Below, piece by piece: positions 1 through 64,000 of a stretch of 64,000 bases of DNA. The stretch is from Desulfolutivibrio sulfodismutans DSM 3696 (GTDB taxonomy: Bacteria > Desulfobacterota > Desulfovibrionia > Desulfovibrionales > Desulfovibrionaceae). The DNA lies in contig NZ_CP045504.1 of assembly GCF_013376455.1 (NCBI RefSeq), positions 1,405,501 through 1,469,500 of the forward strand, written 5' to 3'. Within the stretch, counting starts at the first letter, position 1, and the number at the start of each line of letters is the position of its first letter. A program made the position numbers and the translations under genes. The notes beneath the pieces were generated by a model. It was not told the DNA's origin and did not search any database. It was given only the letters and a program-made list of their open reading frames with translations.

Positions 1-558
1 GAGCAGCACCGCGTCCGGCCCCTTGCGGCCCATACCACGCATGTCCAGGATGCGCCGGGCGGCCTGCCGGGCCGATTCCCGGTCGCACACCGCGATCCCG
101 GTCAATTCCAGGGCCTCGGGCAGATTGGGGGTGACCAGGGCGGCCAGGGGGATCATGCATTCCCGCAGGGCGCTTACGGCCTCGGGCTCAAGCAGCCTGG
201 CCCCGGACTGGCTGACGCACACGGGATCGACCACCAGGGGGAAGCCCGCCCCGGCCAATCGCTCGGCCACGGCCTCAATGATGGGCGCGCAAAAAAGCAT
301 GCCGGTCTTGGCCGCCCGGATGGGAAAATCGGACAAGACGGCATCAAGCTGGGCGGCCGCGAACTCCGGCGGCGGGGCGTGGATGCCGGTGACCGCGGTG
401 GTGTTCTGGGCCGTCAGGGCGGTTATGACCGAAAGGCCGTAGGCCCCCTGCATCATGAAGGTCTTGAGGTCTGCCTGGATGCCCGCCCCGCCGCCGGAGT
501 CGGAACCGGCCACGGTCAGGACGCAGGGAGGGGACAACGTGGGTTGGATGCGGTTCAT
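1..558 (-). CDS. thiD: Hydroxymethylpyrimidine/phosphomethylpyrimidine kinase, 3' end outside window
   Basis: The 186 codons in the window read as ThiD, the cytoplasmic ribokinase-fold kinase that phosphorylates HMP and HMP-P for thiamine synthesis. The N-terminus shows the HMP-binding glycine-rich motif [18 protein letters not shown] and the family sequence AKTGMLF, and later VTPNLPEA. The ATG at 558 overlaps the TGA of the upstream YbhN-like gene by 4 bases (ATGA), so the two are probably translationally coupled. The gene runs off the left edge, so the C-terminal anion hole is not visible. Confidence 0.93.
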
Positions 559-1526
559 GCGCCGGATTCCTCCTCAAGCCCTTCGTCGCTTTCACGAATC
601 TTTCTGATGCTTAAGCCGCTTCGGGCCAAAACCAGCACGCCCAGAAGCGTCACCGGGATGTATTGCAGCATGTGCAGCACCACACCGGCGGCCAGGGCCT
701 GCTCCTTGTCCACGCCGAAAAGTCCCAGGGCGAAGACCACCGCCGCCTCGAAGACCCCGAAGGCCCCGGGCGAGGACGGCATGGCCATGCCCAGGGCCGA
801 CAGGACGAAGACCGCCATGGCCTGCCCGGCCGTCAGGGGCAATTGGGCCGCCCACAACAGGAAAAAATAGGTGACGGCCGCATAGAGCAGCCAGCACAGG
901 GCCGTGTACAGCCCGAGCACGACCAAATAGCCCGGGGTCACCCCGTGCAGGATCTGCAGCTTGATGTCCGCCAAAAAGGCCGACAACCGGGCCGAGGGCA
1001 TGAGGTCGATGATCCGGCCCACCAGGTTCGGGAAGGCCCGGACCATGAACAGCGCCGCCCAGATGCCGCCCACCACGGCGGCCAGGGGCACGAAGGCCAG
1101 GTTGACCTTGAAATGGGCCGCCACCACAAGGCCCATGGCCAACAGGGCGTTGAGATCGAAAAAGCGCTCCCAAAAGACCATGGTCACGCCCTTGGACAGG
1201 GAAAAGCCGCCCGCCCGGCGCAGGTAAAAGGCCTTGGCCAACTCCCCGAGCTTGGCCGGGATGATGTTGTTGATGGCCATGCCCAGGAAAAAGGCCTTGG
1301 TGCACAGCCACACCCCGGCCGAATAGCCGGTGAGGAAGTTGAAGCGCAGGGCCATGGCCCCATAGCTCAAAAACGAAAAGGCCCCGGTGAAAAACAGCGG
1401 CCACAACGCGTAGCCGGACAAGGCCTGCCACAGGAGGGCGAAGTCGATCCCCCAGAAGGCGTAGACCAGACAGGCCGCCACCAGCCCGAAGCGCAGGGTG
1501 AAACTGACGGTTTTTTTTACGAGCAT
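555..1526 (-). CDS. YbhN/UPF0104-like integral membrane protein (lysylphosphatidylglycerol synthase TM-domain family)
   Basis: This 323-residue protein is almost entirely hydrophobic, with about seven to eight membrane segments. The patterns [21 protein letters not shown] near residue 90 and the later [21 protein letters not shown] are typical of the LPG_synthase_TM family (flippase domain of MprF and relatives). Members of this stand-alone family have been linked to lipid or glycan translocation, but no substrate can be read from the sequence. It overlaps thiD by 4 bases. There is no catalytic aminoacyl-transferase domain, so a full MprF function is excluded. Confidence 0.8.
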
Positions 1527-1603
1527 GCGTCTTTTTCCGTGGATGCGGCGTCTCCGGGCATGGTTCTCCGGGAAACCGCCGCACCCCGGCTAGCGGTTTG
1601 GTT

Positions 1604-1664
1604 CTTAAAAAATACGCAGGCATTTTTAAGAAAAAATTGACTACAGACTGTTGCTTCAACAGTC
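1604..1664. repeat. Double-hairpin repeat, copy 1
   Basis: The 375-base gap between the YbhN-like gene and recD2 holds two related double hairpins. Copy 1 has an AT-rich palindrome at 1604-1630 (cttaaaaa ... tttttaag), then a perfect 8-bp stem at 1646-1664 (gactgttg-ctt-caacagtc). The order, spacing and loop sequences match copy 2 at 1813-1872. A further GC hairpin sits between them near 1784-1808 (gtgtgg/ccacac and gccac/gtggc). Both flanking genes are on the minus strand, so this may be the recD2 3' region or carry a small RNA. Confidence 0.5.
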
Positions 1665-1812
1665 ATGTCCGCCCAAGTCGAGGACACGGCCCTCATGTTG
1701 CGTTCGGTCATTTCCGTTATGGTCTGGCAAATAGCAACATCTTGAATTTCTGATTTTTCTTCACAAAAAAACAAAAAACGTCTTTGTGTGGACGCCACAC
1801 CAGTGGCGCCTC

Positions 1813-1872
1813 CTTGAAAAATACGCCCGTCTTTTTCAAGAAACAAAGTCTTTCATCCCGTTGTTTCAACGG
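1813..1872. repeat. Double-hairpin repeat, copy 2
   Basis: This copy has an AT-rich palindrome at 1813-1840 (cttgaaaaa ... tttttcaag) followed by ccgttg-ttt-caacgg at 1858-1872. It keeps the layout of copy 1 while stem bases differ in compensated pairs, for example cttaaaaa/tttttaag against cttgaaaaa/tttttcaag. That suggests the structure rather than the sequence is preserved. It ends about 30 bases beyond the recD2 stop codon. A short ccccTATCgggg hairpin at 1882-1893 lies between. Confidence 0.5.
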
Positions 1873-1901
1873 TCGCGTCCTCCCCTATCGGGGATGCGAC
1901 G

Positions 1902-4085
1902 CTAGCGGTTGAACTTCTCCTGGAGCCGGAAACGCAGATGCGTAAAACGCTTTTCAGACCCGGATTTGCCCAGGCCCACGGCCAGGGCCCGCTTGGGGGC
2001 GATGAGCACCGCAAGCTTTCTGGCCCGGGTCAGGGCGGTATAGATCAGGTTGCGCCGCAGCATGACGTAATGCTGGGTCAAAAGGGGCGTCACCACAGCC
2101 GGATATTCGCTGCCCTGGGACTTATGCACGCTTATGGCGTAGGCCGGGCTGAGTTCGTCCAGGTCCGTACGGTCATAGGCCACGTCCCGGCCGTCGAAAT
2201 CCACCAAAAGCTCCCCTTCCTCGGGGTCCACGGCGGTGATGAACCCCAGATCGCCGTTGAACACGTCTTTTTCATAGTTGTTGCGGGTCTGCAGCACCTT
2301 GTCCCCGCGCCGGAAAATCGTGTTGCCCCGGACGATCTCCGGGCCCGCAGGATTGAGCCTGGCGCGCAGGGCGTCGTTTAAGGCCATGGTCCCCACCTCG
2401 CCCTTGTGCATGGGCGAAAGCACCTGGATGTCGCGCACCGGATCGAAACCGAAGGACCGGGGAATGCGCTCGCTCACCAGTTCCACGATCTTGTCCTTGA
2501 CCGCCGCCGGATCGTCCATCTCCACCCAGAAAAAATCCGAGTCCTCGGGACGCTCCCGATCCTGCAGGGGGAACTGGCCGTCGTTGACGCGGTGGGAGTT
2601 GACCACGATCAGGCTTTTCTGGGCCTGCCGGTAAATATGGGTCAGGCGTTCGGCGGGCACGGCCTGGCTGTCCAGGATGTCGGCCAGGACGTTGCCCGGC
2701 CCGACAGACGGCAACTGGTTCACGTCCCCGACCAGGATCAGCCGCCCGGTCAGGGGCATGGCCCGAAGCATCTGGGCGCACAGCCGCACGTCGAGCATGG
2801 AGGCCTCATCCACCACCAGCGCGTCGGCCTTGAGCTTGTTGTCCTCGCTTAGGGCAAAGGAGCCGTCGGCAGAATATTGCAAGAGCCGGTGCAGGGTGGC
2901 CGCCGGGAATCCCGTGGCCTCGGACATGCGTTTGGCCGCCCGGCCGGTGGGCGCGGCAAGTTTGACTTTATGGCCGAGCTTGTCAAGGGCGCGCACCACC
3001 ATGCGGGTGATGGTGGTCTTGCCCGTGCCGGGACCGCCGGTGAGCACGAAGACCTTCTCCCCGATGGCCGTCTGCACGGCCCGGCGCTGCTCCTCGGAAA
3101 GCGTCAGCCCGGCCTCGGCCTCGATTTTCGGCAAAAGTCCCCGGGCCTTTTCCAAAACCCCGGTGCTGCCGCCGTGGGTGCACAGCCCCCACAGCCGGTC
3201 GGCGATTTCGCGCTCGTAGCCGTAGAGGTGATGCAGATAGACGGCCCGGGGGATGTCCTGCTCGGGAAGCGGACAGGTCTTGATGCGTTTTTTCTCTTCC
3301 AGGGCGGCCAGGGCGGACTCGAAGGTGATGGGATCGATCACGCCGTCGAGCATGCCCAGAATCCGTTCGTAGAGCTCCTCGGCCGGAAAAAACAGATGCC
3401 CCTGCTCGCTGGCCGTAAAAAGGGAGAACACCACGGCCGCCTCCACCCGGTCCCGGCTGCCGGGATCGAGCCCGAGCTTTAAGGCCATGCGGTCGGCGGT
3501 GCGAAACCCGATGCCGCGAATCTCGTAGATCAGGTCATAGGGATTGGCCTTGAGGCGGGCGATGGCGTCGTTGCCATAGAGCTTGAAAATCTTGCCGGCA
3601 TAGCCCGTGGAGATCTCGAAGGTCTGGAGAAAAAGGATAAGCGAACGCACCTCGCGGTGCTCGCTCCAGGAGGAGAGGATGCCCGAGAGCTTTTTTTTGC
3701 CCAGGCCCTCCACGCGCAGCAGCTTGTCCGGCTCGTTCTCCAGGATGTCCAGGACGCGCGCGCCGTACATGTCCACCATGCGCTCGGCCAACACCCCGCC
3801 CACGCCCTTGATCTGGCCCGAGGCCAGATAGCGCCGGATGCCGTTGACCGTGGCCGGCATGGACGAGACGGCGCTTTGCACCTGGAACTGGCGTCCGAAA
3901 CGGGGATGCTCGACCCACTGGCCGGTCAGGCGCACCATCTCGCCCGGGGCCAGCTTGGCCATGGCGCCCACGATGGACACCACCCCCGGTTCGCCCTTGG
4001 CCTTGACCCGGGCGACGAGATAGTTGGTCTCTTCACTGTAGTAGGTGATGCACTGCACCTCGGCCGCAATTTCCGTGACCGTCAC
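1902..4085 (-). CDS. recD2: RecD2-type ATP-dependent DNA helicase
   Basis: This 727-residue SF1B 5'-3' helicase belongs to the RecD2 branch found without RecBC. Visible parts are the N-terminal OB-like segment (ITYYSEETNYLVARV), helix-hairpin-helix repeats, Walker A LTGGPGTGKTTITR near residue 345, Walker B VVDEASMLD, and the C-terminal motif YAISVHKSQGSEYP. I place the start at the GTG at 4085 because it follows a good ribosome site (gaggggag, about 7 bases away). The longer frame to 4166 would begin inside a large hairpin and adds a Pro/Gly-rich tail with no family match. Its role is DNA repair; it lies downstream of recR and the porG-like gene. Confidence 0.92.
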   Translation of the reverse strand: MTVTEIAAEVQCITYYSEETNYLVARVKAKGEPGVVSIVGAMAKLAPGEMVRLTGQWVEHPRFGRQFQVQSAVSSMPATVNGIRRYLASGQIKGVGGVLAERMVDMYGARVLDILENEPDKLLRVEGLGKKKLSGILSSWSEHREVRSLILFLQTFEISTGYAGKIFKLYGNDAIARLKANPYDLIYEIRGIGFRTADRMALKLGLDPGSRDRVEAAVVFSLFTASEQGHLFFPAEELYERILGMLDGVIDPITFESALAALEEKKRIKTCPLPEQDIPRAVYLHHLYGYEREIADRLWGLCTHGGSTGVLEKARGLLPKIEAEAGLTLSEEQRRAVQTAIGEKVFVLTGGPGTGKTTITRMVVRALDKLGHKVKLAAPTGRAAKRMSEATGFPAATLHRLLQYSADGSFALSEDNKLKADALVVDEASMLDVRLCAQMLRAMPLTGRLILVGDVNQLPSVGPGNVLADILDSQAVPAERLTHIYRQAQKSLIVVNSHRVNDGQFPLQDRERPEDSDFFWVEMDDPAAVKDKIVELVSERIPRSFGFDPVRDIQVLSPMHKGEVGTMALNDALRARLNPAGPEIVRGNTIFRRGDKVLQTRNNYEKDVFNGDLGFITAVDPEEGELLVDFDGRDVAYDRTDLDELSPAYAISVHKSQGSEYPAVVTPLLTQHYVMLRRNLIYTALTRARKLAVLIAPKRALAVGLGKSGSEKRFTHLRFRLQEKFNR

Positions 4086-4162
4086 GCCCGGCGCTCCCCT
4101 CGCGTCACGGACGGGCGGCGGGGGCCCGCCGGGCACGCCCGGAGGCCCCCCGCACCCGCGCC

Positions 4163-4205
4163 GCACGATCCCCGGCGGCCGTCAAAACGGCTCCGGGGAT
4201 CGTGC
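4163..4205. terminator. Large hairpin between the porG-like gene and recD2
   Basis: A 13-bp perfect inverted repeat (gcacgatccccgg at 4163-4175, ccggggatcgtgc at 4193-4205) encloses a further cgg/ccg pairing. It lies just past the stop codon of the porG-like gene on the minus strand. No clear T run follows, so it may be a structured 3' end or an attenuator rather than a classical terminator. Confidence 0.5.
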
Positions 4206-4242
4206 AAGCGCGTCCCGCACATCCGCAACGTCACGACACGGC

Positions 4243-4788
4243 TCAGTTTTCCACCGTCTCGTTGTAAGCCCGTTCAAAGGCCTTGTAGTTTTTCGGCCCA
4301 AGCTTGGGGCCGAAGCGGTCGTCGATGACCTCGCGCATGGCCGCCAGAGGCAAAATGTCCGTGGCTTTGAGAAGCGCCCCGAGCATGGTGGTGTTGGTGA
4401 TGGCCACCCCAAGCTCCTCCAGGGCCACGGTCTGGGCGTCCACCTGGGCCACCGTGGGCCAGCCGTGCTTGGATTTGAGCGCGGGACCGCCCTCGGGGGA
4501 GTTGACCACCACCTTGCCGCCGTCTTTCAAGCCCTCGGCCACATTGACGATGTCCAGCAGGGTGGGGTCCAGAACCAAGACCACGTTGGGGCTGTATACC
4601 CGCTCGCGGATGCGGATGGGCTTGTCGTCCACGCGTACGAAGGCCACGACAGGCGCGCCGCGCCGTTCCGGCCCGAAGCTCGGAAAGGCCTGGGCGTACA
4701 TGCCCTGGGCGATGGCCGCCCGGGCCAGAAGCTCGGCCGACGTCACGCCGCCCTGGCCGCCGCGTCCATGAATCCTGATCTCGATCAT
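4243..4788 (-). CDS. 2-oxoacid:ferredoxin oxidoreductase gamma-type subunit
   Basis: This 181-residue protein matches the gamma domain of pyruvate/ketoisovalerate ferredoxin oxidoreductases (POR_gamma). It has IRIHGRGGQGGVTSAELLA at the start and FPSFGPERRGAPVVAF near residue 37. These enzymes oxidatively decarboxylate 2-oxoacids to acyl-CoA with ferredoxin as acceptor. The ATG at 4788 follows ggggggacgct; the 9-codon upstream extension is not needed. It sits 19 bases after recR, and no alpha, beta or delta subunit gene is in the window. IorB is an alternative because it has the same fold and size. Confidence 0.8.
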   Translation of the reverse strand: MIEIRIHGRGGQGGVTSAELLARAAIAQGMYAQAFPSFGPERRGAPVVAFVRVDDKPIRIRERVYSPNVVLVLDPTLLDIVNVAEGLKDGGKVVVNSPEGGPALKSKHGWPTVAQVDAQTVALEELGVAITNTTMLGALLKATDILPLAAMREVIDDRFGPKLGPKNYKAFERAYNETVEN

Positions 4789-4807
4789 AGCGTCCCCCCG
4801 ATTTGGT

Positions 4808-5413
4808 TCACACATCCTGCCGATAGCGCACTGACTGCTTCAGCGTCTCCCGATCCACGTACTTGACCTCGCTGCCCAGGGGAATCCCCTGGGCCAGCCG
4901 GGTCAGACGCACCCCGGGATGGTCCCTGGCCACCATGTTTTTTATATGCGAGGCCGTGGTTTCGGCCTGCAAGGTGGTGCCGAGCGCCAGGACCAGCTCA
5001 CGCACCTGCCCCTCGCGAAGCCTCTCGGCCAATCGCCCGAAGGCCAAATTTCCCGCGCCCACGCCTTCCAGGGGATCGAGCAGCCCGCCCAGGATCAGAT
5101 ACCGGCCCCGAAAGCCGCCGGCCTCCTCCAAAACGAGCACCGAGTCCCATTGCGACACCAGGCACAACTCCTCGTCGCCGCGCGTGGGGTCCGCGCACAC
5201 CGGACACACCTGGGTTTCGCTCAAGCCCCCGCACCGCGAACACAGGCACAACCGCTCCCGCAGATCGCCGATGCGCCGCCCCAGGTCCATGGTCCGTTCC
5301 CTGGGCCACTGCAAAAGGGTCATGGCCACCCGCAGGGCCGATTTCGGCCCAAGCCCCGGCAGCCGGGCCAACTCTTCCACCACGTCGGTCAGGGGCTTCG
5401 GCAGCCTGGCCAT
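4808..5413 (-). CDS. recR: Recombination protein RecR
   Basis: RecR is 201 residues here, the usual length. It shows the N-terminal helix-hairpin-helix (LARLPGLGPKSALRVA), a four-cysteine zinc site (CSRCGGLSETQVCPVC, near residues 58-73) and a Toprim domain with VLEEAGG in place of the more usual VVE pattern, ending in GSEVKYVDRETL. With RecF/RecO it loads RecA on gapped DNA. It is third in the common dnaX-ybaB-recR order, 66 bases after ybaB. Confidence 0.96.
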   Translation of the reverse strand: MARLPKPLTDVVEELARLPGLGPKSALRVAMTLLQWPRERTMDLGRRIGDLRERLCLCSRCGGLSETQVCPVCADPTRGDEELCLVSQWDSVLVLEEAGGFRGRYLILGGLLDPLEGVGAGNLAFGRLAERLREGQVRELVLALGTTLQAETTASHIKNMVARDHPGVRLTRLAQGIPLGSEVKYVDRETLKQSVRYRQDV

Positions 5414-5479
5414 GCGCCCCTACCCGTCCGTCCGGCTTTCGCGGCATCTGTGATCCATCATACCCCGGCCCGGTTCCAA

Positions 5480-5791
5480 TTAAAAGAGCCCGGGGATTTT
5501 CAGTCCGCCCGTGATCTGGCCCATTTCCGCCTCGGCCATCTCCTTGGACTTCTTCACCCCGTCGGCAACGGCGGCCACGATCAGATCCTGGAGCATCTCC
5601 ACATCCGTCGGGTCCACCACGGAGGCGTCGATGCGTAAGGCCTGCAGCTCGTTGGCGCCGTTGACCACGGCCACCACCATGCCGCCGCCGGAGGTGCCCT
5701 CGACGGTCCTGGCCGCCAGATCTTCCTGCACCTTGGCCATCTTTTTCTGCATGATCTGGGCCTGACGCACCAGATCGTTCATTCCTCTCAT
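5480..5791 (-). CDS. YbaB/EbfC family nucleoid-associated protein
   Basis: This 103-residue DNA-binding protein is of the YbaB/EbfC type, rich in Met/Lys/Gln at the N-terminus (MNDLVRQAQIMQKKMAKVQ) with the conserved GGGMVVAVVNG core. I chose the ATG at 5791 because ggagg lies 5 bases upstream; the internal ATG at 5782 has no suitable spacing. It lies between dnaX and recR, its near-universal position. The family forms dimers that bind DNA non-specifically or as a regulator. Confidence 0.93.
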   Translation of the reverse strand: MRGMNDLVRQAQIMQKKMAKVQEDLAARTVEGTSGGGMVVAVVNGANELQALRIDASVVDPTDVEMLQDLIVAAVADGVKKSKEMAEAEMGQITGGLKIPGLF

Positions 5792-5852
5792 GCGATCCTC
5801 CACCCGAGCGGCATTGCGCCCGGAATTATCACTACATTCAAATACCGGCGGG

Positions 5853-7727
5853 CTATCCGCGCGGCACAACGCCGATGACCTCGGCCCCGAAATCGGCCAT
5901 GGCCCGGCGCACCTCGGGACGTTCCAGGACATAGGCCTTCAGTTCCCCGTTCCCCGGCCGGGCCTCGCCGCCCGGCTCCTCCACGGACACGGCCGTGCCG
6001 GGTCCGAAATAGTCACTGGCCACCTGGGTGAGCTTGCGCAGGGCGTCGGGGCTTTTGAGCTGTTCCCGGTTGAACTCGTTGCCGCCGACCACCACCAGGG
6101 TTCCGGCCGGTCCCAGGTCCGGGGCAAAGCGCCCCCGGGCCTGCCGCAGGCCGTGAATCATGCCCAAGCCGCCCTTCCTGGCCGTATCGTAATATCTCAA
6201 AAAGCCCTCCCAGGTGGGCGGGCCCTTGGGACCGGACGACACGGCGGCCCCGGCCCGGCCATCCATAACCTCCGCCCCGTCGCGGATCGGCGGCAACGCG
6301 GCTTCGCCGTATGTCGCCCGGGCGTCGGCAGGCGGTTCGTCGTCAAAGGACGGGGGAGCGTCCTCAAACGCCGGGGGGGATTCGAGATCCTCGGGCGGCC
6401 CGGACGGCGGTTCCGGGCGACGCGGCGGCGACGCCTCGGCAGGGGGCGGCGGGGAGGCCATCCGGGTCGGCGCGCCGACCGGTCCCCGGGGCGCTTCGGC
6501 CCCATAGCGGCGCGGCCCCGGCCCGCCCGGCCCGCCACCCCGGGACGGTCCCGACGCCGACGTCGGGGCGGGGCCCGGACGCCCCCCGCCCGTAGCGCCC
6601 GGCCGGGCCTGGCCGATCTTGTCCAGGGCGACCAGGGACGGCAGGCAGGTCAGGTTGAGCAGCAAAAGCTCCAGGGCCAGGGACGGCTCCAGGCTGGTCA
6701 TGACCCGGCGCTGCCCTTCCAGGGTCATCTGCCAGTTGGCGTGGATATGCGTCAGGTCGAAGCGGTTCGCCGCCTCGAGCCAGCGCCCGGCCTCGTCCTC
6801 GGCCATCTCCACCAGGGACGCCCCGGAAAGGCCCGTCTGGCGCAGAAGAAACATGGTCCGCCAGGCCCCGGCCAGCTCCCGTAAAAAAAAGCCGATGTCC
6901 AGGCCCTTGCCCAAGACCTCGCGCAAAATGCCCAAGACCCCGGCGCAGTCGCCCTGGGCCATGGCCTCGACCATACCGAAAAACACGTCCTGCCCGGCCA
7001 ACCCCAGAACCCCCCGGGCGTCGGCCTCGGTCAGGCCATCGCCGCCCAGGGCCAGAACCTGTCCCAAAAGCGACATGCTGTCGCGCACGCTGCCCGCCCC
7101 GCGCCGGGCGATGAGCGCCACGGCCGAAGCCTCGTAGGCCACCCCCTCGCGGTCCAAAATCCCGCTCAGATGGGCGTCCAGCTCGGCCTGGGTCATGCGC
7201 TTGAACAGGTAGTGCTGGCAGCGGCTGACGATGGTGGCCGGAAATTTATGGGGCTCGGTGGTGGCCAGGATGAACGTCACCCGTCCCGGCGGCTCTTCCA
7301 GGGTTTTTAAAAGGGCGTTGAAAGCCGCCTTGGAGAGCATGTGGGCTTCGTCGATGATAAAGACCTTGTAGCGGCTTTGCAGCGGCGAATATCCCACGTC
7401 CTCCTTGAGGCGTCTGGCCTCGTCCACCCCGCCGTGGGTGGCGGCGTCGATCTCCACCACATCCGGGGAGATGCCCGCCGTGATCTGTCGACATTGCAGG
7501 CATTCGTTGCATGGCTCGGCGGCCGGGCCCCGTTCGCAGTTGAGCGCCTTGGCGAACACCCGGGCCAGGGTGGTCTTGCCCACCCCGCGCGTGCCGCTGA
7601 AAAGATACGCAGGCGCAACGCGGTCCTCGGCGGCGGCCCGGGACAGGATGCGCTTCACCGCCTCCTGGCCCGCAACCTCGCCGAAGCGCTGCGGACGGTA
7701 TTTAGTGGTCAGACTCGTGGTGGACAT
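5853..7727 (-). CDS. dnaX: DNA polymerase III subunits gamma/tau
   Basis: DnaX of 624 residues is the clamp-loader motor. The start TTKYRPQRFGEVAGQE is typical, with Walker A GTRGVGKTTLAR near residue 45, a zinc module (CNECLQCRQI), DEAHMLSKAAFNALLKTLEEPP as Walker B/arginine-finger region, and sensor 1 FILATTEPHKFP. A long Pro/Gly/Ala-rich linker (about residues 385-510) joins a C-terminal tau-like domain. The ATG at 7727 has ggag 8 bases upstream; the 17-codon longer frame is not needed. First gene of dnaX-ybaB-recR, after the ilvE terminator. Confidence 0.96.
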   Translation of the reverse strand: MSTTSLTTKYRPQRFGEVAGQEAVKRILSRAAAEDRVAPAYLFSGTRGVGKTTLARVFAKALNCERGPAAEPCNECLQCRQITAGISPDVVEIDAATHGGVDEARRLKEDVGYSPLQSRYKVFIIDEAHMLSKAAFNALLKTLEEPPGRVTFILATTEPHKFPATIVSRCQHYLFKRMTQAELDAHLSGILDREGVAYEASAVALIARRGAGSVRDSMSLLGQVLALGGDGLTEADARGVLGLAGQDVFFGMVEAMAQGDCAGVLGILREVLGKGLDIGFFLRELAGAWRTMFLLRQTGLSGASLVEMAEDEAGRWLEAANRFDLTHIHANWQMTLEGQRRVMTSLEPSLALELLLLNLTCLPSLVALDKIGQARPGATGGGRPGPAPTSASGPSRGGGPGGPGPRRYGAEAPRGPVGAPTRMASPPPPAEASPPRRPEPPSGPPEDLESPPAFEDAPPSFDDEPPADARATYGEAALPPIRDGAEVMDGRAGAAVSSGPKGPPTWEGFLRYYDTARKGGLGMIHGLRQARGRFAPDLGPAGTLVVVGGNEFNREQLKSPDALRKLTQVASDYFGPGTAVSVEEPGGEARPGNGELKAYVLERPEVRRAMADFGAEVIGVVPRG

Positions 7728-7743
7728 GCCGCTCCGTGCGGGG

Positions 7744-7771
7744 AAAAAAGGAGTGGGGCGCGCCCCACTCC
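7744..7771 (-). terminator. Rho-independent terminator of ilvE
   Basis: A perfect 22-base palindrome at 7750-7771 (ggagtggggcg/cgccccactcc) is followed on the minus strand by six T residues (7744-7749). It lies 12 bases after the ilvE stop codon and just before dnaX, so ilvE and dnaX are separate transcription units unless there is read-through. Confidence 0.9.
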
Positions 7772-7783
7772 TTCCCATGGATC

Positions 7784-8710
7784 CTACAGGCTGTAGCCAT
7801 CAAGCCAGGCGGCGTATTTGGGGTTCTCGCCCTTGACGACCTTGAAAAACTCGGTCTGGAGCCTCTTGGTCACCGGCCCGGCCTTGCCCGCGCCAACAAC
7901 CCGGCGATCCAGCTCGCGGATGGGGGTGATCTCGGCGGCGGTGCCGGAAAAAAAGGCCTCGTCGCTGACATAGACCTCGTCGCGAGTGAAAAGCTGCTCC
8001 ACCACCTCATACCCCAGATCCCGGGCCACGGCGATCAGGCTGTCCCGGGTGATTCCGGCCAGGATGGAGGTCAGGGGCGGGGTCTTGATGATCCCTTTTT
8101 TGACGATGAACACGTTTTCCCCGGAACCCTCGGAGACGAATCCCGTGGGGTCGAGCAGAAGGGCCTCGTCGTAGCCGTCGGCGATGGCCTCGGTCTTGGC
8201 CAGGACGGAATTGACGTAGTTGCCGCAGGCCTTGGCCTTGGTCATCATGACGTTGACGTGGTGCCGGGTGTAGCTCGAGGTACAGATGCGAATGCCCTTC
8301 TCCAGGGCCTCCGCGCCAAGATACGCCCCCCAGGGCCATACCGCGATGGCCACCTGGATGGGGTTTTTCCCGGGATGCACGCCCATGGCCTGGCCCGTGC
8401 CGATGAACGCCAGGGGCCGGATGTAGCCCTCGGCCAGCTTGTTGGCCTTGAGGGTGTCCAGGATGGCCGTGACGATCTCGTCCTGGGAATACGGAATGGT
8501 CATGCCCACGATCTTGGCCGAACCGAAGAGGCGGTCCACATGCTCCTTGAGGCGAAACACCGCCGAGCCGCCGTTTACGGTCTTATAGGCCCGGATGCCC
8601 TCGAACACGCCCACGCCGTAGTGCAGGGTGTGCGTCATGACATGGACCTGGGCCTCGTTCCACGGAACCAGTTTGCCGTCAAACCAGATCAAATCCGTCT
8701 GAATCCCCAT
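7784..8710 (-). CDS. ilvE: Branched-chain amino acid aminotransferase
   Basis: This 308-residue class IV PLP enzyme moves amino groups between glutamate and the keto acids of Leu, Ile and Val. Recognisable motifs are the N-terminal [14 protein letters not shown], the PLP-lysine region [20 protein letters not shown] near residue 160, the ELLL-type [21 protein letters not shown] and the C-terminal GTAAEITPI. Length and motif order match IlvE rather than D-amino-acid aminotransferase. It is monocistronic with its own strong terminator. Confidence 0.95.
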
Positions 8711-8915
8711 CTCCCACCTCGTTTTTCCTGCCGTGCCCCGGGCTGGGGCCAGACCCCGGGAATCGGAGCCCTCCTGCGGCGCAGGGTAAGAGTGGGAGGC
8801 TAAAAAAATCCCCCTTGCAGGTCAAGCAAACCCTGTTTATGGGAAAAACTTCCCATTGACCGCCCCCCCCTTTTCCGGGGCGCACGACACCGCAAAGGAC
8901 AGACGCAGCCCACGC

Positions 8916-9941
8916 ATGGACACGCCCTCCGCCACCCCGCCCTTCTCCCCGAAGACGCCCTGGCTCGCGCCCATGGCCGGATTCAGCGACCTGGCCTTCC
9001 GCATGCTGTGCCGGGAAAACGGCTGCGCCGCCGCCGTGACCGAGATGGTCAGCGCCAAGGGACTTTTTTTCGGCTCCCCGGGCACTTCACGGCTCCTGGA
9101 CACCTGTCCCGGGGACGCCCCCTTGGTGGCCCAGATATTCGGAGCCGAACCGGACTATGCGGCCCGGGCCGTTTTCTGGCTGGCCGGGCGCGGTTTTCGC
9201 CACTTCGACTTAAACGCCGGGTGCCCGGTTCCCAAGGTGGCCAAATCCGGGGCCGGGGCGGCGCTTTTGGACGATCCGGCCCGGCTCGTGGCCGTGGCCC
9301 GGGCCATGGTCCAGGCCGCCCGCGAGGCCCTGCCCGGGGAAAATCCCCTGGTCGGGGTGAAACTGCGCCTGGGGGTCGCCCCGCCGCGACTGGCCTGCCT
9401 GGACGTAGGGCCCCGGCTGGCCGAGGCCGGGGTCTCCTGGCTGACCCTGCATCCCCGCTTCGCCTCCCAGGGCTATTCGGGCCGTTCGGACTGGACGGCC
9501 ACCGCCGCCCTGGTATCGGCCGTTCCCGTCCCGGTCATGGCCAGCGGCGACCTGTGGACCGCCGGGGACGGCGCGGCCTGCCTGGAGCAGACCGGGGCGG
9601 CCGGGGTCATGTTCGCCCGGGGAGCCCTGGCCGATCCGACCATTTTCGCCCGTCTGCGCGGCCTTTTGGATGGCCGCCCCCTGCCCCCGCCCACCGGCCC
9701 GGACATGGCCGCCCTGATCCGCAGGCATGCCGCCCTGGTCCGGGCCATGGACCCCTCGGCCCGGGGCCTGCTCAAGATGCGTACGGCCGTGCCCCGCTAC
9801 CTCAAGGGGCTGGCCGGATCGCGCGCCTTGCGCGCCAGGATGTGCGGGTGTACGTCTTGGCAGGATGTGGAGTTTGCGGCCCGCGAGGCCGAGCTCTTGA
9901 CCGCGGCCGAACCCCACGGCCCAAGCGACAGGGAGGGATAG
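8916..9941 (+). CDS. tRNA-dihydrouridine synthase
   Basis: This 341-residue Dus family flavoprotein reduces uridines in tRNA. The N-terminus has the typical APMAGFSDLAFRMLC, the catalytic cysteine motif FDLNAGCPVPKVAKSGAGAALL (about residues 97-118), and GVMFARGALADPTIF near the FMN phosphate site. The ATG at 8916 is preferred because the frame upstream opens only with a TTG and has no homology; its ribosome site is weak. It is 6 bases upstream of ispH, so the two are co-transcribed. DusA, B or C cannot be told apart here. Confidence 0.93.
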   Translation: MDTPSATPPFSPKTPWLAPMAGFSDLAFRMLCRENGCAAAVTEMVSAKGLFFGSPGTSRLLDTCPGDAPLVAQIFGAEPDYAARAVFWLAGRGFRHFDLNAGCPVPKVAKSGAGAALLDDPARLVAVARAMVQAAREALPGENPLVGVKLRLGVAPPRLACLDVGPRLAEAGVSWLTLHPRFASQGYSGRSDWTATAALVSAVPVPVMASGDLWTAGDGAACLEQTGAAGVMFARGALADPTIFARLRGLLDGRPLPPPTGPDMAALIRRHAALVRAMDPSARGLLKMRTAVPRYLKGLAGSRALRARMCGCTSWQDVEFAAREAELLTAAEPHGPSDREG

Positions 9942-9947
9942 CCGACA

Positions 9948-10799
9948 ATGGAGATCGTGCGCGCCAGCACGGCCGGTTTCTGCATGGGCGTGGACCTTGC
10001 CCTGCGCAAGCTCGACGCCATCCTGGACGAGGCCCAGCGCCACGGACCCATCCATACCCTGGGACCCATCATCCACAATCCCCAGGTCATGGCCGAGTAC
10101 GCCACCCGGGGCGTGCTGCGCACGGACGACCCGGAGGATGTGGCGGAGGGCAGCACGGCGGTCATCCGGGCTCACGGGGTGCCCCAGTGCGTGAAGCAGT
10201 CGCTTGTGGAGCGGGGGGTGCGGGTGGTGGACGCCACCTGTCCCCGGGTGCGCACGGCCCAGAAGCTCATCGCCAAGCAGGCGGAAAAGGGCCGCATTCT
10301 GCTGCTTTTCGGAGAGAAGGACCATCCCGAGGTCAAGGGGCTTTTAAGCCACGCCGCCGCCGGCTCCCATGTCTTCGATTCCCCGGAGCGACTGGCGGAA
10401 ATCGAGCTGGCCCCGGGACCGGAATATTTCCTGGCCGCCCAGACCACCCAGGATGAGCTGGAGTTCACGCGCATCCAGGAGATGCTGAAAGTCCGTCTGA
10501 ACAGGGACTTTCCGGTCCTGTCCACCATCTGCGACGCGACCATGAAACGTCAGCAGGAGGCCATCGAATTGGCGGGCGCGGTGGACTACATGGTCGTGGT
10601 CGGGGGATTCGAGAGCGGCAACACCCGGCGGCTGGCCCAGGTGGCCCGCAGCGTGGGCGTGTCCTGCGTCCATGTGGAGACGGCGGACCAGCTTCCCCTG
10701 GATGAGTTGCGTGGCGTTGACAGAATCGGCTTGACAGCGGGGGCGTCTACGCCGAAAAAAATCATAGATCGCGTGCAATTCGTGTTGGCGTCGCTTTAG
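9948..10799 (+). CDS. ispH: 4-hydroxy-3-methylbut-2-enyl diphosphate reductase
   Basis: IspH catalyses the last step of the MEP isoprenoid pathway using a [4Fe-4S] cluster. All three cluster cysteines are present: GFCMGV near residue 12, VDATCPRV near 95 and STICDATMKRQ near 190. The active-site TQTT-like motif is AQTTQDE, and GGFESGNT and LTAGASTP close the protein. The 283-residue length is normal. It follows the Dus gene by 6 bases. Confidence 0.96.
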   Translation: MEIVRASTAGFCMGVDLALRKLDAILDEAQRHGPIHTLGPIIHNPQVMAEYATRGVLRTDDPEDVAEGSTAVIRAHGVPQCVKQSLVERGVRVVDATCPRVRTAQKLIAKQAEKGRILLLFGEKDHPEVKGLLSHAAAGSHVFDSPERLAEIELAPGPEYFLAAQTTQDELEFTRIQEMLKVRLNRDFPVLSTICDATMKRQQEAIELAGAVDYMVVVGGFESGNTRRLAQVARSVGVSCVHVETADQLPLDELRGVDRIGLTAGASTPKKIIDRVQFVLASL

Positions 10800-10839
10800 G
10801 CCGGAATTGTCCGGTTCACCACCTTTCGGAGAGGAAGGC

Positions 10840-11817
10840 ATGTCCCAGACCAATATTCTGCTTGAAGCCGGCACCAATGAATTGGAAATCGTGGAATTCT
10901 TCATCGACGAGGTGGTGGGCACGGACGACGACGGCCGCCCCCACGTCTACAAAGGCTATTACGGGGTCAACGTGGCCAAGGTGCTGGAGATCATCCGGCT
11001 GCCCCGGGTCACGGAGATGCCCGAGGTCTCGCACCCCAGCGTGCTCGGGGCCTTCAATCTGCGGTCGCACATCATCCCCCTGGTGGATTTGAGCGTGTGG
11101 CTGGGCAAGGTCCGGGCCCAGACCGAATCCCCCAAGGTCATCGTCACCGAGTTCAACAACGTGACCACCTCGTTTCTGGTCACCGGGGTGACCCGCATCC
11201 ACCGCATGAGCTGGGAGGCCGTAGAGCCGCCCAACCGCTACGTGTCGTCTTTGAGCGGCGACTGCATCACGGGCGTGGTCAAGCTTGAGGACCGCATCGT
11301 GTTCCTGCTCGACCTGGAAAAGATCGTGGCCGACTTAAACCCCAACCTGGGGCTCAAGCTCGACATGAGCATCGAATGGAACGCCGGGGCGCGCTACCGG
11401 GCGCTTATCGCCGACGATTCCGTGCTCATCCGGGAGATGCTCAAGGATCTTCTGAACAAGGCCAATTTCGACGTGGAGGCGGTCAACAACGGCCGGGCCT
11501 GTTGGGAACTTCTTTTGCGGCTGAAGGATCTGGCCGCACGCGAGGGCCGTCCCCTGACCGACTACGTGCAGGTGGTGGTGGCGGACATCGAGATGCCCGC
11601 CATGGACGGGCACAATCTGACCAAGCGCATCAAGGAAGACCCCTCACTCAAGGAGCTCCCGGTCATCCTGTTCTCGTCGCTGATCACCGACAAGCTCAGG
11701 CACAAGGGCGAGGCCGTGGGCGCCGACGATCAGATCTCCAAGCCCGACGTGGGGCAGTTGGCCCTTCGCGCCAAAAACCTCATCCAGGAAAAACTGGCCC
11801 CGGCCACGGCGGCATAA
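10840..11817 (+). CDS. cheV: CheV-type chemotaxis coupling protein (CheW-REC)
   Basis: This 325-residue protein joins an N-terminal CheW domain (NELEIVEFFID, VTEMPEVSHPSVLGAFNLRSHIIPLVDL) to a C-terminal receiver domain. The receiver shows ALIADDSVLIREML, the phospho-acceptor Asp in VVVADIEMPAMDGHNL and VILFSSL, with K in QISKPDV. CheV proteins couple chemoreceptors to CheA and adapt by phosphorylation. The ATG at 10840 follows ggagaggaaggc. No other che gene is adjacent; it converges on the large sensor kinase with an 18-base gap. Confidence 0.94.
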   Translation: MSQTNILLEAGTNELEIVEFFIDEVVGTDDDGRPHVYKGYYGVNVAKVLEIIRLPRVTEMPEVSHPSVLGAFNLRSHIIPLVDLSVWLGKVRAQTESPKVIVTEFNNVTTSFLVTGVTRIHRMSWEAVEPPNRYVSSLSGDCITGVVKLEDRIVFLLDLEKIVADLNPNLGLKLDMSIEWNAGARYRALIADDSVLIREMLKDLLNKANFDVEAVNNGRACWELLLRLKDLAAREGRPLTDYVQVVVADIEMPAMDGHNLTKRIKEDPSLKELPVILFSSLITDKLRHKGEAVGADDQISKPDVGQLALRAKNLIQEKLAPATAA

Positions 11818-11835
11818 TAAACCGCCCGGGGCTTC

Positions 11836-14800
11836 CTATGCCCCCCCGTCCCCGAGCCGGGCGCGTATCTCCGCAAAGGCCTGGGCGTTGTCCAAAAAAA
11901 CATCCAGGACGGCCGGGTCGAAATGCCTGCCGCGCTCCTTGCGCATGATCGACAGGGCCATCTCCTCGGGATAGGCGTCCTTGTAGGGGCGTTTGCTGAC
12001 CAGGGCGTCGAAGACATCGGCCACGGCGCACAGGCGTCCAAAAATGGGGATTCCCTGTCCGGACAGGCCGTAGGGGTAGCCCGTGCCGTCGAACCGCTCG
12101 TGGTGGCTTAAGGCAATGAGCCGGGCGCACTGGATGATGGGAGAGGTGGCGGATTCGAGGATGCGTGCGCCGTAGAGGGCATGCCGCTTCATCTCTTCCC
12201 ACTGCGCGGCATCGAGCTTGCCGCGCTTGCGCAGGATGGAGTCGGGAATCCCGATCTTGCCCACGTCGTGCAGGGGCGCGGCCTGGCGCACCAGTTCCTG
12301 ATCCGCCTCGGACATCCCCAAAAGCCTGGCCAACAGTCCGCAATAGTCGCCGATGCGCTCCGTATGCCGGGCGGTCTGTTCGTCCTTGAATTCCGCTGCC
12401 GCCGACAGGCACAAGATGGCCTCCTGCTGGGCCAGCAGCGAACACTCCCGCAGCTCCGTCAGGTTGTCCACGGCCCGGCGCAATTCCTCCGTGCGTTCCC
12501 GAACCGCGTCCTCAAGACCGGCCTGGCAGAATCTGGCCCGATCCGCAGACTCCTTGATCCGCAACAGCGCGGCCACACGAAGGGCCAGCACGCCGCGTTC
12601 CACCGGCTTTTGCAAGAAATCGTCGGCCCCGCAGGCCAGCGCCGACGCTCGCCCTTCCGCACCCGGCAGCCCCGAGATGACGATGGCCGGGATGCCGACC
12701 AAATCCGGCGTGGCGCGCATGGTCCGCACCAGGTCGAAGCCGCTTTGCCCCGGCAGCATGGCGTCGGTCAAAACCAGATCGATGCGCCCAGGCAAAAGGG
12801 CCAGGGCCGCCTCGCCGGATTCGGCGGGCACCACCTCATGGCCAAGCCCCCGGACCTCTTTTTCCAAGAGCTTGCGGGTGATGACCTCGTCTTCCACCAC
12901 AAGCACCCGGCGGGAACGCATTCCCGGGCGGGCCGGGACAGCCGGGAGCGTTTGCGGGGCCTGCCGACCGGCCTGGGGTTTGTCCTGCGGCCCGGACAGA
13001 TGGGATTCGATCTCTTTTCGGGCCTGGGCCACGCCGTGCACGATCTGGGGAATGATCCAGGCCACCCGCGCCGCATCGCCGACATTGGCCGCCGATTCCG
13101 CCAAAGCGGCGGCATCCCTGGCCGCAAGGGCCCCCACGGCCCCCAGGGCCCCCTTGAGCAGATGGGCCAACGCGGCCACATCCGCCAGAGCCCCTTCCGT
13201 GGCGGCCCGCATCAGGCGTTGGAGGGTCGTCGGGGTCTCCTGCAAAAAAATGCCGCACAGATCGCGGTACAGGGCCTGATCGCCGCCCAATCCGGCCAGC
13301 ACGCCCGGCATGTCCACCACCCGCGGCCCGCTCCCCCCGTCCGGGGCGTCGGACGCCTCCAGGCCCGGCGCGGGCGCCCCGTCCGTCCCGTCCGTCCTGT
13401 CGGGCCCGTCCGTCCCGTCTGGCCCGTCTGGCCCGTCTGGCCCGTCTGGCGCCCCGTGCGGCGCTTCCGTCCCGGACCATCTGCCTCCGGCCTCCCCCAC
13501 CAACGCAGAAAGCTCCTTGAAATCCAGTGGCTTGGTCAAAAAGGCGTTCATCCCGGCGTCCCGACACCGGGTTCTGTAGCCGGACAGGGCATGGGCCGTG
13601 GCCGCGACGATGGGCACGTCCCGGTTGTGTTCCCCGGCCCGCCCCTCCCGGATGGCCCGGGCGGCCTCGATGCCGTCCATCTCCGGCATCTCCAGATCCA
13701 TGATCACCATCTCGAAGTTCTCGCGAGACAGCACCGCCAGGGCCTGGGCCCCGGTTTCGGCCAGGACCACGGCATGTCCCAGGCGGCGCAGGAAGACATC
13801 GGCCACCTTGGCGTTGATCGGATTGTCCTCGACCACCAGGATCCGCAACGGCTCGCCGCCCAGGCGGGCCTCCTCCACGGTATGCCGGTCCCCCAGGGCC
13901 TTGGCTGGATCTCCGGCCGCCACGCACACGGCGAAGGAAAACAGGCTGCCCCGGCCGAGCTCGCTTTCCACCCAGATGCTGCCGCCCATGAGCTCCACGA
14001 TCTGGCGGCAGATGGCCAGTCCCAGCCCCGTGCCGCCATGGCGCCGGGTGACCGAGCCGTCGGCCTGCCGAAAAGGCAGAAATATCGTTTCCAACTTGTC
14101 CGGCTCAATGCCCACCCCGGTGTCGCGCACGGTAAAAAGAAGGGGCACGCCGTCGTGGCGGCTCACCCGGTGATGCATGGCCAGCGGCAAAGGCTCCACA
14201 TGCAAAAGCACCTCGCCCGAATCCGTGAATTTGATGGCGTTGCCCACCAGGTTGACGATGACCTGGCGCAGGCGCAGGGAGTCGGCCCGCACAAAACGGG
14301 GGGCTTTTTTCCCGAAGGAGGCCGCCAGGTGCAGATTTTTTTTCTGGGCCTGGATCTTCAGGGACTTCACGGCCGCGCCCACCACCCGGGGCAGGCTGAT
14401 ATCCGCCTCCTCCAGGGACAGGGCCTTGGCCTCGATCTTGGAAAGATCGAGGATGTCGTTGATCAGCGCCAGAAGCGACATGGCGGATTCGAGCACGGTT
14501 TCCAGATGGTCGCGCTGTTCGTCGCCGAGCCGGGACTGCAGGGTGATCCTGGTCAGCCCGATGATGGAGTTCATGGGCGTTCTGATCTCGTGGCTCATCT
14601 TGGCCAAAAATTCGCTTTTGGCCCGGTTGGCCTCTTCGGCGGCCTCCTTGGCCCTCGTCAGATCGTTTTGCGCCGCCCGCAGATCGGAGATGTCCGTGGC
14701 CAGGACGCATACCCGATCCGGGACGCCGTTTCGGTCGCAAAGGGGGAACTTGATGGTGGCGAAGGGCCGAGACACGCCGCGCACGGGGATGTCGCGGTAA

Positions 14801-16500
14801 AAGGTGTATGACCGTCCGGTTTCCAGGATGAGGAGATCCTCCTGGCGAGTGATGGCCGCGAAATCGTCAGGGAGATGGTCGTAGGCCGACAGGCCGAAGG
14901 CGGCGGCCGGGTCGATGCCCTGGGCCTCGAGATAGGGCTTGTTGGCCAAAAGGATGCGGCCCTGACGGTCACGCAGGATGATAAACGACGGGGAGTGGTC
15001 CAGGATCCCCTGAAGCTGCTCGTGCTGGCGGCGCAGGGTCTCGGCGATCTGGCGCTTCTCGGTGATGTCGGCGGCAACGCCTTCCAGGGCCGCCACGTCT
15101 CCTGAGGCGTCGCGCACGGCGCGCATGCTGAGCAGGGCATAGCCGATGCTGCCGTCGCGCCGCTTGCACTTGACCTCCAGATCCGTGACCTGGCCCACGG
15201 CCTCAAGCAGGCGCACATTCCGGCCGTGGTCCCCGGGATCGACGTACACGTCCCGGGCGATGTCCGTGACGGCGGCCATAAGGTCGGCGGGGGCGTCGAA
15301 GCCGAGCATCCTGGCCAAGGCCGGATTGGCGTCCAGGAACCGGCCGTCCGGGGTACAGCGGAAGATGCCTTCCTGGGCGTTTTCGAAAAGCCCGCGATAC
15401 TTTTCCTCGGTCTGGCGCAAAAGCTCGGTGCGGTGGAACAGGGAGGCGGCCATGTCGTCGAAGGCCCGGGCCAGTTCCCCGAACTCGCCCCGGTCGCGGG
15501 AGCGGCCCATGCGATAGTCCAGATCGCCGCCTGCGATGCGCCGCGTGGCCCGAAGCAGGCCCTCGACGGGGCGCAGGATGGCGACGCCGCCGTAATAGTA
15601 CGTCCCCAAAAGGGCGATCAGGGCGACCAGCGTGAACAGCACGATGTTACGGGCCATGATCTGGTTGGCGGCGGCATAGGCCACGGACACTGGAATGCCG
15701 ATGCGCACGTAATATTCATTGCCGGGATCGGCGATGAGCGGGGCAAAGGCGTACAGCCGCTCCACGCCGTCGAGTCCCCCGGTCTCCACGGCGTCCACCC
15801 CCTGGGACAACAACTGTTCCAGGATGTCGGCGGCCTTGGGAATGGCCTTCTCCACCCAGTCTCCGTCCGCAGGGTGGCGGCTGACGACGGCTCCGGCCCG
15901 ATCGATGATGGAGACCGTGGCCCCCGGGGGCATGGGCAGGGTGGACACCAGATCGCCAACCCAGCCCATGTGCAGGGCCACGGCCACCACGGCCTCAAGG
16001 CTCTCCCCGTTTCGCACGGGATAGGCCAGAAACATCACCTGCTGTCCGGTGAGTCGGCTGACCACGGGCTCGCCCACGGTGAAATGGCCCCGGTCGACGG
16101 TCTTTTGAAACCATTCCCGATCCGAAACACTGGCCTGCGAGGTAAGCCCCATGGCGTTGCACAGGATGCGGCCATCGGGCGCCACCGCCAGGATGTCGGC
16201 GAAACCGGGATAGTCCTTGATGACCTGGGAGAAATAGAGGCTGCATCCGGCCACATCATGGCGGTGCAATTCAGGAAGCCGGGCCACGGCGTACAGCAGA
16301 TGCCTGCCGCCTTCGATGAGGGCCTTGCCGTTTCCGGCCACCAGCAGGGCCATGCGCCGGGCCTGTTCAAAGGCCTCGATGCGGGCCGCGTAACGGCTTT
16401 GATCGCCCATGTAGGCCGTCAGAAAAAAACCCGGCGTCACGACGAACAAGACAAGGAGCATAAGGCGAAAACGCAGGCTATGGAGAAACGAATACACCAT
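11836..16500 (-). CDS. Giant hybrid sensor kinase: Cache-HAMP-PAS-PAS-HK-REC-HPt-REC-HD-GYP
   Basis: The 1554 residues form a whole phosphorelay. In order: TM helix 1 (about 8-30), an extracytoplasmic Cache-like sensor, TM helix 2 (about 285-305), HAMP, two PAS domains, HisKA with phospho-His in MSHEIRTPMN near 636, and HATPase with NLVGNAIKF and GGTGLGLAI. REC1 follows (LVVEDNPIN, about 883-1000), then a GPD-rich linker and HPt (AHLLKGALGAVGA). REC2 starts near 1198 (LVVEDEVIT, with Asp in LVLTDAMLPG). The C-terminal HD-GYP domain has HDVGKIGIPD near 1411 and HHERFDGTGYP, so the output is probably cyclic-di-GMP hydrolysis. The 40-codon ORF just upstream may be co-transcribed. Confidence 0.92.
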   Translation of the reverse strand: MVYSFLHSLRFRLMLLVLFVVTPGFFLTAYMGDQSRYAARIEAFEQARRMALLVAGNGKALIEGGRHLLYAVARLPELHRHDVAGCSLYFSQVIKDYPGFADILAVAPDGRILCNAMGLTSQASVSDREWFQKTVDRGHFTVGEPVVSRLTGQQVMFLAYPVRNGESLEAVVAVALHMGWVGDLVSTLPMPPGATVSIIDRAGAVVSRHPADGDWVEKAIPKAADILEQLLSQGVDAVETGGLDGVERLYAFAPLIADPGNEYYVRIGIPVSVAYAAANQIMARNIVLFTLVALIALLGTYYYGGVAILRPVEGLLRATRRIAGGDLDYRMGRSRDRGEFGELARAFDDMAASLFHRTELLRQTEEKYRGLFENAQEGIFRCTPDGRFLDANPALARMLGFDAPADLMAAVTDIARDVYVDPGDHGRNVRLLEAVGQVTDLEVKCKRRDGSIGYALLSMRAVRDASGDVAALEGVAADITEKRQIAETLRRQHEQLQGILDHSPSFIILRDRQGRILLANKPYLEAQGIDPAAAFGLSAYDHLPDDFAAITRQEDLLILETGRSYTFYRDIPVRGVSRPFATIKFPLCDRNGVPDRVCVLATDISDLRAAQNDLTRAKEAAEEANRAKSEFLAKMSHEIRTPMNSIIGLTRITLQSRLGDEQRDHLETVLESAMSLLALINDILDLSKIEAKALSLEEADISLPRVVGAAVKSLKIQAQKKNLHLAASFGKKAPRFVRADSLRLRQVIVNLVGNAIKFTDSGEVLLHVEPLPLAMHHRVSRHDGVPLLFTVRDTGVGIEPDKLETIFLPFRQADGSVTRRHGGTGLGLAICRQIVELMGGSIWVESELGRGSLFSFAVCVAAGDPAKALGDRHTVEEARLGGEPLRILVVEDNPINAKVADVFLRRLGHAVVLAETGAQALAVLSRENFEMVIMDLEMPEMDGIEAARAIREGRAGEHNRDVPIVAATAHALSGYRTRCRDAGMNAFLTKPLDFKELSALVGEAGGRWSGTEAPHGAPDGPDGPDGPDGTDGPDRTDGTDGAPAPGLEASDAPDGGSGPRVVDMPGVLAGLGGDQALYRDLCGIFLQETPTTLQRLMRAATEGALADVAALAHLLKGALGAVGALAARDAAALAESAANVGDAARVAWIIPQIVHGVAQARKEIESHLSGPQDKPQAGRQAPQTLPAVPARPGMRSRRVLVVEDEVITRKLLEKEVRGLGHEVVPAESGEAALALLPGRIDLVLTDAMLPGQSGFDLVRTMRATPDLVGIPAIVISGLPGAEGRASALACGADDFLQKPVERGVLALRVAALLRIKESADRARFCQAGLEDAVRERTEELRRAVDNLTELRECSLLAQQEAILCLSAAAEFKDEQTARHTERIGDYCGLLARLLGMSEADQELVRQAAPLHDVGKIGIPDSILRKRGKLDAAQWEEMKRHALYGARILESATSPIIQCARLIALSHHERFDGTGYPYGLSGQGIPIFGRLCAVADVFDALVSKRPYKDAYPEEMALSIMRKERGRHFDPAVLDVFLDNAQAFAEIRARLGDGGA
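13379..13450 (-). repeat. Nine-base tandem repeat encoding a Gly-Pro-Asp linker
   Basis: Within the sensor kinase gene a degenerate 9-base unit (cccgtctgg and variants such as cccgtccgt) is repeated about eight times. It encodes a GPD/GTD-rich linker around residues 1017-1041, between REC1 and the HPt domain. The last four units are nearly identical, so slippage could change linker length in frame, three residues per unit. Confidence 0.8.
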
Positions 16501-16518
16501 AAAATGCCCTCTCCATGC

Positions 16519-16641
16519 TCAGCAAAACGGCGATTCAGGGCTGGTCGCCGACACAGCCTTGTGAAATTTTGACCATATCGCTTTTCCGGTGTCAATCAAA
16601 ATCTCCACAACAGAAATCGCAACACGGAATAGTTGCGCCAT
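16519..16641 (-). CDS. Candidate 40-residue small protein upstream of the sensor kinase
   Basis: A 41-codon frame starts with ATG at 16641 and ends with TGA at 16519, 18 bases before the kinase ATG at 16500. It has a strong ribosome site (ggaaggagag, with aaggag 6 bases from ATG). The product starts MAQLFRVAISVVEILIDTGK and ends SATSPESPFC, a short amphipathic or hydrophobic stretch then a polar tail. An overlapping frame starts 4 bases earlier but has poorer spacing and only 17 codons. I do not recognise the family; a leader peptide or a small membrane partner of the kinase is possible. Confidence 0.45.
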   Translation of the reverse strand: MAQLFRVAISVVEILIDTGKAIWSKFHKAVSATSPESPFC

Positions 16642-16900
16642 GCATCTCTCCTTCCGCAGCATGGGCATTCAGGCTGTATCTACTGACTGATATAATCGCT
16701 CCAACTTCTCATTCTGCTGCTCAAGGACGCCGCTCTCGCTTAATATCAGCAGCGAGATAACGCGTTTTGACGGCTCGGCATGCTCTGGATGGTCCAAATT
16801 CCAGGCAACAATCCTCGCGTTGCGGGTCGGGGCCACCCTGTTTCGCCACGCCCCTCGCCAGGCATTGCATAGCTGGCGGGAAAAAGCGTAAGAACCGCCG
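16642..16900. other. Divergent intergenic region, kinase unit versus LysE gene
   Basis: About 260 bases of lower GC lie between the small ORF and the LysE family gene. On the minus strand a stretch ttggag-N16-tagata near 16680-16710 could be a weak sigma-70 promoter for the small ORF and kinase. No RNA gene, repeat or further convincing ORF is seen; the 81-codon plus-strand frame crossing it is antisense to the small ORF and has no family features. Confidence 0.35.
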
Positions 16901-17533
16901 ATGGCGCTCTACTTCCTCAAAGGCCTGGCCATCGGCCTGATCATAGCCATGCCGTTTGGGCCCGTGGGCCTTTTATGCCTGCAACGGGCCATCACCATGG
17001 GTCTGCGGGTGGGGCTTTTAAGCGGACTGGGGGCCGGGCTGGCCGACACCTTCTACGGGGCTGTGGCCGCCTTCGGTCTGACCTACATTTCGGACTTTCT
17101 GACCACCCACCACATCCTCCTGCAATCCGTGGGGGGCCTTTTTTTGGCGCTGATGGGCGTGCGCCTGTATCTGACCAAAAAGGCCCCCAAGACGCTCGAA
17201 CTGACCCATTCCCATTTCGCCGGGGCGTTCGCCTCCATTTTCGTTCTGACCCTGACCAATCCCATGACCTTCGTGGCCTTTCTGGCCATCTTCGCCGGAT
17301 TTGGCCTGGGGCAGGCCGAGGCCAGGATGCATCACGCCGTGTCCGTGGTGGTGGGCGTCTTTTTCGGGGCCATGGTGTGGTGGGTGGCCATCGCCCTGGG
17401 CGGCAAGCTGTTGCGCTTCCGGCTGCTCAACCAGTTGCCCAAGATCCGCAAGGGCTCGGGGGTGATCATCATCCTCTTCGGCATCTGGGCCGTCGCCGAC
17501 GCCATCTTCCGCTTTCCGTCCCTTCTGCCCTGA
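16901..17533 (+). CDS. LysE family translocator
   Basis: This 210-residue membrane protein has about six helices. The N-terminal pattern GLIIAMPFGPVGLLCLQRA is the LysE/RhtB signature, and TLTNPMTFVAFLAIFAGFG is the typical central segment. The family exports amino acids such as lysine, threonine or homoserine lactones; the substrate cannot be read here. It stands alone, with a bidirectional hairpin downstream. The ATG at 16901 has only a weak upstream ribosome site (gcgtaag). Confidence 0.87.
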   Translation: MALYFLKGLAIGLIIAMPFGPVGLLCLQRAITMGLRVGLLSGLGAGLADTFYGAVAAFGLTYISDFLTTHHILLQSVGGLFLALMGVRLYLTKKAPKTLELTHSHFAGAFASIFVLTLTNPMTFVAFLAIFAGFGLGQAEARMHHAVSVVVGVFFGAMVWWVAIALGGKLLRFRLLNQLPKIRKGSGVIIILFGIWAVADAIFRFPSLLP

Positions 17534-17690
17534 TCCGCCGACAATCCCGGTCATGCCGAACTGCAGAAAGCCGCCTGCATCCTGCCGCGTCCCCGGGGCC
17601 GTTTCCCGCCCGCAATCCCCGCCTCCCCAAAACCGCAAAAGCCTCCCGCATCCCGGCTTCTTCCCCGACGACGATGTGCTGCGGTCCACG

Positions 17691-17734
17691 AAAAACCCCC
17701 GTCGATCCTTTTGACCGACGGGGGGTTTGTTTTC
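17691..17734. terminator. Bidirectional terminator between the LysE gene and galE
   Basis: The stem cccccgtcg (17696-17704) / cgacggggg (17716-17724) is flanked by aaaaa on the left and ttt-g-tttt on the right, so it can serve the plus-strand LysE gene and the minus-strand galE. The 150 bases between the LysE stop and this hairpin contain nothing I recognise. Confidence 0.8.
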
Positions 17735-17791
17735 TTGCCCGTCCCATCCGCGCGTACCGACAGACGCGCCGCCGCATCCCCGAGCTTTTTT

Positions 17792-18772
17792 CTACCGGCC
17801 GCGCTTTTCGTGCCAGCGCCAGGCCGTCTCCACCGTGGCGTCGATGTTCGAAAGGCGCGGCGTCCAGCCAAGAAGTTTCCCGGCCCCACCCGCATTGGCG
17901 TAGAGCGCCGGGGGATCGCCCGCCCGCCTGGGGCCTTCCTTGACCGGAACCTTCCGGCCGGACACCCGCTCCACGGCCTCGATCACCTGGCGCACGGTGT
18001 TGCCCACCCCGGTGCCCAGGTTGAGCATCATGGACGCGCCCTTGTCCAGAAGTCTGGAAATCGCGGCGACGTGGGCGTCGGCCAAGTCCGTGACGTGGAT
18101 GTAGTCGCGCACGGCCGTGCCGTCGGGGGTGTCGTAGTCCGTGCCGAAAATCTCGATATGCTTGCGCAGTCCCAGGGCGGCATGGAGCACCAGGGGAATC
18201 AAATGGGTCTCGGGGTCGTGGTCCTCGCCGATCTCCCCGTCCGGATCGGCCCCGGCGGCGTTGAAATAGCGCAGCGCGGCATGGGTCACCCCGTAGGCGT
18301 GTTCGTAGTCGCGAAGGATCTGCTCGATCATGAGCTTGGACCAGCCGTAGGGATTGATGGGATGCTGGGGATGGTCCTCGGGGATGGGCAGGCTTTTCGG
18401 CACGCCGTAGGTGGCGCAGGTGCTGGAGAAGACGATGTGCCCGCAATCGTGGCGGCGCATGGCGTCCAGAAGCGAAAGCGTCCCGGTGACGTTGTTGTGA
18501 TAATATTTGGCCGGGTTCTGCACGGACTCGCCCACGTAGGCGAAGGCCGCGAAGTGCAGCACGCCCGAAGGTTTGAACTTCGCAAAAACCCCGTCCAGAT
18601 CGGCGGCGTTCAAAATGTCGCCCTTGACCAGCGGCCCCCACTTCACGGCCCAGTCATGGCCGTAGACCATGTTGTCCAGGGTCACGGGGGTGTATCCGGC
18701 CTTTTTGAGCGCCTTGCAGGTGTGGGAGCCGATGTACCCGGCCCCACCGGTGACCAGAATCGTCTTGTCCAT
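17792..18772 (-). CDS. galE: UDP-glucose 4-epimerase
   Basis: This 326-residue extended SDR enzyme interconverts UDP-glucose and UDP-galactose. It shows the NAD-binding VTGGAGYIGSHTCKAL at the N-terminus, the catalytic Ser/Thr region FSSTCATYG, the YxxxK pair in NPYGWSKLMIEQIL, and ALRYFNAAGADPDGEIGEDH. The ATG at 18772 follows ggagaaagacgac; the 23-codon longer frame has no homology. It heads away from a block of glycan genes on the same strand and probably supplies UDP-galactose to them. Confidence 0.95.
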   Translation of the reverse strand: MDKTILVTGGAGYIGSHTCKALKKAGYTPVTLDNMVYGHDWAVKWGPLVKGDILNAADLDGVFAKFKPSGVLHFAAFAYVGESVQNPAKYYHNNVTGTLSLLDAMRRHDCGHIVFSSTCATYGVPKSLPIPEDHPQHPINPYGWSKLMIEQILRDYEHAYGVTHAALRYFNAAGADPDGEIGEDHDPETHLIPLVLHAALGLRKHIEIFGTDYDTPDGTAVRDYIHVTDLADAHVAAISRLLDKGASMMLNLGTGVGNTVRQVIEAVERVSGRKVPVKEGPRRAGDPPALYANAGGAGKLLGWTPRLSNIDATVETAWRWHEKRGR

Positions 18773-18886
18773 GTCGTCTTTCTCCAGATGATGCGTTTGT
18801 TGGCATGCCTGCGGCGGCCAAAAGGCCTGCGCCCTTTGCAATCCCCCGCGAAAACCATCCGCCCGCCCTGACGGACGGACGCCGTC

Positions 18887-20788
18887 TCACTCCCCGAGCA
18901 CCAAGGTCCGGGGCAGCCGCGTGTCCGCGTCCCGGGCCAGAAACGACACCGGGCCGCCGTCATAGGTCATGGTCAGCTCCCGGTAAAACGTGGTCGCAAA
19001 GACCCGGGCCCCGATGCGATCCCCGGCCGCAAGCGCCTCCACTCCGAGAAGCCGGGCGGGCAGAAAGAGCTCCACGGCCACATGGGGCAACGGCTTGTCC
19101 AAGGCCTGCAAAAGCCCCTTCGATTCGAGGCGCGTATAGCCGCCGTCCGGCCCCACCTCATAGAGCCGGGGCTCCAGTTCGAAACGGCCCGCGTAGCGGG
19201 AATGGGGCCTGGGCAGCAGATGGACCGCGAAATGCCGCGTCTTCCCGCCCACCTCCAGGATCACATGGATCTGATACGTCTCGGACAGGGGAAATTCCCC
19301 CTGGTAATCCAAAAGAAACAGGTCCGCATAGTTCCCGGCCAGATTGAAAAAGGACAACCCCTCCGGGCTCCAGGCCGCATGCACGTCGCCAAAGGGCACG
19401 TACGGCTTCTTCGTGGCGAACCCCAAAAGCCTGGTGGCCGCCTTGTCCGGCCAGTCCAGAAGCGAATTGTCGCCGCAGTCCGCAGGTTTCGCCAACCGCC
19501 GCAGGCGCACGGCCGCAGCGGGGTCCGGGACCGGCTCGAAGCGGGCGGCGGCGTGGACGGCCCCGGCCCGGGCGTTGACCGCCGCCATGGCCTCGACCAA
19601 GCCCTCATACGGCCGGTTGTCGATGTCCACCAGCCCCATGTTGAAATCCTCGCCATCCCCCCGGCCGCCCGTGGGTTCGTCGTAGTACTGGAACCAGTGC
19701 GCCCCGACCACGTTGGGGAAGGCCGCGAAATTCGCCTGGGCCGCTGCCGCGCCCCGGGCACGCTGCGCCTGGGTCTGCACATGCATGAGGTGGCCGTTAT
19801 TCACGTTGCCGCTGCGGTTCTCGTTGGCCGCGAAGAAAAATTCCGTGATCAAAACCGGCGCGTCGATGAGCCGTTGCAATCCCTCGAAATAATACGGGGC
19901 CACCCAGCCGTCGGCCTCGTCCACGTTGTAGTTGGTGGAAAGCACGTCCACCTTGCCCCGGGCCGCCAGCACCGCGTCCTGGTTGTAATACAGCGGCAGC
20001 CGGTCGCCCACGACCAACGCCCCGGGCTGGACCTTGTGCAGCGCCGCCTGCACCAGCTCATAGTATTTTCCGGCGCACAGCCTCGTGAACGCCGACACCA
20101 CCTTGATGCCGTGCCCACCCGGCCGAAGCTTCAACTTCGCCCCGCCGCGCTTCAGATCCTCGAAACTCCCGAGTCCTTCGCCCGGCACGAAATCGGCCGT
20201 CAGCCAGTCCCAGCGGCCCTTATAATGATCATGCAGCAGCCGCCACAGTACCCGTTTCGTATAGATGGCCCATTCATTGGACAGGTACCACGAAAAAAGC
20301 GGCGCGTTCCACCAGCCCACCTCGTTGTCCGTGAAGTACCCCATGACATCGGGATTCCCCTGATATTTCTCCGTGACCCGCCTGGCCGTCGCCACGGTCA
20401 CCGCCAGGGCCTCCGGGGCAAAGGGATCGAACCAGTGCAGACGCGCGTTTCTCCCCAGATCGATCTCGGGAATGATCGGCAGGCGTAAGTCCGCCGTGGC
20501 GTCGGACCAGCCGCCCCGGGTGTTGAAGCCCCAGCCCTTAAGCCGCGTCCCCACGTCAGCCGCCCACTCCCCCTCGCTGCCGTAGAAATCCTTCCAATAA
20601 TAGCCCTTGCCTTCCGGATGCTCCTGGCCGCCGTTGACCGTGTTCACGCCCAGACTGTAAAAACGGCCGCCGCCCGGCTCAAAAAGCCACGCCCGGCCGC
20701 CGTCCGCAAAACCCGCCGTCCACGGCCCGGCCGCCGCCTGGGCCGCCGCCAGAACAAACACACAGACGAAAAACACCCGTTTCATCAT
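18887..20788 (-). CDS. Secreted glycoside hydrolase, agarase/beta-galactosidase-like
   Basis: The 633-residue protein has a signal peptide (KRVFFVCVFVLAAAQAAAG) and a clan GH-A style barrel. A likely acid/base Glu lies in YFTDNEVGWW (near residue 154) and a likely nucleophile in PVLITEFFFAANEN (near 314), a spacing seen in GH50/GH86-like agarases and related beta-galactosidases. The last 170 residues look like a beta-sandwich. With galE, two glycosyltransferases and an exporter beside it, it may trim or release an exported galactose-containing glycan. The start is ATG 20788 or 20785; neither has a strong ribosome site. Confidence 0.65.
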   Translation of the reverse strand: MMKRVFFVCVFVLAAAQAAAGPWTAGFADGGRAWLFEPGGGRFYSLGVNTVNGGQEHPEGKGYYWKDFYGSEGEWAADVGTRLKGWGFNTRGGWSDATADLRLPIIPEIDLGRNARLHWFDPFAPEALAVTVATARRVTEKYQGNPDVMGYFTDNEVGWWNAPLFSWYLSNEWAIYTKRVLWRLLHDHYKGRWDWLTADFVPGEGLGSFEDLKRGGAKLKLRPGGHGIKVVSAFTRLCAGKYYELVQAALHKVQPGALVVGDRLPLYYNQDAVLAARGKVDVLSTNYNVDEADGWVAPYYFEGLQRLIDAPVLITEFFFAANENRSGNVNNGHLMHVQTQAQRARGAAAAQANFAAFPNVVGAHWFQYYDEPTGGRGDGEDFNMGLVDIDNRPYEGLVEAMAAVNARAGAVHAAARFEPVPDPAAAVRLRRLAKPADCGDNSLLDWPDKAATRLLGFATKKPYVPFGDVHAAWSPEGLSFFNLAGNYADLFLLDYQGEFPLSETYQIHVILEVGGKTRHFAVHLLPRPHSRYAGRFELEPRLYEVGPDGGYTRLESKGLLQALDKPLPHVAVELFLPARLLGVEALAAGDRIGARVFATTFYRELTMTYDGGPVSFLARDADTRLPRTLVLGE

Positions 20789-20800
20789 CACCCCATGTTC

Positions 20801-20914
20801 CCGGGGAGGAGGCTGCGCCCCCTCCCCGGACCCCTCCCCGCCCGGGGGGAATCATTCCCCCCGGACCCCCCGGTTCCGGGCCGTGTCCCGGGAGCTTCGC
20901 TCCCGGGACACGGC
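20801..20914 (-). repeat. Three-part palindromic repeat, copy A
   Basis: Read left to right it has a GC hairpin (20801-20829, ccggggagg/cctccccgg), a core palindrome (20844-20862, gggggg-aatcatt-cccccc, with ggacccccc beside it) and a perfect 16-bp hairpin with TTC loop (20880-20914). The first two parts are nearly identical, in reverse complement, to 22438-22510, so copies A and B form an imperfect inverted repeat around the glycosyltransferase gene. Copy C is at 56708-56795. Confidence 0.8.
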
Positions 20915-20993
20915 CTGGAAAACAGGTGGCACGGCGAGAGTGATCTCTCCCGGACGCGGACGCGAAGCGCGGCAAAAGTTTTTGAAGAGGGGT

Positions 20994-21031
20994 CCAGGGG
21001 GGAAACTTTTTTCAAAAAGTTTCCCCCCTGG
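20994..21031 (-). terminator. Hairpin after the glycosyltransferase gene
   Basis: The stem ccaggggggaaactttt / aaaagtttcccccctgg lies 18 bases past the stop of the glycosyltransferase on the minus strand. The arms carry internal A/T runs, a common form of intrinsic terminator in Desulfovibrio-type genomes. It separates this gene from the secreted hydrolase downstream. Confidence 0.65.
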
Positions 21032-21048
21032 GCGCCGCAGGCCTCTCC

Positions 21049-22230
21049 CTATGCCAGGGCGTCGGCCAGAAGTTTCGCCAGCACGACATCCGAGTCGAAG
21101 TAGCGCCGGGCGAAGGCCGTGGCCGCCGCCTCGTGGCGGTCGTAGTCGCGGCGCACGGCCTCGATCCCGGCCAGCGCCCCGGCCTCGTCGGTGAACGCCA
21201 GGACGCCTTCGCCCACATCGAGAAATTCGGAAAAGCCCGTGTCCTGCACCACCACGGGACGTCCCGAGGCCAGGTAGCAGGCGCTTCGGCAGGAGAACCA
21301 GCCGCTTTTCGAGGCCACGTAGGCGTTTTTGGCCGTGGAGAATTCGGCCATGCTCTCAAAGATGTAGTCCCGGTAGCGCCAGGGCGTCTGGGACATGGCG
21401 AATCCGTCCACCAGCTTCCAGCCTTTCTCCTCCAAAAGCTCCCGGGGCGGCTTCCCGCCTCCCAGGGCCAACTCCAGCACGGCGGACGTCTTTTGCGGCA
21501 GATCCATGATTTTTTCGAACTCCATGTTTTTGCCGCCGTAGCGCACGCCCTCCACCTCCGGCCCCTTCTCCTTGGGCTGCCACGAAAGCACCGTGGTGAA
21601 CGCCTCACGGCTGTAGCGGCCGCCCCCGGCCCAGGCGTCCATGACGATGGGCTGGCGGGTGGGCTTCCAATCGAAAAGCCCCGTGGGCACCAGACACCCG
21701 GGCTTGCCCACGTTTTCGCCAAACGAGAAAAACACGTCGTGGCGGCGCATGTTGTCGATGTTTTTCACGGCCTTTTCATCCGCCTCGCCGCGCTGGTACC
21801 GGGGGATGTCCGACTGGGTGTACATGGGGTCGGAGTCGATCAGGACCTTCACCGGAATGCGCGCATACTCGTCCCGCAGCATGCAAGTGGTCGAAATATT
21901 AAAAAACACGTCCGCTTTGGCCACCACCGCCGCCAATTCCTCCCGCGAAAGCCCCCAGTGCCGGTCGTCCGGGCCGCGCACGCAAAACCGCTTCGTAAGC
22001 CCCGGCTCCAGCTTCTCCAAAAAATCCCTCAAATATCCGACATGATAGGTCAAATCTTCCACAAAGGTCACATTGAACGGGTCATAGGCCCAGCCGCCCG
22101 TGTCCTCCAGATAATAGACGTCGTGCCCGAGCTTATAAAACCCGTGCAGATACTGGATATAATCCCAGGCCACGCCGCCCAGCGGATAGGTGGCGGCCAA
22201 CCCCGAGACGATGATGGTGCGCTTGGTCAT
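21049..22230 (-). CDS. GT-B-like glycosyltransferase
   Basis: The 393-residue protein has an N-terminal Rossmann-like start (TIIVSGLAATYPLGGVAWDY), and a C-terminal half with SCRSACYLASGRPVVVQDTGFSEFL followed by GVLAFTDEAGALAGI. That is the donor-site pattern of GT1/GT4-like transferases (Glyco_trans_1_2). The ATG at 22230 follows aaaggagaccacc; the upstream 32-codon extension lies in hairpin sequence and is rejected. No TM helix or signal is seen, so it is cytoplasmic. Donor and acceptor are unknown; it sits between the exporter and the secreted hydrolase. Confidence 0.75.
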   Translation of the reverse strand: MTKRTIIVSGLAATYPLGGVAWDYIQYLHGFYKLGHDVYYLEDTGGWAYDPFNVTFVEDLTYHVGYLRDFLEKLEPGLTKRFCVRGPDDRHWGLSREELAAVVAKADVFFNISTTCMLRDEYARIPVKVLIDSDPMYTQSDIPRYQRGEADEKAVKNIDNMRRHDVFFSFGENVGKPGCLVPTGLFDWKPTRQPIVMDAWAGGGRYSREAFTTVLSWQPKEKGPEVEGVRYGGKNMEFEKIMDLPQKTSAVLELALGGGKPPRELLEEKGWKLVDGFAMSQTPWRYRDYIFESMAEFSTAKNAYVASKSGWFSCRSACYLASGRPVVVQDTGFSEFLDVGEGVLAFTDEAGALAGIEAVRRDYDRHEAAATAFARRYFDSDVVLAKLLADALA

Positions 22231-22258
22231 GGTGGTCTCCTTTGGAGAGTGTGATTGT

Positions 22259-22298
22259 GGGGAGGAACCTCCCTTTTGAAAAAGGGGGGTTCCTCCCC
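22259..22298. repeat. Hairpin in the leader of the glycosyltransferase gene
   Basis: An imperfect inverted repeat (ggggaggaacc at 22259-22269 with ggttcctcccc at 22288-22298, and ccctttt/aaaaggg inside) lies 29 bases upstream of the glycosyltransferase start on the minus strand. It has no T run and could affect translation or mRNA processing. Confidence 0.55.
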
Positions 22299-22392
22299 AC
22301 ACCCCTCCTCCCCCCAAAACTTTCAATACGCTTCGCCCTGCGTTCCCGCGCCCCGCCTGGGGCCATCACTTTCGCCGTACACCCGGACTTCC

Positions 22393-22510
22393 GGGCGCTT
22401 ATTTCAGGCGCTGCGCGCCTGAAATAAGCGCCCGAGGCCGGGGGGTCCGGGGGGAATGATTCCCCCCGGCGGGGGTGGGGTCCGGGGAGGGGGCGGCGCC
22501 CCCTCCCCGG
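22393..22510 (-). repeat. Three-part palindromic repeat, copy B
   Basis: It holds a perfect 19-bp hairpin with TGC loop (22393-22433), the core palindrome (about 22440-22467, ggggggtccgg then ggggaatgattcccc), and a closing GC hairpin (22482-22510). The closing hairpin abuts the stop codon of the ABC exporter with only four bases between. The variable hairpin has no sequence likeness to that of copy A although its position in the unit is the same. Confidence 0.8.
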
Positions 22511-22514
22511 ATTT

Positions 22515-24290
22515 TTAGGCCGGAATGGTCCCCATCTGGATGCCATGCAGCCGGGCGAATTCGCCGCCAGCCTGCATGAGTTCGTCGAAGGTACCCATTT
22601 CCTTGATATGCTTGTCTTTTATAACCAGGATAAGGTCGGCCCGGCGCATCATGGACAGGCGGTGGGCGATGATGAACGTGGTCCGGTTGGTCATGAGCCG
22701 TTCCAGTCCTTGCATGATCAGCGCCTCGGTTTCGGCGTCCAGGGCGCTGGTGGGCTCGTCCAGGATCAGAAGCGGCGCGTCCTTGAGCAGGGCCCGGGCG
22801 ATGGCCAGGCGTTGGCGCTGCCCCCCCGAGAGGTTCGCGCCGCGTTCGCCAAGCAGCGTGTCGTAGCCCTCGGGTAGGGCGGTGATGAAGTCATGGGCAT
22901 TGGCCAGGGTGGCGGCCCGCACGACCTCCTCGCGGCTGGCCTTGCGCTTGCCGTAGGCGATGTTTTCATGGACGGACATGGGAAAGAGCTGGGTCTCCTG
23001 GAGCACGATGGCGATTTTCTCGCGCAGGCTTTTGAGGGTGACCCGGCGCAAATCCTGGCCGTCGATGGTGATGACCCCCTTTTGGGGGTCGTAGAAACGC
23101 AAGAGGAGACTGATGAGCGAGGTCTTGCCCGCGCCGGTCTGGCCCACCACGGCCACGGTGGAGCCGCCGGGGCAAGCGAAGGCGACGTCGGTGAGCACGG
23201 GTTTTTCCGGGTCGTAGCCGAAGCTGACGCCCTCGAAGCGGACCTGACAGTCGGTCACGGCCAGGGGCGCGGCGTCGGGGTCTTCATGGACGGACTGGTC
23301 CATGCTCATGACGTCGATGACCCGCTTGGCCTGGGCCAAAGACCCCCGGATGCCGGCCACGGTGGTGCTTAAGCTGCTTAAGGGGGTGTAGAGGGTGGCC
23401 AGGTAGGAGATGAAAATCAGCAGTTCGCCGGTGGAGAGCGACCCGTCCAGGACGTGGCTGACGCCGATGTACAGCACCAGGGCCGTGCCCACGGCGGTGA
23501 TGCCGCCGATGAGCCAGCCGTAGATGGTTTGCAGGGCGTAGAGGGAGAGCTTGCGGTCGAAGGAGTGCTGCGATTCGGCCACGAAGCGTTTTTTCTCCTC
23601 CTCCTCCCGGGCGAAGGCCTGGACCAGGGAGATGGACGAGAAGATGCGCTCCACCGTGGTATAGACCTGGCTTTCCTTCATGTGGGTCTCGGTGGTCAGA
23701 TCGCCGATGCGGCGGCTGACCCGGGAGATGGCCAGGAAAAGAAACGGGATGATGCATACGGCGTAGATGGTCAGTTCCACGTCCATGCGCAGGCAGACCA
23801 CGAGCATGCCGATGAGCATGGCGGTGCTGGTGAGCGTGGTGAACACCCCGTTCATGAGCAGGGTCTGCACGGAATAGGTATCGCCCATGATGCGGTAGAT
23901 GAGGTCGCCGGTGGGCCATTTCTGATGAAAGAGCAGGGATTGGCGCTGCAGGTGCTGGAAGAGGTCGCAGCGCAGATCCTGGACCATGTTCTGGCCCATG
24001 CGGATGGTCAGGTAGTTGTTGAGAAGCTGGGCGAACCCCACCAGGAAATGGACGCCCAGGAGCAGCCCCACCACCGTGGCCAGTTGCAGGGAGAGGCTGA
24101 TGGCGGCGGGATCAATGGTCCAGCCCCAGAGTTCCAGGGGGGTGCGGCCGATGATCTGGTCCACGGCGAGCTTGAGCGGCCAGGGCTTGAGCAGCTCCAT
24201 GGCGCTGATTAAGCCCACCAGTCCCAGGCACAGGATAAACGTCAGCCTATAGGGCCGAAGATAGGCCAGAAGGCGCAGGAATACGGGCAT
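22515..24290 (-). CDS. MsbA-like ABC exporter (fused permease and ATPase)
   Basis: The 591-residue half-transporter has an N-terminal ABC_membrane domain with six predicted helices (residues 15-310). The C-terminal ATPase has Walker A VGQTGAGKTSLISLLLRF, Q-loop IVLQETQLFP, signature LSGGQRQRLAIARALL and Walker B LLILDEPTSALD. It would work as a homodimer in the inner membrane. The family moves lipids, glycolipids or glycans; here it follows the GH-GT2 fusion gene on the same strand and is followed by a glycosyltransferase, so glycan or glycolipid export is the best guess. Confidence 0.88.
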   Translation of the reverse strand: MPVFLRLLAYLRPYRLTFILCLGLVGLISAMELLKPWPLKLAVDQIIGRTPLELWGWTIDPAAISLSLQLATVVGLLLGVHFLVGFAQLLNNYLTIRMGQNMVQDLRCDLFQHLQRQSLLFHQKWPTGDLIYRIMGDTYSVQTLLMNGVFTTLTSTAMLIGMLVVCLRMDVELTIYAVCIIPFLFLAISRVSRRIGDLTTETHMKESQVYTTVERIFSSISLVQAFAREEEEKKRFVAESQHSFDRKLSLYALQTIYGWLIGGITAVGTALVLYIGVSHVLDGSLSTGELLIFISYLATLYTPLSSLSTTVAGIRGSLAQAKRVIDVMSMDQSVHEDPDAAPLAVTDCQVRFEGVSFGYDPEKPVLTDVAFACPGGSTVAVVGQTGAGKTSLISLLLRFYDPQKGVITIDGQDLRRVTLKSLREKIAIVLQETQLFPMSVHENIAYGKRKASREEVVRAATLANAHDFITALPEGYDTLLGERGANLSGGQRQRLAIARALLKDAPLLILDEPTSALDAETEALIMQGLERLMTNRTTFIIAHRLSMMRRADLILVIKDKHIKEMGTFDELMQAGGEFARLHGIQMGTIPA

Positions 24291-24452
24291 GGGAGACGAG
24301 CCTTGTGCGTTTTGCGTTGGCCGAAGTCGGCGTGCCGTCAGGGTCGGCGCGTCGTGCGCTGGCGGCCAGGGTTTCGTATGGGCGCCGCCCGGGGACGGAA
24401 CCGGACCGCCGTGCGCCGCGCGGCATGTTTTTTCCCCGCGAGCGGACGCAAC

Positions 24453-24486
24453 ACTGGGGCACGCCGCACAGGCGACGCGCCCCAGT
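24453..24486 (-). terminator. Hairpin after the GH-GT2 fusion gene
   Basis: An 8-bp inverted repeat actggggc (24453-24460) / gccccagt (24479-24486) lies about 20 bases past the fusion gene stop on the minus strand. No T run follows directly, so it may only partly separate this gene from the exporter. The other 160 bases of this gap show nothing else recognisable. Confidence 0.45.
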
Positions 24487-24504
24487 TGCTATCATGCATG
24501 GTCC

Positions 24505-27249
24505 CTAGGCGGCCAGCACGTTTTCGGTCTTTTCCCCGGAGGCGGGAAGCATCCCGGCCAGGTCTTCCACATCGCCCTCTCCGGCCGCAACGCGGCGGGA
24601 GGGGGCCTTGGCCCGGCGCTTTTCCACGACTTCCTCAATGGGCTCTTCCAGGGAGCCGCCGGGGCCGCGCACCATGAGATACTGCACCAGCATGGTCACC
24701 AGGGCGGCGGCGCGGTACAGGCCCCACAGCATCCACCCGGCGAACAGCGCGGCGGTGGTGGCCACGGCCATGGCCGCATAGCTGGACAGGGGCAGGATGG
24801 CGATGGCGGCGGCGGTCAACCCGGCCAGAATGAGCAGGGAACGCTTGCTGGGCAGGATGGTTCCGGCCAGGCGCACGAACCGCTTGTACCCGCCATGGTT
24901 TTCGGCCGTGACCCGCAGCTTCAGTCTGGTCCACAGGCCGGTCTTGGTGGTCAGATCCCAGGGCGGCACCGAGGAGATGGAGGAGAACCCGGTGTCGGCG
25001 GTATAGGGCATGTGCAGTCCGGTTAAGACCGACAGGATGTGGGACAGAAGCTGCTCGCGCTCCACGCCCTTGTTGTTCCAGAAAAAGCGGTGGAAGGTCA
25101 GTCGGTGGGAAAAGACCCCCACGATCTCGGAGACCTTGCGCACCAGGCCCACCCGCGGCATCTCGCGCTCGTCATGGGGCATGTCCTCGGCCAGGGGCAC
25201 GGGGCACACGGCCTGGGAGGCGGACTTGCGCAACTGCCACACGGTCTTGTAGCGGGTCCAGCCCCGGCACAGCGGCTGCAGAAGCGTCAGTCCGGCGATG
25301 GTCAGCCGGGCGGCCAGGGTGTTGTGGCGATCCGGCAGCTTGGCCTTGCTGGCCCGATGCCCGACAAAAGCCATGGAGGTCACGGCCATGGCCAGCCCGA
25401 GAATCCCCAGGACCGGCACGAAGGGCGTGGCCACCATGAGGGCCAGGGCCAGGACCATCCATTCCATGGACAGGGGCAGGTAGGCCACAAGGCTGCCCTT
25501 GGGCTCGTACAAGGTTTGGAAAAGCCCCATGCCGAAGACGCCGTGATAGATGATGGGGCGGTTGGCCAGGAGGCAGCCGCCGATGTCGCCGTAGATGCGC
25601 CCGGCCCAGCGGGAGTTGCCCAGGACGTTGAAGCGGTCCCGGTGCTTGGGCAAAAGCAGGGCCTCGGCCCGGCCGTAGCCTTGTTGCTGCTTGATGTAGG
25701 CCGAGACGGTGTTGCGGCGGTGATGCCAGACCATCATGGCCGCGCAGAATCCGATGATGTAGCCCTCGTTCTGCAACCGCCAGCACACGTCCACGTCGTC
25801 GCCTGCGGCCCGGTAGGTGGCGTCGAACCCATTGATCTCCATGAGCTTTTCACGGCGGTAGGCCATGTTGCAGCCCGGGATGTGCTCGGCCACCTCGTCG
25901 GTCAAAAGGACGTGGGTGGGCGCGCCAGGGGAGACGGCCACGCAGGCCGAGGTGCGGTTGTCCTCGGGCGGCGGCAGGTTGGGGCCGCCCACGGCCATGA
26001 AGCGCGGATCGGTAAAGGCCCAGGCCATGTAGGTCAGCCAGTCCGGGTCCACGTAGCAGTCGGAATCGGTGTAGGCCACGATCTCGCCCCGGGAGGCGTT
26101 CATGCCCACGTTGCGGGCGGCGGACAGCCCCAGGTTGGGCTGATGGATGACATGGATGTACGGATACTTGGCTGCGTAGCGGTCGGATATCTCGCCGGTT
26201 TTATCCGTCGAGCCGTCGTCGACCACGATGACCTCGAAGTTGGGATAGGCCAGCTTCTGGAAGGAAGCCAGGCAGCCGTCCATGGTGGAATCGGCGTTGT
26301 AGGCGCAAATCACCACGGAGATAAGCGGCGTCTCGGCGGGCAGAAGCGGCAGGCGCTGCCGGTAGACCTCGGCCACGGCCTCATAGGAGGGCTTGGGATT
26401 GCGGCTGGCGTCCACCATGCCGAAGGCCCAGTCCTCGATCAGGTTGCCGCCGGTGAACCACTCGTCGGTCCAGGCGAAGACCATGGTGCCCGAGACGCCG
26501 AGTTCGAAGGCGGCCCGAAGCTGCCAGGCCAGGGTTTCGGCCACATGCTCCTCGCCCTGGCGGATGGAGTCCATGCCGAACTCGGACAGAACCAGGGGCA
26601 GATCCCCGGCCACGTTCTGCAGACGCTTGACGTAGGACCGGAAGGCCTTTTCGTCATGCAGATAGACGTTGACCGACAGGAAATCCAGAAACGGCAGGCG
26701 CAGGTATTCCGTGGACGGATAGTTGGCGTAGGTCACCATGCCTGCGGGGTCTTCCTCGCGCACGATAGCGGCCAGTTTCGCCAGAAACTTCTCGATCTTT
26801 TTGGCCCCGTGCCAGCGCACGATGTGCGAGGGTATCTCGTTGCCGATGAGCCAGGCCAGGATGGCCGGGTGTCCGGCCAGGGGGGCGACGGCCTCGCGGA
26901 TGACCTTTTTGATCTCTTCCTTGACCTCCCACTGGTCCAGGAAACACAGGTGCTGGGGCCAGGGGATGCCCACCATGACCCGCACGCCCAGGCTCTGGGC
27001 CAGGTCCAGGAACCAGCGGGGCGGGACGTAATACACGCGGATGGTGTTCACCCCGGCGGCGCGCATCATCTCGAAGTCGCGCACCACGCGCTCCCGCTCG
27101 GGCAGGGGTTCGCCGTTCTCATTCTCGGGGAAGGGACCGTAGGTGACGCCCTTGATGAAGAATTTTTCGTCTCCGGCGAACAGATAGCGGCCGTGGGCGC
27201 GCACGCGCTCCATGGGGGCGATGGCGAGACCCTCTTCGATCTGGAACAT
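24505..27249 (-). CDS. Fusion of a glycoside-hydrolase barrel and a membrane GT2 synthase
   Basis: The 914 residues divide into a clan GH-A barrel (about 15-300) and a processive-looking GT2 domain (about 310-560). The barrel has likely acid/base Glu in WLIGNEIPS near 138 and nucleophile in VLSEFGMDS near 223, as in GH2-type barrels. The GT2 part has SVVICAYNADS, VDDGSTDKTGE, the DxD-like YTDSDCYVD and the catalytic GDDVDVCWRL. Membrane helices lie around 600-635 and 803-857. There is no signal peptide, so the hydrolase barrel is probably on the same side as the N-terminus. The ATG at 27249 follows aggagcg. It starts a glycan gene block. The substrate is unknown. Confidence 0.8.
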   Translation of the reverse strand: MFQIEEGLAIAPMERVRAHGRYLFAGDEKFFIKGVTYGPFPENENGEPLPERERVVRDFEMMRAAGVNTIRVYYVPPRWFLDLAQSLGVRVMVGIPWPQHLCFLDQWEVKEEIKKVIREAVAPLAGHPAILAWLIGNEIPSHIVRWHGAKKIEKFLAKLAAIVREEDPAGMVTYANYPSTEYLRLPFLDFLSVNVYLHDEKAFRSYVKRLQNVAGDLPLVLSEFGMDSIRQGEEHVAETLAWQLRAAFELGVSGTMVFAWTDEWFTGGNLIEDWAFGMVDASRNPKPSYEAVAEVYRQRLPLLPAETPLISVVICAYNADSTMDGCLASFQKLAYPNFEVIVVDDGSTDKTGEISDRYAAKYPYIHVIHQPNLGLSAARNVGMNASRGEIVAYTDSDCYVDPDWLTYMAWAFTDPRFMAVGGPNLPPPEDNRTSACVAVSPGAPTHVLLTDEVAEHIPGCNMAYRREKLMEINGFDATYRAAGDDVDVCWRLQNEGYIIGFCAAMMVWHHRRNTVSAYIKQQQGYGRAEALLLPKHRDRFNVLGNSRWAGRIYGDIGGCLLANRPIIYHGVFGMGLFQTLYEPKGSLVAYLPLSMEWMVLALALMVATPFVPVLGILGLAMAVTSMAFVGHRASKAKLPDRHNTLAARLTIAGLTLLQPLCRGWTRYKTVWQLRKSASQAVCPVPLAEDMPHDEREMPRVGLVRKVSEIVGVFSHRLTFHRFFWNNKGVEREQLLSHILSVLTGLHMPYTADTGFSSISSVPPWDLTTKTGLWTRLKLRVTAENHGGYKRFVRLAGTILPSKRSLLILAGLTAAAIAILPLSSYAAMAVATTAALFAGWMLWGLYRAAALVTMLVQYLMVRGPGGSLEEPIEEVVEKRRAKAPSRRVAAGEGDVEDLAGMLPASGEKTENVLAA

Positions 27250-27587
27250 GGATGTTTCGCTCCTGGTGCGCGGGGTCTTGGTTCCCCGCTTTTTTTCATG
27301 ATTCCGGGGAGTTCCCGGATTTGTTTCACTTTCTTCGCCAAAAGACGCTCACGCATCCCGGCGAGCGCCCATAAGCAAGCATCGTGCCGGATTTGACCCT
27401 CCTGTCCCGGCAGGGGTTTTGATCCGGAGCAGGGGCGGCTGCCACGCGCCGGGAACGAAAATGACCATATCGAAACCGGCCCGGTTACGTTTTCGTAATC
27501 GGCGCGCGGCGTCGGACAAAATGGACCAAAAACCCGCGCCTCGCCGGGGATGACGGACCCTGCCCGGGGCGCCGGGGTCATGGAAAG
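27250..27587. other. Intergenic region upstream of the fusion synthase
   Basis: This gap holds a hairpin at 27270-27289 (gcggggtcttggttccccgc) followed on the plus strand by seven T. No plus-strand gene precedes it, and on the minus strand it forms the leader just upstream of the synthase ribosome site. Further right is a small palindrome ttacg-tttt-cgtaa at 27485-27498, a possible operator. I see no gene here. Confidence 0.4.
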
Positions 27588-27619
27588 AAAAAAGCCCCGT
27601 GGGGGTGTTCCCATGGGGC
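27588..27619 (-). terminator. Terminator of the toxin-antitoxin unit
   Basis: A 10-bp stem gccccgtggg (27594-27603) / cccatggggc (27610-27619) with one G-T pair is followed on the minus strand by six T (27588-27593). It lies 77 bases after the antitoxin stop codon. Confidence 0.85.
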
Positions 27620-27696
27620 GAAGGCGTGCGGTTGTCGCAGGAAATCGGGCGGGTGCGGATGCGCGGGGAGTGGACCGGGGCGGATCGGCCCGAAGG

Positions 27697-28029
27697 CTAC
27701 AGAAAGACCTTGTAGGAGAAGTCCAGGGCGACGCCGATCTTTTTGGCCATGGCCTTGCCGATGGGGCGCTTGTCGTTCTCCATCCCGGAGAGATTTGGGA
27801 CGGTGACCCCGAGGGCCTCCGCAAGCTGCTTCTGGGTCATGCCCATGAGGGTGCGTGCGCCGCGCAAAAGCGAACCCGGCGTGGACTTCGGCAAGACCTC
27901 GGAGGCCGGGATGCCTGCTGCGGACGCTTCCGCTATCGCCGTGGCCACGGCCTCGACACGGTTCGCCGGAACGACGGCGTGAATATCCCACATCCCGTCA
28001 GTACGGGGCGTTTTCGTGAGTTCCAGCAT
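27697..28029 (-). CDS. HigA-type antitoxin, XRE helix-turn-helix
   Basis: The 110-residue protein has an N-terminal part that probably binds the toxin and a C-terminal XRE helix-turn-helix (GMTQKQLAEALGVTVPNLSGMENDKRPIG, about residues 63-91). The ATG at 28029 follows ggaggtgacct, so it really overlaps the toxin gene by 32 bases. The toxin-first order and the XRE domain are those of HigBA-type systems. The protein probably represses the operon through the inverted repeat at 28295-28311. Confidence 0.88.
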   Translation of the reverse strand: MLELTKTPRTDGMWDIHAVVPANRVEAVATAIAEASAAGIPASEVLPKSTPGSLLRGARTLMGMTQKQLAEALGVTVPNLSGMENDKRPIGKAMAKKIGVALDFSYKVFL

Positions 28030-28285
28030 AGGTCACCTCCACCACGCGAATTGATTTGTTTTCGATCTCCCAGACCACCACATAGGTCGGACGGCCCTTG
28101 TTAAGGTGGCAGTGGTAAGCCTCCCGGGGCCAATTTTTCAGTTTTCCAAAATGGGGCCTGCCTGTTTGGAGCGGACCTGTTTCTTCAATATTTCGGCGTA
28201 GCGCGTTCAGTGCCTCGACAATTCGCATTGGAAGTTTTTTGGCCTGCTTGGCCGCCTTCTGGGTAAAAACAACCGTCCATTTCAT
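27998..28285 (-). CDS. RelE/HigB-like toxin
   Basis: This 95-residue basic protein has the ParE/RelE fold pattern: VVFTQKAAKQAKKLP at the start, a central LKNWPREAYHCHLNKGRPTYVVVW and the C-terminal IRVVEVTYAGTHENAPY. Such toxins are ribosome-dependent mRNA nucleases, and the C-terminal Tyr/His residues could be catalytic. It is the first gene of the pair. The start lies only 5 bases after the predicted -10 box, so the transcript may be leaderless. Confidence 0.85.
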   Translation of the reverse strand: MKWTVVFTQKAAKQAKKLPMRIVEALNALRRNIEETGPLQTGRPHFGKLKNWPREAYHCHLNKGRPTYVVVWEIENKSIRVVEVTYAGTHENAPY

Positions 28286-28290
28286 GAGCC

Positions 28291-28319
28291 AATATTCTCA
28301 TTTATTGAGAACATGTCAA
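28291..28319 (-). promoter_or_regulatory. Promoter and operator of the toxin-antitoxin unit
   Basis: On the minus strand a perfect -35 box ttgaca (28319-28314) and -10 aatatt (28296-28291) are 17 bases apart. A perfect inverted repeat ttctca-N5-tgagaa (28295-28311) fills the spacer, well placed for autorepression by the XRE antitoxin. The predicted transcript start falls at or within a few bases of the toxin ATG at 28285. Confidence 0.75.
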
Positions 28320-28566
28320 GCTCAACACTCCACCATAACTCAACGTCCCACGAACGAAACTACTCACGGGGTTGCCGGGGCAAAGGATCATTCGTCCTCC
28401 TTTTTGGAGTCGGATGTCATCAACGATATGCAGACAGGCTGACCGTGTTTGGAAGAGATCGCCTCATGTCCTGCCCTCCCCTCGGAGAGCTTCACGGCAT
28501 CGGCCGGATCACCGTCTCCCCCATTCGGCCATGGCATGTGTTCGCAATACCGACAGCCGTCTGCCC

Positions 28567-28595
28567 TTGCCTCAAAAACCGCACGGGCATATGAT
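28567..28595 (+). promoter_or_regulatory. Sigma-70-like promoter of the solute-binding/symporter fusion
   Basis: A -35 box ttgcct (28567-28572) and -10 tatgat (28590-28595) are separated by 17 bases and lie 36 bases upstream of the ATG at 28632. The stretch 28320-28566 between this promoter and the toxin-antitoxin promoter has no gene I can support, although several short frames cross it. Confidence 0.6.
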
Positions 28596-28631
28596 AAAAT
28601 ATTCCCTATAACGTCTTCCCCGGAGCAGGAT

Positions 28632-30893
28632 ATGCGGCATGTGTCCCGGATCGTCAGCCTGTCATTCCTGATCGTTCTCCTGGCGCTGCCCTGCCTCGGC
28701 GCCGGGCCGCATGCGTCGTCCATGCCGGGCGATATCCGGGAGATTCAGCAATCCGGGGTCTTGCGAATCGGGGTCATCGAGGCCCAGGCCCCGCCCTTCG
28801 TCTTCGTTAAGGACGGACGCCTGACGGGCGTTGACGTGGACCTGGCCCGTCAGATGGTTGCGGCCCTCGGCGTGCGGCCGGAATTCGTCAGGATTCCCGG
28901 CGGCTGGGACGGGCTTGTGGACGCCGTGGCCGCCTCGACCGTGGACATGGGCTTAAGCGAGCTGACCAAAAACGTGGCCCGCGCGCAACGGGTGTTCTTC
29001 AGCCGCCCGTATTTCCTCTCCCACGCCGTTTTCATCGCCAACCGGCTGGCCATGGCCCAAAACCGCATCGACGACGCCGACCTTGCGTCGGTGCAGGATG
29101 TGGCGCGCCAGTTCAACGCACCCGGCTTCCGCATCGCCACCATGGCCCACTCCGCCCTGGAGCCGGTCCTCCGGGAGCTCTTCCCCAGCGCCGAGATCAT
29201 GTCCGCCGCCTCCCCCCAGGCCGCCATCGCCATGGCCTATGAGGGCCAGGCCGACCTGGCCATGGTCGGGGAGGCCGCCTTCGAGATCGCCGTGCAGGCC
29301 GACCCGGGGCTGCTCTACAAGATCGACCGCCTGGCCCCGAGCCTGGACGATCCCTGCGCCATCGCGGTCAGCCCGGGCAGGCCGGACCTTCTGCGCTGGA
29401 TCAATGACTACCTGGAAGTCCGTCCCTTGCCGAAGGCGACGCTGGGGGAGATCGTCGACCAGTACCTGGGGCCGACGGGTCCGGCCCCGAAGGAGGCTGT
29501 CCCGGCCGTGGCCGAGCCCGCGCCGCAGGGCGAAAGCGTGGCCATGCGGGACGTCGCCCTGGTTGCCTTGCTGCACATCCTGGTGCTCGGCGTCCTGTGG
29601 GCGACGGTGGTGCGTCGGCCCTGCGCCCAGCACTGGCTGTTGTCGCCCTGGACGGTGCTGGCGGCCATGGGGCTCGGCGGCCTGACCGGCCTGTATTTCC
29701 CGTTTCTGGCCGCCTACCTCTCCCGCCCGGCCGGGCTGTACATGGGATTCTGGCGCATGTGCGTGTTGCCGATCATGGTCGCGGCCATCGTCACCAGCAC
29801 CTACCGGCTTTTGGCCTGCGGCGGCAACGCCAGGCTTATAAAACGCCTGCTGGTGTGGACGCCGCTGTTACTGCTCGTCTCGGCGCTTCTGGGCGTCGGC
29901 ATCGGCATCGTGGGCAGGCCCGGGGCGGATTTCTCCAAGGAGGCGCAAGGGCTTTTGGCCTCCATGAACACAGGGATGCAGGCGGCGCAGCCCGACGGCG
30001 GCCTGTACGATCAACTTATGAATATGGTGGACACCATCGTTCCCGACAACCTGCTGGCCCCCATGGTCAACAACGAGAATCTGGCCGTGCTCTTCGTGGC
30101 CATATTTTTCGGGGTGGCGGTGGCGGCAGGGAAAAAACAGGCCAAGACGACCCTGATCGACATCATGGACACCGTCCTCGAGTCCTTCACGACCATGATC
30201 CGCATGTCCCTCTACCTGTTGCCCTTCGCCCTCTACGCCCTGTCCCTCGACTTCATCGCCTCGACCGGCCTCGAACTCATGCTGGCCATCCTGCGTCTGG
30301 TGGTGTGCCTGACCCTGGCCTTTCTTCCTGGCGGCCTGCTGAGCCTGGCCTTTCTCCGCATACGCCTCGGGATTCCGCTCCCGGCCATCTGGCGTGATTT
30401 CGGGCCCATCTTTCTTTTGTCCTTTTCAACCCGCAGCAGCGTCCTTTCCATGCCCATCGGCCTGGAACGCTTGAAGAACTATCCCCAGATCGACCGTGCG
30501 CAGATCACGGCCGCCTACCCCTTCGCCCTGCTGGTATGCCATTACGCCTACGCGGCGTTTTTCGCCCTGACCCCGGTCTTCGTGGGCCAGGCCTTTGGCG
30601 TGTCGTTCACGCCAGGGCAATATATCGCCATCGCCTTCCTGGCGCTTCTGTGCGTGGTGTCGGCCATCGGCACCATCGGCCTGTCCTATGTCCTTCTTTT
30701 GGCCATCGTCTGTGGCCCCCTGGGCTTGCCGCTGGAACCGGCGGTGGTGGTGGGCATGGCCGCCGTCTCCATCGTGGACCCGATCATATCCGGCGTCCAG
30801 GCCCTCTTCGGATGCGGGGTGGCGACGCTGGTGGTGGACAAGGCCAAGCCCGCGCCGGAGGCCTGCGGCGATGTGGAGCAGCCTGCCGGATAA
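28632..30893 (+). CDS. Fused periplasmic solute-binding domain and DAACS/SDF symporter
   Basis: The 753-residue protein starts with a signal/anchor (IVSLSFLIVLLALPCLGAG). A family-3 solute-binding domain follows (about 35-285: GVLRIGVIEAQAPPFVF, GLSELTKN, and YEGQADLAMVGE). A proline-rich linker leads to one membrane helix and then a sodium:dicarboxylate symporter domain (about 340-735). Its signatures include FFGVAVAAGKKQAK, a serine-rich LLSFSTRSSVLSMPIGLERL and the C-terminal IVDPIISGVQALFG. The family takes up C4-dicarboxylates or glutamate. A binding domain tethered to a secondary transporter of this type is uncommon. The ATG at 28632 has ggag upstream; the earlier 61 codons run through the promoter. 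Confidence 0.88.
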   Translation: MRHVSRIVSLSFLIVLLALPCLGAGPHASSMPGDIREIQQSGVLRIGVIEAQAPPFVFVKDGRLTGVDVDLARQMVAALGVRPEFVRIPGGWDGLVDAVAASTVDMGLSELTKNVARAQRVFFSRPYFLSHAVFIANRLAMAQNRIDDADLASVQDVARQFNAPGFRIATMAHSALEPVLRELFPSAEIMSAASPQAAIAMAYEGQADLAMVGEAAFEIAVQADPGLLYKIDRLAPSLDDPCAIAVSPGRPDLLRWINDYLEVRPLPKATLGEIVDQYLGPTGPAPKEAVPAVAEPAPQGESVAMRDVALVALLHILVLGVLWATVVRRPCAQHWLLSPWTVLAAMGLGGLTGLYFPFLAAYLSRPAGLYMGFWRMCVLPIMVAAIVTSTYRLLACGGNARLIKRLLVWTPLLLLVSALLGVGIGIVGRPGADFSKEAQGLLASMNTGMQAAQPDGGLYDQLMNMVDTIVPDNLLAPMVNNENLAVLFVAIFFGVAVAAGKKQAKTTLIDIMDTVLESFTTMIRMSLYLLPFALYALSLDFIASTGLELMLAILRLVVCLTLAFLPGGLLSLAFLRIRLGIPLPAIWRDFGPIFLLSFSTRSSVLSMPIGLERLKNYPQIDRAQITAAYPFALLVCHYAYAAFFALTPVFVGQAFGVSFTPGQYIAIAFLALLCVVSAIGTIGLSYVLLLAIVCGPLGLPLEPAVVVGMAAVSIVDPIISGVQALFGCGVATLVVDKAKPAPEACGDVEQPAG

Positions 30894-30932
30894 GGCCCGG
30901 CGCATATCATGCAACATGGAACGGAAGGCCAG

Positions 30933-30953
30933 CCGTACGTTGCATGCGTACGG
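30933..30953. other. Small hairpin in the gap before cstA
   Basis: A perfect 7-bp stem ccgtacg-ttgcatg-cgtacgg lies 40 bases after the symporter stop. On the minus strand, near 31098-31134, ccaag...cttgg is followed by gcttttttt, a terminator shape with no minus-strand gene to serve. The rest of the 283-base gap contains no recognisable gene. Confidence 0.4.
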
Positions 30954-31176
30954 ATTGCGATCAACAGTCTGTCTGGCTCTTTGTTGTGTTCACGACGAAG
31001 GTTAATACCCACAAAGGCCGTTTTGCAACAGATTGGCCGGTTCCTCGCCTTTGCCTTGAGCCTGTCGCCCTCCCAATGCTCCCCCTTGCCTTTTCCCGAA
31101 AAAAAGCCCAAGAAATCAAGGTTTTTCATCCTTGGCGGCGCGCCCCCGGCAGTGAACCCTCTTTCAGGAAACCCCC

Positions 31177-32988
31177 ATGAACGCCTTCACCCTGGTTTTT
31201 GCCGCCCTGTGCCTGTTCGCCATCGGCTACCGGTTCTACGGGCTGACCCTGGCCCGCCGCATGCTGCGCCTGGACCCCGGCCGCCCCACCCCGGCCGTGG
31301 CCATGGGCGACGGCGTGGACTACGTGAAAACCGACCGCTATGTGCTCTTTGGGCACCACTTCGCGGCCATCGCCGCGGCAGGCCCCCTTCTGGGGCCGGT
31401 TCTGGCCGCCCAGTACGGCTATCTGCCCGGGGCCCTGTGGATCCTCATCGGCTGCGTCCTGGCCGGGGGGGTGCATGACATGGTGGTGCTGTTCTGCTCC
31501 GTGCGCCACAAGGGCAAAAGCCTGGGCCGCATCGCCCGCCTGGAGATCGGAACCTTCGCCGGCAGGGCGGCCGCCGTGGCCGTGCTGTTCATCCTGATCC
31601 TGACCCTGGCGGGCTTAAGCCTGGCCGTGGTCGGGGCCATGCACGACAGCCCCTGGGGGGCCTTCACCGTCGCGGCCACCATCCCCATCGCCATCCTCAT
31701 GGGGCTGTACCTGCACGTCTGGCGGCGCGGCGACGTGCGCGGGGCCAGCCTTTTGGGCGTGGCCCTGCTCTTTGCGACCATCCTGGTCGGTCCCTACGTG
31801 GCCTCGCACCCGGTCCTGTCCGCGTGGTTCACCTATTCCCGCAAGGAACTGTCCATCCTCATCCCGGCTTACGGCCTCGTGGCCTCGACCCTGCCGGTGT
31901 GGCTTTTGCTGTGTCCACGCGACTACCTGTCCACGTACCTCAAAATCGGCACCATCGGGCTTCTGGCCCTGGGCATCCTGTGGGTGCGCCCCGACCTGTC
32001 CATGCCCGCCCTGACGCCTTTCATCCACGGCGGCGGCCCCATCATCCCGGGCGCGGTCTACCCCTTTGTGTTCATCACCATCGCCTGTGGGGCGCTGTCG
32101 GGGTTCCACGCCATCATCGGCACGGGCACCACGCCCAAAATGATCGGCAACGAACGGGACATCCTGTTCGTGGGCTACGGGGCCATGCTGGTGGAGGGGC
32201 TGGTGGCGATCATGGCGCTCATTGCGGCCTGCGTGCTGGTCCCGGCGGACTATTTCGCCATCAACGCGTCCCCGGAGGTCTTCGCCAACATGGGGCTGAC
32301 GACGGTCGACCTGGACGAACTGTCCCGGGCCGTGGGCGAAAAGCTCCACGGGCGCACGGGCGGGGCCGTGTCCCTGGCCGTGGGCATGGCCTACATCTTC
32401 GCCTCCCTGCCGTTTATGACCGAACTCGACGCCTACTGGTACCACTTCGCCATCATGTTCGAGGCCGTGTTCATCCTGACGGCCGTGGACACGGGCACCC
32501 GGGTGGGCCGGTTTTTCGTGCAGGAGATGTTGTCGCGGGTCTGGCCGCAGTTCGGCCGGGAAAAATGGTGGCCGGGCATCGTCATAAGCGGCGCGATCTT
32601 CACCCTGGCCTGGGGATACCTGGTCTACACCGGCGACATCAGCACCATCTGGCCTCTTTTCGGCATGTCCAACCAACTCCTGGCCGCCTGCGGGCTGATC
32701 ATCGGCACAACCATGCTCATCCGCCTGGGCCGGGCCCGCTACGCCTGGTCCACGGCCGTGCCCGGGCTTTTCATGGCCGTGACCACCATGGTGGCCGGCT
32801 ACCAGAGCATCCTCGGCAACTTCCTGCCCAAGGGCCGCTACCTGCTGGCCGTCCTGGGGATCACGGTCATGATCCTCATGGCCGTGGTCATGGCCCTGGC
32901 CGTGCGCCGCTGGGTGGAGCTTCTCAGGACCGGCCGCCCGGTGACCGACCCCCACGGGGACACGGTGCTGGCGGTCGTTCCCGACTGA
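31177..32988 (+). CDS. CstA family carbon starvation / pyruvate or peptide transporter
   Basis: The 603-residue protein has about 16 membrane segments and the CstA family motifs HHFAAIAAAGPLLGPVLAAQYG near residue 61, GCVLAGGVHDM near 91, and FHAIIGTGTTPKM near 310. Family members import pyruvate or peptides under carbon limitation. It is shorter than E. coli CstA (about 700) and resembles the roughly 600-residue forms of other anaerobes. A weak ribosome site (caggaaa) precedes the ATG. It is monocistronic, with a terminator at 33011-33044. Confidence 0.9.
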   Translation: MNAFTLVFAALCLFAIGYRFYGLTLARRMLRLDPGRPTPAVAMGDGVDYVKTDRYVLFGHHFAAIAAAGPLLGPVLAAQYGYLPGALWILIGCVLAGGVHDMVVLFCSVRHKGKSLGRIARLEIGTFAGRAAAVAVLFILILTLAGLSLAVVGAMHDSPWGAFTVAATIPIAILMGLYLHVWRRGDVRGASLLGVALLFATILVGPYVASHPVLSAWFTYSRKELSILIPAYGLVASTLPVWLLLCPRDYLSTYLKIGTIGLLALGILWVRPDLSMPALTPFIHGGGPIIPGAVYPFVFITIACGALSGFHAIIGTGTTPKMIGNERDILFVGYGAMLVEGLVAIMALIAACVLVPADYFAINASPEVFANMGLTTVDLDELSRAVGEKLHGRTGGAVSLAVGMAYIFASLPFMTELDAYWYHFAIMFEAVFILTAVDTGTRVGRFFVQEMLSRVWPQFGREKWWPGIVISGAIFTLAWGYLVYTGDISTIWPLFGMSNQLLAACGLIIGTTMLIRLGRARYAWSTAVPGLFMAVTTMVAGYQSILGNFLPKGRYLLAVLGITVMILMAVVMALAVRRWVELLRTGRPVTDPHGDTVLAVVPD

Positions 32989-33010
32989 CCATTTCCCGCC
33001 CCATAAGCCA

Positions 33011-33044
33011 ACGGCCGGAAGGATGTCTCCTCCCGGCCGTTTTT
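33011..33044 (+). terminator. Terminator after cstA, shared with the subtilase duplication
   Basis: The stem acggccgg...ccggccgt (33011-33040) ends in five T. Nearly the same hairpin and flank recur at 34761-34794 after the second subtilase, so this sequence was part of the duplicated unit. Confidence 0.85.
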
Positions 33045-33066
33045 GCTGCGGCAGTCCGGATGCTGC

Positions 33067-34599
33067 CTATTCGTCCTGAAGCAACAAGCTTTGCGGGGCC
33101 ACGACACCCGCTCCGAGCATACGGCCAATGGCCGCCTGAAGGTCCACCCGGGGCTTGGTGACGGCCACCTTGGTGTCGGTGATGAGCTTCCCCGTGCCCA
33201 CCAGCAGGGACTTCACCTGGGCCGGGGACAAAAAGGCGCCGGTCCTGGCCTTGGCCGCGCTTTGCAGGGCCGCCGCCGCCCCTGCCGCATACGGGCAGGC
33301 CGCCGAGGTGCCGCCAAACGTCGGATTGAACCACGAGCCCTTGGCCGAACATTGCAGGGTGTTGCACTGGTTGGACGGGGCCATGAGCGTCAGAAACGAC
33401 GCCGCATTGGAATAGCCGGTGACCTTGTCGGCGGCGGAGGCGTCGTTGATGTAGTATCCGGTGGAGGTGCAGCCCGCGTCGGCGATCTTGCCCGTGATGC
33501 AGCACAGGGGCGACACGCAGGGGGTGTAGTTGCCGAAATTGGCGTCATAGACCGCTCCCACAGAGATGATCCCGGACTGGCAGGCAGGCGAGCCTATGCC
33601 ATCGCAATAGCCGTCGTTGCCTGACGAGGCGAAGATGGTGATGCCGGCGTTTGTGACATTGGTCACGGCTGTGGCGTAGTCGGGAAGGCTGGCGTTGCAG
33701 TTCGTGGTGTACTGGCCTCCCCCGAAGCTGATGCTGATGATCTTGATGGGGTTCGCGGCGTTGTCGTTTTTGTGGGTGATGCACCATTCCCAGGCGGCGA
33801 TGATGGCCGAGTCTGTGGCCGAACCCGAGGGGCCGGAGATTTTCAGGGCGTAGATCTTGGCGTCCGGGGCCACGCCGCCGATGTAGTCGCCATTATCGCC
33901 GATGGTTCCGGCCACGATGCCCGCGCAGGACGTGCCATGCCCGTCGGCGTCCATGGGATCGGCCTTTGCCTCTCCGAAATCGTAGCCGCCGATGACCTTG
34001 GTGTTGGAGCCCAGGACCGCGCCTCCCAGGTAGGGGTTCATGTAGTCCACGCCGGTGTCGCAGATGGCCACGGCCACCCCCGCCCCGGAATACTGGGACC
34101 GGGTGGCGCTGGCGCCCATAAGCGGGATGCCCTGGCGCAGGTGCGGGAGGTTCGTGCGGTCCTGTCGCACGAAGGCCACGGCGTCGTCGGCCAAAAGGCC
34201 CTGCAACTGGGCGGCTGTCAACGTGGCGGCAAAGGCGGGCATGTACTCGAAACGCCGGGTGACGTCCCCTGTGTCAGCGGACTTTTTGCGGGAGAAAAAG
34301 GCGTCCAGGGTAGCGGCGACCTCGGCCCGGCGCGCGGCTGTGGCCGCCTCGGAGTCCAGGGCGGCCCCTTTTTTCGCGTCCGCCGGTTCGGCCAGCATGA
34401 CGATGAACCGGCCCGTTTCAAGCCCCGACGCAAACGGTTCCAGAGCCTCCTTTGGCGACAACAGCTTCGCGTTCTGCCCGATCCCGGCCAGGATGCCGCC
34501 CGGCTCCAGGGCGGCCGCCCCGGAGGCCGAAAAAAGAAACATGGTGATGATCAGAAAAAACATCCAATGCGCCGATCGGGAAGCGATTTTCCATTGCAT
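33067..34599 (-). CDS. Secreted subtilisin-like serine protease (S8), copy 1
   Basis: The 510-residue preproprotein has a signal peptide, an I9-like prodomain (GRFIVMLAEPADAKKG to DAVAFVRQD), and a subtilase domain. The catalytic triad is visible: Asp in VAICDTGVDYMN, His in DADGHGTSCAGI and Ser in GGTSAACPYAAGAAA. A cysteine-rich insert (SPLCCITGKIADAGC) lies between His and Ser, suggesting disulfides. The ATG at 34599 is preferred because ggag lies 8 bases upstream; an ATG six codons earlier lacks a site. It is clearly paralogous to the next gene. Confidence 0.93.
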   Translation of the reverse strand: MQWKIASRSAHWMFFLIITMFLFSASGAAALEPGGILAGIGQNAKLLSPKEALEPFASGLETGRFIVMLAEPADAKKGAALDSEAATAARRAEVAATLDAFFSRKKSADTGDVTRRFEYMPAFAATLTAAQLQGLLADDAVAFVRQDRTNLPHLRQGIPLMGASATRSQYSGAGVAVAICDTGVDYMNPYLGGAVLGSNTKVIGGYDFGEAKADPMDADGHGTSCAGIVAGTIGDNGDYIGGVAPDAKIYALKISGPSGSATDSAIIAAWEWCITHKNDNAANPIKIISISFGGGQYTTNCNASLPDYATAVTNVTNAGITIFASSGNDGYCDGIGSPACQSGIISVGAVYDANFGNYTPCVSPLCCITGKIADAGCTSTGYYINDASAADKVTGYSNAASFLTLMAPSNQCNTLQCSAKGSWFNPTFGGTSAACPYAAGAAAALQSAAKARTGAFLSPAQVKSLLVGTGKLITDTKVAVTKPRVDLQAAIGRMLGAGVVAPQSLLLQDE

Positions 34600-34760
34600 T
34601 CTTGTCTCCAGTGTCATTCACTGTTTTCATACGTCTCATGCTGCTTCCCAGGCGGAAAACGCCAGCATCATCAAAAACAGCAACTATTTAAAATATTTAT
34701 ATTTAACAGTGGATGCCCACATTCCGGCAACACAACACTGAGCCCCCCCCGCCCGCACCA

Positions 34761-34794
34761 CCGGCCGGGAGGATGCCTCCTCCCGGCCGGTTTT
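34761..34794. terminator. Duplicated hairpin 3' of subtilase copy 2
   Basis: The hairpin ccggccgggagg ... cctcccggccgg (34761-34790) with tttt on the plus strand matches 33011-33044. No plus-strand gene precedes it. It is therefore best explained as part of the duplicated subtilase unit; on the minus strand it can still form a 3' hairpin for copy 2. Confidence 0.75.
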
Positions 34795-34816
34795 GCTTCG
34801 GCAGTCCGGATGCTGC

Positions 34817-36352
34817 CTATTCGTCCTGAAGCAACAAGCTTTGCGGGGCCACAACACCCGCTCCGAGCATACGCCCGATGGCCGCCTGGAGGTTCACCCG
34901 GGGCTTGGTGACAGCCGCCTTGGTGTCGGTGATGAGCTTGCCCGTGCCCACCAGCAAGGACTTCACCTGGGCCGGGCTCAGAAAGGCGCCGCGCTCCTCT
35001 TTCGCCGAGTTTTGCAGGGCGGCGGCAGCCCCGGCGGCATAGGGCGAGGCGGCCGAGGTGCCGCCGAAATCCGTATTGAAGGTCGAGCCCTTGGCCGAGC
35101 ATTGCAGCGTGTAGCACTGCGTGGACGGAGCAAAAAGCGTCAGAAACGAGGCCGTGTCCGAATAGCCCGTCACCTGGTCGGCGGCGCTCGATTCCTCGAT
35201 GTTGTACGGGCAGTTGGGATCGTCCGGATTGGCATGCTTGGTCAGGCAGCACTCGGCCTCCACGCAGGGGCTCTGAGTTCCGACATTTGCGTCGTAGACC
35301 GCGCCCACGGAAAGGACTCCGGACAGGCAGGCAGGGGAGCCCATGGCGTCGCAGTAGCCCTCGTTGCCGGATGAGGCGAAGATGGTGATCCCGGCGTTGG
35401 TGACGTTTTGCACGACGGTCACGTAATCCGGCAGGGTGCCGTCGCAGTTCGAGGTGTAACGCTCTCCGCCGAAGCTGGTGTTGATGATCAGGATGGGATT
35501 GTCGGCGTTGTCGTTTTGGTGGGTGATGCACCACTCCCAGGCGGCGATGATGGCCGAATCCGGCCCCTGTCCCGAGGCGTCGGTGATCTTTAAGGCGTAG
35601 ATCTTGGCGTCCGGGGCCACGCCGCCGATATAGTCCCCCGTATCGCCGACGGTTCCGGCCACGATGCCCGCGCAGGCCGTGCCGTGGCCGTCGGTGTCCA
35701 TGGGATCGGCCTTGCCCTCGCCGGTGTCGTAGCCGCCGATGACCTTGGCGTTGGAGGCCAGGGGAGCAGCCCCCAGATAGGTGTTCATGTAGTCCACGCC
35801 CGTATCGACGATGGCCACGGCCACGCCCTGGCCGGAATACTCAGACCGGGTGGCGCTGGCCCCCATAAGCGGGATGCCCTGGCGCAACTGCGGCTTGTTC
35901 ATGCGGTCCTGCCGCACGAAGGCCACGGCGTCGTCGGCCAAAAGGCCCTGCAACTGGGCGGCGGTCAGGGTGGCTGCAAAGGCGGGCATATAGTCGAAAC
36001 GCCGGGTGACGTCCCCGGTGTCGGCAGCCTTTTTGCGGTTTAAAAATCCGTCCAGCACCGCCGCCACCTCGCTACGGCGCGCGGATTTGCCCGCCTCGGA
36101 GTCCAGGGCGACTCCCTTTTTCGTGGTGGCCGGTTCGGCCAGCATGACAATAAACCGGGCCGTCTCCTGGCCGTTCTTGAATGCCGCCAGGGCGTTGCCG
36201 GAAGAAACCAGTTTTGCGTTCGCCCCGACGGACGCCAGAATACCGGCATCTGTTTCCGCAGCCCTGCCGACTCCGGAAGACAGGGAGACAGACAGCAAAA
36301 AGACCACCACGGATAAAACGAGGCAAAAACGCCTGGGGGAATGAACTCTCAT
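34817..36352 (-). CDS. Secreted subtilisin-like serine protease (S8), copy 2
   Basis: The 511-residue protein has the same design as copy 1: signal peptide (VLSVVVFLLSVSLSSG), prodomain, then the triad Asp in VAIVDTGVDYMN, His in DTDGHGTACAGI and Ser in GGTSAASPYAAGAAA. The cysteine-rich insert differs (EAECCLTKHANPDDPNCPY). The last 60 residues are almost identical to copy 1, including the ending APQSLLLQDE. The ATG at 36352 follows aaaggagagcac. The substrate is unknown; outside the cell it may process peptides or mature other secreted proteins. Confidence 0.93.
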   Translation of the reverse strand: MRVHSPRRFCLVLSVVVFLLSVSLSSGVGRAAETDAGILASVGANAKLVSSGNALAAFKNGQETARFIVMLAEPATTKKGVALDSEAGKSARRSEVAAVLDGFLNRKKAADTGDVTRRFDYMPAFAATLTAAQLQGLLADDAVAFVRQDRMNKPQLRQGIPLMGASATRSEYSGQGVAVAIVDTGVDYMNTYLGAAPLASNAKVIGGYDTGEGKADPMDTDGHGTACAGIVAGTVGDTGDYIGGVAPDAKIYALKITDASGQGPDSAIIAAWEWCITHQNDNADNPILIINTSFGGERYTSNCDGTLPDYVTVVQNVTNAGITIFASSGNEGYCDAMGSPACLSGVLSVGAVYDANVGTQSPCVEAECCLTKHANPDDPNCPYNIEESSAADQVTGYSDTASFLTLFAPSTQCYTLQCSAKGSTFNTDFGGTSAASPYAAGAAAALQNSAKEERGAFLSPAQVKSLLVGTGKLITDTKAAVTKPRVNLQAAIGRMLGAGVVAPQSLLLQDE

Positions 36353-36552
36353 GTGCTCTCCTTTTGCTTTCATGAACACGTGGCCCATTGTCTCAAAACA
36401 CTCGGATAGACATTCCAATTCGTCAAACAAGAGTCGGACACGGGCGAACCTTCCCTTCCCACCCACGCCACTGACGCCGCCGTCCTTACCCCTCGTCTAT
36501 CATCGCTTGCAGCACGCGTCCATTGCGTAGAGCAACGGCAGGGGATGCGTTT

Positions 36553-36612
36553 TCATCCCCTTGCACAACGGCAAAAAAAAAGCCAGCGCCCCTGCACCAG
36601 CCAACCGTCCAT
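36553..36612 (-). other. Possible 19-residue leader ORF and hairpin in the HPt-subtilase gap
   Basis: In the 378-base gap (36353-36730) a 20-codon frame with a strong ribosome site (ggggaggggaa) starts at 36612. It encodes MDGWLVQGRWLFFCRCARG. Its stop codon overlaps a hairpin ggggatg/catcccc at 36541-36560, and a run of nine T precedes the end of the frame. This could be a leader peptide or chance; no gene family is recognisable, and the rest of the gap shows nothing. Confidence 0.2.
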
Positions 36613-36730
36613 TTCCCCTCCCCGGCTTTCGAAGATGCGCCCCGCCTCAGGGACGCCACGCACCCTGCGCGTGCTCCGCCGTCTCCGCAGGAAGGCCGCA
36701 AAGTCCCCTGGCCCACAGCCCGGGGGCGGT

Positions 36731-37099
36731 TCAGCCCGAGGGCAGATCCCCGGCCGCCGCCGTCTCCAGATAGTGCGAGAGCTCCCCAAGCATGGCCAGA
36801 AGCTGCGGGATGAGTTCGCCTGCGACCTGCGCATCCCCCGCCCGGGCGGCCATCTCCACCTGGTAAGACAGCTCCCGAAGCGGTTCGGCATGCATGGTGC
36901 CGCACACCCCTTTGAGGGAATGGGCCAGCCGCACAAGCTGCTCCATGTCGCCCTGCTTCGCCGCATCGGCCAGCCGCCGTACCCGTTCCGGGGTCTCCGA
37001 GACAAACACGGCCACGACCTCGTCCACAAGCTCCCGGTCATGGTCAAACCGTTCCAGCATTCTGGACAGATTGATCAGGTTCTTCCCTTCATGAATCAT
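36731..37099 (-). CDS. Stand-alone histidine phosphotransfer (HPt) protein
   Basis: The 122-residue protein is helical and carries the HPt motif LVRLAHSLKGVCGTMHAEPL near residue 63, with the phospho-accepting histidine in AHSLKG. It would relay phosphate between a hybrid kinase and a receiver. The ATG at 37099 follows gagggggact; a longer frame is possible but has no homology. No cognate kinase is adjacent; the large hybrid kinase at 11.8-16.5 kb carries its own HPt. Confidence 0.85.
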   Translation of the reverse strand: MIHEGKNLINLSRMLERFDHDRELVDEVVAVFVSETPERVRRLADAAKQGDMEQLVRLAHSLKGVCGTMHAEPLRELSYQVEMAARAGDAQVAGELIPQLLAMLGELSHYLETAAAGDLPSG

Positions 37100-37220
37100 A
37101 TCGGCAGTCCCCCTCCCATATCCCTCCGGTATCCCCGGCAGTCCGGCCATAGCCGGACGGATATCTTTCCATATCGCATATCCTGTGCCCTCGTGTTGCA
37201 CAAGCAGGGCACGCGGCGCA

Positions 37221-38060
37221 TCACTTAGAAACAAGCAGCAGATCGTAAACCTGGGCGGCGCTCCAGCCGCGCACCCGGGCCGCCACGCGCCGGGCCGTCT
37301 CCTTCGGCCGCAGTCCCTCCCGGGCCACCTCGGCCGCCACGCGGCGCACCTCGTCTGCGGGCGTGGGCTGGCCGTCGTCCATGGCCGGTCCCACCACGAC
37401 CGTGAGTTCCCCCAAGACCTCCGGCGGGGCCGCCGCCAGATCCGACAGCCGCCCGGGCAAAAACTCCTCGAAGGTCTTGGTCATCTCCCGGGCCACCACG
37501 CATTCCCGCTCGCCCAGGGCGGAGAAGGCCGCCGCCAGGGTCTTGCCCAGACGGGTTTTGCGCTCGAAAAAGACCAATGTGGCCCCGGTCTGGGCGTGCT
37601 TTTCGAAAAGACGGCGGATGTCGGAGGTCTTGCGGGGCAAAAACCCAAGGAAGGTGAAAGGATAGGGCGGCAGTCCGGCGGCGCTCAGGGCTGCGGTCAC
37701 GGCCGAGGGACCGGGAACCGGGGACACGGCATGCCCCGCCTCGCGGCAGGCCCGCACCAGGCGGTAGCCCGGGTCGGACAGGAGCGGCGTCCCGGCGTCG
37801 GACACCAGGGCCAGGGTCAGCCCCTGGGCCAAGAGCCCCAGCACCTGGTCCAGGCGGGCCTGTTCGTTGTGGTCGTGCAGGCTCGAAAAGCCCTTGGCGG
37901 CGAGCCCCAGACGCTTGAAGAGAAGCCCCGTGCGCCGGGTGTCCTCGGCCAGCACCACATCCGCCTCGGCCAGCACCCGGGCGGCCCGGGGGGAAAGGTC
38001 GGCCACGTCGCCAAGGGGCGTGGCCACCACAAAAAGTCGTCCTGTCGCGTCCGCGTGCAC
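37221..38060 (-). CDS. rsmI: 16S rRNA (cytidine-1402-2'-O)-methyltransferase
   Basis: RsmI methylates the ribose of C1402. It is a tetrapyrrole-methylase fold protein with LFVVATPLGDVADLSPRA at the start, VLAEDTRRTGLLF, VSDAGTPLLSDPG and VPGPSAVTAALSAAGLP. I place the start at the GTG at 38060 because ggagg lies just upstream and this gives 279 residues, the normal length; the frame up to 38159 adds an Arg-rich tail with no homology. Confidence 0.92.
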   Translation of the reverse strand: MHADATGRLFVVATPLGDVADLSPRAARVLAEADVVLAEDTRRTGLLFKRLGLAAKGFSSLHDHNEQARLDQVLGLLAQGLTLALVSDAGTPLLSDPGYRLVRACREAGHAVSPVPGPSAVTAALSAAGLPPYPFTFLGFLPRKTSDIRRLFEKHAQTGATLVFFERKTRLGKTLAAAFSALGERECVVAREMTKTFEEFLPGRLSDLAAAPPEVLGELTVVVGPAMDDGQPTPADEVRRVAAEVAREGLRPKETARRVAARVRGWSAAQVYDLLLVSK

Positions 38061-38753
38061 ATGCCCTCCCGCATCGGCCCGCTTGCATACCATGCCGCCG
38101 TCTGAACGGGAAGCGGGACGCCTGGCCCGTCGGCCTCCTGGCAAGCCTGCGGATTTCATTCAGCCGAGGCCGTTCCCCCTGGGCTTTACCATTCCGCTCT
38201 CAGGGACTGTCCGCGCTGCGCAGACATGCACCCCGGCCCCTTCAGAACGTCGAGCCACATGGTTCCCTGAAGGGACTGCCCGCTTCCCCAAAGGCCTCCG
38301 GCCCTTGGTTTTCGTGAAAAAAAGATCAAGGCTGACTGATGAGTCTTTCCTGTGTATTTACCGTGCCACTCTGTATTTTTCTTGATTGATGCGCGATGTG
38401 CCCGGCCTCTTTGCCACGACAGATACGTGTTTTGAAATTGTAGAATTACTTGTATACATTTATCGAAACCATCGGCATCAGCCAGTTCAGCCAGGATCAG
38501 CCATGCGCCGTCCTCCGCCGACATTTTCGATGTGACCGCTTCTTCGAAATGAATATAAATTTTAAGGAGATAGCAGCGCATTTCACCCCATGACGCGCCT
38601 GTTGCACCGGTTCACGCTTCGCGTGTGAAACAGGCTCGCGCTCCGGGACGCGGCCCTGGCAAGGGGGAAAGAGGAAGGGCCTCACGCCAGGGAAAGGCCT
38701 TCGACTGATTGGGCGGGATGAAAAGCCACGGACATTTGGCGTACGGGCCTTGG
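38061..38753. other. Large intergenic region before the hdr operon
   Basis: About 700 bases hold no supported gene. A 131-codon minus-strand frame (38186-38581) reads plausibly in its first half but has poor ribosome spacing and no recognised family. From 38590 the sequence is strongly structured: 38597-38635 (gcctgtt...aacaggc around an inner ttcacgc-ttc-gcgtgtgaa hairpin) and 38654-38692 (ccctggc...gccaggg). These lie where the hdr operon leader or promoter must be. Confidence 0.4.
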
Positions 38754-38775
38754 CCCCGTTGCGACGGGAACGGGG
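38754..38775 (+). promoter_or_regulatory. Leader hairpin upstream of hdrA
   Basis: A 7-bp inverted repeat ccccgtt-gcgacggg-aacgggg lies 42 bases before the hdrA start, either an operator or a structured part of the mRNA leader. Confidence 0.4.
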
Positions 38776-38817
38776 TCCACGCTGAAGATGTATTTTGAAA
38801 CGTGCAAGGAGGAAGAC

Positions 38818-40827
38818 ATGGCGAAAGTCGGCGTTTACGTGTGCCATTGCGGTTCGAACATCGCCGGGGTCATCGACGTTGAGGCCGTTCGGACCTTTGC
38901 CGAGACCCTGCCGGACGTGGCCGTGGCCCGCAAGGAGCTGTTCATGTGTTCGGACTCGGGCCAGGAAATGATCAAGCAGGACATCCGCGACGGCCTGGTG
39001 GACAAGGTCGTGGTGGCCGCCTGCACCCCGCGCACCCACGAGCCCATCTTCCGGGGCGCTCTTTCGGCCGGAGGGCTCAACAAATATCTCTTCGAGATGG
39101 CCAACATCCGCGACCAGGATTCCTGGGTGCATGCCCAGAATCCCGAGGGCGCAACCCAAAAGGCCAAGAGGCTGGTGGCCAGCGCCGTAGGCAAGGCCGC
39201 CAAGCTGCGTCCCCTGGAAGACAAGTACGTGGACGTGACCAAGGCCGCCCTGGTCATCGGCGGCGGCGTGGCCGGCATCTTCTCGGCCCTGGAGCTGGCC
39301 AAGATGGGCTTTACGACCTACCTGGTCGAGAAAGAGCCCTCCATCGGCGGGGTCATGGCCATGCTGGACAAGACCTTCCCCACCAACGACTGTTCGGCCT
39401 GCATCCTGACCCCGGTCATGGTCGAGGCCGGAAACCATCCCAACCTCGAGCTTCTGACCTATTCCGAGGTCGAGGACGTGGACGGCTACATCGGCAACTT
39501 CAACGTGAAGGTCCGCCGCAAGCAGGCCTACGTCGACTGGGCCAAGTGCACCGGCTGCGGGGCCTGCGCCGAAAAGTGCCCCTCGAAAGTGCCCGACGAG
39601 TTCAACATGGGCCTGTCCAACCGCAGGGCCGCCTACATCCATTTCCCCCAGGCCGTGCCCAAAAAGGCCGTGGTGGACATGGCCCACTGCAAGAGCTGCG
39701 GCGGCCGTGCGATCGGAACCGAGCCCAAGATCAGCGAAAAAACCGGCAAGCCCATCCTGGCCCCCTGCGAAAAGGCCTGCCCGGCCGACGCCATCAACCG
39801 CACCCTGAAGTGGGATCCGGCGGGAGAGATCAAGGAGATCAAGGTCGGGACCATCGTGGTGGCCACCGGTTTCCAGGTCATGGACAAGGGCTGGTTCAAG
39901 GAGATGGCCCCGGACAACAAAAACGTCATCACGGCGCTGCAGATGGAGCGCCTGATCTCGGCCACCGGCCCCACCGGCGGCAAGCTCCTGCGCCCTTCCG
40001 ACAACCAAAAGCCCCACACCCTGACCTTCGTGTCCTGCGTGGGATCGCGCGACGAAAAACACCACACCTACTGTTCGCGGGTGTGCTGCATGTACATGAT
40101 CAAGCAGGCCCGGCTCATCAAGGAGAAATATCCGGACCTAAACATCTACATGCACTTCATCGACGTGCGTTCTCCGGGCAAGGACTACGACGAATACTAC
40201 ACCGGCGCGCGCCGCATGGGCATCAACATCCTGCGCGGCAAGGTGGGCGGCCTGGAAGTGCTTCCCGGCGACAACCTGCGGGTTCTGGCCTACGACCTGG
40301 ATGCCGGTTCCCCCGTGGAATACGAGTCCGACCTGGTGATCCTGGCCACGGCCATGGAGCTGCCGCCCGCCACCAAGAAGCTGGCCCAGACCCTGGGGCT
40401 GCAGTTCTGCGGCTCAGGCTTCTTCAAGGAACTGCATCCCAAGCTGGGGCCTGTCGAGACCGCCACCGAGGGCATCTTCCTGGCCGGGTGCTGCCAGGGC
40501 CCCAAAGACATCCCGGACACCGTGTCCCAGGCCAAGGGCGCGGCCGCAGCCGCAGCCGTGCCGCTGTGCCAGGGCCGGGTGAAAATCGAGCCCACCATCT
40601 CCGAGGTGCAGACCGAAAAGTGCAGCGGCTGCGGCATCTGCGTGCCCCTGTGTCCCTACAATGCCATCAGCCTCAAGCTTCACGCCGAAAAGCCCCGGGC
40701 GACCATCGACATCACCCAGTGCAAGGGCTGCGGCGTGTGCACGGCGGCCTGTCCCTCGGCGGCCATCGTGCTGCACGGCTACGAGGAAGGCCAGATATTT
40801 GCCCAAATCGCGGCCCTGACCGCCTAA
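38818..40827 (+). CDS. hdrA: HdrA-like flavin/iron-sulfur subunit of heterodisulfide reductase family
   Basis: This 669-residue cytoplasmic FAD protein carries several [4Fe-4S] clusters. It shows VYVCHCGSNIAGVID at the N-terminus, the FAD site IGGGVAGIFSALELAKMG near residue 146, and KTFPTNDCSACILTP. A ferredoxin-like CTGCGACAEKCPSKVP lies near 245, and two C-terminal clusters (CSGCGICVPLCPY and CKGCGVCTAACPS). HdrA is the electron-bifurcating core of Hdr complexes; in sulfate reducers the complex links ferredoxin, NADH or H2 to a low-molecular disulfide or DsrC. The ATG at 38818 follows aaggaggaagac. It leads hdrA-hdrC-hdrB. Confidence 0.93.
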   Translation: MAKVGVYVCHCGSNIAGVIDVEAVRTFAETLPDVAVARKELFMCSDSGQEMIKQDIRDGLVDKVVVAACTPRTHEPIFRGALSAGGLNKYLFEMANIRDQDSWVHAQNPEGATQKAKRLVASAVGKAAKLRPLEDKYVDVTKAALVIGGGVAGIFSALELAKMGFTTYLVEKEPSIGGVMAMLDKTFPTNDCSACILTPVMVEAGNHPNLELLTYSEVEDVDGYIGNFNVKVRRKQAYVDWAKCTGCGACAEKCPSKVPDEFNMGLSNRRAAYIHFPQAVPKKAVVDMAHCKSCGGRAIGTEPKISEKTGKPILAPCEKACPADAINRTLKWDPAGEIKEIKVGTIVVATGFQVMDKGWFKEMAPDNKNVITALQMERLISATGPTGGKLLRPSDNQKPHTLTFVSCVGSRDEKHHTYCSRVCCMYMIKQARLIKEKYPDLNIYMHFIDVRSPGKDYDEYYTGARRMGINILRGKVGGLEVLPGDNLRVLAYDLDAGSPVEYESDLVILATAMELPPATKKLAQTLGLQFCGSGFFKELHPKLGPVETATEGIFLAGCCQGPKDIPDTVSQAKGAAAAAAVPLCQGRVKIEPTISEVQTEKCSGCGICVPLCPYNAISLKLHAEKPRATIDITQCKGCGVCTAACPSAAIVLHGYEEGQIFAQIAALTA

Positions 40828-40839
40828 GGAGGGAGTTTC

Positions 40840-41352
40840 ATGCCCGCAATCATTCTCGACAGCGAAAAGATAAAGGATTCCGTCAGGCGGATCATGGATC
40901 TCGGCGGCACGGGCGTCCTCAAATGCGTCCAGTGCGGGGCGTGTTCCGCCGTGTGTCCCGGGGTCAAGGCCGGATTTCCGGTCCTGTGCCGCATGCTCAT
41001 CAAAAAGCTCCTGGAAGGACAGTTCGAGGAGCTGGTGGAGGAGACCTCCACCTGGGGCTGCCAGGCCTGCAACCGGTGTACCGAGGTCTGTCCCCAGGGC
41101 GTGCGGCCCCAGGAAGTGGTCTTTGCCTATCGCCGCTATCAGGCCAGCGAGCTGGCCTTTTCCTCCTCCGCCACCACCAGCCAGATGAACCTCTACGGCA
41201 CGGGCCACGCCGTGTTCACCGAGGCCGGGCCACTGCGCGAAAAGGTGGGCCTGCCCGCCAAGGCACCCACCTCGGCCTATGACGAGAAGGCCCAGAAGGA
41301 AATCCAGACCCTGCTCGACGACAGCCCCATGGGCGAACTGGGCCTGTTCTAG
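40840..41352 (+). CDS. hdrC: HdrC-like iron-sulfur subunit
   Basis: The 170-residue protein has two [4Fe-4S] motifs, CVQCGACSAVCPG near residue 29 and CQACNRCTEVCPQG near 74, the design of HdrC. It passes electrons from HdrA to HdrB. It follows hdrA by 12 bases with a good ribosome site (aaggagggag) and precedes hdrB by 32 bases. Confidence 0.93.
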   Translation: MPAIILDSEKIKDSVRRIMDLGGTGVLKCVQCGACSAVCPGVKAGFPVLCRMLIKKLLEGQFEELVEETSTWGCQACNRCTEVCPQGVRPQEVVFAYRRYQASELAFSSSATTSQMNLYGTGHAVFTEAGPLREKVGLPAKAPTSAYDEKAQKEIQTLLDDSPMGELGLF

Positions 41353-41384
41353 CCAACGCGACACTGCCAGAAGGAGATGTGGCA

Positions 41385-42308
41385 ATGGAAAAATACGGAC
41401 TCTATCTGGGATGCAACATCCCGTTCAAAGCGCCGGACATCGAACAGTCCTTCCGCAAGGTCTTTCCGGCGCTGGGCATCGAGGTCACGGACCTCCCCGG
41501 CGCGGGCTGCTGTCCGGCCTGGGGCACGGCCCCGTCCTTCGACCTGACCACCTGGTGCACGGTCTCCGGCCGCAACATCACCATCGCCGAGGATCTCGGC
41601 GTGCCGATCATGACCGGCTGCAACAGTTGCTTCGGCGTCCTCAGCGAGGCCAAGCACTTCATCGAGGCCGACGCCTCCCGCAAAAAGATCGTCAACGAAA
41701 AGCTTGGGGCCATCAATCGCGAGTTTAGGGGCACAAGCGACATCTACCACATCTCCCATGTCCTGCATGACACGGTGGGAGTGGAGAAAATCAAGGAAAG
41801 CCTGAAGTACAGCCTGGACGGCATGACGATTGCGGTGCAGCCCGGCTGCCACATCCTGTGGCCGTCGGACGTCTACCATGTGAAGGAAAAAAACTCGTTT
41901 TTCCCCACCCAGCTTAAAGAGTTGGTCGAGGCGCTGGGTGCCTCCGCGCCGCACTATTCGCGCCTGGAGGCCTGCTGCGGCATGGGCGGCATGCGCTCCA
42001 CGGACGTTGAAAAATCCCTGGAACTGTTCAAGACCAAGATTTTGTCCATCAAGGAAGAGCTCGATCCAGACTGCATCGCCACCACCTGCTCCTCCTGCTT
42101 TCTGCAGTTCGACATGTCGCAGAAGACCCTCAAGGAGCGCGGCGAAATCGATTTTGAAATACCGGTCTTCTACTACACCCAGCTGCTGGCCCTGGCCATG
42201 GGATTCGACCCGGCCAACGTCGCGGCCATAAGCGTCACCCCCCGCGACGCCGTCATCGCCGAGATCCAGAGCGAAACCCGCAAGGTCAAGGAGGAGGAAC
42301 ACTCATGA
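41385..42308 (+). CDS. hdrB: HdrB-like subunit with CCG domains
   Basis: The 307-residue protein has two cysteine-rich CCG domains: LYLGCNIPF...GAGCCPAWG with TGCNSCFG, and QPGCHILWP...EACCGMGGMRS with TTCSSCFLQF. In HdrB these bind noncubane [4Fe-4S] clusters that reduce disulfides. The start is the ATG at 41385 after aaggag; the ORF could be extended by two codons to a GTG. It ends in TGA that overlaps the ATG of the mvhD-like stub, so a fourth cistron was once translationally coupled. Confidence 0.92.
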   Translation: MEKYGLYLGCNIPFKAPDIEQSFRKVFPALGIEVTDLPGAGCCPAWGTAPSFDLTTWCTVSGRNITIAEDLGVPIMTGCNSCFGVLSEAKHFIEADASRKKIVNEKLGAINREFRGTSDIYHISHVLHDTVGVEKIKESLKYSLDGMTIAVQPGCHILWPSDVYHVKEKNSFFPTQLKELVEALGASAPHYSRLEACCGMGGMRSTDVEKSLELFKTKILSIKEELDPDCIATTCSSCFLQFDMSQKTLKERGEIDFEIPVFYYTQLLALAMGFDPANVAAISVTPRDAVIAEIQSETRKVKEEEHS

Positions 42309-42346
42309 CCTATCCGCCCAACATCATCGGATTCGCCTGCCCATGA
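42305..42346 (+). pseudogene. Thirteen-codon remnant resembling the start of MvhD
   Basis: An ATG overlaps the hdrB stop (ATGA) after a strong ggaggagg site, and reads MTYPPNIIGFACP before a TGA. The pattern P-x-I-I-G-F-x-C is how MvhD, the hydrogenase iron-sulfur subunit that joins Hdr complexes, begins (usually followed by a W-C). No MvhD sequence follows in any frame. The likeliest reading is a 3' deletion of an mvhD gene; a chance short frame cannot be excluded. Confidence 0.45.
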
Positions 42347-42381
42347 GGCCCTCCGCCGTTCAGGCCGCCTCGCATTCGCCG

Positions 42382-42415
42382 AAAAAACGGGGGACCGGCC
42401 GCAACCGATCCCCCG
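42382..42415 (-). terminator. Terminator of the RRM protein gene
   Basis: The stem cgggggaccgg (42388-42398) / ccgatcccccg (42405-42415) is followed on the minus strand by six T (42382-42387). It lies 52 bases beyond the RRM gene stop and just after the hdr operon on the other strand. Confidence 0.8.
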
Positions 42416-42466
42416 CGAAGCACGAGCTGAAACCATCCGACCGTCACCGGTCAGAGTCATCCCATA

Positions 42467-42769
42467 CTACCAAGAACGACGGGGCGGACGGCCGTCGCCA
42501 CCGCCGCCGCCGGGACGGCGCGGAGCGCGCTCCTGGGCCTCGTTGACCCGCAGGTTGCGGCCCTGGAAGGGCTTGCCGTCAAGGGCCTCGACGGCCGAAG
42601 AGGCGCCCTGGTCATCCATCTCAACAAAGCCGAAGCCACGGGCGCGGCCGGTCTCGCGGTCGCTGATGAGGCTGACGGAGATAACTTCGCCGTAAGGGGA
42701 GAAATGGTCGCGAACATCGTCTTCAGAGCAGGTAAAAGGCAGATTTCCGACATACAGCTTCTTGGACAT
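42467..42769 (-). CDS. Small RRM-domain RNA-binding protein
   Basis: The 100-residue protein is one RNA-recognition motif with RNP2 LYVGNLPF at the start and RNP1 RGFGFVEM near residue 46, then a short Arg/Gly tail (RRPGGGGGDGRPPRR). Such bacterial RRM proteins bind RNA with low specificity and are often cold- or stress-induced. The ATG at 42769 follows aggag; the 26-codon extension is unsupported. It is preceded by ssb on the same strand. Confidence 0.92.
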   Translation of the reverse strand: MSKKLYVGNLPFTCSEDDVRDHFSPYGEVISVSLISDRETGRARGFGFVEMDDQGASSAVEALDGKPFQGRNLRVNEAQERAPRRPGGGGGDGRPPRRSW

Positions 42770-42900
42770 GGGTGTGACTCCTTCGGTTTTCGCATGCTTC
42801 TCATGGGATTTGGAGCCAGGATCGTACCATGGTCCAAGATTCGACAAGAATCATGTCATTGGGTTACTTGCGGGTTCTGGGGACATGCCCTCCCGCGGGC

Positions 42901-43407
42901 CTAAAAGGGAACGTCGTCCATACCGGAGGCCTCGGACGGGAAGGCCGGGCCGAGATCGTCGTCCCGACGGGGCGCGGGGCGCGTGGCCTGTCGGCCACCC
43001 TCCCCTTGCCGCTCCTGACGCGGCTGGCCGCCGTACTCGCCCGGAGGCGCGTCGGCGGTTTGGGCGCGGTCCAACCCCTGTACCGTGTGACCGGGGCTCG
43101 TAACCACGACCTCGGTCGTGTAGCGGTCCTGTCCGTCCTGGCCCTGCCATTTCCGGGTGCGTAGCGCCCCTTCGATGTACACCAACCGACCCTTGGACAG
43201 ATAGTTGCCGCAAAATTCCGCAGAGCGGCCGTATACGGCCACTCGATGCCATTCAGTCTTTTCCACCTTGTTCCCATCGCGATCACGATAGGATTCATCC
43301 GTGGCCAGATTGAAGTTGGCCACGGGGCTGCCCGAGGGGAGGTAGGTCAGTTTTGGGTCCTGGCCGAGGCGGCCAATAAGAATCACTTTATTCAGACTTC
43401 CGGCCAT
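42901..43407 (-). CDS. ssb: Single-stranded DNA-binding protein
   Basis: The 168-residue protein has a full OB-fold ([56 protein letters not shown]), a Gln/Gly/Pro linker and the acidic tip SGMDDVPF that recruits partner proteins. The ATG at 43407 follows ggaggaatcggc. It has the typical SSB length. Confidence 0.96.
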
Positions 43408-43462
43408 GCCGATTCCTCCGGGCAACAAATAGGATGTAATTTAAACAAGAATAGAAACGAGG

Positions 43463-43804
43463 TCAACCCAGTCCCCGCTCCAGTTCCGATAAAGCGTCCT
43501 CTATGGCATAGCTGAGGGAATCGGCTGCCTGCGGATTCCTGGAGGCCAGGGCCTCGTCCAGTTTCCGGGCCGACTCGGCCACGGCGCGGATGCCCGGCCT
43601 GGGATCGAAGCCGCCCGAGACCGCGATATCGTCCAGGCGTACCCGGTCTTCAAGCGTCGCCACCAGTTCCAGGACGCCCGGGCCCTCCGGGGAAGGCGTC
43701 GCCTCCAGGGGATAGGCCAGCCGCACGAGTTGCGGCCAGGCCTTTTTGACCTTTGCGGGGTCGGCGGTTACGGCCGATACGCGAATTTGCAAAAATGCGC
43801 CCAC
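43463..43804 (-). CDS. Conserved-looking protein of unknown function in the acc gene cluster
   Basis: The 113-residue protein has no signal or membrane segment and I do not recognise its family. It starts with GTG at 43804 after ggaggtcgc, 16 bases after the biotin-carrier-like gene, so it is very likely its co-transcribed partner. It is acidic toward the end (AIEDALSELERGLG) and has a mixed alpha/beta pattern. The position suggests an accessory role for the carboxylase, but nothing in the sequence proves this. Confidence 0.6.
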   Translation of the reverse strand: MGAFLQIRVSAVTADPAKVKKAWPQLVRLAYPLEATPSPEGPGVLELVATLEDRVRLDDIAVSGGFDPRPGIRAVAESARKLDEALASRNPQAADSLSYAIEDALSELERGLG

Positions 43805-43820
43805 GCGACCTCCTTCACGG

Positions 43821-44471
43821 TCAATTGCGTTCTTCCCAATCGCTGTGCACCCGGTTGACCACGTCCTGGATGAGCCCCGTCTGGCTTCCGGGACACACCC
43901 CGATAAGCGGTTGACCGGCCTCCACGTTGTCGTCGTGCTGGAAATAAATGGCGTAGATGATGCCCTCGGGGCCGTCGTAGGCCAGGGGCTTCTCGCGCTT
44001 CATACGCGAGACGATGAAAAGCTCCATGCCCGGCTTGACCGTGACCGCCCGGCATCCGCCGGACTTGACCTTGATGTCCACGCTGGGGATGAAATAGTAC
44101 TTGGCCCGCTCCGGCGCGCAAAACAGGTGCAACACACGCTTTAAGATCGCGGCCACCACCTCGTCCTTGGTCAGGTAATGGCGCAGGACCATAAGCGGCG
44201 TCCCGGCCTCCACGAAAGCGCCGCTGAGCTCCAGGTGGATGGTCGCCACCTCGCCGCTGACCAGGGCGTGCAGGGGTTTGACGTTGCGCTCCCGGGTGAT
44301 GCTGGCCAAAAGCGTGCCCGGTTTTTCCAGGTAGGTTCCCGAGGGGGCCGTCACCTTGCCCCCGGGCGCCTTGACCTCGAAGGTCACGATCCCGGTGTGC
44401 GGGGCCTTGATCTCGATCTCCTCGTAGGGAGCGGCCTTTATCTCTTCCAGGACGGACTTGACGTCGATCAT
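43821..44471 (-). CDS. Biotin/lipoyl carrier-like protein with variant attachment motif
   Basis: The 216-residue protein has two biotinyl/lipoyl-like regions. The first (about 15-100) includes IKAPHTGIVTFEVKAPGG and VSGEVATIHLELSGAFVEAGTPLMVL. The second, near residue 150, has KPGMELFIVSRMKREKPLAY followed by GIIYAIYFQHDDNVEAGQPLIGV. Its SRMKR sits exactly where BCCP has EAMKM, so a modifiable lysine is kept in an unusual context. Gene context (accC and an accA/accD fusion just upstream) supports a carboxyl carrier role. Confidence 0.7.
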   Translation of the reverse strand: MIDVKSVLEEIKAAPYEEIEIKAPHTGIVTFEVKAPGGKVTAPSGTYLEKPGTLLASITRERNVKPLHALVSGEVATIHLELSGAFVEAGTPLMVLRHYLTKDEVVAAILKRVLHLFCAPERAKYYFIPSVDIKVKSGGCRAVTVKPGMELFIVSRMKREKPLAYDGPEGIIYAIYFQHDDNVEAGQPLIGVCPGSQTGLIQDVVNRVHSDWEERN

Positions 44472-44564
44472 CTTCGCCCTCCTTCCCGGGCGCTAGTCCG
44501 GCACATGCCCGGACACCCACGGCTCGCGCCTCCGCCCGCCGCGCAGGCGGCGGCCGAAGGCCTG

Positions 44565-46823
44565 TTACCGGTAATAAAGATTGCGCCCGCCGATGGTCAT
44601 AAGCGCGTTCTTGAGGTTCTTTCGGACCTCGCGGCGATCCCAGATGCCCTGGACGTGTCCCCGGGTCAGGGCCTGGTAGGCGTTGTGATAGTTGGGGGGG
44701 ATGTCGATGCCGGTGGTTTCCTTGATGACGCCGGGGCCTGCAAACCCGATGTTGGAGGAGCGCACGGCGAACTGGTAGGGCGAACAGCCCAGGAAGCTGG
44801 CCACCGGCCCGGCGTAGGAATTGGTGTCGTAGAGCACGATGTACAGCCCCCCGGCCTCAATGTAGCGCCGCACGGCCATGGTCACCCGGGGCATCTGGAT
44901 GAGCCCGTTTAGGCTCTCCTGAATGCGGATGCCGGCCGTGCCGTGGACGTAGGCCAGGAAGGGATAGTGCCTTTTGCGGGCCCGGGCCAGGGCCCGAATG
45001 AATTTCTCGCCCTCGGCCGCGCCCACGGTGCCGCCGCGAAACGGGGCGATGAGCACCGCCACCACCATTTTTTTGCCGTCGATCCGGGCCTCGTAGGTCA
45101 GGCAGGAGCTTTTCTTGCCGGTCTTTTTCTTGGCCGCCTCAAGCTTCTCCGGAAACCCCGGGTAGTCCAGGGGATTTCCGGCCTCGATCTCGGCATTGAA
45201 TTCGTGCAGGGAGTCGACGTCGAAGACATTATGGAGATACCATTGGTATTCCATGGGAAAATGGTGTCCGCAATGGCTGCACACCCCGGCGAAGTCGCCG
45301 AAAAGATCCGGGGCCCACAGGTCCGGGCAGCCGCTTTGCTTCATGTTGGGGCAGGTCACGGCCCGATCCTCGCGGGCCCGGGGGCTGATGTAGCTCCACC
45401 CCCAGTCCTCCAGGCAGGCCCCGAGCTCCGGCTGGGAGAGTTCCGTGAGCATGCGGCTTTTCTCCGCATCGCACACGGGCGCCCCCGACCGGCGGGTCAT
45501 TTTCCGAATGGGGCCGGACATCTTGTCCACCACCACCCGGAGTTCCCCCTCGACCTCGCCCAGGGCCTTGGACAGGCGTTTCTCCTGCTTGCCTAAAAAA
45601 TCGTAACGCAAGAAGGAATAGCCTGACCACACCGCGCCTTGCACCTTGGCGTACAGGCGCGAGGCCGGGGTCCGGCTGTCCACGAAGGCGTTCTCGGCCA
45701 TGCACCGGTATTTGCGGTACCGACGCCACAAAAGCCGCTCGGCGGCGGCCTCGTCCACGGACCAGCGCACGTACATGCTCTCGGCGTCGGCCGGGGACAC
45801 GTCCTTGTGGCGGCCCAGGACCATGGCCCGGAACAGCTTCATCCCGGCGATGCTCAAAAAGACCTGGTCCGTGGCCCGGATGATCTCCTGGCGCAGGTTC
45901 TTGAAGAAATCGTAGTGGTAGGGCCGGGCCCCCAGGTGGGGCTCCTGGATGATCCGATCCACATACCCCATGGACAGGTTGTCTTTGGCGGTCATCTTCA
46001 GCCGCGACGCGCAGGCCCCGATGAGTTCCGGCGGCACGCGCTGTCCCTGGCGGGTGCCGGCCTCGATGGCCGCCGCGCCCTCGGGGGAGATGACCGAATA
46101 GTAGCCGTGGGAAAACATGAGCCGGGCGTCGGACAGGCCGATGGCCTCGGCCCCGCCGGAACCGCCTTCGGAAATGACGCTGACCACCGGCACCTTGAGC
46201 CCGGCCATCTCATAGAGATTGCGGGCGATCTGCTGGGCCGCGCCGGGATAGTCCTCCACGGGGAAGGCCCCGGGCGTGGACACGAAGGTGTGGATGGGGA
46301 TTTTCTCGGTCTCGGCGACCTTCATGTACTGCAAGGCCTTGGCGTTGCCCCAGGGCTTGACCGAGCCGCCGTTGCGAAACTCCTGCCCGTGCCCCTTTTC
46401 CTGGCCGATGACCATGACCGGCTGGTGGTGGACCTTGTCCCCCCGGCGGCGGGTGATGTAGGCCCGGGCGATGAGCATGCTGGGGTCGATGCTGTATTCG
46501 TCCTGGCCGCCGATCTCGGTGTAGTTGTCGTAGACGTTTTCCAGGATGTCCTTGAGGCTGACGCGCTGGGGGTGGCGCACGATGCGCACCACGTCCATGG
46601 CGGAAAGCTCGGCGTCGAGCTTTTTCTCCAGGAAGACGAACAGATCTTCAAGCTGCTGCAAAAGCCTGGCCGCCTCCTGGGGGGAGGCCAATCTTTCGCG
46701 TTCCCCAAATTCCCGAAGCTTCGATTCCAAGAGGGTGATGTTGGCGTTTTCCCTGGAACCGAAAATATCCCGTATGTATCCCAGCCGCTCGGACAACTCG
46801 GCGATGCGTTTCTCCGTATCCAT
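44565..46823 (-). CDS. Fused acetyl-CoA carboxylase carboxyltransferase (AccA-AccD order)
   Basis: The 752-residue protein joins an AccA-like alpha half (to about 330; the HHQPVMVIGQEKGHG and GGSGGAEAIGLSDARLM motifs) with an AccD-like beta half. The beta half has a four-cysteine zinc ribbon (CPNMKQSGC ... CSHCGHHF, near residues 490-520) and LAYVHGTAGIRIQESLNGLIQM. The enzyme transfers carboxyl from carboxybiotin to acetyl-CoA or a relative. In bacteria the halves are usually separate genes, or fused with the beta part first, so this order is notable. It lies 77 bases after accC. Confidence 0.88.
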   Translation of the reverse strand: MDTEKRIAELSERLGYIRDIFGSRENANITLLESKLREFGERERLASPQEAARLLQQLEDLFVFLEKKLDAELSAMDVVRIVRHPQRVSLKDILENVYDNYTEIGGQDEYSIDPSMLIARAYITRRRGDKVHHQPVMVIGQEKGHGQEFRNGGSVKPWGNAKALQYMKVAETEKIPIHTFVSTPGAFPVEDYPGAAQQIARNLYEMAGLKVPVVSVISEGGSGGAEAIGLSDARLMFSHGYYSVISPEGAAAIEAGTRQGQRVPPELIGACASRLKMTAKDNLSMGYVDRIIQEPHLGARPYHYDFFKNLRQEIIRATDQVFLSIAGMKLFRAMVLGRHKDVSPADAESMYVRWSVDEAAAERLLWRRYRKYRCMAENAFVDSRTPASRLYAKVQGAVWSGYSFLRYDFLGKQEKRLSKALGEVEGELRVVVDKMSGPIRKMTRRSGAPVCDAEKSRMLTELSQPELGACLEDWGWSYISPRAREDRAVTCPNMKQSGCPDLWAPDLFGDFAGVCSHCGHHFPMEYQWYLHNVFDVDSLHEFNAEIEAGNPLDYPGFPEKLEAAKKKTGKKSSCLTYEARIDGKKMVVAVLIAPFRGGTVGAAEGEKFIRALARARKRHYPFLAYVHGTAGIRIQESLNGLIQMPRVTMAVRRYIEAGGLYIVLYDTNSYAGPVASFLGCSPYQFAVRSSNIGFAGPGVIKETTGIDIPPNYHNAYQALTRGHVQGIWDRREVRKNLKNALMTIGGRNLYYR

Positions 46824-46900
46824 ATGTCCCGTCTTCGTACCTGCGCGCTGTTGCAGCCGGGGGTGTTCCCGGCCTGCCGCCGCCGTCGATGGTGTCTTTT

Positions 46901-48319
46901 TTAAAAATGAAGAAGTGCGGCGGTTTTGTCCCGTAAAAAAGAGACGTTGGACCGCAGGGGCGCTCCCGCCTGGTCCTCGCCCGTAAGAATTATGTCGTCC
47001 AAAAAGGACACCCCACGGGCCTTGGCGTCGGCCAGATCGCGGCCCCAGACGATGGCCAGGGCCAGATTGGGATCATATTCCGTGGGGATCATATAGGACG
47101 CATCCCCCGGGATATGCGAGTGAAATTTCAGCCATGGCTGCGCCTTGGGCGTGAACCGGTCGATGCGCCCCACCCAGGGCGTGAAACGGTTGGCCGGATC
47201 CTCGGCGATGATCCGGTATTCGATGCCCACACCCTCAAACGTGATGTCCTTTTGATCATAGCCAAGGCTGTCGCCCAAGGCCAGCCGAATCTGCTCGGCG
47301 ATGATATCCACCCCGTCCCGGCCGCGAATCCGGGCGATGGCCGCAGAAACCCCGTTTTCCACCTGGATGCGGGTGTTGACCTCCATGAGGAAGGGCTGCC
47401 CCGTGGGGGAGACGATCCACTCCCAGGTGCCCACGTTGTCGTAGCCGACCTCCCGGGCCATGGCCAGGGAGAAGGACACGATGTCGTCCATCACCTTTTT
47501 GGCGTTGAAGGCGTAATGGATCTCCTCGGGCCGAAATCCCGGGGCCACCTCAATGCGTTTCTGGCGACCCGTGGACTGCACCGAGCAGTTGCGGGTGCCG
47601 AAATGCATGATGCCCTTGCCCGTGCGGTCGGCCACGATCTGGACTTCCAGGTGGTTGAAGTCGAAGATGCGCTGCTCGATCAAGACGCCCTCGTCGTGGA
47701 ACTGGCGCTTGGCGTAGTTGCGCACCCGGCGATAGACCGTCTTGAACTGGTCGATGTCGTGGATTTCCTCGATGCCCATGCCGCCGCCCCCGGCCGAGGC
47801 CTTGACCAGGACCACGGAATTCTCCACGCCCTGTTCGGCCTGGAAGGCGAACAGCGTCTCGGCGATCTCCTCGGCCTCCAGTTCGTCATAGACCGGCCGG
47901 TCCGAGCCGGGCACGGTGGGGATGGACAGGCTGCGGGCCAGGCGTTTGGTGTTGATTTTGTCGCCCAGGGACCGGATGATGCGCCAGGACGGGCCGACAA
48001 AGACCAGCGGATGGGTGCGTTCCGTCACCCGGCGGGCGAACCGGAAATCCTCGGCAAAAAAACCGTAGCCCGGATGGATGGCCGTGGCCTTGGCATGGTC
48101 GGCGACGGCCAGAACCTCGTTGGCGTCGTGGTAGGAACTGACCCGGAAGAGGCGGGAGTCCCCGCCGAGCTGCCGGGCCAGGGCGGCATGCCCCGAGGCC
48201 GCGTCTTCTTTCGTATATATGCAGACAAAATCAAGGCCCAGCCTGCGGCAAGCCTGGACGATGCGCATGGCGATCTCGCCCCGGTTGGCCACCAGAACCT
48301 TATGCTTGGTATCGATCAC
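46901..48319 (-). CDS. accC: Biotin carboxylase
   Basis: The 472-residue ATP-grasp enzyme carboxylates the carrier's biotin. Motifs: VLVANRGEIAMRIVQAC at the start, IHPGYGFFAEDFRFAR near residue 80, the glycine-rich loop KASAGGGGMGI near 170, and EVNTRIQVENGVS near 300. These cover the ATP-binding and catalytic residues. It is about 25 residues longer than E. coli AccC. It is 15 bases downstream of the pilZ gene and upstream of the carboxyltransferase fusion. Confidence 0.93.
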   Translation of the reverse strand: MIDTKHKVLVANRGEIAMRIVQACRRLGLDFVCIYTKEDAASGHAALARQLGGDSRLFRVSSYHDANEVLAVADHAKATAIHPGYGFFAEDFRFARRVTERTHPLVFVGPSWRIIRSLGDKINTKRLARSLSIPTVPGSDRPVYDELEAEEIAETLFAFQAEQGVENSVVLVKASAGGGGMGIEEIHDIDQFKTVYRRVRNYAKRQFHDEGVLIEQRIFDFNHLEVQIVADRTGKGIMHFGTRNCSVQSTGRQKRIEVAPGFRPEEIHYAFNAKKVMDDIVSFSLAMAREVGYDNVGTWEWIVSPTGQPFLMEVNTRIQVENGVSAAIARIRGRDGVDIIAEQIRLALGDSLGYDQKDITFEGVGIEYRIIAEDPANRFTPWVGRIDRFTPKAQPWLKFHSHIPGDASYMIPTEYDPNLALAIVWGRDLADAKARGVSFLDDIILTGEDQAGAPLRSNVSFLRDKTAALLHF

Positions 48320-48334
48320 GCTGTCTTTATCCCG

Positions 48335-48787
48335 CTATGGGTTGCCGTCTTTTGAGGGGAGGGCCGTCTCTTGATCCCCGGGCTGCTTGTCCCGGGTCTC
48401 CGCCGCCTGCTTTGCGGCCAGTTCCCGGGCCTTGCGCAGGTCGATAAGCCGCTTTTGAACCTCGAGGACCAGTTTGTCCAGCCGTTGCTCCATCCGGCGG
48501 TCGAGCCCGGAAAAATCCAGGCCCACAACACCCTCTCCGAGCACCCGGACCACCTTCACGGGCATATCCCGCAAGAAGGGCCGGTGGTGGATCTCCAAAT
48601 CCAGAACGAGGGACTCTCCCTGTCGGAAACTTGAGGTTTCGTCAAGCAGGGCCAGTCCGGTGGCGCTGACATCCTTGACCGGGTAGGCCCGGTCATGGGC
48701 ATGCACCCGGGCGTCGAGTCCCACCACCCTGGCCCTGAAGGCCCGGCGGGGACGTTCTTCGCCCTCAATGGTAAAGTCGAATTCCAT
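48335..48787 (-). CDS. PilZ-domain cyclic-di-GMP receptor protein
   Basis: The 150-residue protein has the PilZ signature: RRAFR near residue 14 (RxxxR), DVSATGLAL near 39 (DxSxxG) and VGLDF near 88, followed by a charged coiled-coil-like tail. These residues bind cyclic di-GMP. It lies just downstream of motA-motB on the same strand, so it may tune the flagellar motor, as YcgR does. The HD-GYP kinase elsewhere in the window could lower its ligand. Confidence 0.88.
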   Translation of the reverse strand: MEFDFTIEGEERPRRAFRARVVGLDARVHAHDRAYPVKDVSATGLALLDETSSFRQGESLVLDLEIHHRPFLRDMPVKVVRVLGEGVVGLDFSGLDRRMEQRLDKLVLEVQKRLIDLRKARELAAKQAAETRDKQPGDQETALPSKDGNP

Positions 48788-48873
48788 GCCGTCCGCCTCG
48801 CGTCCATACGCGCCTTTCGCGCGTCGCGCCTGGGAAAATCACGACTCGTGGCGTATTGCGCCCCGGGCGGCCG

Positions 48874-49614
48874 CTATTCTCCGATCCATCGTTCCAGCAC
48901 GAATTCCACCCGCCGGTTCCCGGCTCTGTTTTCCTCGGTGCTGTTCGGATAAAGAGGTTCTAAATCAGCTAATCCCGTGGCTGTCAATCGATTCGGGGGC
49001 ATCCCCCGGCCCACCAGGTAGCGCAGCACGTTCACGGCGCGCATGGCCGAGAGCTCCCAGTTGTCGTGGAACCGCGACCCGGGAGGCGGAGGCTGGTCGT
49101 CGGTAAATCCCCGGATGTTGACCCGCTCCCCGGGCATCTTGATCAAAAAATCGAACATGGTGTCCAAAAGGGCCTTGCCCTTGGCGGCAAGCTCAGCTGA
49201 ATCCTTGTCGAAGAGCACGCCCGAGGGCATGTTCAGGGTGATCTTTCCGGCCTCCAGGGTGGCCGCCACCACGCCCTCCACACCCTTGCTGGAGACGTAG
49301 GAACGAAAATCGTTATACACCTTGCGCTGTTCGTTTATGATCTGCTGTTTGAGTTTGGCCTGCTCCACCATGACCGAGACATCCTGGACCGATATCGGCG
49401 AGGTCATGAGCTCCTTGCCTTTGGCGCCCATGGCCTTTTTCACCGACTGGAAGGAATCGGTAAATTTCTTGGTGTCCAGGGAGGACATGGAAAAAAGCAG
49501 GATGAAAAAGGCCATGAGCAACATGGACAGGTCGGCCAGGGTGGTCAGCCACTCGTTGGGAACCTCGGACTCCGTCTCGTCCTCAAAGCCTTCTATTTCA
49601 TCCCCGGCGCTCAT
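48874..49614 (-). CDS. motB: MotB-type flagellar motor stator protein
   Basis: The 246-residue protein has one N-terminal membrane helix with the proton/ion-binding aspartate (WLTTLADLSMLLMAFFILLFS, near residue 28) and a C-terminal OmpA-like peptidoglycan-binding domain (RGFTDDQPPPPG, NWELSAMRAVNVLRYLV, RRVEFVL). The ATG at 49614 follows gggagcg and overlaps motA by 17 bases, typical of this stator pair. Confidence 0.92.
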   Translation of the reverse strand: MSAGDEIEGFEDETESEVPNEWLTTLADLSMLLMAFFILLFSMSSLDTKKFTDSFQSVKKAMGAKGKELMTSPISVQDVSVMVEQAKLKQQIINEQRKVYNDFRSYVSSKGVEGVVAATLEAGKITLNMPSGVLFDKDSAELAAKGKALLDTMFDFLIKMPGERVNIRGFTDDQPPPPGSRFHDNWELSAMRAVNVLRYLVGRGMPPNRLTATGLADLEPLYPNSTEENRAGNRRVEFVLERWIGE

Positions 49615-50359
49615 AGCGACGCTCCCTGGGGGCAATGAAAGACGATAGCTTCTCGTACACGAGCCTGGGGTTGTTGTTTTCCAGGATGCACTTGGCCCCT
49701 TCGAAGATGATCTCCAGTTGCAGGGTCTCGTTCAGGGTTCTGGAGCGCAGTTTCCCGGCTACGGGCAAAAAGAACAGGGTGGACAGCAACGCCCCGTAAA
49801 ACGTGGTGATGATGGCCACGGCCATGGCCGGGCCGATGGATTTGGGGTCGTCGAGCCTGGCCAGCATCTGGATGAGCCCGATCAGCGTGCCGATCATGCC
49901 GTAAGACGGGGAAAATCCGGCCAGGGACTTGAACACGCTCTCCCCCACGGCGTGGCGGCGCTTCATGGAACCGATTTCAATGCGCAACGTCTCCCGGATG
50001 AGTCCGGCGTCGGCATTGTCGGCAATGAGCTGACAGGCCTTTTTGAGGATGGCGTTTTCGGTCTGGATGTTCTCCAGGGCCAAAAGACCCTCGCGGCGGC
50101 TGATCTCGGCGATGCGCACCATCATGTTCACCACCTCGCCGTCTTTGACCTTGCGCGAGGCGAAAATCTTCATGCCCGCTGAAAAGGCCTGAAAGACCTC
50201 TTCAAAAGGATAGGTAACGCAGATGGAGGCCAATGTTCCTCCGACGACGATCATCAGACTCGGCACGTCGAAAAACTGTAATAACGAGCCGCCCATGAAG
50301 ATCGCGCCGAGAACCAGCGTGAGCCCCGTGGACAGACCAAGCAAGGTGGCTATATCCAT
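49598..50359 (-). CDS. motA: MotA-type flagellar motor stator protein
   Basis: The 253-residue protein has four membrane helices and the MotA/PomA patterns GGTLASICVTYPFEEV near residue 50 and SPSYGMIGTLIGLIQMLARL with AVAIITTFYGALLS in the C-terminal half. Short charged loops between them would contact the rotor. The ATG at 50359 fits the family start; the 50-codon longer frame has no homology. It starts the motA-motB-pilZ run. Confidence 0.93.
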   Translation of the reverse strand: MDIATLLGLSTGLTLVLGAIFMGGSLLQFFDVPSLMIVVGGTLASICVTYPFEEVFQAFSAGMKIFASRKVKDGEVVNMMVRIAEISRREGLLALENIQTENAILKKACQLIADNADAGLIRETLRIEIGSMKRRHAVGESVFKSLAGFSPSYGMIGTLIGLIQMLARLDDPKSIGPAMAVAIITTFYGALLSTLFFLPVAGKLRSRTLNETLQLEIIFEGAKCILENNNPRLVYEKLSSFIAPRERRYERRG

Positions 50360-50576
50360 ACCGTAAATCCCGCTCGTTGCCCCGTGCTGCTCCCTGCTTG
50401 AAACGGCCGACACATCCCCAGGGTAAAGAACCGTACGGCCATACGAACCCTGCGAACACCCCCCCGGACATCCTGAACGCATGGACAAGGCCCATGCCGA
50501 CGCCTGCAAAAGCCTCCCCTTTTCCAGACGCCCTATTCATGATAGCCTGGGGTAAACCCTACCCAGCGAGAAATAC

Positions 50577-51407
50577 ATGCAAAATCCATCAGATGTAAAG
50601 CGCGCGTCGCGCCATGTGGCCAGCCTTCTGCACGCGCCGGAAAAAAACGCCGTCGGGATGATCTTGGGCACCGGCCTGGGAGGGCTGACGGATCGCCTGC
50701 AGCACCCCGTCTCCGTTGACTATGGCGATATTCCGGAGTTCCCCCGGGCCACGGTGGAGGGGCATCGGGGCCGCTTGGTGCGTGGCCGTCTGGCCGGGAG
50801 GGACGTGTTTTTGCTGAGCGGCCGCTTCCACCTCTACGAGGGCTATTCCCCGGCCATGGTGTGCATGGGCGTGCGCCTGCTTGGCGAGATGGGCATATCC
50901 CGGCTCATTGTGAGCAACGCCGCCGGGGGGCTCAATCCCCGGTTCGAGACCGGCTCGCTCATGGCCATCACCGACCATGTCAATCTGACCGGAAAAAGCC
51001 CTCTCACCGGGGAAAACCACGCCCCCTGGGGGCCGCGCTTCCCGGACATGTCCCGGGTCTATTCCCCGCGCCTGCTGGATATTGCCCGGCAATGCGCCCT
51101 GTCCTCGAGCGTCCGCCTGGAACAGGGGGTCTACGCCGGAGTGACCGGCCCGCAAATGGAAACCCCGGCCGAGACCCGCATGCTGCGCCTGCTCGGGGCC
51201 GACGCCGTGGGCATGTCCACGGTGCTCGAGGTCGTGGCCGCCCGGCATATGGGCATGGAGATCCTGGGGCTGTCCTGCATAACCAACGTGAACCTGCCGG
51301 ACAGTATGGTCGAAACGAGCCTTGCCGACGTGTTGGCGGCGGCGGGAAAGGCCGAAGGACGCCTCAGCGCCCTGGTCACGGCCATCCTGGGCGATCCGGC
51401 GTTCTAA
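50577..51407 (+). CDS. Purine nucleoside phosphorylase
   Basis: The 276-residue trimeric-type PNP cleaves inosine and guanosine with phosphate. Visible motifs: VGMILGTGLGGLTDRL at the phosphate site, GHRGRLVRG, LIVSNAAGGLNPRF, TGPQMETPAETRML and the late VEVVAARH-type VLEVVAARHMG with CITN. It is divergent from motA and convergent with the PqqD-like gene; the two stop codons overlap by 3 to 4 bases (CTAA). The upstream 217-base gap shows no clear promoter. Confidence 0.93.
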   Translation: MQNPSDVKRASRHVASLLHAPEKNAVGMILGTGLGGLTDRLQHPVSVDYGDIPEFPRATVEGHRGRLVRGRLAGRDVFLLSGRFHLYEGYSPAMVCMGVRLLGEMGISRLIVSNAAGGLNPRFETGSLMAITDHVNLTGKSPLTGENHAPWGPRFPDMSRVYSPRLLDIARQCALSSSVRLEQGVYAGVTGPQMETPAETRMLRLLGADAVGMSTVLEVVAARHMGMEILGLSCITNVNLPDSMVETSLADVLAAAGKAEGRLSALVTAILGDPAF

Positions 51408-51814
51408 CCTCGCAATGTTTCCGGCGCCTGAAACCCCACCAGCCCCCGGCGGCCAAGCTCCCGGAAAAACGAGGCCACACTGATCTCGGCCTCGCGTGCG
51501 CCCAATCCGTACCGCCCGGCAAAGATCTCGGACACCTGGCGCACGCTGCGCACCCCATCCGCCAAGTCCCAGGTCGCGGCCCCCAGTTCGTCGAGTTCAA
51601 TGGTCTTGTCCGAGGGCTTGCCGTCCCACACCCCGAATTGCCTGAGCATTCCGGAGAACGCGGGGCGCACGGTCACCGGATAGGTCAGCCGGACCTTCCC
51701 GGTCTCCGTGGTTTCCTGGCGCACGGCGGCATTTTTCACCGGGACGAAGGACAAGGCCTCCTCCCGGGACAACCCGCCCTCCCCGGCCGCTCTTTTTTTT
51801 CTAAAAAACCCCAT
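51404..51814 (-). CDS. PqqD-like protein (RRE fold)
   Basis: The 136-residue protein ends in a clear PqqD domain: IELDELGAATWDLADGVRSV, then VSEIFAGRYGL and FFRELGRRGLVGF. That winged fold binds peptides in RiPP and PQQ pathways. The first 45 residues are an extra basic N-terminus (MGFFRKKRAAG). It overlaps the end of the preceding gene by 14 bases. No PQQ or radical-SAM gene is nearby, so its partner peptide is unknown. Confidence 0.8.
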   Translation of the reverse strand: MGFFRKKRAAGEGGLSREEALSFVPVKNAAVRQETTETGKVRLTYPVTVRPAFSGMLRQFGVWDGKPSDKTIELDELGAATWDLADGVRSVRQVSEIFAGRYGLGAREAEISVASFFRELGRRGLVGFQAPETLRG

Positions 51815-52727
51815 ATTCTGCGCACACCTTCTCAAATTCCCCGGCATCCGCCGGGACCACCCCGCACCACACCACGGCCGCCAGCTTGTTGGCGGCCTCC
51901 TCGCGCCAAACCAGTACCCGGGCCTGCCGCCGCCTGCGAAAAAACCGCAGGATCCCGTCCACGGCCGCGCCAAACGGGCCTTTGGAGGGGGCGGTGGCCG
52001 CCAGGGCCGCCTCGCGCAACCGCCACCGCGTCGGCGCAAACGCAAGCTGCACACCGGGAACGCTCAGTTGCCTCCCGGCAAAGTCCGCCACGTCCCCCCC
52101 GGCCAAAAGCACGTCCGCCGGGGCGAACCGGGCATAGCCCAGGGTACGGCCCGGGCCGGAAAACTCCAGATCGAACCGGCCGGGCAGAAACGAAAACCGG
52201 GTCAGCCCCATCCCTTCCGGCGGCGTCAGCCGGATGCCGTACAGTTCAAAGGACGCCCCCTCCCGGCCATGATCCCTGATCGAGGCCAGAACCTCCCGGG
52301 CCACGGCCCCGCCATCCCCTTCCCCGGCCGGAAAAAACCGCACCACCATCAGGGCCCCACAGGTCCGGCACAGGCTGGCCACCCCGCGCGAGACCGGCGT
52401 CCCGGCGCAGGAAAATCCCGCATTTTCGCGGCCGGACAAGGCCGCCAGCCAGTCGCCGGGAATGGATTTGTCCGAGACCTCCACGGCCACGGCGCTTTTT
52501 TTCAGCATGCGCCGCACCACCTCCACAGGGGCCGCCTTTCCCGCATTCCGGGTGAAGCGGACCTCCATCACCGGGCCGTCCGGCGATTCCAGGCCCAGAT
52601 AGTCCCGACCCAGGCGGGCAGGCTCCCAGCCCTGCGGGACGCGCAGGCGCAGGCCGTTCCAGGCCAGGGGACGAAACGCCGCCCCGGCCCGATCTGCATG
52701 GTCGGATCGGATTTCGGCTCGGGTCAT
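51801..52727 (-). CDS. Unknown protein with an internal repeat, between kinase and PqqD-like genes
   Basis: I do not recognise this 308-residue protein. Two regions look alike: WNGLRLRVPQGWEPARL...VMEVRF near residue 23 and LYGIRLTPPEGMGLTRF...YARF near 162, so it may hold two copies of a beta-rich domain. A CxxC pair (LCRTCG) lies near residue 118. There is no signal or TM helix. Its ATG overlaps the kinase stop codon by 4 bases and it lacks a ribosome site, so it depends on kinase translation. Confidence 0.6.
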   Translation of the reverse strand: MTRAEIRSDHADRAGAAFRPLAWNGLRLRVPQGWEPARLGRDYLGLESPDGPVMEVRFTRNAGKAAPVEVVRRMLKKSAVAVEVSDKSIPGDWLAALSGRENAGFSCAGTPVSRGVASLCRTCGALMVVRFFPAGEGDGGAVAREVLASIRDHGREGASFELYGIRLTPPEGMGLTRFSFLPGRFDLEFSGPGRTLGYARFAPADVLLAGGDVADFAGRQLSVPGVQLAFAPTRWRLREAALAATAPSKGPFGAAVDGILRFFRRRRQARVLVWREEAANKLAAVVWCGVVPADAGEFEKVCAEYGVF

Positions 52728-54283
52728 GGAGTGGGGGTATGCAGGGACGCTTCCAGACCGTCGTCGTCCCCGCCCGGCAGCCCCGGATGCTCCCCGGGCC
52801 CGCCCGGGGGGGACTGTATGGCCGTGGACGCGGGCCGGGGCGGTTCGGGTTCCTTGGGCAGAATGAAATAAAAATTGTTGCCGTGGGGGGTGGGCTCATA
52901 ACCTTCGATACCGCCGTGCAGCCTGACCACCTCCCGGATAAAATACAGCCCGTGCCCGGTGCCGTATTCTCCCTTGGCATTGTCGGCCCGGTAACCCTCC
53001 TCGAACAGGCGCACGGCCACCTCCTTGTCCATGGGCGGCCCGGAACTGAACACGTTGAGCTTGATGCCGTCGCGGCCGGGGCCGAAGAAATCCCGCATGA
53101 CCTCCCAGCCATACGACATGAACTTGCGGGTCCGCCCGGCGCCGGGATCAGGCACCTCGCGGGCATATTTCACCACGTTTGAGAAAAGATTGGCATAGAC
53201 TTGGCTTATAAGGCCCACATCGGCCACAGCCTCGATCTCGGCGTCAGGCACTCCGCCCAAAGAGGTGTCGATCTCGATGCCGCGTTCGAGAAGGCGCGGC
53301 CGATACCGCTCCAGTTGGGGATCGATGACCTTGGTTTTGAAGTTGCACATCCGCTTATCCAGGACATAGCGCCCTTCTTCAAAATGACTCCGGCGCAAAA
53401 GGGTCTCCAGGAAAAGGCTGGTATGCATGTAGTGGCTGAAAATCTGCTTGTACTGGTCGGCCATTCCATCCCGAATATATCCGATATCCTTGAGAAGCGT
53501 CTCCCCGTCTTCCGCCAGGTCGCCAAGGCGGTCTCCGGCCTTGCGTAAAAAACGCTCCAATTTGCGCTCGTAGATGTCCAAAAGATCTATCTTCGAATGA
53601 AGCCGCTTATAATAGAGCTTGAAATAAATATTCGGAACAATGACGTTATGCCCGATATCTTTCACCAAGCTACGGATGAACTGCACATGCTCCTTGTTTT
53701 TGTTGTTGATGAGGCGATTGTGCAGTTGGTAGCCGAACCGGTTGGCGTAGCGTTCGAAATAGAGCCGGTCGTGCTCGGTGAGCTTGTCGGCCGGATGCAC
53801 GCACAACACGCCGATGATGTCGCCGTGGGGCGTGAAGGGAAGCTGGCTGATCAATTCGTGGTTGCCTTTGATGGGCAAAAAGAAATGATTTTCGGAGACC
53901 AGGGGTTTTTCGGGAAATATGGGCTCGGGCGACTCGGCCAGGGGCGAGGTCAGGCAACGGTAGGCACAGCGCTTGAGGATGCCGTCCTTGCTGTCCAGAA
54001 GATACAGGTCGCACTCGACATCGAAAAACATGCGCGGAATGAGCAGGCAGATGGCGTAGAGATCCTCCAATTCGGGGAACTCCTGGGCCAGATCGAAAAA
54101 GACGTTCAAGGAGATGCTTTGGTGCGAGGTAAAGCCGTAGGAATCGTAGTCGTCCATCTTGCGATGGATGCGCTTGGCCACGTTCTCGAGCCGGGCGCGT
54201 TCGATGATGAAGGCGTCCGTGGGCAGACCGGAAGGTGACTCCGGGGCCGACAGGGGCCGTTTGTCGTCCTCTGACATAGGCAT
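52724..54283 (-). CDS. Cytoplasmic sensor histidine kinase with GAF-like input
   Basis: The 519-residue protein has an N-terminal GAF-like region (about 50-190), an atypical H-box (LVKDIGHNVIVPNIYF near residue 213), a long helical stretch, and a C-terminal ATPase domain. The ATPase shows the N-box VYANLFSNVVKYA near 365 and G-box YGTGHGLYFIREVVRLHGG near 460. A Pro/Gly tail follows. No membrane segment is seen. No response regulator is adjacent; the next two genes overlap or nearly overlap it, so all three form one unit. The ATG at 54283 has only a weak ribosome site. Confidence 0.75.
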   Translation of the reverse strand: MPMSEDDKRPLSAPESPSGLPTDAFIIERARLENVAKRIHRKMDDYDSYGFTSHQSISLNVFFDLAQEFPELEDLYAICLLIPRMFFDVECDLYLLDSKDGILKRCAYRCLTSPLAESPEPIFPEKPLVSENHFFLPIKGNHELISQLPFTPHGDIIGVLCVHPADKLTEHDRLYFERYANRFGYQLHNRLINNKNKEHVQFIRSLVKDIGHNVIVPNIYFKLYYKRLHSKIDLLDIYERKLERFLRKAGDRLGDLAEDGETLLKDIGYIRDGMADQYKQIFSHYMHTSLFLETLLRRSHFEEGRYVLDKRMCNFKTKVIDPQLERYRPRLLERGIEIDTSLGGVPDAEIEAVADVGLISQVYANLFSNVVKYAREVPDPGAGRTRKFMSYGWEVMRDFFGPGRDGIKLNVFSSGPPMDKEVAVRLFEEGYRADNAKGEYGTGHGLYFIREVVRLHGGIEGYEPTPHGNNFYFILPKEPEPPRPASTAIQSPPGGPGEHPGLPGGDDDGLEASLHTPTP

Positions 54284-54393
54284 CGCAAGTGCTCGTGTTC
54301 AGGTTGCCGATACCCGATCCTTACCCGTGAAAAGCGGCAAACACAAGACGCCTTGCGGGACGCCGGATGACAAAATGGCGCTCTCCCGAAACG

Positions 54394-55098
54394 TCAGGCG
54401 TCCAGGCCGATCTCCACCCGTCCGGGGGCAAAGCCTTTGAGTTGGGCCAGCATGGCCTTGATTCCGGCCGCGAGGATGCGTTCCACAAAGGGATTCATGG
54501 CCAGTGGAACGCCGCCTACGGTGACGCGCATGGCCTCGCGCACGGCCTGACAGTCAGCCGGGGTCGCCTTCCCGTCCACGATCCGGGCGGCCATGTCTGC
54601 ACAGCAGGACTCTCCGCAGGCCCCGCAATCGAGGCCCGGCAGCAAAAACCCCCTGGACAGGGCCAGATCGGCCACTGCCTCCACGTCGCGCAGATGCGGC
54701 AGCCCTGGCGCGTCCACCTCGCCGAACGCGGCCAGGGCCAGTCCGGGCTGCAAGGCGGCGGCCTCGGAGGGATCGCGCAGCACCAGCACGCGGGGCAAAA
54801 AGGCCAGCTCCTTGCCGCCCTCGACCACCAGGACATCGGCCTCGAGCAGGGGCAGGACATCGTGCAAAAACCTCGGGCCGCTCCAGAAAACCGCGCACTC
54901 GGCCGGGGTGAAGGCGGCCACGGCCCGACAGTGGGCGGCCAGCCGGTCGGTATCCGTATCGGCCTTGTCCAGAGAGGGATTGTGGGTGAACTTGGCGGCG
55001 GACACGGCAAGCCCCCGGGCTTTGAGCGCCGCACAAAGTTCCAGAGCCAGTGAGGTTTTCCCGGATTTTTTATATCCGACGATCTGTATGGCTTTCAT
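54394..55098 (-). CDS. MobB-like GTP-binding protein with a C-terminal cysteine motif
   Basis: The 234-residue protein starts like MobB with a P-loop (QIVGYKKSGKTSLALELC). MobB helps attach guanine nucleotides to molybdopterin. Near residue 165 it adds DCGACGESCCADMAA followed by ADCQ, a pattern that could bind an iron-sulfur cluster and that ordinary MobB lacks. The ATG at 55098 overlaps the tupC stop codon. Its place after the tungstate importer suggests a role in W/Mo cofactor assembly. Confidence 0.8.
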   Translation of the reverse strand: MKAIQIVGYKKSGKTSLALELCAALKARGLAVSAAKFTHNPSLDKADTDTDRLAAHCRAVAAFTPAECAVFWSGPRFLHDVLPLLEADVLVVEGGKELAFLPRVLVLRDPSEAAALQPGLALAAFGEVDAPGLPHLRDVEAVADLALSRGFLLPGLDCGACGESCCADMAARIVDGKATPADCQAVREAMRVTVGGVPLAMNPFVERILAAGIKAMLAQLKGFAPGRVEIGLDA

Positions 55099-55814
55099 GG
55101 CATGGCTCCGTGTGACGCCTTTTTTGCAGGACATTGGGGATGTGGGGAGGGCATTTCAACAATGGTGTCGGTGATACGGCCGTTTTCCATGGCCAGCACG
55201 GCGTCGCTGATCTCGGTGAGCCAGTCGATGTCGTGGCTGACCACCACCAGGCTGGTTCCCAGGCGATCCCGGGCGTCCAGGGCGGCCTTGCGCACGAGGT
55301 CGGCGGAGACGGTGTCCAGGCTGGCCGTGGGTTCGTCGAGCAAAAGGACCGTGGGCTCGAAGGCCAGCCTGGAGGCCAGGGCCACGCGCTGGGCCTCGCC
55401 GCCTGAAAGCTCATGCCGGGCTCGGTCGGCGAAACGGGCCGGATCGAGGCCCACGGCGGCCAGGGCCTGGTCGGTTTTTTCCCGGATGTTCCCGGCCCCG
55501 CGCACCTTGAGGCCGTAGGCCACGTTGCCGCGCACGCTGCGACGCAGCAGATAGGGACTTTGGACCAGAAGCGTCACCCGCCGCCGCAGCTCCCTTTCCC
55601 GGCCAAGACTCGGTCGCCCCTGGAAAAACACCTCGCCTCCAGCCGGGCGGTCGAGAAAGGCCAGGATGCGCAACAGCGTGGTCTTGCCGCTGCCGTTGGG
55701 ACCGGTGATCCCCACGATGGCCCCGGCGGGGATATCCAGGGTGGGAACATCCAGGACGACGCGGCCGCCATGGGTCTGGGTCACGTCTTGCAGATGATAG
55801 AGCGGCGCGTTCAT
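55095..55814 (-). CDS. tupC: Tungstate ABC transporter ATP-binding protein
   Basis: The 239-residue ATPase has Walker A GPNGSGKTTLLRI near residue 36, Q-loop LLVQSPYLL, signature ELSGGEAQRVALASRL and Walker B VLLLDEPTASLD. It pairs with the permease just upstream, whose stop codon it overlaps by 4 bases (ATGA). The long frame to 56060 is the antisense-phase shadow of the permease. The order and TupA/TupB motifs around it favour tungstate over molybdate. Confidence 0.9.
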   Translation of the reverse strand: MNAPLYHLQDVTQTHGGRVVLDVPTLDIPAGAIVGITGPNGSGKTTLLRILAFLDRPAGGEVFFQGRPSLGRERELRRRVTLLVQSPYLLRRSVRGNVAYGLKVRGAGNIREKTDQALAAVGLDPARFADRARHELSGGEAQRVALASRLAFEPTVLLLDEPTASLDTVSADLVRKAALDARDRLGTSLVVVSHDIDWLTEISDAVLAMENGRITDTIVEMPSPHPQCPAKKASHGAMP

Positions 55815-56506
55815 TTTTCCGAGATTCTCCGGAAGGCGGACACGGCGATGTTGACGGCAAAGGCCACGACCATGAGCACCAGCCCCAGGGCGATGCCCAT
55901 GGCGAATTCCCCCTTGGAGGTCTCCAGGGCGATGGCCGTGGTGATGGTGCGGGTGTGCCACTTGATGTTGCCGCCCACGATCATGGCGATGCCCACCTCG
56001 GAGACCACGCGGCCGAAGGCGGCCATGGCCGCGAGCATGATGCCGAAACGGGTTTCCCACAGGGTGGTCGCCACCACCTGCCAGGGGGACGCGCCCAGGG
56101 TCAGGAGGGTGGGCCTTAGCCGGGCGTCCAGATTTTCCACGGCCGAGGCGGTGAGCGCGACGATGATGGGCAGCCCCAGAATGGTCAGGCCGATGACCAT
56201 GCCCGTCACGGAATATAAAAGGCCCATTTCGCCCAGGGGCCCGCGCCTGGAGATGAAGGCGTAGACCAAAAGGCCGATGACCACGGTGGGGAAGGACAGC
56301 ATGCTGTCCACGAAGGTCCGGGCGGCGCGCTTGCCCGGGAACGTGGCATATCCGAGCAGGAACCCGGGCACGACGCCAAGCCCCAGGGACGCGGCGATGG
56401 CCAGAAGCGAGGTGATCGCCGTGACCTGTATGGCGGAAAAGGTCTGGGGATCGCCGGAGACAAGCAAGACAAGGGCCTGCCGCAACCCGTCAAGAATATA
56501 CTCCAC
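55811..56506 (-). CDS. tupB: Tungstate ABC transporter permease
   Basis: The 231-residue protein has about five membrane helices and the binding-protein-dependent permease motif LTLGASPWQVVATTLWETRFGI near residue 135. Its MLSFPTVVIGLLVYAFISRRGPLG is characteristic of TupB/WtpB-type permeases. It is separated from tupA by 299 bases that carry a purine-rich tract and a palindromic repeat. Confidence 0.92.
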   Translation of the reverse strand: MEYILDGLRQALVLLVSGDPQTFSAIQVTAITSLLAIAASLGLGVVPGFLLGYATFPGKRAARTFVDSMLSFPTVVIGLLVYAFISRRGPLGEMGLLYSVTGMVIGLTILGLPIIVALTASAVENLDARLRPTLLTLGASPWQVVATTLWETRFGIMLAAMAAFGRVVSEVGIAMIVGGNIKWHTRTITTAIALETSKGEFAMGIALGLVLMVVAFAVNIAVSAFRRISEK

Positions 56507-56513
56507 CCGCCCT

Positions 56514-56700
56514 CCTTCCGTCCGCCCGTCTGCTCACCCTTCCTGCCCCGCCATACCGGCCGCCCCGCCTGCCCTTCTTTCCCAGTCGTCCCGCGTCTCC
56601 GCCTGCCCTGCCCTTCCGGTCGTCTCCTCTGCCTTCGCTTGCCCCGCCCTTCCCCCCTCCCCTCTCCACTTTCCCCTTCCCATCCCCGCCGTTCCGGTAG
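56514..56700 (-). other. Purine-rich tract in the tupA-tupB gap
   Basis: On the minus strand (the sense strand of the tup genes) this tract is almost all G and A, with several runs of four to six G between about 56642 and 56690. It could form a G-quadruplex in the mRNA. No gene is visible here. Confidence 0.6.
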
Positions 56701-56707
56701 TGGCCGG

Positions 56708-56795
56708 GGCGGCAAAGCCGCCACGGCCGCGACCGGGGACGGGGGGTCCGGGGGGACAGGCGTCCCCCCAGGCGGGGAACGGGGCGGCAGCCCCG
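56708..56795 (-). repeat. Three-part palindromic repeat, copy C
   Basis: It holds a small hairpin ggcggc-aaa-gccgcc (56708-56722), a core gggggg-tcc-gggggg-acaggcg-tcccccc (56741-56769), and a closing hairpin cggggc-ggca-gccccg (56780-56795). The layout and the ggggggtccgggggg core match copies A and B. It lies 10 bases after the tupA stop codon on the minus strand, as copy B lies after the exporter. Confidence 0.7.
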
Positions 56796-56805
56796 CTGCA
56801 GCCGT

Positions 56806-57627
56806 CTACTTTTTGGCGTTGGGGGTAAACAGCTGTTTGCCGTCGGATTTGAAATCGGCGACGACCTGTTGTCCTTTGGGCGAGGCCAGCCAGTCGTTGA
56901 AGGCCTTGGCCAGATTGACCTTGGCATTTTTGCATTTCTCGGGATTGATGACAATGACGCTGTACTGGTTGAGCAGGGGCTTGTCGCCTTCGACGAGAAC
57001 GGCCAGGGCCGGATCGCCCTTGGCCTCGTAGGTGAAAAAGGTGGCCCGGTCGGTGAGGGTATAACCGCTGCGTTCGGCGGCCATAACGATGGTGGCCATC
57101 ATGCCTTGTCCGGCCTGAACGTACCAGGTTTCCTTGTCCGGCGCAGCCATGTCGGCGGCCTTCCACAGGGCGAGCTCCATCTTGTGGGTGCCGGAATCGT
57201 CGCCCCGGCTGATGAAGGGGGATTTGGCGGCGGCGATGGCCCTTAAGGCTTCGGAGGTGGTTTTGCCCTTGACCTTGGCCGGGTCGTTTTTGGGTCCGAG
57301 CAGGACGAAGTCGTTGAACATGACTTCGGTGCGGCCCAGGCCGTGTCCAGCCTCGACGAATTCCTTTTCGGCCTTGGGGGCATGGACCAACAGCACATCC
57401 ACATCGCAGTTTTTCCCCAGTTCCAGGGCCTTGCCGGTCCCCACGGCGAGCCAGCGCAATTCGATGCCGGTGTCCTTTTTGAATGCCTGTTCCAGGACAG
57501 GCAAGAGCCCGGTGTTGTCGGTGCTGGTGGTGGTGGCCATCATGAGCACCTTTTCCTCGGCCTGGGCGGCGCCGATTCCGGCGCACAGGATCATGGCTGC
57601 GGCGATGAGGGTGGCGATGTGTTTCAT
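56806..57627 (-). CDS. tupA: Tungstate-binding periplasmic protein
   Basis: The 273-residue protein has a signal peptide (MKHIATLIAAAMILCAGIGA) and the TupA oxyanion motif TTTSTDNTGLLPVLEQAF, then VDVLLVHAPKAE, SRGDDSGTHKMEL and QNQ-like NQYSVIVINP. TupA binds tungstate very tightly for import, needed here for W-dependent formate dehydrogenase or aldehyde oxidoreductase. The ATG at 57627 follows aggagaatgcc. It is the first gene of tupABC-mobB. Confidence 0.93.
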   Translation of the reverse strand: MKHIATLIAAAMILCAGIGAAQAEEKVLMMATTTSTDNTGLLPVLEQAFKKDTGIELRWLAVGTGKALELGKNCDVDVLLVHAPKAEKEFVEAGHGLGRTEVMFNDFVLLGPKNDPAKVKGKTTSEALRAIAAAKSPFISRGDDSGTHKMELALWKAADMAAPDKETWYVQAGQGMMATIVMAAERSGYTLTDRATFFTYEAKGDPALAVLVEGDKPLLNQYSVIVINPEKCKNAKVNLAKAFNDWLASPKGQQVVADFKSDGKQLFTPNAKK

Positions 57628-57803
57628 GGCATTCTCCTCCTTAGGGTTTCGATTACATAATTTTTCGTGACACAAAAGAACGTTTTTCGCAACCTCCGTC
57701 CCTTTGGAACCCTGGGGATCAGGCAGGGCCTGTCCTGTCGCCTGTCCGGATTCGTTGTGATCCCGTCGAGGGACCGGGGAAAATATTATTTTCACTTTCG
57801 GGC

Positions 57804-57830
57804 TAAAGGAATCGGTGAAACCTCCGATGA
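57804..57830 (+). promoter_or_regulatory. Sigma-28-like promoter, distal copy
   Basis: taaaggaa (57804-57811), 11 bases, then tccgatga (57823-57830) fits the flagellar sigma-28 consensus (taaagttt-N11-gccgataa) with 5 of 8 and 6 of 8 matches. It is about 440 bases upstream of the flagellin start. It and its surroundings resemble the proximal promoter at 58018-58044. Between 57628 and 57803 I see only A/T-rich tupA upstream sequence. Confidence 0.5.
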
Positions 57831-58017
57831 GAGCAGCGGGCAAGGTGAAACTCAAAAATGTATGCATATCTAGTTTTGTGCAAATTATTTCACTCTTGTA
57901 ACACAATGCACAACGAAACGCACATCGATATTTTCTGTATAAATCATCCCACATCCTCTTGAATCCTGACAATCCCTCTCTTTCTCAAAAAAAACATCAT
58001 TATTTCCATTTTCCACC

Positions 58018-58044
58018 TAATGGGTTCCGAGAACCCGACGATAA
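58018..58044 (+). promoter_or_regulatory. Sigma-28-like flagellin promoter, proximal copy
   Basis: taatgggt (58018-58025), exactly 11 bases, then gacgataa (58037-58044) matches the sigma-28 -10 box in 7 of 8 positions and the -35 box in 5 of 8. It would start a leader of about 220 bases before the flagellin ATG at 58271. Confidence 0.7.
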
Positions 58045-58153
58045 GAGCTGCAACACAACGCAGGAAAAGGATCGGGACAAGGCCGAGTCCCGGTTGATTC
58101 TGAACCGGCGGCCAACCGAAGCAAAAAGGAGGGAGTTCACGGGGCAATCCACC

Positions 58154-58170
58154 GGTTCCAGGAAGGAACC
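58154..58170 (+). promoter_or_regulatory. CsrA-type hairpin in the flagellin leader
   Basis: ggttcc-aggaa-ggaacc is a perfect 6-bp stem with GGA in the loop, the classic CsrA-binding shape. Further GGA motifs occur at 58130-58136 and in the ribosome site aaggagg (58257-58263). This would allow CsrA to hold back flagellin translation. Confidence 0.55.
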
Positions 58171-58270
58171 GAACGGAGGCTGCCCGAGATTCTCGAAAAT
58201 TCCTGGGAATGGAACCCCCCGTTCTCATAACCAACGCTGGATGCGATAAACTTTTCAAGGAGGAAAACCC

Positions 58271-59146
58271 ATGTCTCTGGTTATCAATCACAACTTGATG
58301 GCGATGAATGCCACTCGGAACCTGAGCACCGCTTACGGAAACCTGGCAACATCCACCAGCCGCCTCTCCTCGGGGCTGCGTATTACGACCGCCGCCGATG
58401 ATGCAGCCGGCCTTGCGGTTCGGGAACTCATGCGCGCCGACATCGCCGCCCTCAACCAGGGTGTGCGCAACGCCAACGACGCCATCTCCTTGATCCAGAC
58501 CGCTGACGGCGCCCTGGGCGTCATCGATGAAAAGCTGATCCGCATGAAGGAATTGGCGGAACAGGCGGCCACGGGTACCTACACCTCGGACCAGCGTCTG
58601 ATCATCGATTCGGAATACCAAGCCATGGCCTCGGAAATTACCCGAATCGCCAACGCCACGGACTTCAACGGCATCTATCTGCTCAACGGAAACCTCTCCA
58701 GCGAAACCCACGACGGGTCCGCCATGCAGGCCGCCGGCAAGCTCAAGGTCCACTTCGGCACCGCCAACGACAGCGCCGAGGACTACTATTACATCCAGAT
58801 CGGCACCGCCACGGCCTCGGCCCTGGGCGTCGGCCTGGCCGCCAGCAACAGCATCTCCACCCAGGCCCTGGCCCAGGAGTCCCTGGTGACCCTCAAGAAC
58901 GCCATTATCTCCAAGGACAAGATCCGCGCCAACCTGGGCGCCCTGCAGAACCGGCTGGAGAACACCATCACCAACCTGGAGATCCAGGCCGAGAACCTGC
59001 AAGCGGCCGAGTCCCAGATCTCCGATGTGGACGTGGCCACGGAAATGACCGAGTTCGTGCGCCAGCAGATCCTGACCCAGGCGGCGGTGGCCATGCTCTC
59101 CCAGGCCAACTCCCTGCCGCGTATGGCCCTGCAGCTCATGGGCTAG
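58271..59146 (+). CDS. Flagellin
   Basis: The 291-residue protein has the conserved N-terminal D0/D1 (SLVINHNLMAMNATRNLS, SSGLRITTAADDAAGLAV) and C-terminal D1/D0 (LGALQNRLENTITNLE, ESQISDVDVATEMTEFV, ending MALQLMG). The variable middle is very short, so the filament has little D2/D3. It assembles outside the cell through the flagellar export system. The ATG follows aaggaggaaaaccc. Its leader carries a sigma-28-like promoter and a CsrA-type hairpin. Confidence 0.96.
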   Translation: MSLVINHNLMAMNATRNLSTAYGNLATSTSRLSSGLRITTAADDAAGLAVRELMRADIAALNQGVRNANDAISLIQTADGALGVIDEKLIRMKELAEQAATGTYTSDQRLIIDSEYQAMASEITRIANATDFNGIYLLNGNLSSETHDGSAMQAAGKLKVHFGTANDSAEDYYYIQIGTATASALGVGLAASNSISTQALAQESLVTLKNAIISKDKIRANLGALQNRLENTITNLEIQAENLQAAESQISDVDVATEMTEFVRQQILTQAAVAMLSQANSLPRMALQLMG

Positions 59147-59175
59147 CCGCATACGCCCAGCCTCCCCGACAAATG

Positions 59176-59208
59176 AAGGCCGCCGCGCGAAAGCGCGGCG
59201 GCCTTTTC
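59176..59208 (+). terminator. Terminator of the flagellin gene
   Basis: A perfect 13-bp stem aaggccgccgcgc / gcgcggcggcctt closed by a gaaa tetraloop (59189-59192) and followed by ttt lies 29 bases after the flagellin stop. Confidence 0.9.
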
Positions 59209-59257
59209 ATGATACGAATGAACGTTGCGGAGGCGTCGCAAACCGGAAGGGACGGCT

Positions 59258-60157
59258 TTAACGCACTGACAAAACTTCCAAAAAACGACGCATGGCCGGA
59301 AAAACATGCCGCTTGGCGTGGTGCACCCGGTAGTAGCCGCGCTTGATGCACAGCCCGGGCAAAGGGATCTGACGTATCTCGCCACGCTCCAAAGCCCCTG
59401 CAACCGCAAGCCTTGAGGTCACGGAAACACCCAACCCCGCCTTGACGCATTGCAGGACAGCCAGGGTGGAATGCACAAGGATGCTGACCCGCAGTTCCCG
59501 GATGTCCATGCCCTGCCCGCGCAAGGCGTTCTCGAAGGCCAGCCGCGTTCCCGAACCCTGCTCACGTAAAACCCACGGCAATTTGCGCAGAGAATCAGGA
59601 TCGAAAACGCCGCCTTCCGTCTCCACAAGCGGGTTCGTCGGATCTGGTGGGGCAATGCCGATCAGTTCATCATCCATGAGTTGCTCACAGGCCAAATCAG
59701 GATGATCCGAAGGCGCCCCAACCAATCCGAGACTTAAGTTTCCCTCGATGACCCGCTCAATGATCTCCTGGGTGTCTCCAATGACCAGATCGATGGTCAC
59801 CTCGGGATATTTGGCCCGAAATGCCGCTATCCTTTCGGGGAGGATATAATGGGCGGGAATGGTGCTGCCCCCGATGGAGAGCTCCCCGGAAACACGCTGG
59901 GTCAGGGCCAGGATCTCGGTGCGGGCGTTCTCCAGACGATCAAAGGCGTCCAGGGAATGCTGATACAAAATGCGGGCCGCCGGAGTGGGCAGCACGGTCC
60001 TGCCAAGCCGGTCGAAGAGCCTGGTGCCCAGTTCGCTCTCCAAAGCCATGACATGGGCGCTGACCGTCGGCTGGGACAACAAAAGCTCCTCCCCGGCCCG
60101 GGAGAAGCTTTTAAGCTCATAGACCTTGCAAAAGGCCTGAAGACGTCTGATATCCAT
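59258..60157 (-). CDS. LysR family regulator, selenium-metabolism-associated type
   Basis: The 299-residue protein has an N-terminal winged helix-turn-helix (MDIRRLQAFCKVYELKSF, GEELLLSQPTVSAHVMALE) and a LysR effector domain (GELSIGGSTIPAHYILP near residue 90). The beginning closely matches the LysR subgroup named for selenium metabolism in anaerobes; CysB-like alternatives are possible. It lies between the flagellin and the alpha operon, each side bounded by a terminator, so it is its own unit. Confidence 0.8.
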   Translation of the reverse strand: MDIRRLQAFCKVYELKSFSRAGEELLLSQPTVSAHVMALESELGTRLFDRLGRTVLPTPAARILYQHSLDAFDRLENARTEILALTQRVSGELSIGGSTIPAHYILPERIAAFRAKYPEVTIDLVIGDTQEIIERVIEGNLSLGLVGAPSDHPDLACEQLMDDELIGIAPPDPTNPLVETEGGVFDPDSLRKLPWVLREQGSGTRLAFENALRGQGMDIRELRVSILVHSTLAVLQCVKAGLGVSVTSRLAVAGALERGEIRQIPLPGLCIKRGYYRVHHAKRHVFPAMRRFLEVLSVR

Positions 60158-60198
60158 AAAATCTATACCATATATCGGGACAAGCTATGCACATGAAT

Positions 60199-60231
60199 AA
60201 AAAAAAGCAGGGCCGAAACCCTGCTTTTTTT
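60199..60231. terminator. Bidirectional terminator after rplQ
   Basis: The stem gcaggg (60207-60212) / ccctgc (60219-60224) is flanked by six or more A on the left and seven T on the right. It ends the ribosomal operon on the minus strand, where T follows the stem, and would also stop plus-strand transcription. Confidence 0.9.
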
Positions 60232-60239
60232 GTGCAAGA

Positions 60240-60692
60240 TTAGGCTTCTACCGGGGCTTTGGCCTCTGAAGCGGGAGCGCTCTTCGTGTCCGCCGAAGCG
60301 GTGGTGGCGGTTTTGCCCGCGTCAGATGCGCCGGAACGCTGGGTCAGTTCAATGATGGCCAACGGAGCGCAGTCTCCGGCCCGAGGCAATCCGAGCTTCA
60401 CCACCCGGGTGTACCCGCCATGGATGCCCACGAAGCGCGGTCCAATCTCATTGAAGAGCTTGGCCACGAGCTGGTGGTTTTCCAAAACCTTGTAGGCCAG
60501 ACGCCGGGCATGCACGGTGTCGGACTGGGTCAGGGCGATCAGGCCTTCAACAACGCTGCGCAGTTCCTTGGCCTTGGGCTCGGTGGTGCGGATGCGTTCG
60601 AAGGTCAGGAGGGACCGGGCCATATTCCGAAAAAGGGCCTTGCGATGCGAGGCATTTCTGCCAAGCTGACGGCCGGATTTATTATGCCTCAT
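60240..60692 (-). CDS. rplQ: 50S ribosomal protein L17
   Basis: The 150-residue L17 has the N-terminal [23 protein letters not shown] and the [25 protein letters not shown] block. It is about 25 residues longer than E. coli L17 because of an Ala/Thr/Lys-rich tail. Its start overlaps the rpoA stop by 11 bases, the standard alpha operon arrangement. Confidence 0.97.
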
Positions 60693-61725
60693 CGACTTGC
60701 TTCCTCTTCAACCATTCCTGGTATTTCTGCTCAAAATTGTCGAGTTTCATGCCAAACTCAAGCCCCATGTCCTCAAGGACGCGCCGAATCTCCTCAAGAG
60801 ACTTCTTGCCGAAGTTTTTGGTCTTGAGCATCTCCCCTTCGGAGCGCTGCATCAGTTCGCCAACAAGGGTGATATTGGCGCTTTTAAGGCAGTTTGTGGC
60901 CCGAACGGACAATTCAAGCTCGTCAATGCTTTTGAACAGATTCGGATTGAGCTCGATGTCATTGGCGCGGCGGGCGCTTTCGGCCTCGGATTCATTTTCG
61001 TTGAAGTTGATGAACACCGTGAGTTGCTCTTTGAGAATTTTGGCGCTGTAGGACACGGCGTCGTCAGGAGAGACGGAGCCGTCGGTCCACACGTCCAAAA
61101 TGAGCTTGTCATAGTTGGTCATCTGGCCAACGCGGGCCTGGTCCACGGTGTAGGCCACCTTCTTGACCGGCGTGTAGCTGGCGTCAAGAAGGATGAGGCC
61201 GATTTCGTTCTCCAGTCCCTCGTGCATGTCGGCAGGGACGTATCCCTTGCCCATGCGCACGTCAAACTCCATGCGCAACTCGCGATTTTCGGACAACGTA
61301 CAAATGTGCTGTTCGGGATCAAGCACCGTGACGTGCTGGTTTTCCTTGATGGCCGCAGCCGTGACCGCGCCCTCGGTGTTCGCCGAGAGAACCAGGCGCT
61401 GGGCGACGTCCGTGGTCATGGCCAGGCGGATCTGCTTCAGATTGAGCACGATATCGGTGACGTCTTCAATCACGCCGGGAATGGTGGTGAATTCGTGCTG
61501 CACGCCTTCGATCCTGGCGGCCACAATGGACGCGCCCTGAAGCGAGGACAGAAGCACCCGGCGAAGCGCGTTTCCGAGCGTGGTTCCGAAACCGCGCTCC
61601 AAGGGCTCGCAGATGAAGCGGCCGTAATTGGAACTGGGGTTCAAGTCACGCACGAGCTTCTCGGGCTTGACAAGTTCGGCCCAGTTGCGGGTGTTGATCA
61701 GCCTGTCGCCGTTTCGGATGAGCAT
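60682..61725 (-). CDS. rpoA: RNA polymerase alpha subunit
   Basis: The 347-residue protein has the N-terminal assembly domain ([33 protein letters not shown]) and the C-terminal UP-element/activator domain ([23 protein letters not shown] and [11 protein letters not shown]). The start at the ATG at 61725 follows aaggtgtcgaac, which fits better than the GTG three codons earlier. Normal length. Confidence 0.97.
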
Positions 61726-61758
61726 GTTCGACACCTTGCAAGGCGCAAAGCGCGCCTT

Positions 61759-62385
61759 TTACTTAGAGTACAGCTCGACGATGAGCTGTTCGTTGATGGG
61801 GAACTGAATGTCTTCCCGGGTAGGCATGGCGTTGACTTTGCCCTTGAGATTCTCGCCGTCCACCTCGAGCCAAGCCGGGCATCCGCGACGGGCGATGACC
61901 TGCTGGGCTTCCTTGATGATGGGGGAATTGCGATTCTGTTCCCTGACGCCGACCTGATCGCCAGCCTTCACCTGAATGGACGGCACGGTGACCCGGCGCC
62001 CATTGAGGGTGAAAATGCCATGGCGCACAAGCTGCCGGGCCTGATTGCGGGAGTTGGCGAAGCCCATGCGGTAGATGACATTGTCCATGCGCCGTTCAAG
62101 AAAAATGAGCAGATTGTCGCCGGTGACGCCCTTTTTCAAGTCCGCGCGCTGAAAATACGCCCGGAACTGCTCTTCAAGAATGCCATACATGCGGCGGACT
62201 TTTTGCTTCTCGCGAAGCTGCACCGCGTAGTCGCTCATTTTCTTACGAATACGGCCATGCTGTCCGGGGGCATAAGGACGACGCTCATAGGCGCACTTGT
62301 CGGTGAAGCACCGGTCGCCTTTCAGAAAAAGCTTGGCGCCCTCACGACGGCACAGGCGGCATTTCGCTCCAGTATAACGTGCCAA
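61759..62385 (-). CDS. rpsD: 30S ribosomal protein S4
   Basis: The 208-residue S4 has the N-terminal [25 protein letters not shown] with a four-cysteine zinc motif (CRLC near residue 9; C near 26 and 31), the zinc-containing form. It has the S4 RNA-binding domain [23 protein letters not shown]. It is a primary binder of 16S rRNA and likely autoregulates the operon. Confidence 0.97.
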
Positions 62386-62498
62386 GGGTTACCTCCTGAT
62401 AAGTACCTGCGGGTCCCGTCCCGGCTCGGGGACGTGTCGCGGCCGCCTGTGGCGGCCGTCATGGGACCGTGGAATGGTTTTCGCGCGAAACGTCGACC

Positions 62499-62885
62499 CT
62501 AGACCCTGCGCCGTTTGGGAGGACGGCAGCCATTGTGCGGGATGGGGGTGATGTCACGAATGAAGCTGACCTTGAACCCGGCGTTGTTGATGGCCCGCAT
62601 GGCGGCCTCGCGTCCGGACCCGGGCCCCTTGACCAGGATGCCCACGGTGCGCATGCCGTGTTCCTGAGCCTTGCGGGCCGCATTCTCAGCGGCGATCTGG
62701 GCCGCGAAAGGGGTGGACTTGCGCGATCCCTTGAAGCCCGCATTTCCCGAGGTGGCCCAACTGACCACATTCCCCCGCGGATCCGTGAAGGTAATGATGG
62801 TGTTGTTGAAGGTCGCCTGGATATGGGCAACCCCGGAGGGGATGTTCTTTTTTTCTTTCTTGCCTACGCGGCGAGGTTTAGCCAT
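62499..62885 (-). CDS. rpsK: 30S ribosomal protein S11
   Basis: The 128-residue S11 starts with the usual [14 protein letters not shown] and includes [31 protein letters not shown]-type [13 protein letters not shown], and the conserved C-terminus [13 protein letters not shown]. The ATG at 62885 follows ggagcaagcgaa; the 11-codon extension is spurious. Confidence 0.97.
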
Positions 62886-62956
62886 TTCGCTTGCTCCAAG
62901 GGAAGTTTGGCGCCGCATCCGGAGTTCCCGGACATCTGGTCACCTGGATTTTACGA

Positions 62957-63328
62957 TTACTTCTTCTTCTTGCTCATGACCGAGCGGCGCGGTCCCTTGC
63001 GGGTGCGAGAATTGGTGTGGGTCCGCTGGCCACGCACGGGCAACCCGCGACGATGGCGCAACCCGCGATAGCATCCGATGTCCATGAGCCGCTTGATGTT
63101 GGCGGTCACGTCACGGCGCAGGTCACCCTCAACCTTGACATTCTGCTCGATTTCCTTGCGGATGTTGTTGGTTTCCTCGGCGCTCAGATCGTCGCTGGAC
63201 TTGGTCCAGTCAACGCCCGTGGCGTCGAGAATGCGCAGGGCCGTGGCCCGGCCGATGCCAAAAATATAGGTCAGCGCGATATCCATCCGCTTGCTTCTCG
63301 GAAGATCAACTCCAGCGATTCTGGCCAC
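62957..63328 (-). CDS. rpsM: 30S ribosomal protein S13
   Basis: The 123-residue S13 begins [21 protein letters not shown] and ends in the basic tail [25 protein letters not shown]. It contacts the head of the 30S subunit and tRNA. It is between rpsK and rpmJ in the conserved order. Confidence 0.97.
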
Positions 63329-63339
63329 GATAGTCCCCC

Positions 63340-63453
63340 TTATCCCTGGCGCTGTTTGTGCCGGGGATTCACGCAGATCACCCGTAACACGCCGTGACGC
63401 TTAATGATTTTACAATGTGCGCACAGTTTCTTGATTGACGGCTTGACTTTCAT
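63340..63453 (-). CDS. rpmJ: 50S ribosomal protein L36
   Basis: A 37-codon frame (ATG at 63453, TAA at 63340) reads [20 protein letters not shown] and ends NPRHKQRQG. It has the CxxC...C...H zinc pattern of the zinc-binding L36 form. It is too short for most ORF lists. The ribosome site is cggag, and rpsM starts 11 bases after its stop. Confidence 0.96.
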
Positions 63454-63497
63454 CCTGGCTGCTCCGTAGTCCGTCCGGGTATGCCCCCGGCCGGGAA

Positions 63498-64000
63498 TTA
63501 GTCCCGAACGCTCAATATCACGGGACCGTTTTTGGTGACGGCCACCGTGTGTTCAAAATGGGCCGCGAGACTGCGATCTTTGGTCACGGCGGTCCATTTG
63601 TCCGACAAGACTTCCACTTCCGGCTTGCCCGCTGTCACCATGGGCTCAATGGCCAACACCATGCCGGGCTGCAAGGAAACCCGATTGGCCCCTGCCGGGG
63701 CGAAGTTGGGCACCTCCGGCTTCTCGTGAAGCTGCTTGCCGATGCCATGCCCAACAAAACGACGTACCACGGAGAAGCCCCGACCTTCAACATATTTCTG
63801 CACTGCCCGCGAAATGTCGTACAGGTCGTTGCCAGCCACGGCCTGATCGATACCGACAAAAAGGGAGTCGCGCGTCACGGACAAAAGATCCTCTGCCCGC
63901 GCGTCAATCTTCCCGACGGGGACGGTCAAGGCCGAATCGCCGTAAAACCCTTTATGCACCACTCCCATATCGAAGCTGACCACATCCCCTTCCGCAAGCA
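63498..64000 (-). CDS. map: Methionine aminopeptidase type I, 5' end outside window
   Basis: This partial gene covers the C-terminal two thirds of MetAP, which removes initiator methionine. All metal ligands after the first part are visible: two Asp in [14 protein letters not shown], His in [17 protein letters not shown], Glu in LAIEPMV and Glu in [10 protein letters not shown]. The frame continues past 64000 (LAEGDVVSF at the edge). It is first in the run map-rpmJ-rpsM-rpsK-rpsD-rpoA-rplQ. Confidence 0.95.

Follow-up and report, generated by a model that had tools for sequence, protein, structure and literature searches.

A PqqD-like protein and a predicted tandem PsbP/Mog1-like partner form a conserved pair that appears to belong to a co-inherited envelope system

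Do three overlapping genes, for an atypical histidine kinase (P0001), a 308-residue protein with an apparent internal duplication (P0002) and a PqqD-like protein (P0003), make up one functional module, and if not, which of them belong together and with what? The genes lie in a stretch of 64,000 nucleotides (hereafter the window) from a 4.44 Mb genome whose relatives are Desulfovibrionaceae. A preliminary description of the window had noted overlaps of 4 and 14 nt between the genes, which are indeed present (Table 1), and had proposed a signalling module built from all three. Among the flanking genes, the name TupA was given on the basis of a TTSTDNTGLL motif, and beyond the purine nucleoside phosphorylase gene are genes for PilZ, MotB, MotA and biotin carboxylase.

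Table 1. Features of the locus (window positions) and of associated loci elsewhere in the same genome (positions prefixed C1)
Feature	Position	Strand	Remark
Purine nucleoside phosphorylase gene, convergent with P0003	50577..51407	+	Pfam PNP_UDP_1, 4e-52
P0003, PqqD/RRE-like protein, 136 aa	51404..51814	-	Open reading frame; core of the finding
P0002 stop / P0003 start overlap, 14 nt	51801..51814	-	Equal or similar negative spacing across genera
P0002, predicted tandem PsbP/Mog1-like protein, 308 aa	51801..52727	-	Open reading frame; core of the finding
P0001 stop / P0002 start overlap, 4 nt (ATGA)	52724..52727	-	Limited to 3 genomes of the window's genus
P0001, atypical histidine kinase, 519 aa	52724..54283	-	Open reading frame, placed as in the preliminary description
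MobB-like gene, upstream of kinase P0001	54394..55134	-	Pfam MobB, 3.7e-11
Tungstate-type ABC importer tupC-tupB-tupA, upstream of the kinase	55095..57972	-	Pfam ABC_tran, BPD_transp_1, PBP_like_2
c5 cluster	C1:740892-751737		715 kb from the window locus; 5TMR-LYT/SpoIIE phosphatase directly after c5
ABC exporter	C1:3737539-3740028		Third separate locus

Profile searches across 247 genomes of the order, with orthology assigned by score thresholds, find the P0002 family (profile A1) in 104 genomes from 20 genera and the P0003 family (profile A2) in 93 genomes from 17 genera, all 93 of which also encode P0002. The two genes are neighbours in 91 of these 93 (the exceptions are G181 and G026). Read at the level of single bases, 26 of 27 neighbouring pairs from many genera show negative spacing, most often of 14 nt. 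Because this spacing recurs so regularly the junction is not a matter of chance, and translational coupling of P0002 and P0003, first suggested for the window alone, extends across genera.

PqqD-like proteins serve as beacons for peptide natural products, and PqqD-type domains bind peptide segments. P0003 was correctly recognized as PqqD-like from the start: it matches PF05402 (7.5e-8, 33 bits versus a curated cut-off of 23.4), and its best profile matches include the lasso PqqD chaperone 9x90 (7.9e-7) and PqqD 3g2b (2.2e-4), so that by profile match it is a member of the PqqD/RRE superfamily. Residues conserved in its family are those of the PqqD core. Like PqqD, lasso B1 and ScmD, which are discrete RRE proteins of this family, it is small and stands alone, and its sequence indicates a C-terminal PqqD fold. 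It differs from them in having an N-terminal part, an insertion of about 20 residues (KPWF...WDGxP) ahead of the LELDxxG core (family alignment A2) and a fixed partner, P0002; moreover, no precursor or RiPP enzyme was found for it, and it scores far under every NCBIfam cut-off (e.g. 14.1 bits versus 46 for the PQQ biosynthesis PqqD equivalog, TIGR03859). The HPr-rel-A system (HprK-related kinase A plus PqqD_rel_X) likewise pairs a kinase gene with a PqqD-family neighbour, but the kinase adjoining P0002-P0003 is a GHKL histidine kinase. Membership in that system was rejected, as the best HprK_rel_A match in the window's genome reaches 34.2 bits against a cut-off of 200.

P0002 has no family match above cut-off. 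Its AlphaFold2 model (pLDDT 85, pTM 0.80), used as a Foldseek query (model m41bc5405e042), retrieves PsbP 4rth (1.7e-5), Mog1 1jhs (8e-3), and PA94 1tu1 and EagT6 6xrf (about 1e-2); each match is partial, spanning about half of the chain, and places the model in the PsbP/Mog1/EagT6 fold at superfamily level only. The order of strands and helices repeats twice in the predicted fold. A tandem duplication is supported by this repeated topology together with the half-chain matches, and the internal duplication previously suspected from sequence is better seen in the model than in an alignment of the two halves by hhalign, where the signal is weak (E=0.011). The prediction for P0002 is thus a tandem PsbP/Mog1-like protein. 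EagT6-type proteins bind T6SS effectors at the effectors' transmembrane segments (PMC7773334). P0002 has its predicted fold in common with the EagT6/EagR (DUF1795) T6SS chaperones and with PsbP/Mog1, and its tandem arrangement resembles the two-fold symmetric Eag dimer. Unlike the Eag chaperones, it has no T6SS link and no DUF1795 sequence match (0 of 29 family members), its best fold match is PsbP, and its partner is PqqD-like. Neither P0002 nor P0003 has a signal peptide evident by eye, and both are for that reason probably cytosolic. P0002-family members also occur without P0003, c5 (see below) or the exporter, in other contexts (loci L058, L060, L063, L065 and L068), which we read as another use to which this tandem protein is put. 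A plasmid search returned no P0002 copy.

In many genera, the neighbourhoods read place P0002-P0003 after a cluster encoding an FtsX permease, an ABC ATPase, an M28-peptidase-FtsX protein (~1630 aa), a DUF6785-DUF6784 protein and c5, and/or after genes for an RsbW-like kinase, a STAS protein, a SpoIIE phosphatase and the small protein c2, whose N-terminus resembles a signal peptide. In several genera the pair comes directly after c5. This c5 is a polytopic membrane protein of ~650 aa belonging to no Pfam or NCBIfam family (L080:8011-9960; C1:741011-742960 in the window's genome), with identity of about 80% across genomes of the order and 70-84% across a phylum sample. The distance between P0003 and c5 is at most 30 kb in 47 genomes and at most 5 kb in 23 of these.

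Distribution ties the pair to this cluster even where the genes are far apart, as in the window's genome, where the parts are spread over three separate loci. Within the order, P0003 is present if and only if an 840-aa ABC exporter is present (exactly the same 93 of 247 genomes; Fisher 1.7e-70) and, nearly so, if and only if c5 is (c5 in 93 of 247, with 92 of 94 genomes in common; Fisher 2.4e-66), where both Fisher values ignore shared ancestry, are inflated by it and carry no correction for relatedness. The match with c5 fails only in G006, which has P0003 but no c5 and is assembled in 140 contigs, and in G228. Jaccard indices with P0003 are 1.00 for the exporter, 0.98 for c5, 0.89 for P0002 and 0.56 for the kinase. 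Presence and absence switch jointly inside mixed genera: g22 (7 with, 2 without), g37 (1 and 1), g55 and g48. Across the wider phylum, 10 of 297 sampled genomes encode a full-length P0003 orthologue (E<=1e-34; the generic PqqD background does no better than 6e-11), and all 10 bear c5. On these distributions, membership of P0002-P0003 in a co-inherited envelope system is well supported.

LolCDE/MacB-type FtsX ABC systems resemble the c5 cluster in combining an ABC ATPase with FtsX-type permeases, of which the cluster has two, but here a large M28-peptidase-like region is part of one of the permeases, and the DUF6785-DUF6784 protein and c5 are obligatory. Sequence searches of the PDB gave nothing significant for c5 or DUF6785, and the two are unrelated to each other by BLASTP; an AlphaFold2 model of c5 built from 18 sequences reached a pLDDT of 38. 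A cNMP-binding protein gene follows the exporter in 8 of 9 loci read. The literature search turned up no paper with DUF6785 or DUF6784 and none linking PqqD to the c5 system; description elsewhere is possible, and the transport system with c5 is apparently undescribed. A defence role was considered and rejected, as PADLOC gives no match for P0001-P0003 or c5, and its matches to the exporter and FtsX proteins are to generic ATPase and LolE regions. Two further features were seen. The exporter (L136:9446-12545, the copy of the window's genome) has a long insertion within its ATPase domain. In several genera, genes for a glycosyltransferase, a DUF2334 protein and a histidine-phosphatase-like protein stand ahead of the c5 cluster (L070:9969-18088), which suggests a link to surface glycan; they are absent from the c5 cluster of the window's genome.

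We infer that the pair acts as an adaptor or chaperone. It is somewhat probable, in our judgement, that P0002 and P0003 are a coupled cytosolic pair of this kind serving a separately encoded envelope transport system, which would comprise the ABC exporter with its cNMP-binding partner, the FtsX/ABC-ATPase/M28-peptidase-FtsX complex, the DUF6785-DUF6784 protein and c5. The PqqD-like fold of P0003 would grip a peptide or protein tail, the double PsbP/Mog1-like P0002 would shield or position a hydrophobic or export-bound segment, and a cargo or membrane component would thereby be delivered to the envelope machine. Since PqqD domains bind peptides and Eag proteins bind transmembrane segments, the simplest reading is that the pair recognizes a tail or a hydrophobic segment, either in the cargo or in one of the system's own components. 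Against an adaptor role stand the partial, superfamily-level fold match of P0002 and 11 of the 247 genomes, which encode P0002 and lack both P0003 and c5. The c5 machine, for its part, can exist without the pair, since among 18 c5 genomes outside the genus in the phylum sample P0002 and P0003 occur in the same seven and 11 lack both. A more specific version is tentative: the PqqD/RRE-like protein and the tandem PsbP/Mog1-like chaperone could be the cargo-recognition pair of an undescribed envelope export machine, one that lies outside RiPP pathways.

The main rival reading keeps the envelope system and changes the job of the pair, making P0002 and P0003 signalling or regulatory parts of an RsbW-like/STAS/SpoIIE partner-switching pathway that controls it. 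Genes of all three kinds adjoin P0002-P0003 in several genera, and the window's genome has its 5TMR-LYT/SpoIIE phosphatase immediately after c5. However, genera g8, g17 and g43 have the pair after c5 with no such gene between, and the partner-switch genes are often at the exporter locus instead. We regard this pathway as an unlikely home for the pair.

Less likely again is a cryptic RiPP-like peptide system, in which P0003 would present a precursor, the ABC exporter would export it and the M28 domain would trim it. P0003 is nearest to the discrete lasso- and PQQ-type chaperones, and the exporter is perfectly co-inherited with it. The authors of RRE-Finder count a PqqD-like protein close to a transporter as a sign of RiPPs (PMC7470986). 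Yet c5, DUF6785 and FtsX are, to our knowledge, not among RiPP components, and neither a modifying enzyme nor a precursor is found near P0003: the annotated neighbours have other functions, in keeping with what had been remarked for the window about PQQ and RiPP enzymes, and include no radical-SAM, YcaO, cyclase or B2 protease. The preliminary description had also raised the prospect of conserved short peptides nearby in relatives; the scan around P0002-P0003, c5 and the exporter gave no short ORF conserved across genera, only antisense and start-of-gene artefacts. It is this lack of both enzyme and conserved short ORF that makes a RiPP-like peptide improbable. P0003 represents a coherent PqqD subfamily that tracks an envelope transport system instead, which cautions against equating every PqqD-like gene with RiPP biosynthesis. 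The analysis supplies a concrete partner set for P0003, and it exposes a transport system, carried by roughly one in three of the genomes sampled from the order, whose c5 has no family name and for which no description was found in the literature searched.

The module originally proposed, one operon-encoded signalling unit in which the kinase senses and P0002 and P0003 transmit, now looks very improbable, and as a general unit it is already largely refuted. The 4-nt overlap is found in 3 of 3 genomes of the window's genus, and one further genus shows direct adjacency. But with relatives counted at E<=1e-60 in the 247 genomes, P0001 is directly beside P0002 in just four (three of the window's genus and one of genus g32), the kinase occurs without P0003 in 58 genomes, and P0003 occurs without the kinase in nine. 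By coordinates, P0001 and P0002 are 4-8 kb apart in genus g26, 15-21 kb apart in g10 and unlinked elsewhere. The kinase and the PqqD gene had both been put forward as possible constant companions of P0002, with homologues occurring widely without either as grounds to abandon the unit. The PqqD gene does accompany P0002 (93 of 104 genomes); the kinase adjoins it in four genomes against P0002's 104 of 247, and P0002 being widespread without an adjoining kinase, that part of the proposal falls. P0001 is a lineage-specific neighbour outside the conserved P0002-P0003 unit. It may be an unrelated gene that came to sit upstream in the window's genus, where it would at most lend the pair its promoter. 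A promoter/terminator scan of the locus gave no promoter signal above shuffles and did not clearly separate mobB from the kinase.

Weakest is the reading in which P0003 evolved from the PqqD fold into a winged-helix regulator that binds DNA, which we consider barely credible: HTH regulators are structurally near RREs and are known to give rise to false RRE calls (PMC7470986), but the best P0003 matches are PqqD and lasso chaperones, not regulators, and the positions conserved in P0003 belong to the PqqD core.

The kinase is of some interest in itself. P0001 has a Pfam HATPase_c match (1.3e-9) and none to HisKA, and its phospho-acceptor region reads IGHNVIVPN in place of a HELRTPL-type box; it thus lacks the HisKA domain, the H-E/D-x-x-T/N box and the G1-box D of typical HisKA two-component kinases. 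The atypical H-box, pointed out at the start, recurs as HN[VI]IVPN in all seven relatives that cover the site, together with FS[ST]G in place of DxG at the G1 box. The odd box and the missing G1-box Asp are, judging by these alignments, traits of the whole family and no local oddity. The family is present in 142 of the 247 genomes (E<=1e-60) as a single copy per genome, with relatives extending to Nitrospirota and with differing, unrelated gene contexts in other genera. Single-copy kinases of this atypical type are seen in relatives at L034, L035, L038, L039, L041 and L042. The order tupABC-mobB-kinase (54394-57972 in the window) is kept in the window's clade, with the same kinase neighbours at L154, and a link of the kinase to tungsten or molybdenum supply is possible.
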